Notes under the pieces: generated by a model
Seen by the model: only the letters and a program-made list of their open reading frames with translations
The model's database searches: none
Told to the model about the DNA's origin: nothing
In this document: piece by piece, positions 1 to 20,609 of the stretch
How positions within the stretch are numbered: position 1 is the first letter of the stretch
Layout: each line of letters starts with the position of its first letter
Made by a program: the position numbers and the translations under genes
DNA from: Spirogloea muscicola
Lineage: Eukaryota > Streptophyta > Zygnematophyceae > Spirogloeales > Spirogloeaceae
Length of the DNA stretch: 20,609 nucleotides
NCBI GenBank assembly: GCA_009602725.1
Contig: WELB01000222.1
Coordinates: 1-20,609 of the forward strand
Direction: 5' to 3'

Positions 1-3830
<3,830 letters not shown>

Positions 3831-4301
3831 TCACTAGGCTCCTCACTCGTCGCTTTCGAGTGCTTTGGACATTGTCCATCCTTTTTTAGGCTGGCTTTTG
3901 CCAGCCCACTCTTCTCTATGGGCGCGCACTTCTCTCGCTTTGCCAGCCCCTCTTATCTATGGGCGAGCACTTTCTTCTTTTCGAGTGGCACATCCCACAC
4001 CAGTTCTGAGCCAGCTCCTTGCCCCGTCACCGGGACTCTGTCGCGCTCGACTCCCATGCAGCCGGGTCGCTAGCGCAGGTGTACCGCATGCGCTTGGCCG
4101 TCTCGCTGCAGAGGTCTATGGCCCGCGCGCTGCACCTGCGTGCAGGCAGAGCCCTCGCTGCTGCCTCTGGCTCTGGCCAGGGGACCCGCTTCCAGGAACC
4201 CAGTCTCTCTGACCTGAGGCTGCTTAGCAGGGGTTACTGAGTGCTTCGTAGCTGATTCGTTTCTTTTTGTGCTTGTTGTTCTTCGTACTTCCCCTGGCCC
4301 C
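3831..4301 (+). repeat. Left arm of a long inverted repeat
   Basis: This arm pairs with 4399-4864. By eye the arms differ by only about eight substitutions or indels in about 470 bp. The part encoding the retroelement C-terminus (about 4030-4240) appears identical. The arm also contains two hairpin-type tail repeats (about 3889-3960) upstream of the coding fragment, so the duplicated unit was already a composite before inversion. Confidence 0.95.
4030..4240 (+). pseudogene. Retroelement C-terminal fragment, copy 1
   Basis: Encodes roughly the last 60-70 residues of the repeated retroelement protein, from a GSLAQVYRMRL block through ALHLRAGRALAAASGSGQG to a terminal LLSRGY and stop. Everything upstream of this block is missing, which fits 5' truncation. 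The downstream sequence (4241-4370) matches the tail after the longest copy (20122-20250). It has no start of its own and is surely not a functional gene. Confidence 0.85.
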
Positions 4302-4398
4302 TTCTCGTCCTTTGTTCATTCTGGGCTGGCTTTTTCCAGCCCCTATCCTCAATGGGCGAGCCCTTCTCTCTTTTCACAGCCCTTGCCCCCATTTTATT

Positions 4399-4864
4399 GC
4401 CAGGGGAAGCACGAAGAACAACAAGCACAAAAAGAAACGAATCAGCTACGAAGCATTCAGTAACCCCTGCTAAGCAGCCTCAGGTCAGAGAGACTGGGTT
4501 CCTGGAAGCGGGTCCCCTGGCCAGAGCCAGAGGCAGCAGCGAGGGCTCTGCCTGCACGCAGGTGCAGCGCGCGGGCCATAGACCTCTGCAGCGAGACGGC
4601 CAAGCGCATGCGGTACACCTGCGCTAGCGACCCGGCTGCATGGGAGTCGAGCGCGACAGAGTCCCGGTGACGGGGCAAGGAGCTGGCTCAGAACTGGTGT
4701 GGGATGTGCCACTCGAAAAGAAGAAAGGGCTCGCCCATAGATAAGAGGGGCTGGCACAGCGAGAGAAGTGCGCGCCCATAAAGAAGAGGGGCTGGCAAAA
4801 GCCAGCCTAAAAAAGGATGGACAATGTCCAAGCACTCGAAAGCGACGAGTGAGGAGCCTAGTGA
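4399..4864 (-). repeat. Right arm of the long inverted repeat
   Basis: Near-perfect reverse complement of 3831-4301, separated by a 97-bp spacer (4302-4398). The spacer itself holds a hairpin tail repeat and the start of a second one (AGCCCTTGCCCCCAT). The 3' ends of the two element fragments face each other (tail to tail). Confidence 0.95.
4457..4668 (-). pseudogene. Retroelement C-terminal fragment, copy 2 (mirror of copy 1)
   Basis: The translated fragment is identical to copy 1 over about 70 residues but lies on the opposite strand, inside the right arm of the inverted repeat. Identity extends beyond the element into flanking repeat DNA, which points to an inverted duplication rather than two independent insertions. 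Confidence 0.85.
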
Positions 4865-4899
4865 GGTCTCTAGTACCGTCAATGGGCAAGCCCTTTCTT

Positions 4900-5012
4900 C
4901 TTTCTACATGTCGCTACAGCGTCCCCAAGCGCTTGCTTTGCATCGCCGCGCTGGTCTCGCACTTGCAGCAGCCTCTGGCTTTCCAGCCCCTATCCTCAAC
5001 GGGCGAGCCCTT
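4900..5012 (+). mobile_element. Very short retroelement end fragment plus tail hairpin
   Basis: A short reading frame similar to the conserved ...LHLRAGRALAAASG block (here LHRRAGLALAAASG) runs directly into the tail motif CCAGCCCCTATCCTCAAC and GGGCGAGCCC. The normal last 15-20 codons and the stop are missing, so this piece is recombinant or internally deleted. Confidence 0.6.
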
Positions 5013-5073
5013 CGTTTGGACCTTGTTCATTTTAGTTTCGAATGAGCTCACTTCATCGTTTCGGGCAGGCCTT

Positions 5074-5437
5074 TCACAGCCATCTGGCTTGCGCAGCGGG
5101 CTTGCTCTTCCTTTGCCGAGACCCTGAGGCAGCAGCCATAGCGTGGCCAGCGCGGATGTGGAACGCATGAGCCAAAGAAGAAGAAGTGGCTCTCCCAATG
5201 GGGGCAAGGGCTGTGAGAAGCCAGCCCGAAAGCCAACGAGCGCTGGGGCGAGACCGCCAGCCTCGAAATACCTGAGCAAGGGAGCCGGCACCATTGAAGC
5301 CGGGCGAACCCGGCCGCCGCTCGATTGCCTGCCGGGCAAGCCGCTGGAGGAGATCCAACCAGCCGCTGCCGAAGGCCCCGTGAACGTCAATGGCCAGGGC
5401 CGCCAAGTCATCGCCTGGAGGGTGGTCAGCATACTTG
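5074..5437 (-). pseudogene. Retroelement C-terminal fragment, copy 3, interrupted by a tail repeat
   Basis: On the minus strand the frame starts with KYADHP, runs through LAIDVHGAFGSGWLDLLQ and GSLAQVF, then changes to tail-repeat sequence (about 5180-5260, including the CGGGCTGGCTTCTCACAGCCC type), and resumes with HIRAGHAMAAASGS. The roughly 12 residues expected between the two halves (RMRL... in the other copies) are missing. The upstream limit at about 5437 abuts a plus-strand element end (RGY stop), so it is truncated by rearrangement. Confidence 0.75.
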
Positions 5438-5440
5438 ACG

Positions 5441-5685
5441 AGAGGTTACTGAGAGGGCCCCGCAGTCGCTGCTTAGCTCGTAGTTTGGCCCCTTCGAACC
5501 TTGTCAATTCTTTTCGGGCTGGCTTCTCACAGCCCTTGCCCCCATTGGGAGAGCCACTTCTTCTTCTTACTGAGAGTTCGCTTACTGCTGTCTCAGTCCT
5601 TAGCACTCCGACTCCTTCAGACCTTGTCCATTCTTTTGGGCTGGCCTCTCCCAGCCACCAGTTAATCTGGCCGCGCTTGCTCACT
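5441..5685 (+). mobile_element. Retroelement 3' tails in tandem
   Basis: Begins with the AGAGGTTACTGA end-of-ORF signature (R-G-Y-stop). Two hairpin tail units follow: CGGGCTGGCTTCTCACAGCCC at about 5515 and TGGGCTGGCCTCTCCCAGCC at about 5637. The second unit and the 75 bases before it are the reverse complement of about 20283-20402 and also match about 18230-18295. Confidence 0.75.
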
Positions 5686-6010
5686 TGAGAAGGGCTCGCC
5701 CATTCAATAGGGGGCTGGAGAAAGCCAGCCCTTCCCCTCTTCCTCCCCTTAGCCAGCTCATTACCAAGTTACCAGGTCATCTGTAAGGCTGGAATAGGCC
5801 TCCCTTTCAAGTCCAAGCGCACCGCGCGCCTTCTCTCCCCCTCGGCTCATCCGACTTCCTACTGCTGACGCGGGGTTTCGAAGAGCGCCCTGGCTGCCTA
5901 GCCTGTGGCTCCGTCATGAACACCTCCTGTCCGCATCTGGCTGGCTTCCACAGCCCGACTGGAGCTTGTGTTCCCCTAGCACCCGGGGGAGGCCGCGGCA
6001 CCGGGGCGGC
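5686..6010. promoter_or_regulatory. PEX1 upstream region with an inverted tail repeat at its left edge
   Basis: Bases 5691-5740 carry an inverted tail repeat (GGGCTCGCCC... GGGCTGGAGAAAGCCAGCCC). Downstream, to the PEX1 ATG at 6011, the DNA is single-copy in this window, GC-rich, without a recognisable gene or core promoter motif. The PEX1 promoter and 5'UTR are presumed to be here. Confidence 0.4.
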
Positions 6011-11074
<5,064 letters not shown>

Positions 11075-11949
11075 TCAAGGCTTGTAACAAATTTATACCT
11101 ACAACAACATCATGCCGTATGGCAGGTGTATGCTCTTTGCCTTGTCCAGCTTAGCAAGCTGATAGAGCACAAGGCATCGTTGTCTCCAGCTTGTACTTAT
11201 GCTGATGGGTGGACTTCTCTTGCCAATCACACCGTTGCTTGATCTGCAGGGAGACGTCTTGGGGTTGGTTGTGAGAAGAGAATGACTGGGAAAGTGCTCA
11301 TACCGCGTGCTTCGGGAGTGGTTCCCATTGTGCAGGATGGGCAAGCCAGCAACAGACATCAAGTTGGCTGTTAGACGACAGTGGTGGAGGTAATCAAGGG
11401 ACTAAGATCATGCAATGAGAGGACTCAAGTAGGCCTCGCACTTTAGATGTATAACCAACATGTGAACAACAGGACAGGCTTGGCAGGTCGGAAGGTTGCG
11501 CAGGTCAGAAAGGGCAATGTCCTTGTAGCTTGTAGTGCTGTTTCAGCTTGCATGTGACTTGACTGCGTTGCCACATGTTGACATGCCAGTAACCTGGCTT
11601 CATTAGTTTGTATTGCGTAGTGAATCTTTGACTCGGGGAGGCTGGAGAGCGACAAAATTGTCCAGATCTGTGCCACCTGACAGTGCATAGGTGCCTCATC
11701 CACTGCCAACAGCTGACTTGGTAGCCAGGATGGATGCAGATCCAAGGGAGCTCTAGAGAGCTTTCCTTGATCACCTAGAGAGTATTCTTACGAGCACATT
11801 TATTATAAGGACTTTCACCAAAAGCATCAAGATGTCACTTTGCCTGTATGCTCCCTTTGAGGCAGCTGTGTAAGAGGCGCACACCAGCTGTCCCTTTTTG
11901 AGAAATTAATTCAAGTGCCTCATTATAAATATACACTTAAGACATGTCA
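11075..11949. other. Intergenic region between convergent PEX1 and flippase genes
   Basis: About 875 bp that should contain both 3'UTRs. I see no protein family, tRNA cloverleaf or repeat of the mobile family here. TGTAA, the usual chlorophyte polyadenylation signal, occurs on the plus strand at 11083-11087 and 11869-11873. The first is only 9 bases past the PEX1 stop and the second is unusually distal, so neither is assigned. The part next to the flippase stop is AT-richer than its surroundings. Confidence 0.5.
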
Positions 11950-14900
11950 TCAGTGAAAACCATCTGCTGGGGTTCGAGGAGTGGAGAGCATCCTCACAAC
12001 TTCGTTAGCCTCTAAAGAAGTATGATTTGATTGCTGCCCACTTCGTTGTACTTCGCCGGCTGCTTTTCTTGCAGCCTCCTCGATCAGCTGGGCGTCTGTA
12101 GGCCGGAATCGCAAACGAAGCACTTGGAATACAAAGCGGGGTGTAAGAGCCATGACTACGATCAAGAGAGTGTCAAGCCATAGCCACGGTTCTCCAGCCA
12201 TGTGGAGAAATGACCTGCAATCAGGAGACAGTAACAATTGTGAGCAAGCAAGTAGTGTCACCATCTCACGGTGTAGTCAGGAGGAGGACATACTGAGGGG
12301 CTTGGCAGGGATAGCTGACCAGTATTGCGGCTGCGAGGGGATGATGTCGAGGATGATGACAACAATCACTGTGACGACCAGAGAGGCCCAGACTACCAGA
12401 TGAATGATCCAGTTCCAGAGCCTGATGTCCATCGCCAGGTGGAGGGAGACCACAAAGACCACAGCCAGATTCCAGATTTGTCCCACTCCCCAGAGAGAGG
12501 CGTCACTGTGATGAATCGTGAAAAAGGGCACGTAGAAGAGCACAAGACTTTGCCACAAGGTGTCAGCCATCGTCAACCAGAAGAGGGGGAGATTGTAGGT
12601 TTCATTGCGCTGCCCGGCTCTATACAACTGTGGCAGTCGTAGCAGAATTCTGGCGCTCACATCCTGTTCCAAGATCCCAACTGCAATGGTTGGCACGGAC
12701 GTATAGATGAGGGAGAAGAAGACAAGATTCCAATCCCCCAGGGCTGTGGTCGGCGAGAAAGCTGTGTGCAGTATGAGCCTGGGCATGGAAGTGGTGCGAC
12801 CAGCAGGTCGTCAGTGGTGTGCACAGCATGCTGATACCCAACAAAGCCAGATGCAAGGCAACGGTAGAGAGGCGTAGTGAGCACTCAACCAGCTTACCAG
12901 AAGAGCATTAATACAAAGACTGCATTTCTGTAGAAGTTGTAAAGAATCATAGTAGCGAGGCGGTAGTAATTCCAGTGGCCGTGCACCAGCAGGAGACGTC
13001 TCAAGAAGCGGAATTGACCAATGGCAAAGTCAGAGGCCAGAACAGCCTGACGGCCTTCCACACCGCTGATACCAACACCAATGTCTGCTATCTGTATCAT
13101 TGACACGTCATTAGCCCCTGCACAAGCACACGCGCTATGTCTCAGCGCAGCAAAAAGCTACGCACTGCCTGCCGCGTGCATCAGACAGTCAAGGCCATGC
13201 TTGACTTGACTCTGTGTCGCACTGTACCATCGCCAATTGCAAGCGTGATGTCATCAGTCCGTCGCTTCACGAGGCTGACCAACCCGGCTTTCTGGAGCGG
13301 CGCAACTCGGCAGCACAGAACCACCGTGCACGCTGCTGCCACCTCGTACAGCTGCCAGGCCACATGTCAAGTGGAAGCCTCAGTCACAGCACGGGTCAGC
13401 CAAGGCTCCAACAGCTGATTTATTTGTGGGCAGGTGGGCTGCCCTAGCAGCTGCTGGATGGACGGGATACCAACCTCCCCTTCAAGGTCTTCCGTGAGAG
13501 CATGAAACAAGGTGCCCCCGTCAATGATGAGGGCAAGCTCCTTCCCAGGGATCTTGAGGCTCGGTAGCTTTCCTCGACTCTCTGCTCCAGCGCTCTCTGA
13601 TACTCTCTGGTCGCTGTCCTCAGCGCTGTGCAGGGACACATGCTCACCCTCCCTTCCGTTCACGCGGGACTGCTCTGCGACTGGTGCAGTCAACTTCAAG
13701 CCCTTGCGTTTGCGCTGGTGCCTCTTGCCAAGCCATAGGAAGCGCGGAAGAAGGGGCCACAACCTGCTCTCTCGCTTGTGCCGTGTACCTGGTTGAGGTG
13801 GCAGGAGCGCTCGAGCCTGGGCAACGGCCTGACGAGTCCCCTCAGCCGACTCTTCGTTGATAACGATCTGGTGCATGTCCTCGGACAGCAGCGCACACGA
13901 GTATGCGACCGAGATGGCTGTCTCCTGCTTGTCGCCCGTGAGGAGCCAGACCTGGAGGCCCGCCCGGCGCAGCTGTGCAATCGTCTCGCTCACGCCCTCC
14001 TGCAGCTTGTCCTCAATGCCTGTTGCCCCTGCGAGGCGCAGGTCCCGCTCCACAAGCAGCGCGGCGTCCTGCAGAGCACCTGAGCGGTCCGCCAGCGCAG
14101 TCAAAGCAGGCTGGTACTTGGCCACCCATTGCTGCTCCTCCTCTGCGCTCAACTCCCGCCACGCGAGCACCAGCGTGCGCAGCCCCTGCCTGGCAAAGGC
14201 GTCCAAGTCCCTCAGTGTACCCTGCAGGACGGAGGCCTCGGCCTCGGCCTCCTTCCCAACCAAATCCCTGCGCAGCAAAGGCATCATGGCCGAGTCCGCG
14301 CCCTTGGCAAGGACCAGCACCCTGCCGTCTGGGCCTCGGACAACCACCGACATGCGCTTGCGGGTGCTGTCAAACTCATGAACGCCTAGCACCTCGTACC
14401 TGCAGCACAGGCACACGCACGCCAAGAAGCCCACACAGAAACGTCATCATGGGCACCTGATGCTAGTGAGCAGCAACCTGATCACCAAGTCGCAAGCTCA
14501 GGCCTGACCATGAAACAGAAGCAACTGGAGGCCGATCAGAGCACAGCTATTCGCGCAGCCTTTTATGCTCATGCAAGTGCGCAGCGGCACTGCATTAGCT
14601 CGTCCAGCACTCTTCACTGACCTTTGAATCTCCCGGAACACCTGCAGGACAATCAGGTTGGGGGATCGCTCCAATAGCGTGTAGCCATAGGAGGCAGCAG
14701 CAGTGACAAGGGCCTGCTCGTCAGGGGACTCGCCCTGGTACTCCACCACGCCTCTGTCCTTGCCGCTCAGCTCAGCCCCATCCTCGTGAAGCGCGGCCTC
14801 CATCTCCACCTCGCCAGAAGCCGTGCGGCGCAGCCTTGTAGGGACCACGGTGTTGCAGGTTGCCAGTGCCAGCATGAAATGGTGCAGGCTTGGCCTACGC

Positions 14901-16625
14901 CGCTGGAGCTCCCGCACGAGGCTGGCGTCCACCAGAGCCCCCTCCTGGGGCTTCCATGGCAGCTCTGCAGTGTCAGGACGTCACTTCGAGGTTGAGGGGC
15001 GTGAGCAATGGGGAGACCCCGGCAGAGGAAGCGGCGTGCCAGTTGTGCGCCGGAGTGGCCGATAGCGCCAGCATCACCTGGCGAATGTCCAACTGACCAT
15101 CACATTGCCTGCATAGAAGAAGAACAATGTGCCTCGAGGCCCCAGGCAGTCCAGCAACCACCAACAGCAGACTGCAGACTAGCCCCACAACCGAGAGGGA
15201 TGGACACGAGAGCGACAGCGGTCCTGACGGCAGCAACCTGCCCGAGGTCAAGAGCAGTGGCAGTGCGCGGCTCACCTTGAAGGAGGCTCACCACGTCAGG
15301 CGCCGACGCAGACGGCTCCTCCGTCACGGTCCCATTGCTCACATGCAGCTGCGGGTTGCAGTAATTGACGCCCACGGCGCTGCAGGCTTGAAATACCATG
15401 CGATTCTCGGTGAGGGTGCCCGTCTTGTCGCTGAAGACGTAGCGCACCTGGCCAAGGTCCTCGTTGATGTTGAGCGCGCGAACCTGCAGCCCGCGGCCAG
15501 TGGCGCCGTCCACCATGTGGCGGTCGTGGGACATGAAGAAGGCCTGGCCGAGGCGCATGAGCTCCAGGGAGATGTACAGCGAGATGGGAACCATGATTTG
15601 GCACACAATGAGCACGGAGAAGAAGTTGAGCACAGCCTCGCCGAGCTTGCCATGGTAGCTGTGCGCGGCGCCGTAGTAGGGCAGCGTGTGCACGTCGTGG
15701 CGGTCGAGCCAGAGGCCCATGCCCAGCGCGCCAATGAAGCAGAGGACGCCGAGGAGGCAGGCCAGGACCACGATCTCGCGGTTCATCAGAACCTCCAGCC
15801 GGCTGCGCTTGCTCTGGGCTCCCGACGAGTTGAGCACGACCTTGGTGTCGGGCCCCGTGTAGACAGCCACCGCCACAACGCTGGCGGTGTTGCGGACCTC
15901 GGCCCCGCGCAAGATCATGTTGCCAGGGCCCACGGGCAAGCGCTGCGGTGCTGCGCCGGCGCTCCCAGCCCCCTGCTCAGCACCCGCCGGCGCGGCAGCC
16001 TCGGCTGGCAGCTCCAAGTAGGCGAGGAACTCGTAAATGTTGCGGTGCGGGGGCTCGCAGACGACGGTTGCGGCGGCGAGCGCGGCCTGGTCGCCCTCCT
16101 CCACCAGCCGCTGCGTCTGCGGCAGCGCCCGGCGGCTCTTGAGCGTGGACTCGCCGTCCAGGTTGCCGGTCTCGATGTAGCACAGGCCGCCGGGCGCGGA
16201 GGAGGAGAGCAGCAGCATGTCGCAGGGGACGCGCTCGCCAGCGTGCAGCTGCACCACATGCCCGACGCGCACATCGCGCCAGGGCGTGTCGGCGTACGAC
16301 TGGCCGCCGCCGGCGCCGGGGCCGGGCTGCAGGACGCGGCAGATGCGGGCATTCTCCTCGCGGTCGGCGCGGTGGCGGCCCCAGTCCTCGTACGCGTCCT
16401 TGATGGCGGTGACGACGAGCACGAGGACGAGGGGGAAGACGGAGGCGGTGCGGCCGAAGACGGCGAGCTCGGGGATCTGGTTGAGGATGGCGATGACGAG
16501 GAAGTAGGAGTAGGCGACGCGGTGGAACTGCTCGAACAGGTTGCGGGGCAGGAAGGAGAGCGCCGAGTACTTGCTGGTGCGCACGGAGTTGCCGGGCAGN
16601 GCGCCGCGGCGGCGGCGGCGGCCAT
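11950..16625 (-). CDS. P4-type ATPase (phospholipid flippase), 7 exons
   Basis: Moves phospholipids from the outer to the cytosolic leaflet using a P-type ATPase cycle; P4 enzymes usually work with a CDC50/ALIS subunit in Golgi, endosomal or plasma membranes. Exons in gene order: about 16625-15276, 14964-14622, 14399-13475, 13351-13228, 13117-12898, 12778-12320, 12214-11950, about 1,220 residues. Visible: [20 protein letters not shown] before TM1; A-domain NLDGEST (16147-16158 encodes DGES; the family has DGET); TM4 PISLYISLE, the P4 signature; phosphorylation motif DKTGTLT (15409-15429); KGADSAMM and [26 protein letters not shown], split by an intron; and the C-terminal membrane block [21 protein letters not shown] basic insert, [12 protein letters not shown], lies in the cytosolic catalytic loop. 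The N-terminus is uncertain because of the n at 16600. Confidence 0.93.
16600..16600. other. Unknown base at the flippase N-terminus
   Basis: An ATG at 16625 followed by an alanine run (M-A-A-A-A-A) is not in frame with [11 protein letters not shown] unless the n stands for 2 bases modulo 3. If n is a single base, the frame is instead open upstream into retroelement sequence without a convincing start. The first reading, with missing sequence at n, is preferred. Confidence 0.7.
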
Positions 16626-16644
16626 GGGGGGGCGGGGGGGGCCG

Positions 16645-16656
16645 CCTGACGTCAGG
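16645..16656. promoter_or_regulatory. Palindrome with a TGACGTCA core upstream of the flippase
   Basis: The perfect 12-bp palindrome CCTGACGTCAGG lies about 20 bp before the putative flippase ATG. TGACGTCA is the consensus site of CRE/ACGT-binding bZIP factors. It could be a promoter element or lie in the 5'UTR; function is inferred from motif alone. Confidence 0.4.
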
Positions 16657-16689
16657 CCCCGCGCCCCGCCGAGCGGCGACGGCCGAATG

Positions 16690-16900
16690 GTAGGAAGGGC
16701 TCGCCCATTGAGGACAGGGGCTGGAAAAGCCAGCCCAGAAAAAAAGAAAGGACCAAGTACGAGAAGGGGGCCAGGGCAAGCGCCAGGACAAACAAGCACA
16801 ACAAGAAACAAAGCAGCTACGTATCACTCAGTAACCCCTGCTAAGCAGCCTCAGGTCAGAGAAGCTGGGCTCCTCGAAGTGGGTCCCCTGGCCAGAGCTT
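16690..16900 (-). mobile_element. Retroelement 3' end next to the flippase start
   Basis: The minus strand reads the last 20-odd codons of the element (GQGTHFEEPSFSDLRLLSRGY, stop at 16828-16830), then the usual tail with GCTTTGTTTCTTGTTGTGC, and finally the hairpin GGGCTGGCTTTTCCAGCCC and GGGCGAGCCC. The tail ends about 65 bp upstream of the putative flippase ATG. The tail closely resembles that of the longest copy (20122-20250). Confidence 0.85.
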
Positions 16901-17169
16901 CCACCTGCCTAGCCGCTGGTCCGCTGCAGCCCTGGCGCCGTCGCCGTCCGGTGTTCGGGCATCAGCCAGCGACCTCGCCGTGCTCTCATTCTTGGTTTTA
17001 ATAAGCGGGTCAGCTTAGCAGCAGGTGAATGTACATCTGTTCAAGGGCTTGCCTCGGTACTTGTGCCACTCACGTCTGCACTTGCTGACTGCTTGCCTAC
17101 CCCAGTTCTGAGACAGCGCTTTTGGGCCCTTAGGACCCTCGTCATTTCTTTTCGACTGGCTTTTCACAG
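16901..17169. other. Unassigned sequence between two element fragments
   Basis: No recognisable gene. The last part (about 17130-17169) is a diverged hairpin-type tail repeat (CGACTGGCTTTTCACAGCC) that abuts the next element copy. Confidence 0.4.
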
Positions 17170-17909
17170 CCATCGCCCCGTTTGCCAGCAACGCCGACGC
17201 TGCGGAGCTGGTTGCACACATGCTCTGCTGTGCGCACGGGGGCGAGCAGACCAGGTCCCACGACCTCTTGCGGGACGGCATGCATGGCATTTTCTTAGAA
17301 GCTGGCTACATGGTGCCGGTGGAAAATACGTCTGTCATTCCCAACCAGCTGAGGCCGGACGGTCAGCTCCATACACGGCGTGCAGACCTGGTCGCCATCC
17401 CGCCTGGAGGCGATCCTTGCATCATTGCGGATATGGTAACTGCCGACTGTGTCGACTCCGTCAACCTCACAAACTCGGCGCCGACAGCAGGGCACGCGGT
17501 CGGCACGGCAGCTCGAGGGAAGGAACGCAAGTATGCAGATCATCCAGTTGGAGATGAGTTCGCAGCACTCGCAATCAACGTGCACGGGGCCTTCAGCAGT
17601 CGCTGGCTGAATCTCCTGCAGCAGCTTGCCCGGCAGGCCATTGATCGTCGCCAGGGTCCGCAAGGGGAGCTGCCCGGCTGCAACTCTGCTGGGTCGCTTG
17701 CCCAGGTCTTCCGTATGCGGCTGTCAGACTCTTTCCCGTGCTCCCTAGGTCACGCAGTCCACTTGCGGGCAGGCCGTGCTGTGGCTTCTGCATCTGGGTC
17801 TAGGCGGGGTGCTTCTTTCCCAGCTGCGAGTTACTCCGGCATGCTGCTGCTCACTTGTCGTTACTATGCTTTCATCTGCAGTAGTCTCGTGGATAGCTGT
17901 GTGCTTTAA
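17170..17909 (+). pseudogene. Retroelement C-terminal domain, copy 4
   Basis: An open frame of about 245 codons without a proper start. In order it shows H-x3-C (HMLCC), SHDLLRDGMHGIFLEAGY, HTRRADLVAIPPGG...IIADMVT (endonuclease-like D...D spacing), GKERKYADHP, LAINVHGAFSSRWLNLLQQLARQAI, GSLAQVFRMRL and HLRAGRAVASASGSRRG. The cysteine pair upstream of the H-x3-C is absent, and the C-terminus drifts away from the usual RGY end, reading on to VDSCVL. It is about as long as the C-terminal half of the split copy at 19317-20121 and clearly diverged from it, so it belongs to an older or separate subfamily. Confidence 0.75.
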
Positions 17910-18379
17910 AGCGCCTTCCAGCTCTGTGGACCTTGTCCATTTCTATTGGGCTGGCCATTCCCAGCCCCTACCTTCTCTGGGAGAGCCACTTTTGCAGTCA
18001 ATTTGGGAAGCGCTTTTCTTTTTCTTCCGAGTGGTTATCGCTGCAACTTACCTCCGGCTTGCGGCTGCTGACTCGGCGGTACTATATAAGCTTCCATTCG
18101 CTGAAGTCTGTTGCAGAGAGCTGTACGGATTTGGCGCCGGTCGGTGCTTTGGGGCCTTGTCCATTCCATCTGGGCTGGCCCTTCATAGCCCCCGCCCCCG
18201 TCAGAAAGTTGCACTACTCCGATTACCCCTTCAGACCTTGTCCATTCTTTTGGGCTGGCCTCTCCCAGCCACCAGTTACTCTGGCCGCGCTCGCTTTGAT
18301 TACCCCCAATGTGATCAGCTCCTGCCAGCGGCAATCGACATCTTTGGCTGCTTAGGTCCTCGTTCAGGCGACGCTACCC
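17910..18379 (+). repeat. Array of three retroelement tail repeats
   Basis: Three hairpin units occur at about 17948 (TGGGCTGGCCATTCCCAGCCCC), 18171 (TGGGCTGGCCCTTCATAGCCCC) and 18249 (TGGGCTGGCCTCTCCCAGCC). Each is preceded by a GGNCCTTGTCCATTC-like lead. The third matches about 5615-5680 closely. No coding feature is seen. Confidence 0.75.
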
Positions 18380-18828
18380 CTCAGTTACGGCGGTCTCGGC
18401 TTGCGCCCGCTCGTCCGTTCCTGCCGGGCGGCGTACCTCGGCAGCTAGGCGCAGACAACCGCCTCCGTGGCCCAGCGCTTCTTGGTCCACGGCCGGCGTG
18501 CGCTGGAGCAGGCGGTGGTGGAGGCAGAAACGGGTGTGCTGCCTTTCCAGGCGTCGCCACGCTCCGCCCACCAGGAGCTGCTCGCGGCGCACCCGGAGCT
18601 GGCGGGCCAGGCGGTCTCCTTTGCGCACCACGCGCACACCGATGACCTGCGCGTCCAAGCGCGCTTCGCAGCCGCGATGGACAAGGCAGCATTCACCACC
18701 GCCTTGCTGCGGCTCCCGGAGGCCAACCTGCGCGGGCGCGCGCAACTCCACTCGGCCTCTTCCCCGGGGGCCGCTGCGTGGCTCCAGGCCCTCGCCCTCA
18801 ACGACGCCCTCACTCTCCCGGACGGGGT
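18380..18828 (+). pseudogene. Retroelement protein, upstream half of a split copy
   Basis: The open frame from about 18445 encodes a region that, in RT-bearing polyproteins I recall, sits between the reverse transcriptase and the zinc-finger/nuclease end: RAQLHSASSPGAAAWLQAL followed by LTLPDGV, where the family normally continues into an (A/F)RLALRLRLG-like block. Here it stops at an abrupt switch to AT-rich mitochondrial sequence near 18828. There is no start codon context and no reverse transcriptase motif. The rest of the protein resumes at about 19317. Assignment rests on remembered family patterns and position. Confidence 0.65.
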
Positions 18829-19316
18829 ATATTAGCTGGTATATAATTATCAGGGTGTCCTAGCACATTTGGTGCATAGAACATAAAAATGGAAAAGAAT
18901 ATAGCAAAAGCTACCCAACCTACAAGGTCCTTCACATGAAAGTAAGGATAAAAAGCAATTTTATCCACTGAAGGATTAATGCCTAAAGGATTGTTAGAGC
19001 CATATTGGTGCAATGCAGCAATATGCAAAATACTTACGCCTGCAATGAAAAAGGGCATCAAGTAGTGAAGACCAAAGAAACGATTTAGTTGCTCCCTGAA
19101 AAAAGATTTTTTTAACTTGATAACACCTCTAAAATAGCCATTCATACAAACTTATTCACTGATTTTTATGCATTGATTGGCTCTGGCAGTTATGAAACAG
19201 GTTGGTACACTACAATATTGAAATTGCCTTTTCTTTTTTTGATTTGGATAGGCTTTTTTTTTGCTTCTGTAGGTAGTATGTTAAGTTTACGATTGCAGTT
19301 ATCTAAAAAAAAAGTG
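18829..19316. other. Nuclear insertion of mitochondrial DNA (NUMT) inside the retroelement
   Basis: A block of about 480 bp that is strikingly AT-rich compared with both flanks, with sharp edges. The left edge falls inside GACGGGGTATATTAG, where 2-3 bases are compatible with both sides (possible microhomology). The right edge is near AAAAAGTGGATTGGCTG. It contains a cytochrome b fragment on the minus strand (18831 to about 19090) plus about 225 bp of AT-rich sequence I cannot assign. Confidence 0.88.
18831..19090 (-). pseudogene. cob: Mitochondrial cytochrome b (cob) fragment
   Basis: About 86 codons of cytochrome b, an electron-carrying subunit of respiratory complex III. Visible are [49 protein letters not shown] and [15 protein letters not shown]. 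Both histidines of the second haem-ligand pair (LHY and LHI, 14 residues apart) are present and there is no stop or frameshift. The fragment breaks off just before the expected proline of YIPANP, where retroelement sequence begins. Upstream of LNRFF the similarity ends, either at a mitochondrial intron boundary or at a rearrangement. An open frame continues in from 19145 but is not recognisable as cob. Confidence 0.92.
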
Positions 19317-20121
19317 GATTGGCTGTGAGATTGACGTCGAGGTCCAAGAACAAGAACCTCGACTCTCTTTTTGATTTCGCAGTGCCGTCCACCGGCTCCT
19401 GGGCCTGCCGCCACCATGTCTCTAGGGTGTGCGTGAGTGCGAATGTGGCGAGCGAGGGGCCGAGCCTGGGGAGCTGGCCGCTCATGTTTTGCGCTGTTCC
19501 CATGGCGGAGAGCGGACAGCGGCCCACGACCGCCTCCGGGATGCGATGCATGGCATCCTGGTGGAGGCTGGCTTCTCGGTGGCAGCGGAGAACTCCGCCG
19601 TCATGCCGCTCCAGCAAAGGGCCGACGGTCTCCACGCACGTCGCGTAGACCTTGTGGCCAACCCACAAGCCGGCGGGCCACATCTTATCCTGGACCTGGT
19701 GACCACAGAAGCATACGATCGCTCACACCCAGCCCAATGTGCCATCAAGGCTGGGTATGCGGTCGCCTGCGCTGCTCGAGCTAAGGAGCTCAAATATGCT
19801 GATCATCCGCGGGAAGACGAGTTCTTCCCGCTGGCTATTGACACGCATGGGGCGTTGGGCGCTCGGTGGCTCGAGCTGCTCAACCAGCTCGCCCGCCACG
19901 CCATCGTCCGCTGCTTCCATGGGGAGCCGGTGGACTTTCCTGCAGCAGGATCGCTAGCGCAGGTGTACCGGATGCGCTTGGCCGTCTCGCTGCAGAGGTC
20001 TATGGCCCGCGCGCTGCACCTGCGTGCCGGCAGAGCCCTCGCTGCTGCCTCTGGCTCTGGCCAGGGAACCCACATCCAGGAGCCTAGTTCTGACCTGAGG
20101 CTGCTCAGCAGGGGTTACTGA
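19317..20121 (+). pseudogene. Retroelement C-terminal domain, longest copy (downstream half of the split copy)
   Basis: After the NUMT the frame reads AVRLTSRSK..., then shifts near 19425 into a 230-codon frame ending at 20121. That frame contains a C-x-C...H-x3-C finger (CECG...HVLRC), AAHDRLRDAMHGILVEAGF, ARRVDLV with a second acidic residue 15 positions on (LILDLVTT), AKELKYADHP, LAIDTHGALGARWLELLNQLARHAI, GSLAQVYRMRL and the end DLRLLSRGY. The finger followed by R-x-D-x14-D and a KY motif resembles the restriction-like endonuclease end of R2-type non-LTR retrotransposons; this is inference. It could still be another element class. The frame shift and NUMT make this copy inactive. Confidence 0.75.
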
Positions 20122-20260
20122 GTAACACGTAGCTGCTTTGTTTCTTGTTGTGCTTGTTTTTTCTTAGCGCTTCCCCTGGCCCCCTTCTCGTACTTCGTTC
20201 CTTATTTTTTGGGCTGGCTTTTCCAGCCCCTATCCTCAATGGGCGAGCCCTTTCCTCGTT
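20122..20260 (+). repeat. 3' tail of the longest retroelement copy with paired hairpins
   Basis: Follows the stop directly. T-rich sequence (GCTTTGTTTCTTGTTGTGC) and CCCCTGGCCCCCTTCTCG lead to the hairpin GGGCTGGCTTTTCCAGCCC at 20211-20229 (7-bp stem) and a second small palindrome GGGCGAGCCC at 20241-20250. The same order occurs at 4241-4370 and, inverted, at 16690-16827. Confidence 0.85.
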
Positions 20261-20274
20261 TCCTTACTCTCCTT

Positions 20275-20394
20275 CAAAACATAGGGGGCAAGCGCGGCCA
20301 GATTAACTGGTGGCTGGGAGAGGCCAGCCCAAATGAATGGACAAGGTCTGAAGGAGCCGGAGTGCTAAGGACTGAGACAGCAGTAAGCGAACTC
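20275..20394 (-). repeat. 3' tail of the right-edge element copy
   Basis: On the minus strand this follows the stop of the right-edge copy. It contains TGAGAGTTCGCTTACTGCTG, then GGGCTGGCCTCTCCCAGCC. It is the reverse complement of about 5560-5683, so both tails come from one subfamily. Confidence 0.8.
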
Positions 20395-20609
20395 TCAGTA
20401 ACCTCTAGTCAGTAGATGCAAATCTGAATAGCTAGCAGGCGGAAAGACGTCGCCCTGACGGAAGCTGGAGGCCGCCGCCAGAGCGCGGCCTGCGCGCAAG
20501 TGGACCGCGAAAGCTAGGGACCGCTGCAAAGAGACGGCCAGGCGCATCCGGAAGACTTGGGCGAGGGACCCGGCGACATGGAAGCCAGGCTGCTCGCCCT
20601 GCTGCCCGT
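20395..20609 (-). pseudogene. Retroelement C-terminal fragment, copy 5, cut by the right edge
   Basis: The minus strand reads about 71 codons: VAGSLAQVFRMRLAVSLQRS, then HLRAGRALAAASS, GDVFPPASYSDLHLLTRGY and stop (20395-20397). The frame is open up to the window edge. Its ending combines the PAASYS-like segment of copy 4 with the RGY stop of copy 1, and its tail is of the second type, so it defines a subfamily of its own. A longer and possibly intact copy may lie to the right. Confidence 0.8.

Follow-up and report, generated by a model that had tools for sequence, protein, structure and literature searches.

The retrotransposon copy and its insert

The window analyzed here, the whole 20,609-nucleotide stretch of Spirogloea muscicola DNA, makes up one contig (C222) of an assembly of 471 contigs and 153 Mb, all of which was searched for related sequences. 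Near its right end, a copy of an R2-like element is interrupted by an insert that consists, end to end, of a piece of the mitochondrial gene cob in antisense orientation, a piece of the mitochondrial gene ccmF in sense orientation and a short tail (Table 1). The GC content is 0.724 in the left flank, falls to 0.363 over cob and 0.318 over ccmF, and rises again to 0.651 in the right flank. This step, together with the matches to other copies of the element, bears out the description in the first-pass annotation of a sharply bounded, AT-rich block that splits a GC-rich retroelement frame. The block had been placed at 18829–19316, however, and its limits are now those in Table 1. It had also been taken to be cob throughout, which holds for the first 259 bp, whereas the ccmF piece, in the opposite orientation, and the tail make up the sequence from 19090 onwards.

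Table 1. Features of the insert and of the interrupted element, with positions in the window.
Feature	Position	Strand	Basis and remarks
Host copy, left half: R2-like non-LTR retrotransposon, 5′-truncated	18363–18830	+	Reading frame and other copies; start approximate, set by eye
Whole insert	18831–19373		543 bp, AT-rich; search of the whole assembly with 18700–19450
Insert fragment 1: internal piece of mitochondrial cob	18831–19089	−	86 open codons; identity to other NUMTs, Pfam, PDB
Insert fragment 2: 3′ end of mitochondrial ccmF to the stop codon (19326–19328)	19090–19328	+	PF16327, 11 loci, translation
Insert tail after the ccmF stop	19329–19373	+	Common to other ccmF NUMTs until about 19344
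Host copy, right half: AT repeat, then zinc-finger-like and nuclease-like C-terminal region	19374–20121	+	Matches to other copies

The cob and ccmF fragments

In the whole-assembly search, the cob fragment matched four other nuclear insertions of mitochondrial DNA (NUMTs) with 98, 96, 95 and 94% identity. Its antisense frame scored 45.7 bits against PF13631 (cytochrome b/b6 family), above the cut-off, and 24.7 bits against PF00033, below the cut-off, while a profile search of the genome itself gave 44.7 bits. The same region of the cob NUMT on contig C16 (L001) matched mitochondrial cytochrome b in the PDB with up to 271 bits, but cytochrome b6 with at most 50 bits. The closest entries were 8bel, 7jrg and 8e73, which we take to be land-plant complexes. 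A plastid origin from petB was rejected because of the far weaker match to cytochrome b6, and because a plastid-like contig with petB and petD (C460) was absent from the insert's DNA matches.

As the first-pass annotation had stated, the cob frame is uninterrupted over the length of the fragment. It differs from the C16 NUMT at five positions, four of which change an amino acid. Two of these differences, one silent and one not, are common to the NUMT on C32. Three changes are found in none of the four aligned relatives, and all three alter the protein, so that the frame is open because of its limited age and not because of constraint.

The 70-residue ccmF piece scored 27.8 bits against PF16327, the C-terminal CcmF model, for which the cut-off is 28.7; a profile search of the genome with the same model gave 35.3 bits for ccmF, above the cut-off. 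No homologue of ccmF was found in the PDB. The ccmF-related stretch reaches about position 19331, and includes an in-frame TAA at 19113–19115, the middle base of which is not found in either of the two relatives spanning it. The best match to the stretch as a whole (19090–19331) in the assembly was on C82, at 77% identity. In a second search, ccmF pieces of 45 to 274 bp were found at 11 loci, including two pairs of near-copies (C42/C16 and C241/C50), with separate pieces matching at 85–91%. The last 28 bp of the insert (19346–19373) occur nowhere else in the assembly when up to three mismatches are allowed. A possible hairpin in the tail (19336–19343/19356–19363) was discarded, as 33 of 200 shuffled sequences folded as well or better (z = −0.99). 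According to the survey in PMC10879542, mitochondrial ccm genes have been lost in all chlorophytes and in several streptophyte lineages. Taken together with the closest PDB entries of cob and those of a probable plastid petD (see below), this points to a streptophyte alga, in which a mitochondrial ccmF would be ordinary.

Judged by these matches (Pfam and PDB for cob, PF16327 for ccmF), the two fragments are of mitochondrial origin. The insert itself probably resides in nuclear DNA, since both flanks belong to one copy of an element that is present on many large contigs. It gave no indication of function, and would have drifted as neutral nuclear DNA.

The host element is R2-like

The C-terminal part of the host element yielded no Pfam or PDB match on its own, and nuclease-like residues picked out there by eye may correspond to the pattern of a restriction-like endonuclease. 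The window flanks align to a full-length relative on contig C338 (L043), which has a single open frame of 1350 amino acids. This frame matched RVT_1 with 58.7 bits, and its best PDB matches were three R2 proteins (E-values of 7e-07 to 1e-06). By eye, zinc-finger-like motifs lie both before and after the reverse transcriptase, with scores below the Pfam cut-offs. From the reverse transcriptase of this copy, which is nearest to R2, the host element is classified as an R2-like non-LTR retrotransposon, an assignment made from best matches and not from a tree. It resembles R2-like elements in the single frame, the reverse transcriptase and the zinc-finger-like motifs on either side of it; it differs from them in its numerous copies, which are scattered across many contigs. 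When the 423-residue open C-terminal frame of another copy (L026) was used as the query, the 99 matches listed were spread over many contigs; 82 of them were stop-free, and many lay in frames of more than 1000 amino acids.

The first-pass annotation had described the insert as splitting a gene. This is true in form only, as the host copy is 5′-truncated and has two in-frame stops of its own outside the insert, a TAG in LGS*AQ on the left and a TAG in PPCL*GV on the right. These stops may predate or postdate the insertion.

Elsewhere in the window, a second, diverged C-terminal fragment of a similar retroelement was recognized by eye at 17112–17909 on the plus strand (no Pfam match), and a long minus-strand frame at 15100–16827 contains the motif DKTGTLTEN and looks by eye like a P-type ATPase (flippase-like) gene.

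Empty sites and junctions

The flanks of the insert (18700–18830 and 19374–19450) matched 34 other listed places, taken from the best 40 of 442 candidates scored, with 84–95% identity, and the two halves adjoined each other in all 34. The first-pass annotation had proposed looking for the empty site in other copies of the element. We read this site in 25 copies (23 from the 34 listed places and two from L043), all of which lack the insert. The usual sequence of the empty site is GAGGTAT|TTCGCAG or GAGGTAT|TCCGCAG. In 24 of the copies the flanks are contiguous to within about one base (L011, for example, has an additional T), while the remaining copy, L010, is diverged over about 10 bases at this position.

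The flanks in the window read GGGGTAT at the end of the left one and ATTTCGC at the start of the right one. No bases of the element were lost at the insertion site, and the AT at 18829–18830 recurs at 19374–19375. This AT on both sides of the insert could be due to chance or be part of the insert. Beyond the left joint, TTC would have followed in the element, whereas AGG would precede the mitochondrial sequence, so that no bases are shared; the 2–3 shared bases previously claimed for this junction were not found. At the inner joint, cob would have continued with G, whereas C or A precedes ccmF in two relatives, and no bases are shared in the simplest alignment. An alternative alignment that assumes a deletion of 2 bp in cob would shift the joint about 3 bases to the right. 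The inner joint is absent from all NUMTs that cover its position: past it, the cob sequence continues in all four cob NUMTs, and each of the two ccmF NUMTs goes on in a way of its own, never with cob.

Relative age of the insert

A tree was made from the window and 22 copies of the element, leaving out L010, L011, the second copy in L043 and L026, which is the same as the L042 copy. The terminal branch leading to the window was 3.7% in this rather rough tree, in which L040, with only ≈100 bases of overlap with the right flank, sits on a branch of 0.77, and in which the node joining the window and L042 has a support of 0.747. At 3.7%, 9.7 changes would be expected in the 259 bp of cob, and three to five were seen. 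The corresponding Poisson probability is 0.013 for three changes and 0.08 for five, taking the 3.7% branch as exact and the rates as equal, with changes counted against other NUMTs. The earlier claim that the host copy is older than the insert is thus supported as probable. If the rates are equal, the insert would have roughly a third to a half of the age of the branch. The transfer had also been called recent, which fits in relation to the element only; with three to five changes in cob, the insert is not brand new. The ccmF part gives no firm date: among 250 positions covered by two or more relatives, there was one clear private change, and five positions were unclear. This count omits L016 and L020 because they nearly duplicate L015 and L019.

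Origin of the insert

We consider it likely that the insert is a complex NUMT made up of two fragments, with the mitochondrial state reconstructed from other NUMTs, and there is a good probability that both fragments were captured during end-joining repair of a break in the element copy. A double-strand break would have occurred in a copy that may already have been damaged, perhaps with a 2-nt stagger that was then filled in, and end joining would have closed it with organelle DNA as filler. The joint between cob and ccmF would have formed in the same repair or shortly earlier. The break itself left no direct trace, and we infer it. The zero bases shared at the left joint and, in the simplest alignment, at the inner joint match blunt end joining. 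The left joint, the intact element sequence and the AT on both sides are of the kind looked for in NHEJ-type repair, and this genome contains several independent NUMTs. Capture of organelle DNA in break repair, as proposed in the first-pass annotation, is therefore still the likely route, but without the microhomology claimed for the left junction.

The cob and ccmF pieces might instead have been joined beforehand, in a rearranged or subgenomic mtDNA, and inserted as a single linear piece. A large ccmF piece on C138 lies near a tRNA-Pro gene, and on C16 and C84 that tRNA-Pro adjoins cob, so that the two genes may be neighbors, or joined, in the mtDNA. Since no second instance of the window's joint was found in the assembly, whether in the four cob and two ccmF NUMTs that cover this position or at any other place, we regard this explanation as rather unlikely. 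We give a similarly small chance to the idea that cob and ccmF reach the nucleus together from one rearranged, break-prone stretch of mtDNA, which is based on the presence of ccmF, tRNA-Pro and probably cob together on C138; if true, the mosaic NUMTs of this genome would record subgenomic mtDNA molecules. It is less likely still that the pieces were copied from older nuclear NUMTs rather than directly from mtDNA. Many short ccmF and cob pieces are indeed scattered over nuclear contigs, and C32 has two of the five differences that separate the cob part from C16, but the whole ccmF piece occurs nowhere else above 77% identity, even where separate pieces match better, and private changes of the relatives account for most differences in the ccmF pile-up.

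A chimeric assembly is very improbable. Although all the evidence comes from one assembly, without mapped reads, the two halves of the element meet to the base (plus 2 bp), unlike a chance join, and the insert has substitutions and a stop that are absent from its relatives. We attach even less weight to the possibility that the retrotransposon's own reverse transcriptase captured mitochondrial RNA through template switching. LINEs are known to form chimeras at truncated 5′ ends, and on C16 a mitochondrial sequence ending in tRNA-Pro directly adjoins a truncated R2-like copy. In the window, however, element sequence flanks the insert on either side, which would require the enzyme to have departed from and come back to the same base, and cob is antisense while ccmF is sense; on these grounds the explanation was rejected for this insert. 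Moreover, R2-like protein matches were found at 7 of 15 NUMT loci, compared to 6 of 20 random 3.2-kb stretches (Fisher P = 0.48).

Capture during end-joining repair also agrees with what has been described for other NUMTs. In the primate events reported in PMC2820518, joining occurred both at microhomologies and in their absence, and over half of the insertions involved no deletion. Complex NUMTs, defined in PMC6215612 as nuclear insertions of several mitochondrial fragments, have inner joints that are blunt or share 1–3 bp in the plant cases described there, an account that leaves out the terminal junctions. The insert in the window is alike in having two mitochondrial fragments end to end, blunt-looking joints and no loss of target sequence. 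It does not differ in kind from complex NUMTs, but its host is a high-copy element, which allows both the terminal junctions and the empty site to be read from one genome. The insert is thus probably an ordinary repair scar and a further complex NUMT, one whose target is unusually easy to read. It leaves the picture of NUMT formation unchanged, while providing a clean example of loss-free insertion with a blunt left joint. A NUMT in a high-copy element makes the junctions, target loss and relative age readable without a sister species.

Other NUMTs in the assembly

The 15 NUMT loci compared with random stretches were L001–L005 and L066–L075. This set excludes the window and the COX1 pieces, as well as C16:838478 and C50, which are near-copies of C42 and C241. 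The random stretches came from 20 of the 471 contigs, those of known length. L066, L072 and L073 contained many N, three of the random stretches were all N and one was two thirds N. With the 17 random stretches that remained after removal of the three all-N ones, the P value was 0.72. A preference of NUMTs for the R2-like element was thus not supported, there being no significant excess over the 20 random stretches, although a moderate preference would be possible at these sample sizes.

Among the best candidates scored in the COX1, cob and ccmF searches, only pieces of mtDNA were found, and no intact mtDNA. The four cob NUMTs (L001–L004, on C16, C26, C32 and C84) lie in differing surroundings, and their pairwise alignments end near one position in cob, HIVPE|W, within a few bases for C16 and C32 and ≈20 bases for C26 and C84. 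On C84 (L004, C84:249700–252900), two minus-strand cob pieces (C84:251151–251360 and 251787–251960) have a tRNA-Pro(TGG) between them on the other strand, perhaps reflecting an intron or rearranged mtDNA. The AT-rich NUMT on C32 (L003, C32:456700–459900) consists of several joined genes, with nad5-like and nad4-like frames, recognized by eye, next to cob.

On C138 (L074, C138:363400–366600), a ccmF piece with an open frame of 333 amino acids is followed, ≈350 bases beyond, by a tRNA-Pro(TGG) on the other strand, with a cob-like stretch (by eye) in between; to the eye, this looks like a second place that joins ccmF and cob. The reverse nesting to that in the window was seen on C155 (L066, C155:205700–208900), where an R2-like fragment of less than 200 bp, at about 1423–1805 of this locus on the minus strand, splits a ccmF NUMT, and the two ccmF pieces around it overlap by ≈2 bases. 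The short, AT-rich contig C460 (17,852 bp; L045), with petB-like and petD frames, is probably plastid DNA. Its petD matched the PDB entry 6rqf, presumably from spinach, with 333 bits and 1q90, presumably from Chlamydomonas, with 288 bits.
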